Shown piece by piece: positions 1 through 12,753 of a DNA stretch of 12,753 nucleotides. A model generated the notes under the pieces. It made no database searches, was not told the DNA's origin, and worked only from the letters and a program-made list of their open reading frames with translations. The stretch covers positions 1-12,753 of the forward strand of contig JACMIS010000163.1 in the NCBI GenBank assembly GCA_014381035.1, written 5' to 3'. How positions within the stretch are numbered: the stretch's first letter is position 1; each line of letters begins with the position of its first letter. Both the position numbers and the translations under genes were made by a program. The stretch comes from Armatimonadota bacterium. GTDB taxonomy: Bacteria; Armatimonadota; Armatimonadia; Armatimonadales; Armatimonadaceae.

Positions 1-2
1 GC

Positions 3-314
3 CTTCTCGGTCGCCGCGAGCCCTATCCGATGGACGTAAACGCGGTGATCGCCGCCGCCGCCCGCACGGGCACGATCCTCGAAATCAACGCCTCGCCAGA
101 GCGTCTCGACTTGAAGGATGAGTACGCGAAACAGGCGAAAGACGCCGGGGTTTTGCTGACGATCAACGCCGATGCCCACTCGACCGGCGGTCTCGGTCTC
201 GTTTCCTGGGGAATCACCGTCGCAAGGCGGGCGTGGCTTTCGCCGCAGAATGTCGTTAATACATTCTCGCTCGCCAAACTCCGCGCCGCATTGAAACCGA
301 ACCGGTATAATTGA
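3..314 (+). CDS. polX: PolX-type PHP-domain protein, 3' end only
   Basis: This is the C-terminal part of a PHP phosphoesterase domain; the 5' end lies outside the window. The frame is open from base 3 and runs to TGA at 312-314. Visible PHP motifs are RREPYPMD, then EINASPERLDL (about residues 24-34) and INADAHSTGGL (about 56-66); the N-A-D-A-H stretch carries metal ligands of the PHP fold. The motif order matches the C-terminal half of bacterial family-X DNA polymerase/3'-5' exonuclease PolX, which works in base-excision repair. A stand-alone PHP hydrolase is the alternative, since the polymerase domain is not in view. The ATG at 30 is internal. The stop codon overlaps the -10 box of the next gene. 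Confidence 0.85.
   Translation, partial: LLGRREPYPMDVNAVIAAAARTGTILEINASPERLDLKDEYAKQAKDAGVLLTINADAHSTGGLGLVSWGITVARRAWLSPQNVVNTFSLAKLRAALKPNRYN
306..311 (+). promoter_or_regulatory. -10 box (TATAAT) for a leaderless gene
   Basis: A perfect TATAAT ends 6 nt before the ATG at 318, which places the expected transcription start on or next to the start codon. No Shine-Dalgarno sequence can fit. I see no convincing -35 at 17 nt spacing. The box overlaps the end of the polX frame. Confidence 0.7.
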
Positions 315-317
315 ACC

Positions 318-971
318 ATGACCGCACCCACGCCAGTAAAGAATCGCCCTCGCGCGGTCCGCTTCGCTCTCAAACGGAAATACTCCGACATCGGCTTACA
401 GGAAGCGATGCAACTCGTCGGTAGGGAGAACGTTCTCTTGTGGCAACTGGACACGCCGGACCGCCCCGCGAGTGCTTTTCTGGAGGAAGATTTACGCCGT
501 TTACAGGTGTTTGATCTGACCGCGTCCGAGCAAGGCAAGACACTCCTGATTGATTCGTTGCTGTCGGAAATCGTTCCGAATCATGACGAACTAAAAATCT
601 GGAAAGCGGCGGCATTACAGACCGACACGTTAACCGGCGTAGCGGACTATGTGATCGCGCCGCGTCGCGCATATCTCGCGACACCGCTGCTATGCGTGAT
701 CAAGGCGAAGCGGGACGATTTTGAAAAAGGACGAGCACAGTGCATCGCGGAAATGTACGCCTGCCAGTGGAATAACCGCCAGAGTAAAACAAACACCGAT
801 GTTTTCGGCATCGTCAGCAACGGGCAAGCCTGGCAATTCTACAAACTAACGGGTGACGGCGACGTTTGGGAAACCGAACTCTACGCCCTGCGCGAACTTT
901 CAGGTTTACTGGGTGCGCTCGACTACGTTTGCGGCGAATGCGCGAAGTTAATCAGTGTTCCCTCCCATTGA
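318..971 (+). CDS. PD-(D/E)XK-like protein with degenerate active site
   Basis: A 217-residue protein with the layout of a restriction-endonuclease-like fold: a helix with LLSEIV (81-86), then GVADYVI with Asp110, a short loop, then LLCVIKAKRDDFEKG (124-138), and a helix with QCIAEM (Gln141, Glu145). It resembles small hypothetical proteins, common in cyanobacteria, whose matching strand as I recall it reads VEAKRDDF. Here the acidic residue of the (D/E)XK motif is Lys129 (KAK instead of EAK), so metal-dependent cleavage may be lost or shifted to Glu145 or Asp133/134. The ATG at 318 is chosen because the TATAAT 6 nt upstream fits a leaderless start; the preceding stop is only 3 nt away. No partner methylase or helicase is adjacent. 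The family call is from motif reading only. Confidence 0.7.
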   Translation: MTAPTPVKNRPRAVRFALKRKYSDIGLQEAMQLVGRENVLLWQLDTPDRPASAFLEEDLRRLQVFDLTASEQGKTLLIDSLLSEIVPNHDELKIWKAAALQTDTLTGVADYVIAPRRAYLATPLLCVIKAKRDDFEKGRAQCIAEMYACQWNNRQSKTNTDVFGIVSNGQAWQFYKLTGDGDVWETELYALRELSGLLGALDYVCGECAKLISVPSH

Positions 972-1033
972 CCTGGAAACACTCATAATGCGGCTTGAGG
1001 AGACCAACACAGGGAAAATTTCAAACAGTTAAG

Positions 1034-1047
1034 CAAACATATGTTTG
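1034..1047 (+). promoter_or_regulatory. 14-bp perfect palindrome, LexA/SOS-box-like operator
   Basis: CAAACATATGTTTG is perfectly self-complementary. It differs from the Gram-positive LexA box CGAACATATGTTCG only at the symmetric positions 2 and 13. It overlaps a candidate -35 (TTGTCC, 1045-1050), which stands 17 nt before TAATAT (1068-1073), so a bound repressor would block the ankyrin gene's promoter. The identity of the regulator is inference. Confidence 0.5.
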
Positions 1048-1073
1048 TCCACGATCCGTTTATCTGGTAATAT
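1045..1073 (+). promoter_or_regulatory. Candidate promoter of the ankyrin gene
   Basis: TTGTCC (1045-1050), 17-nt spacer, TAATAT (1068-1073); an overlapping TATAGT (1071-1076) is an alternative -10. A start near 1080 gives a leader of about 30 nt. The leader contains GAGAGGA (1095-1101), a possible ribosome binding site 12 nt before the ATG at 1114. Confidence 0.45.
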
Positions 1074-1113
1074 AGTCACCATAACTATATGTACGAGAGG
1101 ATTATTCGCGAAG

Positions 1114-1503
1114 ATGTCCGACATCATCAAAGCCAGCAAGCAAGGCGATATTACAACCGTGCAGACCTTACTTGCCGAGGACAGCACACTTGTCAACACC
1201 AAGGACGCAGACGGTTCTACCCCACTACACTACGCCGTCTGGAAGGGACATGGCGAACTGGTTGTTTTGCTTCTCGATCATGGTGCCGATGTAAACGCCC
1301 ATAACACTAATGATCACTGGGGAACCACACCGCTTCACGCCGCCGCACACAGCAATCGCGGGGCAATCGTCCGGCTGCTGGTCAAGCGCGGAGCCGATAT
1401 AAACGCGAAAGATGGGAGCGATCAAACCCCGCTCGATCATACGAATCATCACAAAGCGACCGCTGCGGCAAAGGTCCTTCGCGAGATGCTCGGGACGCCT
1501 TGA
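1114..1503 (+). CDS. Small ankyrin-repeat protein
   Basis: A 129-residue protein made almost wholly of ankyrin repeats. An N-terminal helix pair (IIKASKQGDITTVQTLLAED) is followed by DGSTPLHYAVWKGHGELVVLLLDHGADVN-type and GTTPLHAAAHSNRGAIVRLLVKRGADIN-type repeats and a final capping repeat beginning SDQTPLDH. TPLHxAA and GADxN signatures are clear in the two middle repeats. Such proteins are protein-binding scaffolds; no enzyme domain, signal peptide or membrane segment is seen, so it is likely cytoplasmic. The frame is open upstream to a TTG at 1045, but that lies in the palindrome/-35 region; the ATG at 1114 with GAGAGGA upstream gives a protein that begins where the ankyrin fold begins. 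The partner is unknown. If the palindrome is a true SOS box, the gene may be damage-inducible. Confidence 0.88.
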   Translation: MSDIIKASKQGDITTVQTLLAEDSTLVNTKDADGSTPLHYAVWKGHGELVVLLLDHGADVNAHNTNDHWGTTPLHAAAHSNRGAIVRLLVKRGADINAKDGSDQTPLDHTNHHKATAAAKVLREMLGTP

Positions 1504-1528
1504 CGCTTTCCGTGTGCCCTGTTACAAT
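1500..1528 (+). promoter_or_regulatory. Strong sigma70-type promoter upstream of purA
   Basis: TTGACG (1500-1505), exactly 17 nt, then TACAAT (1523-1528) preceded by TGT, an extended -10. This is the best -35/-10 pair in the window. It overlaps the stop codon of the ankyrin gene. The predicted start is near 1535, about 160 nt before purA, so unlike most promoters here it makes a long leader. Confidence 0.75.
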
Positions 1529-1534
1529 GCCTTT

Positions 1535-1634
1535 GTTCATTCGACAAACCCTTTAGGGATAACGACGCGGGGAGCGCAGTCAGACGAACCGTTTGACGTG
1601 AAGGTAGCGCGAACCGATGTCGCTATCCTTTTTT
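1535..1634 (+). ncRNA. Structured purA leader or small RNA
   Basis: The predicted transcript of about 100 nt folds into local hairpins: CCC-TTTA-GGG (1549-1558); GTCAGACG with CGTTTGAC around an AAC loop (1579-1597, 8 bp with one G-U); and a terminal hairpin with a U run. An alternative stem pairs GACGCG (1564-1569) with CGC-A-GTC (1575-1581) and would exclude the 1579-1597 hairpin, so two mutually exclusive folds exist. That suits an attenuator or riboswitch controlling purA, but a free-standing sRNA is equally possible. I do not recognise a known riboswitch class. Folding was done by eye. Confidence 0.45.
1603..1634 (+). terminator. Intrinsic terminator/attenuator in the purA leader
   Basis: GGTAGCG (1603-1609) pairs with CGCTATC (1621-1627), 7 bp with one G-U, around an 11-nt loop, and is followed within one base by TTTTTT (1629-1634). 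It lies 62 nt before purA and after the promoter at 1500-1528, so it would end most transcripts before the gene unless antitermination occurs. Confidence 0.65.
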
Positions 1635-1635
1635 C

Positions 1636-1672
1636 TTGCCCGCCTTTGCGATGAACGATAACACGCGGGCAA
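1636..1672 (+). repeat. 8-bp inverted repeat before the purA ribosome binding site
   Basis: TTGCCCGC (1636-1643) and GCGGGCAA (1665-1672) are perfect complements separated by 21 nt. The dyad directly follows the terminator U run and ends 8 nt before AGGAG (1681-1685). It could be an operator or a leader hairpin that affects ribosome access. Confidence 0.5.
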
Positions 1673-1696
1673 AATCAAGCAGGAGCGATACACGGC

Positions 1697-3091
1697 ATGA
1701 GTGTAATGAACGCGCCGGTTACTGGCGCGGTGGTGGTAGTGGGTACCCATTGGGGCGATGAGGCGAAGGGGAAATTCGTGGACCTCATCGGACAGGACGC
1801 GGACGTGATCATCCGGTACGGCGGCGGTCCGAACGCCGGTCACACCGTGATCGTTGGCGATACCACACACAAATTCCATTTGATTCCGAGCGGCATCCTG
1901 AACCCACGCTCCTTATGCTTGATGGCGGACGGGATGGCAATCGCGCCGGAAGTTCTCGCCCGTGAAATCGCTACCTTACGCGACCACGGTCTCGCTATCG
2001 AAAACTTGCGCGTCTCGCAGAACGCGCATGTGATTCTCCCCTACCACCGGAAGTTGGACGCCCTCGAAGAAACCGCCAAAGGCGAAGGAGCCATCGGCAC
2101 GACCGGGCGCGGCGTCGGTCCGTGCTATGCCGACAAGGCGTCGCGCATCGGTATTCGTATGGGCGATCTGGTGAATGAAGAGCGACTCCGGGAGCGGTTG
2201 AGCACGGTACTTCCGATGAAAAACGCGCTTCTGACCAAATTGTACGACGCCGAACCGTTCACCGAGGAAGAGATTCTTGCCGAACTGCTTCCGCTCGCCG
2301 ATACGCTACGCCCGTTTGTTTGCGACACACAGGCTCTCGCCTACGATGCGGTCGCGGACGGCAAACGGATATTATTCGAGGGTGCCCAAGCGACATTGCT
2401 CGATATTGATGGGGGCACCTATCCGTATGTGACGTCTTCGCACCCGATCTCCGGCGGCGCGACTATCGGTACCGGAGTTCCGCCGACCGCCATCGGCCAA
2501 GTGCTGGGTGTCGTCAAAGCGTACACGACCCGCGTCGGTGCCGGGACGTTTCCGACCGAACTTTTGGACGAACGCGGCGAGCGCATCCGGGAACGCGGTC
2601 ACGAGTACGGCACGACTACCGGGCGACCGCGTCGGTGTGGCTGGCTGGATGCGTTCGCCCTGCGCTATTCGGCACGCGTCAATGGCATCACGGGTCTGTG
2701 TATCGGTCATTTAGATGTTTTGGCCGGTTTCGAGACGGTACAAATCTGTACCCACTACGTGAAAAAGGGGGAACGACTGGCGCATTTCCCGACCGGAGAT
2801 GTGACCTTGCTGGACGGTTGCGAGCCGGTTTTCGAGACGTTACCGGGTTGGGAAGAAGCCGACTGGGACCGCATGACCCGTTTCGAGGACCTGCCGGTCA
2901 ATGCACAGGCATACGTCCGTCGTGTCGAGGAAATCGCCGGGATACCCGCTGTGCTGGTCTCGGTGGGACCACGTCGGGACCAAACCTTGGTCGCTTCCGG
3001 CAAGCCTGCGCCGCGAGAACTGTTTACGTTGCCTCGTCCGCAAGTTTTCGGGACGCCGACCCTTGCCCCCACGAAGTCGCCCGTGCTATAA
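1697..3091 (+). CDS. purA: Adenylosuccinate synthetase
   Basis: Joins IMP and aspartate, using GTP, to give adenylosuccinate, the first committed step to AMP; cytoplasmic. Family motifs are present in order: GTHWGDEAKGK (16-26), the GGGPNAGHT loop (42-50), GTTGRGVGP, FEGAQATLLDIDGGTYPYVTSS, and YGTTTGRPRRCGW with the IMP/GTP-binding arginines. The start ATG follows AGGAG (1681-1685) by 11 nt. At 464 residues it is longer than the usual 425-435; about 33 residues rich in Pro and Thr follow the normal end (VGPRRDQTL). Two changes stand out: the usual QWGDEGKGK reads HWGDEAKGK, and GGNNAGHT reads GGPNAGHT. The catalytic Asp and His are kept, so activity is expected. The upstream terminator-containing leader suggests attenuation control. 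The stop codon lies inside the miaA -10 box. Confidence 0.97.
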   Translation: MSVMNAPVTGAVVVVGTHWGDEAKGKFVDLIGQDADVIIRYGGGPNAGHTVIVGDTTHKFHLIPSGILNPRSLCLMADGMAIAPEVLAREIATLRDHGLAIENLRVSQNAHVILPYHRKLDALEETAKGEGAIGTTGRGVGPCYADKASRIGIRMGDLVNEERLRERLSTVLPMKNALLTKLYDAEPFTEEEILAELLPLADTLRPFVCDTQALAYDAVADGKRILFEGAQATLLDIDGGTYPYVTSSHPISGGATIGTGVPPTAIGQVLGVVKAYTTRVGAGTFPTELLDERGERIRERGHEYGTTTGRPRRCGWLDAFALRYSARVNGITGLCIGHLDVLAGFETVQICTHYVKKGERLAHFPTGDVTLLDGCEPVFETLPGWEEADWDRMTRFEDLPVNAQAYVRRVEEIAGIPAVLVSVGPRRDQTLVASGKPAPRELFTLPRPQVFGTPTLAPTKSPVL

Positions 3092-3092
3092 T
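3063..3092 (+). promoter_or_regulatory. miaA promoter inside the purA 3' end
   Basis: TTGCCC (3063-3068), 18-nt spacer, TATAAT (3087-3092) with TGC directly upstream (extended -10). The purA stop TAA is part of the TATAAT. The expected start lies near 3099-3102, at the ATG of a three-codon reading frame. Confidence 0.65.
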
Positions 3093-3101
3093 CCCCGAAA
3101 C

Positions 3102-3113
3102 ATGAGTGTATGA
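3102..3113 (+). other. Leaderless three-codon mini-ORF overlapping miaA start
   Basis: ATG AGT GTA TGA begins 9 nt after the TATAAT, where a leaderless transcript would start. Its TGA overlaps the miaA ATG (3110-3112) in an ATGA junction. miaA itself has no Shine-Dalgarno sequence, so ribosomes may start on the mini-ORF and re-initiate on miaA. Alternatively a single base was lost from an in-frame ATGAGTGTAATGAA start like that of purA. Confidence 0.4.
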
Positions 3114-4108
3114 AAGCGAACGGACACGCGGAAGAACCGCCTTTGATCGCTGTTGTGGGACCGACGGCATCCGGAAAGACGGCGGTCGCGGTCGCACTTT
3201 CTGAGCGGTTGAACGGCGAAATCGTCAGTGCCGACGCGGTCGCGGTGTACAAGTACCTGAATATCGGGGCGGCGAAGCCAGACGAATCAGAAAAAGCGCG
3301 GGCTATTTTCCACCTCGTCGATGTCGCGGACCCGGCGGACGATTTCACGCTGTCGGACTTCGAGGCTCTGGCGAGTGCTGCCATCTCGGATATTCGGAGC
3401 CGTGGCAAAACACCGATCCTTGCAGGGGGAACCGGGCTGTATGTACGAAGCGTCACCGCGACCCTATCGGTACCATCGGTCGCGCCACAGGAAGCGATAC
3501 GGGAACGACTTTGGGCAGAGGTAACCGAGTCCGGCGCGGAGCGGTTGCATGCCCGGTTACAGATGGTAGACCCGGCATCGGCGAAAAAAATTCTCCCTGG
3601 GGATGCGAAACGGATGATCCGCGCTCTTGAAGTGTACGAAGTAACGGGACAACCGATGTCGTCGTTCCACACACCAGAAGGGATTCGCGGCGTTCCAAAG
3701 CCGAATACGTTTCTATTCGGTCTGGAGCGCGAACGGGCAGGGCTGTATCATCGTATAGAAGCAAGAACACATGCAATGATGGAAGCCGGTTTTTTGTCCG
3801 AAGTAGAAAAACTATTAGCACGAGGCTACGATGCGAACCTGAAAAGTATGGGCAGTTTGGGGTATCGTCATCTGGTTCGGCACCTGACACAGGAACAGCC
3901 GCTCCTGGAGGCATTAGAAGATTTAATACGCGACACCCGTCGGTTTGCCAAACGGCAGATCTCCTGGTTCCGCGCCGATTCGGAAGTACTCTGGATTCCG
4001 GTCGGGGAAAAAAGTTCGGCGGAGGCGGTCGCCGACGCGATGGTGGAAGAATGCAAAAAACGGATCGCCGGAGCAAAAACAGAACACCGCCCGCTTCCGA
4101 ATAGTTGA
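3110..4108 (+). CDS. miaA: tRNA dimethylallyltransferase MiaA
   Basis: Transfers a dimethylallyl group from DMAPP to N6 of A37 in tRNAs reading UNN codons; soluble enzyme. Visible are the P-loop GPTASGKT (17-24), the SADAVAVYKYLNIGAAKP segment with the catalytic Asp42, GGTGLYVRSV, the GDAKRMIRALEVYEVTGQP helix, SLGYRHLVRHL and KRQISWFR near the C-terminus. At 332 residues it is slightly longer than the usual 300-320, with a ten-residue N-terminal lead and a basic C-terminal tail. The ATG at 3110 is the only sensible start before the P-loop strand, but it overlaps the mini-ORF at 3102. It is followed 51 nt later by hfq, the common miaA-hfq arrangement. Confidence 0.96.
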   Translation: MKANGHAEEPPLIAVVGPTASGKTAVAVALSERLNGEIVSADAVAVYKYLNIGAAKPDESEKARAIFHLVDVADPADDFTLSDFEALASAAISDIRSRGKTPILAGGTGLYVRSVTATLSVPSVAPQEAIRERLWAEVTESGAERLHARLQMVDPASAKKILPGDAKRMIRALEVYEVTGQPMSSFHTPEGIRGVPKPNTFLFGLERERAGLYHRIEARTHAMMEAGFLSEVEKLLARGYDANLKSMGSLGYRHLVRHLTQEQPLLEALEDLIRDTRRFAKRQISWFRADSEVLWIPVGEKSSAEAVADAMVEECKKRIAGAKTEHRPLPNS

Positions 4109-4159
4109 ATGAAGATTATTTAAAACAAGGAAGCGTACTCGAAAGCGAGAGGGACACGA

Positions 4160-4486
4160 ATGAACAAAACGCAGGTCAACCTGCAGGACACGTTTCTGAA
4201 TCAGGTTCGCAAGGAAAATATAGCGGTAACCATATACCTGATCAACTCGGTACAATTGCGCGGACATGTACGCGGCTTCGACGCGTTCACGATTCTCCTG
4301 GAATCACCGGGACGCCCGACACAACTCGTTTACAAATCGGCTGTCACCAGCATCGTGCCGATGCGCCCGGTTCACATGCGTGACGCGCAGGGTAACCCAC
4401 ACGGTCAGCAACAGCAGATCGAGGCGGGCGGTGAGGGTGAACAAATGGTCGCAAGCGAAACGGAAGAACCGCGAGAACGCGACTAA
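4160..4486 (+). CDS. hfq: RNA chaperone Hfq
   Basis: Sm-like hexameric RNA chaperone that pairs small RNAs with mRNAs. The 108-residue protein has the N-terminal helix (LQDTFLNQVRKEN, with Gln9), the Sm1 region to about residue 48 (IYLINSVQLRGHVRGFDAF, Phe43), and the Sm2 motif YKSAVTSIVP (58-67). The usual YKHA reads YKSA: the proximal-rim His that contacts U-rich RNA ends is Ser60. The loop between strands (SPGRPTQ) is about two residues longer than in E. coli. A 38-residue acidic, Gln-rich tail follows, ending EEPRERD. A GAGAGGGA stretch (4147-4154) serves as ribosome binding site, with a small CTCG-AAAG-CGAG hairpin (4138-4149) partly covering it. Likely cotranscribed with miaA. Confidence 0.95.
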   Translation: MNKTQVNLQDTFLNQVRKENIAVTIYLINSVQLRGHVRGFDAFTILLESPGRPTQLVYKSAVTSIVPMRPVHMRDAQGNPHGQQQQIEAGGEGEQMVASETEEPRERD

Positions 4487-4553
4487 ACAGACGGACGCAT
4501 GGGACTGGCGTGCCGTATTTCGGTTCGATAGTTCCACGCGGCTTTCACTTAGC

Positions 4554-4559
4554 AAGGAG
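4554..4559 (+). promoter_or_regulatory. Shine-Dalgarno that selects the TTG start of dapF
   Basis: AAGGAG lies 11 nt before TTG 4571. No ATG or GTG is available at the conserved N-terminus (the first ATG falls within the TKMHG motif), so this site supports the TTG start. Confidence 0.6.
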
Positions 4560-4570
4560 TTTGAATTCTT

Positions 4571-5458
4571 TTGAGGGAACTGACCTTCACAAAAATGCAC
4601 GGTATCGGCAACGACTTCGTCGTTGCCGATTTTGTGTCACCCGACCGTCCCCTATTCACTGTGGAAGAGTTACAAAAAGCGTCACCATTCTTGTGTGATC
4701 GTAAATTCGGGGTCGGCGCGGATATTACGTTTCTGGTGCTTCCCGGTGTCGAGGGAGCCGATTTCGCCATGCGTATGTTCAACCCGGACGGCTCGGAGGC
4801 GGAGATGTGCGGGAACGGCATCCGTTGTTTCGCCAAATTCGTGTACGACCGGGGTTACACGGCGAAAACGGTCGTCACCGCACATACCCCAGCGGGGAAC
4901 AAAATTCTCAACCTTTCAATCGGTCCGGACAATAAAGTCTCGCACGTGACGGTAGACATGGGGCACCCAGGATTGACTCGCGCCGACCTGCCGATGGAAG
5001 GCACACCGACCGATACGATTATCGGCGACGGAGTGACTATCGGCGGCGAGGAGACGATAAAAATCACCGGTGTCTCGATGGGCAATCCGCATGTGATTTA
5101 TTTTGAAACGCCGGCGACTGAGGAAAGTATCAACCGTCTCGGTCCGGTCCTGGAAACGCACCCCCTTTTCCCACGCCGGACGAATGTGCATTGTGTCGAG
5201 GTGATTTCACCCGACGAGATCAAAATGCTGACCTGGGAACGGGGTGCGGGGCGAACGCTGGCGTGTGGCACGGGTGCATCCGCATCTGCGGTGGCGTCGC
5301 ATTTGAACGGCTTTACCGGGCGTCGTGTTCTGGTTCATCTCGCGGGCGGCGATCTGACAATTGATTGGCAGGACGACGATTCTGTCATGATGACCGGAGC
5401 AGCCACGGAGGTTTTCACGGCAACGATTCGGATTCCCGACTCAGTTGTTTCGCCGTAA
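4571..5458 (+). CDS. dapF: Diaminopimelate epimerase
   Basis: Converts LL- to meso-diaminopimelate, the precursor of lysine and of the peptidoglycan cross-link; cytoplasmic, PLP-independent. The 295-residue protein carries both halves of the family: FTKMHGIGNDFVV (6-18), FNPDGSEAEMCGNGIRCF with catalytic Cys80, SMGNPHVI (169-176), and ERGAGRTLACGTGASA with catalytic Cys232. Length is typical (about 275-295). The start is a TTG, supported by AAGGAG upstream and by the conserved N-terminus. The 84-nt gap after hfq holds no clear terminator or promoter, so it may be cotranscribed with miaA-hfq. Its last 44 bp overlap the 3' end of the convergent AAA+ gene. Confidence 0.97.
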   Translation: MRELTFTKMHGIGNDFVVADFVSPDRPLFTVEELQKASPFLCDRKFGVGADITFLVLPGVEGADFAMRMFNPDGSEAEMCGNGIRCFAKFVYDRGYTAKTVVTAHTPAGNKILNLSIGPDNKVSHVTVDMGHPGLTRADLPMEGTPTDTIIGDGVTIGGEETIKITGVSMGNPHVIYFETPATEESINRLGPVLETHPLFPRRTNVHCVEVISPDEIKMLTWERGAGRTLACGTGASASAVASHLNGFTGRRVLVHLAGGDLTIDWQDDDSVMMTGAATEVFTATIRIPDSVVSP

Positions 5459-6113
5459 TCGGTTTGGGAGTTCGGACGGATAGTTGGAAGAAGTCAAATA
5501 GAAATCGCTCTGTTTGCCGCAAGTTCGAACCGAACCGTTCGCGAAGAAAGACGAACGTATCCTCGCTTAGCGTCGCGCATGGCTTGTCCGGTAGCGCGAA
5601 ATAAGCGAGCCGATTCCGCAGAACGGCGTCGAAGTGGACTGCGTCAGGTATATCGAGTGTGACTGTGGCGAGGCGCACGCCGACCCTTTCGAACAGTGCT
5701 CCCAAGTCTTCATGGGAGCCGAGAAAGAGGCGGAGATCTCGTTTCTGAGAGACACCGAGCAATCGGGTGCGTTCCGGTGTGCTCAGTCGTTGCACCTCAT
5801 CCAGACAAAACCAGCAACCCCTAGGAACATCGGTCAAGAATCTGTCCGCGCCGTTCGGAATATATTCATACACGGCTGATATTCGCCGCTGTCGTGCTTC
5901 GCGCATCATGGCACGAAGCACTGACGACTTTCCGTGTCCTGCCGCGCCCAGCACTTGCAGATGAGCGTCGTCCTCGCGCTCCAAAATGGTACGGACGGTA
6001 TCAGGAACTAGAGATATTTCCTGCCATTCCGTTTCCGACAGGGCTCTGAATGGATTTCCGATAAATCCCGCGCCCCGAAGGGGCGGAGCATCGCCGACAC
6101 CAAACCGGCTCAT
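5415..6113 (-). CDS. Small AAA+ ATPase (ExeA/TniB/ORC-like)
   Basis: A 232-residue P-loop ATPase. An N-terminal NPFRALSETEW segment (20-30) recalls the NPF start of ExeA/TniB-type ATPases. Walker A is GAAGHGKSS (56-64, Lys62). Walker B is CWFCLDEVQRL (100-110, Asp105-Glu106). A sensor-1-like strand LRLFLGSHEDL (127-137) and a sensor-2-like helix GSNLRQTERFLFD (195-207, Arg199) follow. No helix-turn-helix, transmembrane or nuclease domain is visible. It starts 4 nt after the stop of the DnaA-domain-I-like gene, so the two are cotranscribed and probably translationally coupled. I infer a DNA-bound or helicase-handling ATPase working with that partner; DNA repair or transposition-type target selection are alternatives. 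It overlaps dapF tail-to-tail by 44 bp. Confidence 0.85.
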   Translation of the reverse strand: MSRFGVGDAPPLRGAGFIGNPFRALSETEWQEISLVPDTVRTILEREDDAHLQVLGAAGHGKSSVLRAMMREARQRRISAVYEYIPNGADRFLTDVPRGCWFCLDEVQRLSTPERTRLLGVSQKRDLRLFLGSHEDLGALFERVGVRLATVTLDIPDAVHFDAVLRNRLAYFALPDKPCATLSEDTFVFLRERFGSNLRQTERFLFDFFQLSVRTPKPITAKQLSRESESLP

Positions 6114-6117
6114 ACCA

Positions 6118-6762
6118 TTACTTCTTCAAACGGTCGAACAAGAGAACGCCGATAAGTGCCGCATCGGATGAGGTGTACGACGCGATTCGCTCGATCACCC
6201 GCGACAGCCCGCGCTCCTGCACATCATCCGGTTTCACAGTGGCATCCGGGTAAAATCGGTTTGTCGCTTCTTCGAGTACGTCCAGCGCGGAGTGCAGAAA
6301 ACGTGCCCGTCCCGCCGCCTGTCCCCGAAATTGCGCCGCTGTCCAGAGACGGGCGATACGCTCGTACACCTCGTCCCATGTTCCGGCGGAGGTGTTCTCC
6401 TTCTGGGTGCGTACAGCGGCTTGCTGTTGCCCGGTGGAAGCCGCCAGATCCCGTGCCTTGACATACTCCCAATCGGAGATGGTATCCCCTTCAATAAGAC
6501 GATAGGTGACAGTCTCCGTCCCTGTGACGTCGCGTACCGCTTTTTCGATTGCAAGTCGCGTCTCGAACGCAGCTAATTGCCCGGAGACTGAATCCCCGGC
6601 ACGAAATCCGACAACGAAGGTATCCCCTTCCCAGACGACCGGAACGGTGCGTTCCAATGCGCGCCATACGGGAGGCGCAATCAAAGCCATCTTGACTCTA
6701 TCTACGACTCGCGTCCACAATTCTTGTAGTCGCTGATTTTGTTCATCCGACATTTCTGTCAT
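6118..6762 (-). CDS. DnaA-domain-I-like protein, AAA+ partner
   Basis: A 214-residue protein. Residues 11-80 follow the pattern of the DnaA N-terminal domain: LWTRVVDRVKMALIAPPVW, a strand pair around TVPVVWEGDTFVVGF, then a helix (FETRLAIEKAVRDVTG). After it comes a strand-type segment ETVTYRLIEGDTISDWEYV (83-101), a Gln/Ala-rich linker (102-128), and a wholly helical C-terminal half (129-214). DnaA domain I recruits DnaB helicase and other partners; here the ATPase function lies in the next gene. The start ATG 6762 has GGGAG (6771-6775) 8 nt upstream; an in-frame GTG at 6780 is less likely. The domain match is by eye, moderate confidence. The function is unknown. Confidence 0.7.
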   Translation of the reverse strand: MTEMSDEQNQRLQELWTRVVDRVKMALIAPPVWRALERTVPVVWEGDTFVVGFRAGDSVSGQLAAFETRLAIEKAVRDVTGTETVTYRLIEGDTISDWEYVKARDLAASTGQQQAAVRTQKENTSAGTWDEVYERIARLWTAAQFRGQAAGRARFLHSALDVLEEATNRFYPDATVKPDDVQERGLSRVIERIASYTSSDAALIGVLLFDRLKK

Positions 6763-6770
6763 GCTTGGTT

Positions 6771-6775
6771 CTCCC
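6771..6775 (-). promoter_or_regulatory. Shine-Dalgarno of the DnaA-domain-I-like gene
   Basis: GGGAG on the minus strand, 8 nt before ATG 6762. It lies inside the coding frame that would start at GTG 6780, and so decides for the shorter protein. Confidence 0.6.
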
Positions 6776-6812
6776 GGCACTTTTGTTCACCGTTGAGAGA
6801 CAATCTTCCTGC

Positions 6813-6915
6813 CCGTTTTCATTTTTGTTTGTCCTTCGCGGACGGCACTAACGATGGCAGCGGAAACGCGTTTCCGCGAGTTGGCACCGTCCGCGAAAGA
6901 CAAACAAGAAAAGCG
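6813..6915. repeat. Large inverted repeat with central 18-bp palindrome
   Basis: The arms 6825-6845 and 6887-6907 are 21 bp long with one mismatch (6834 against 6898). Pairing resumes inside (CTAAC 6848-6852 with GTTGG 6880-6884) and, with a small gap, outside (GTTTTC near 6814 with GAAAAG near 6908). The centre holds GCGGAAACGCGTTTCCGC (6860-6877), a perfect 18-bp palindrome. It sits between two divergent genes, where no terminator is needed, and on either strand the 3' side is A-rich, not U-rich. A miniature mobile element or a binding site for the adjacent AAA+/DnaA-like pair are the main options. No target-site duplication is obvious. Confidence 0.85.
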
Positions 6916-6936
6916 GATAGAGCGAGTGTGGTGTGC

Positions 6937-6942
6937 TATAAT
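6937..6942 (+). promoter_or_regulatory. Extended -10 box for the gene at 6952
   Basis: TATAAT preceded by TGC (6934-6936), 9 nt before ATG 6952, giving a leader of 0-3 nt. The GTGCTATAATC core is the same as at miaA. No good -35 is seen; the extended -10 may replace it. Confidence 0.65.
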
Positions 6943-6951
6943 CAAAGCCGC

Positions 6952-7515
6952 ATGTCTGAAGAAACCAAAACAGCACCACTACCGGCGACCGCGCCGGAGG
7001 ACCCCTTCTTCGCCGGGATCGCTCGCGGAGTCTCATTCGCCCGCGTATTCACCGGTCGAAACACCCCCGTTTTACCCGCCGAGATCGCGGATGCCCTGAC
7101 CGGGCGCGGGTTCGTTCCGGGGTTTACCGATCCGGAAGGCAAAAACGCGGCGTGGCAGGAAGCCGGTCTCGCCGACGCGGTCTTTACCGAGGGTGACGAA
7201 GGCTACCGAATCGTCAGCCTGTCGTCATCGCGTGGCAATGGTTGCAAGATCATGGTACGTTCGACCACGGCGCAAGAATTACCGGACGACTATTTAGCAC
7301 GTCGCGCCGTCCCGAGACCGCGTCTCGTCTACCTGATAATGGCGGGCGGTCCTGGCAACAGCGACCGAAATCTGTGTGAAAATATCGCGGAGTCACTGAT
7401 GATCCTGACGGATGGACTGGCGGAGATCGGCGGACGTGGCCCGAAAGGGGGCAACCGTCCCGAACTGCACGATTCCTTCTGGCTCGGATCGTTGCGCACC
7501 GGCGATCAGCGATAG
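6952..7515 (+). CDS. Conserved-looking protein of unknown function
   Basis: I do not recognise this 187-residue protein. It has a Pro/Thr/Ala-rich start (residues 1-18), a middle part with DALTGRGFVPGFTDPEGKN and a basic YLARRAVPRPRLVYLIMAGG strand-like stretch, and a Gly-rich C-terminus (DGLAEIGGRGPKGGNRPEL). No signal peptide, membrane segment or known catalytic motif is seen; likely cytoplasmic. The ATG at 6952 is chosen because TATAAT with TGC lies 9 nt upstream; the frame continues upstream through the inverted repeat with no plausible coding. It is divergent from the DnaA-like/AAA+ operon and lies 69 nt before leuD, which has its own promoter. Codon use and GC look like the neighbours. 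Confidence 0.75.
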   Translation: MSEETKTAPLPATAPEDPFFAGIARGVSFARVFTGRNTPVLPAEIADALTGRGFVPGFTDPEGKNAAWQEAGLADAVFTEGDEGYRIVSLSSSRGNGCKIMVRSTTAQELPDDYLARRAVPRPRLVYLIMAGGPGNSDRNLCENIAESLMILTDGLAEIGGRGPKGGNRPELHDSFWLGSLRTGDQR

Positions 7516-7547
7516 GCTACGCCTTCCAAAAACATTGTAATTATCCG

Positions 7548-7578
7548 TTGGACACGGGGCAAATTCGCGCTCTATAAT
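7548..7578 (+). promoter_or_regulatory. leuD promoter, leaderless type
   Basis: TTGGAC (7548-7553), 19-nt spacer, TATAAT (7573-7578), then 6 nt to ATG 7585. No Shine-Dalgarno sequence is present between box and start codon. Confidence 0.7.
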
Positions 7579-7584
7579 AACATC

Positions 7585-8181
7585 ATGCAACCCTTTATCA
7601 ACCTTACCGCTGTCTCCGCGCCGCTGGACCGCGTCAACGCCGATACCGATCAAATCATCCCCAAGCAGTTCCTGAAGCGTATCGAGCGAACCGGTTTTGG
7701 AAAATTTCTGTTTTTCGACTGGCGATACCTTGCCGACGGCATCACGCCGAACCCGGAATTCGAGTTGAACGCTCCAGCGTTGCAAGGGGCCGAGATTCTT
7801 GTCACCGGAAAAAACTTCGGTTGCGGTTCGAGTCGGGAGCACGCCCCGTGGGCATTACTCGACTACGGATTCCGCGCCGTGATCGCGCCGTCGTTCGCGG
7901 ACATTTTCTACAACAACTGCTTCAAGAACGGGATTCTGCCGGTCACCTTATCTGAGGCACTGGTCGCCGACTTGCTGGCACGTTTGCAAGCCGAGCCGGG
8001 CGCAAGCATGACTGTGAATCTGGAGAACCAAACCGTCTCCGGTCCCGGCGATTTCCACGCGACATTCGAGGTGGATTCCTTCCGGCGTCACTGCCTGCTC
8101 AACGGTCTGGATGACATCGGGCTAACGCTGCAATACGAACCGGACATCACCGCCTTCGAGCAACGTACCGGCAAGTTTTAA
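7585..8181 (+). CDS. leuD: 3-isopropylmalate dehydratase small subunit
   Basis: With LeuC, isomerises 2- to 3-isopropylmalate in leucine synthesis; the small subunit carries the swivelling domain. At 198 residues it matches the E. coli-type small subunit (about 200). Signatures are [16 protein letters not shown] (17-32), [21 protein letters not shown] (residues 74-94) with the substrate-binding SREH segment, and the [18 protein letters not shown] stretch. The start is the ATG 6 nt after TATAAT. leuC, usually next to leuD, is not in this window on either side, so leuD has its own promoter here and the large subunit must be encoded elsewhere. Its TAA stop shares two bases with the stop of the convergent ABC gene. 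Confidence 0.97.
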
Positions 8182-9203
8182 GACCGCCCGGCGAAGAGTT
8201 GGCGGATGACTTCGTCTGCCTCGATCTCGTCTATCGTGATGTCCGCGACCGGGAGATTCGAGAGCATTTCTCCGGCTCGTTTCGCGCTTTCCGCGCGGGG
8301 CACCCGTACCATGGCGTGCAACGGATCCGGCATTTCCGCGACCCTGCCGAACGGTTCGAGATCACTTTCCTCCACGGGCTCCTCGAATGTCAGTCGTATC
8401 TGTTTTTCGTCCGAGTAGCGCGAGACCAGATCGGCGAACGGTCCATCGAACATTTTTTCACCGTGGTCAATGATGATCACCCGTTCGCACAGTTCCTTTA
8501 CATCCTGCATGTAATGCGATGTCAGCAAAATAGTCGCGTGATTCCGCGCCTGATATTTACGCAAAAACTCGCGTATCCGCACCTGAGATACCACATCCAG
8601 ACCAATGGTCGGCTCGTCCAAAAACACCACGCGCGGCGCGTGGAGCAACGCTGCGACCAGTTCACACTTCATCCGTTCGCCGAGCGACAGTTTGCGCACC
8701 TGCGTGTCCAGAATCGCCCGTATGTCGAGCAGTTCGGTCATTTCCTCAAGACGTGTGTTGAAGTCATCCTCGGATATGTCGTAGATCTCTTTAAGAAGGA
8801 GCAACGATTCGCGGGCGGGTAAGTCCCACCAGAGTTGTTGCTTTTGCCCCATGACGAGGGCTATCTGGCGTAGAAAATTCGGGTTGCGCTGAAAGGGAGT
8901 AAAGCCCAGTACTTTTGCCTCGCCCGACGTAGGATACAGGATTCCGGACAACATCTTAAGAGTCGTCGTCTTACCTGCACCGTTCGGACCGAGAAATCCG
9001 ACCATCTCACCCGCGCCGACGCTGATTTCAACGCCGCGTACCGCTTCTTTAATGATGTTTTTGCGCGACCAGAGCCCTTTGAGTCCGCCCCACAATCCCG
9101 GTTCTTTTTGCACCGAAGTAAATGATTTCCGCAGGTCACGGGTGACAATCACGGGTTCAGAGGACGAAGAGTCATTTGCGGCAGAGTTCACGAACGCTAT
9201 CAT
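8178..9203 (-). CDS. ABC exporter ATPase subunit (ABC-2 type)
   Basis: ATP-binding subunit of an export-type ABC transporter; peripheral to the membrane. Over 341 residues: an insert rich in Gly/Trp ([15 protein letters not shown], 35-49) after the first strand, typical of the uncharacterised/viologen-type exporter ATPases; Walker [10 protein letters not shown] (72-80); Q-loop near 120; signature LSLGE (172-176); Walker B VVFLDEP (192-198); H-loop His230 in TSH. A C-terminal regulatory region of about 85 residues follows. No permease gene is adjacent: downstream is convergent leuD, upstream is divergent cdaA. The ATG at 9203 lies inside a TATGAT -10 box; GTG 9191 (4 codons later), 7 nt after that box, is the more likely leaderless start, giving 337 residues. 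Confidence 0.93.
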
Positions 9204-9204
9204 A
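9199..9204 (-). promoter_or_regulatory. -10 box (TATGAT) of the ABC ATPase gene
   Basis: On the minus strand TATGAT ends 7 nt before GTG 9191, matching the leaderless spacing of other genes here. The expected -35 position falls inside the tandem heptamers at 9209-9236. Confidence 0.55.
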
Positions 9205-9208
9205 CCGT

Positions 9209-9236
9209 GTGGTGAGTGATTAGTGGTCAGTGACCA
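9209..9236. repeat. Four degenerate tandem heptamers, GTGRNYA-like
   Basis: GTGGTGA, GTGATTA, GTGGTCA and GTGACCA run without gaps. The last two also form TGGTCA-G-TGACCA, a dyad (9224-9236). The block fills the space between the divergent ABC and cdaA promoters and recalls the short tandemly repeated heptamers described in cyanobacteria. It could be an operator array or simple-repeat expansion. Confidence 0.7.
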
Positions 9237-9242
9237 ACCCGT

Positions 9243-9271
9243 TTGCCCGTACCGGTTTCGCGGGTTATACT
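9243..9271 (+). promoter_or_regulatory. cdaA promoter, leaderless type
   Basis: TTGCCC (9243-9248), exactly 17 nt, TATACT (9266-9271), 4 nt to ATG 9276. The -35 has the same sequence as at miaA. Confidence 0.65.
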
Positions 9272-9275
9272 AACA

Positions 9276-10265
9276 ATGCCGCCCGTGACGAATTTTTGGC
9301 ATATCCTGCAAACCCTCCCCTATCTCGCTATTCTGCGGGCAGGTTTTGACATTCTCGTCGTTGCCTATCTCTTGTACCGATTGATCCTGCTTGCCAAAGG
9401 TCGCCGTGCCTGGCAGATTATTCTCGGCATCGGCGTCTTCTTCGCGTTTCTTATCGTCTCGGAAAAACTCGGTCTGTTCACGCTGAACTATCTTCTGCGT
9501 CAGGTAACGCCCCTTGGTCCGGTGGCGATTGTGATTTTGCTGTATCCCGAACTGCGCGATATTCTGGAGCGGTTGGGACGACTGGATTTCTGGGGGGCAC
9601 CGATCCATGTCACCCCGCGCGAGGACGTTTCCCTGACGATAGAGAAGATCGTGCGGACCGCGGTCGTCCTATCCGGAACCAAAACCGGTGCGTTGATCGT
9701 TCTGGAACGAGAAACCGGATTGGACGACATCGTCACCACCGGGACGCCGCTGGATTGCGAAGTGTCCCAGCCCTTGTTGGGCACGATTTTCTACGAAGGT
9801 ACGCCCTTACACGACGGCGCGGTTATTATTCGTGGAAACCGGATCGCGGCAGCCGGATGTCGTCTGCCGACCACCGAATCGCCGAATGTCAGTGCCCACG
9901 TGCACATGCGCCATCGGGCGGCAATCGGCATGAGCGAGAACAGCGATGCGATCACGGTTGTTGTTTCCGAGGAGCGTGGGACCATCTCGTTGACTTCGAA
10001 CGGCAAGCTGATTCCGGGTTTGAGCGAGGCAACCCTTCGACAGCGATTGCAGGAAGCATTCGGGATAGCCGCCCCTAAAAAGACGATGCTCTCGACCGCT
10101 CTCCACCTGCCCGACAACCTTCCCTTCGGCAGGCGAAAAACCGTCAAAATCACGACCCCCGCGAAAGCGGATGGTAGTGACCCGGCGACCGTCGCCGCGA
10201 AAACGACCGACTCCCTGTCCCAAAAATCCTCGTTGCAAGAACAAGGGAGGCAAACGATTCCATGA
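9276..10265 (+). CDS. cdaA: Diadenylate cyclase CdaA
   Basis: Membrane-bound enzyme that condenses two ATP to cyclic di-AMP, a second messenger for osmotic and cell-wall homeostasis. Over 329 residues: three hydrophobic segments near the N-terminus (about 16-39, 45-62, 75-92), then the DAC domain with the DGA motif (LHDGAVII, Asp180-Ala182) and the RHR motif (MRHRAAIGMSE, Arg212-Arg214), and a Ser/Thr-rich C-terminal tail of about 60 residues. The residue before RHR, usually Thr (GTRHR), is Met211 here. The ATG at 9276 is chosen over an upstream TTG (9243), which is the -35. Its stop overlaps the cdaR start (ATGA), so the two are coupled. Confidence 0.96.
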   Translation: MPPVTNFWHILQTLPYLAILRAGFDILVVAYLLYRLILLAKGRRAWQIILGIGVFFAFLIVSEKLGLFTLNYLLRQVTPLGPVAIVILLYPELRDILERLGRLDFWGAPIHVTPREDVSLTIEKIVRTAVVLSGTKTGALIVLERETGLDDIVTTGTPLDCEVSQPLLGTIFYEGTPLHDGAVIIRGNRIAAAGCRLPTTESPNVSAHVHMRHRAAIGMSENSDAITVVVSEERGTISLTSNGKLIPGLSEATLRQRLQEAFGIAAPKKTMLSTALHLPDNLPFGRRKTVKITTPAKADGSDPATVAAKTTDSLSQKSSLQEQGRQTIP

Positions 10266-11269
10266 GACTCACGTTTCTGCGTCGTAACCTCGGTTACAAA
10301 ATGTTCGCCCTTGTTCTTTCGATCATGCTGTACTATGTCGCCAGTGTGCAGCAAAATCCGCGACTGACTCGGGATCAGTATGTCCAACCGGAAGTAATGC
10401 AATTACCGGCAACGCTGGTGATCAAGGAGCGACCGGCACTTATCCAACTCACGGTTTCCGGGACCGAATCCGAACTCGCCCAACTCGATAAAGATCCGCT
10501 CACCGCATTAGTCGACGGTTCTCAAGTCAATCCCGGTTTAAACCGATTGCCGGTGACGGTTTCTTTGCCTAAAGGCGTCTCATTGAACAACGCGGCTTTG
10601 CCCACCGTCCAGTTTTCGGCGGAATTGAAGGAAAAACAACCCTATTCCGTTGACGTTGATTTCAGCGGGACACCACCTGCCGGACAGGAATACGCCGACC
10701 CGATAGCGAAACCCGGCAATGTAGTCGTGCAGGGGTTGGAAGCGGATTTGAAACGTATCGGCAGGATCGTCGCCAGTGTCGAACAAAAACAGGACGAACT
10801 GACTGTCGAGCGTTCCGTGGATCTGTACGCGGAAGATAATCAGCGACGCCGGGTAGAAGGTGTCGAGATCGTTCCCGAAAAAGTTCAGGTTCGGGTGAAT
10901 CTGCGCCCGGTGCCGATCACAAAAATCATGTTCCTTTCCGTTAAGTTGATCGGCAATCCGGCACCGGATTATCGCATCGTCAGTTATTCCGACCCTTCGC
11001 CTAACCAGATCGTTGTACGCGGGGCGGTGGAGGCGTTATCGGCGCAATCCTCCATCCCGCTCCGGGTGGATATTTCCGGGATCAAGGAGACGGTGACAAA
11101 AACTGTAACGGTCGCACTTCCTCCGGGAATGTCGCCGCAAACAGCCCTGCCCCCGATTCAGGTACGCGTGATCGTCGAGCCGACGACCGCGGTTGACGCC
11201 GGAAAAACAGCGACGCCGACGCCCCCCCCGTCCCCGCAACCGACAGCTTCGACAACACCCGCGCCTTAG
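10262..11269 (+). CDS. cdaR: YbbR-domain regulator of CdaA
   Basis: CdaR is the membrane-anchored partner that modulates CdaA activity; the YbbR domains face the cell exterior. The 335-residue protein begins with a basic stretch and one transmembrane segment (about 13-29, KMFALVLSIMLYYVASV). At least three YbbR-like repeats follow, with recurring beta-strand patterns around VTVSLPKGVSL, VVVQGLEADLKRIGRIVASV and IVVRGAVEALSAQSSIPLRVDI. It ends in a Pro/Thr-rich low-complexity tail (TPTPPPSPQPTASTTPAP). It overlaps cdaA by 4 bp. The third gene of the classic cdaA-cdaR-glmM cluster, glmM, does not follow here; a rhomboid gene does. A run of eight C (11222-11229) lies in the tail and is a possible slippage site, though a shift would change only the last residues. 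Confidence 0.93.
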   Translation: MRLTFLRRNLGYKMFALVLSIMLYYVASVQQNPRLTRDQYVQPEVMQLPATLVIKERPALIQLTVSGTESELAQLDKDPLTALVDGSQVNPGLNRLPVTVSLPKGVSLNNAALPTVQFSAELKEKQPYSVDVDFSGTPPAGQEYADPIAKPGNVVVQGLEADLKRIGRIVASVEQKQDELTVERSVDLYAEDNQRRRVEGVEIVPEKVQVRVNLRPVPITKIMFLSVKLIGNPAPDYRIVSYSDPSPNQIVVRGAVEALSAQSSIPLRVDISGIKETVTKTVTVALPPGMSPQTALPPIQVRVIVEPTTAVDAGKTATPTPPPSPQPTASTTPAP

Positions 11270-11277
11270 AATGCGAC

Positions 11278-11332
11278 CGATTTTGGGTATACCTAAATCG
11301 TAACGGATTATGCCTGACTGGCAATCCGTTTT
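11278..11332 (+). terminator. Two dyads, the second terminator-like, after cdaR
   Basis: First dyad: CGATTT (11278-11283) and AAATCG (11295-11300) flank GGTATACC (11286-11293), itself palindromic. Second: AACGGATT (11302-11309) pairs with AATCCGTT (11323-11330), extended by GCC/GGC (11312-11314/11320-11322) around TGACT, and ends in TTTT (11329-11332). The second can act as a weak intrinsic terminator for cdaA-cdaR; the first looks more like an operator or core promoter. Confidence 0.5.
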
Positions 11333-11333
11333 G

Positions 11334-11340
11334 AAAAGGA
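11334..11340 (+). promoter_or_regulatory. Shine-Dalgarno that selects the rhomboid start
   Basis: AAAAGGA, 8 nt before ATG 11349. It favours this start over the in-frame ATG 11310, which lies inside a hairpin and has no ribosome binding site. Confidence 0.6.
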
Positions 11341-11348
11341 ACCCGTAT

Positions 11349-12116
11349 ATGATCCCGCTCCGCGATGAAAACCCGATACGCATCGTCCCCTGGCTGACCT
11401 ACCTGCTGATCGCCATCAATGTGGTCGTCTTTTTGTTGGAGCAATTCGGGGGGATCGGGGTCACGAGCGACGGGTTGGTCGGTCCGATGGCGGGTTGGAC
11501 CATGATTCCTGCCGAAATCACGCGTGGGCAGGACATCCCGACCAACGGGGCAACACTACAACCGTTCTACCTGACGTTGTTCACGTCAATGTTTATGCAC
11601 GGGGGCTGGTTGCATCTGCTTGGGAACATGCTCTACCTCTGGATTTTCGGAAACAATATCGAGGATGCACTCGGTCGCCCGCGTTACCTCTTCTTTTATC
11701 TTCTTTCAGGTCTCGCTGCCTCCGCCGCACAGATCGCCATCGGTCCGGATAGTGTGATTCCCAATCTCGGCGCGTCGGGGGCGATAGCGGGGGTACTGGG
11801 TGCCTATCTTGTCCTTTTCCCCACTGCGAAAGTTGACTCGCTTGTCTTCCTCGGAATATTTTTGACCAAGATTCGCGTCCCGGCATTCGTCCTGCTCGGA
11901 TTCTGGATCGTCTCGCAGTTCTTTTCGCAGTTTCTCGGCTCGCTCATGATGCGGAGCGGTGAAACCGGTGGCGTTGCCTACATGGCACACATCGGCGGGT
12001 TTGTCGCGGGGATGATTTTAATCAAATTACTCGGCGGAAAACCTCCCCGCCAGAGTGAATACGGTGCGTACGATACGGGTGGTAGTTACCAGACGGGAGC
12101 GAACTATCGGTACTAA
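11349..12116 (+). CDS. Rhomboid-family intramembrane serine protease
   Basis: Cleaves transmembrane segments of substrate proteins within the membrane. The 255-residue form has about six or more hydrophobic segments. Family marks are MHGGWLHLLGNMLYLWIFGNNIED (residues 83-106, with Asn93 of the oxyanion site), the catalytic GASGAIAG (141-148, Ser143) and AHIGGFVAG (213-221, His214), so the Ser-His dyad is intact. The first extramembrane loop carries an insert of about 30 residues before HGG. The C-terminal tail is Gly/Tyr-rich. The start ATG 11349 follows AAAAGGA by 8 nt; an upstream ATG 11310 lies in the terminator-like hairpin. It follows cdaR by 79 nt and is convergent with the small gene at 12137. 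Confidence 0.94.
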   Translation: MIPLRDENPIRIVPWLTYLLIAINVVVFLLEQFGGIGVTSDGLVGPMAGWTMIPAEITRGQDIPTNGATLQPFYLTLFTSMFMHGGWLHLLGNMLYLWIFGNNIEDALGRPRYLFFYLLSGLAASAAQIAIGPDSVIPNLGASGAIAGVLGAYLVLFPTAKVDSLVFLGIFLTKIRVPAFVLLGFWIVSQFFSQFLGSLMMRSGETGGVAYMAHIGGFVAGMILIKLLGGKPPRQSEYGAYDTGGSYQTGANYRY

Positions 12117-12136
12117 GCCAGAGTGCCCTCTATACG

Positions 12137-12382
12137 CTACTCGATTGAGTCGTCTATCACGACCGGCTCGACGATGATTGCGGAAACTTGATCCTCGGGA
12201 ATGATCACCTGCGTGTTCTTGCCTTTGATCAGCCAGTAACCCGCGGGGATGTTATCGTTATCCTTTTTCCGCGGGGGGACACAGGACGCGTCATGCGCTC
12301 CGCTTGCTTCCATCGCCTCGTTAAGCGAGATGATGATCGGTTCGCTGTTTTTCAGTCGGACAACGGCGACATATTTATGCAA
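12137..12382 (-). CDS. Small protein of unknown function
   Basis: I do not recognise this 81-residue acidic protein. It reads MHKYVAVVRLKNSEPIIISL, then a loop with two features (GAHDASCVPPRKKDND, about 28-43), then PAGYWLIKGKNTQVIIPEDQ and an IIVEP strand. The alternating hydrophobic pattern suggests a small beta barrel or sheet domain, with no signal peptide. The only start in frame after the upstream stop is TTG 12382, with a weak purine stretch before it. It ends 20 bp from the rhomboid stop, convergently. It looks coding because of strand-like patterning and the absence of a better frame, but the case is moderate. Confidence 0.6.
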   Translation of the reverse strand: MHKYVAVVRLKNSEPIIISLNEAMEASGAHDASCVPPRKKDNDNIPAGYWLIKGKNTQVIIPEDQVSAIIVEPVVIDDSIE

Positions 12383-12515
12383 TGATTTTTCGTCTTTCTT
12401 CGTGCCGTCACTAAACTACGACACGAGGGCTTCGTGGAAGCAATATACCTCATCCTCCCGGAAAATAGGCAACCGTTTCCGATGGATATTTCGGGAGGCG
12501 GGGCAAACTGGGCGG

Positions 12516-12521
12516 TAGAAT
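12516..12521 (+). promoter_or_regulatory. -10 box (TAGAAT) of the M48 protease gene
   Basis: TAGAAT ends 6 nt before ATG 12528, the same spacing as at 318 and leuD, with no ribosome binding site between. No good -35 is seen. Confidence 0.55.
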
Positions 12522-12527
12522 AGCGAT

Positions 12528-12753
12528 ATGCGCTGGCATCCGCTTCGTCTTTCCCTGATTTGTGCTCTGATTTCATCTTTTCCCGTGACGGCATTCGCCG
12601 ACCGCTTGGACACCGCTTTCGAGAAGGCTATCGGCGGGTATTTTGCCCGGGAGTTTGCCGCGCCGTATGGTATTGAAACAGACCCGATACTTGCCGGGTA
12701 TGTGAGTCGTCTCGGTGCCGATGTTGCCAGCGAATCCCACCGCGATGACATTA
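12528..12753 (+). CDS. Secreted M48-family metalloprotease, 5' part
   Basis: The first 75 residues of a gene cut by the window edge. Residues 1-24 form a signal peptide: basic start (MRWHPLRL), hydrophobic core (SLICALISSFPV), then TAFA-D as likely signal peptidase cleavage. The mature start, FEKAIGGYFAREFAAPYGIE and DPILAGYVSRLGADVASES, matches the region before the HExxH catalytic site of M48 peptidases of the BepA/LoiP type, where a GxxxA/Y-G and a DPxLxxYVxxLG pattern are usual. The zinc site would lie past the window end. The start ATG follows TAGAAT by 6 nt. It is divergent from the small gene at 12382, and probably works in envelope protein quality control. Confidence 0.8.
   Translation, partial: MRWHPLRLSLICALISSFPVTAFADRLDTAFEKAIGGYFAREFAAPYGIETDPILAGYVSRLGADVASESHRDDI

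Follow-up and report, generated by a model that had tools for sequence, protein, structure and literature searches.

The window analyzed here, a stretch of 12,753 nucleotides from an Armatimonadota bacterium, carries two adjacent minus-strand genes, designated P1 and P2, and raises the question of whether they form a DnaA split in two, that is, a divided initiator or helicase loader, as a sequence-only reading had proposed. The gene order in the window is purA, miaA, hfq, dapF, the P2-P1 pair, an aconitase-C (leuD-like) gene, an ABC transporter, cdaA, ybbR, and rhomboid, and the contig looks chromosomal. The two frames are as that reading had them, separated by 4 nt (positions 6114 to 6117), with a GTG at 6780 as a possible alternative start codon for P1 (Table 1). 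In the nearest relative (genome G001, locus L001), relatives of both genes are also adjacent (P1 92% identical and P2 61% identical), and the gene order of the window is retained. Because of these adjacent relatives and the totals of 35 and 44 proteins found in protein searches with P1 and P2, respectively (the window's own protein included in each), both are more than chance frames. In genome_contigs, two relatives of P1 were found, both in Armatimonadota metagenome-assembled genomes (MAGs). P2 and dapF are convergent and share 44 bases at their 3' ends (5415 to 5458). Elsewhere in the window (318 to 971, plus strand), a 217-amino-acid (aa) protein is encoded that has no significant Pfam match (best E value, 0.18).

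Table 1. Positions of P1, P2, and their features in the window
Feature	Position	Strand	Remark
P1, 214-aa protein: stand-alone tau-C/DnaA-I-like module plus helical C-terminal domain	6118..6762	-	ATG at 6762, stop at 6118
GGGAGA, ribosome-binding-like, upstream of the P1 ATG	6770..6775	-	read directly
P1 N-terminal KH-like module, residues 6-92	6487..6747	-	
P1 long linker helix, residues 95-122	6397..6480	-	overlaps P1-specific conserved IEG-T--DW---K-R (residues 90-104)
P1 C-terminal four-helix region, residues 129-213	6124..6378	-	weak likeness to helical end of DnaG polymerase domain, candidate only
P2, 232-aa bare AAA+ ATPase	5415..6113	-	ATG at 6113, stop at 5415; P1 neighbour in window and nearest relative
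P2 Walker A GAAGHGKS, residues 56-63	5925..5948	-	
P2 Walker B WFCLDE, residues 101-106	5796..5813	-	
P2 sensor-1-like LFLGSHED, residues 129-136	5706..5729	-	residue roles inferred

In the AlphaFold2 model of P1, residues 6 to 91 are arranged as helix-helix-strand-strand-helix-strand (mean pLDDT, 88), the same order of secondary structure as in DnaA domain I, and the domain I pattern noticed earlier in the N terminus thus corresponds to a predicted KH-type module. The C terminus is modeled as a long helix followed by four helices, in agreement with the earlier description of a helical end in place of an AAA+ domain; the pTM of the whole model was only 0.52, and the placement of the two halves is not fixed by it. 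A tryptophan in helix 1 is present in all 51 homologues, the IEG-T--DW motif after the last strand is a conserved feature of P1's own, and within the C-terminal bundle R188 is found in 49 of the 51, together with D/E191 and R192. The P1 of the window had no match at an E value of ≤1 in Pfam or NCBIfam and no PHROG better than an E value of 0.54; for P1 and two other homologues, no PHROG was better than 0.12. One homologue (P0034) carries the database name "phage terminase Nu1 subunit." No secure relative was found for the helical end: DnaB_bind (PF10410) matched P1 homologues weakly and only in two genomes, G019 and G035 (E values, 1.8 and 2.2). That the C terminus is a piece of DnaG was kept as a hint only.

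The module family to which the N-terminal domain belongs was assessed with profiles built from the Armatimonadota's own domains (DnaX C termini, 38 segments; DnaA domain I, 8; DciA, 13; DnaG, 20), leaving out one DciA row in a wrong frame (L172) and 4 of 24 DnaG loci. In profile-profile comparison (hhalign, with E values referring to single comparisons), the P1 N-domain reached 98.2% with DnaX-C and 97.1% with DnaA-I, and at most 4.6% with the other 11 targets, seven of which were reversed profiles. By hmmsearch at an E value of ≤0.01, 49 of the 51 P1 members were matched by DnaX-C, 21 by DnaA-I, and none by DciA or DnaG, and none of the four profiles matched any of 672 background proteins. 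The DnaX/tau-C profile outscored DnaA-I on the P1 module in 47 of the 51 homologues, a comparison in which the imbalance of 38 against 8 rows favors DnaX-C. Both the P1 set (51 members) and the DnaX-C set (38 segments) contain near-identical or twice-fetched rows, and the DnaX_C model itself had supplied 10 of these 38 loci. Pfam at an E value of ≤1 named DnaX_C for 8 of 47 P1 homologues and DnaA_N for 1. When the PDB was searched, the Armatimonadota DnaX-C profile (A6; 33 of 38 rows used) matched DnaA domain I at an E value of 1.5e-7 and the gamma/tau chain 4iqj_M at 2e-6, 4iqj presumably being a complex with the polymerase alpha subunit; the P1 profile A3 (47 of 51 rows) matched DnaA (4tps) at 0.45 only. 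Profile A1 was built with 17 of the 35 P1 matches, and the P2 profiles A2 and A5 were built with 18 and 43 of 44 matches, respectively. When the three modules were placed in one tree (94 columns and 76 rows, with 30 of the 51 P1 rows, by quick search), each formed one branch (support, 96 for P1, 96 for DnaA-I, and 82 for DnaX-C).

These comparisons, together with the modeled fold, show that the P1 N-domain falls in the same KH-like family as the DnaX (tau) C-terminal domain and DnaA domain I. From its profile scores and its own branch in the tree, the P1 module is, as judged by sequence, a third, separate lineage of this family, nearer to tau-C by score, with the smaller DnaA-I set as a caveat. 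The strongest sequence relationship is to the DnaX/tau C-terminal domain (PF20964), which resembles P1 in its conservation pattern, including a conserved helix 1 tryptophan. In DnaX, however, the module sits at the C-terminal end of a clamp-loader ATPase, whereas P1 is a small protein that begins with it; no such ATPase was found in P1 (214 aa, no Pfam match at E ≤ 1), and a unique helix and a helical bundle follow the module. DnaA domain I (PF11638) scored lower than DnaX-C on those same 47 members, and the ATPase and domain IV of DnaA are absent from P1 by Pfam at an E value of ≤1, DnaA being a separate gene in relatives. DciA (PF05258), the KH-like helicase loader, was ruled out by sequence as an identity for P1 (no member matched; hhalign, 4.6%), and 91 of 101 Armatimonadota genomes have an ordinary DciA.

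P1 was found by profile search in 180 of 201 sampled Armatimonadota genomes. A broader profile recovered it in 5 of 20 retested among the 21 remaining genomes, giving 185 of 201 in total; it matched eight genomes, of which three weak matches in frames of 440 to 577 aa were not counted (that in G058 is its DnaA). All of these counts are profile matches, and their scope is the sampled Armatimonadota and a few named database matches. Most P1-bearing genomes showed one match, and several showed a second. P1 is a chromosomal protein of most sampled Armatimonadota genomes, usually in a single copy. Neither profile found P1 in 15 of the 201 genomes (one further genome was outside the retest), and since some of these are several Mb long, P1 may not be strictly essential. 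In one genome (G100), P1 lies in two halves on two contigs (C277 and C129; L211 and L215), apparently through an assembly break.

The usual replication parts were found in the same phylum. DnaX exceeded the model cutoff in 96 of 101 genomes, the count used here because the 100 of 101 found at an E value of ≤1e-20 include weaker matches that may be other clamp-loader subunits, and DnaA_N was found in 48 of 61 genomes. Given these counts and that for DciA, P1 stands beside the usual parts and not in their place. Of 30 loci retrieved with the N-terminal model of DnaX, 28 keep the C-terminal domain (at least three of these genes had also contributed to the DnaX-C profile), which rules out P1 as a replacement of a lost tau-C. 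In G006, two DnaX_C matches over the cutoff (C4:5332-5592 and C41:804-1073) lie outside DnaX in 101-aa frames, one with an internal stop, and are either further tau-C-like modules that stand alone or the remains of broken genes. Within the family of G001, a DnaA was recovered from 9 of the 12 genomes; G001 and G145 had none by the AAA domain and domain IV, and G102 had none by domain IV. G001 also lacked matches to DciA, DnaA_N, and DnaX_C, and its DnaX-like match is cut at the contig start, and the missing DnaA therefore reads as a consequence of an incomplete assembly. A loss of DnaA in the clade of the window was rejected for the same reason. In G002, the next closest genome, a 302-aa open frame carries domain IV of DnaA.

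P2 was correctly recognized earlier as a bare AAA+ ATPase: it has Walker A, Walker B, and sensor-1-like motifs, R168 and R199 are invariant in 43 aligned sequences, and the model (mean pLDDT, 93.9) ends after the lid without a further domain. Thirteen Pfam families matched P2 at an E value of ≤1, and the DnaA AAA model PF00308 was not among them; by fold, DnaA III was one of many near-tied rows. The DnaA-box-binding domain IV (PF08299) had no match in P1 or P2 at an E value of ≤1, and the NCBIfam Hda model TIGR03420 scored 23.3 bits on P2, below its cutoff of 194.8. The closest known proteins are AAA+ proteins of the Hda, ORC, RFC, and MuB types, of which no single family stands out. P2 as a mobile or defense gene was rejected, as no relatives were found for P2 in plasmids, for its relative P0073 in phages, or for profile A5 in viral contigs; with PADLOC, P1 had no match, and P2 matched "mad8" weakly (E value, 0.0028).

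If the pair made up such a divided initiator or loader, P1 would provide the domain-I-like docking part and P2 the ATPase motor. The distribution of the genes makes this very unlikely. Most genomes have P1 without P2, clear P2 genes (E ≤ 1e-11) being present in 14 of 201 genomes, and among the 11 of these with a P1 contig listed, P1 and P2 are on different contigs in 10. In the family of G001, P1 was present in 12 of 12 genomes, P2 in 2, and the two side by side in 1, and of 52 inspected loci, 2 have P2 downstream of P1, namely the window's own and that of the relative nearest to it. The P1 contig of G002 breaks off within the gene, but no P2 was found anywhere in that genome. Moreover, P2 changes faster than P1, and DnaA is present in most of the family, including the DnaA end in G002. 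The split DnaA was accordingly abandoned as a general reading: linkage in relatives, whose absence the sequence-only reading had itself named as refuting it, fails beyond close kin, the P1 module is nearer to tau-C by score, DnaA and DciA are present, and P2 is not a DnaA ATPase by sequence. Close relatives were the only genomes in which P1 and P2 were found paired. P2, an AAA+ ATPase in its own right with the initiator/clamp-loader fold, became the downstream neighbor of P1 in the clade of the window, where it may be cotranscribed with P1, and it looks like a local neighbor rather than a general partner. In G064 and G140, P2 comes after a GAF/HATPase_c gene, which also speaks against a divided initiator. 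At L098:839-3372 and L080:6507-9040, in two genomes, a P2-type gene directly follows a GAF-GAF-HATPase_c gene on the same strand, possibly a signaling locus, and at L063, L080, and L097 a gene of one cluster (the member in L063 is arrestin-like) lies beside the P2-type gene on the opposite strand.

With its domain relationship, its spread, and its coexistence with DnaX-C and DnaA in relatives shown by profiles and the predicted fold, P1 is best explained, with about even confidence, as a replisome adaptor beside DnaX-C and DnaA, P2 being a local neighbor. Its KH-like module would dock either on the polymerase alpha subunit in the manner of tau-C or on the DnaB helicase in the manner of DnaA domain I, and the helical end would hold a second partner. 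By analogy, docking on a replisome protein with a second binding site in the helical end is the most likely arrangement, because both known forms of the module dock on proteins: DnaA domain I uses helices 2 and 3 for DiaA, DnaB, HobA, and SirA (PMC5448010), and tau docks on the polymerase through its C-terminal part (PMC4703070 and PMC11470591). The matches of the DnaX-C profile in the PDB tie DnaA domain I and tau-C together, and one module may thus have been put to three uses. A bolder version, in which P1 would be a near-core replisome subunit of the Armatimonadota new to science, its docking module and DnaG-tail-like helical end bridging polymerase or helicase to primase and competing with tau or DnaA for one and the same docking site, is doubtful, although not negligible. 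Bacterial replisomes have been described mostly from Escherichia coli and Bacillus subtilis, and a protein with a docking module that is present in 185 of 201 genomes, and whose copy in the window matches neither Pfam nor NCBIfam at an E value of ≤1, would be a candidate phylum-specific part. No published description of a P1-like protein was found in titles and abstract beginnings of literature on the Armatimonadota replisome, DnaA domain I, tau, DciA, and KH modules, a set with subscription papers mostly outside it.

KH-like modules also bind nucleic acid, and protein docking is not the sole option for P1. Binding of RNA or single-stranded DNA, with a role in RNA metabolism or ribosome assembly, is unlikely. 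We consider it quite unlikely that P1 competes with tau-C on behalf of a secondary polymerase or of repair instead of serving the main replisome: the retention of the DnaX C-terminal domain, which makes P1 an extra and not a replacement, and one P1 gene that overlaps the start of a MutS2 gene (L107) would fit it, but its occurrence in nearly the whole phylum, mostly as a single copy, is more in keeping with a core role, and no consistent repair neighbor was seen at the 52 loci. The neighbors of P1 vary between genome groups, and no replication gene was recognized as a conserved neighbor at these loci, which counts against the replisome adaptor. At eight of nine loci (L082 to L089 of L081 to L089), the next gene on the P1 strand overlaps P1 or starts no more than 6 bases after it, and its product, which begins with an LGSGTSNGVP-like stretch, we take from the look of its sequence to be an MBL-fold hydrolase; other genes near P1 at these loci presumably encode, by the same token, a sigma factor and a PPIase.
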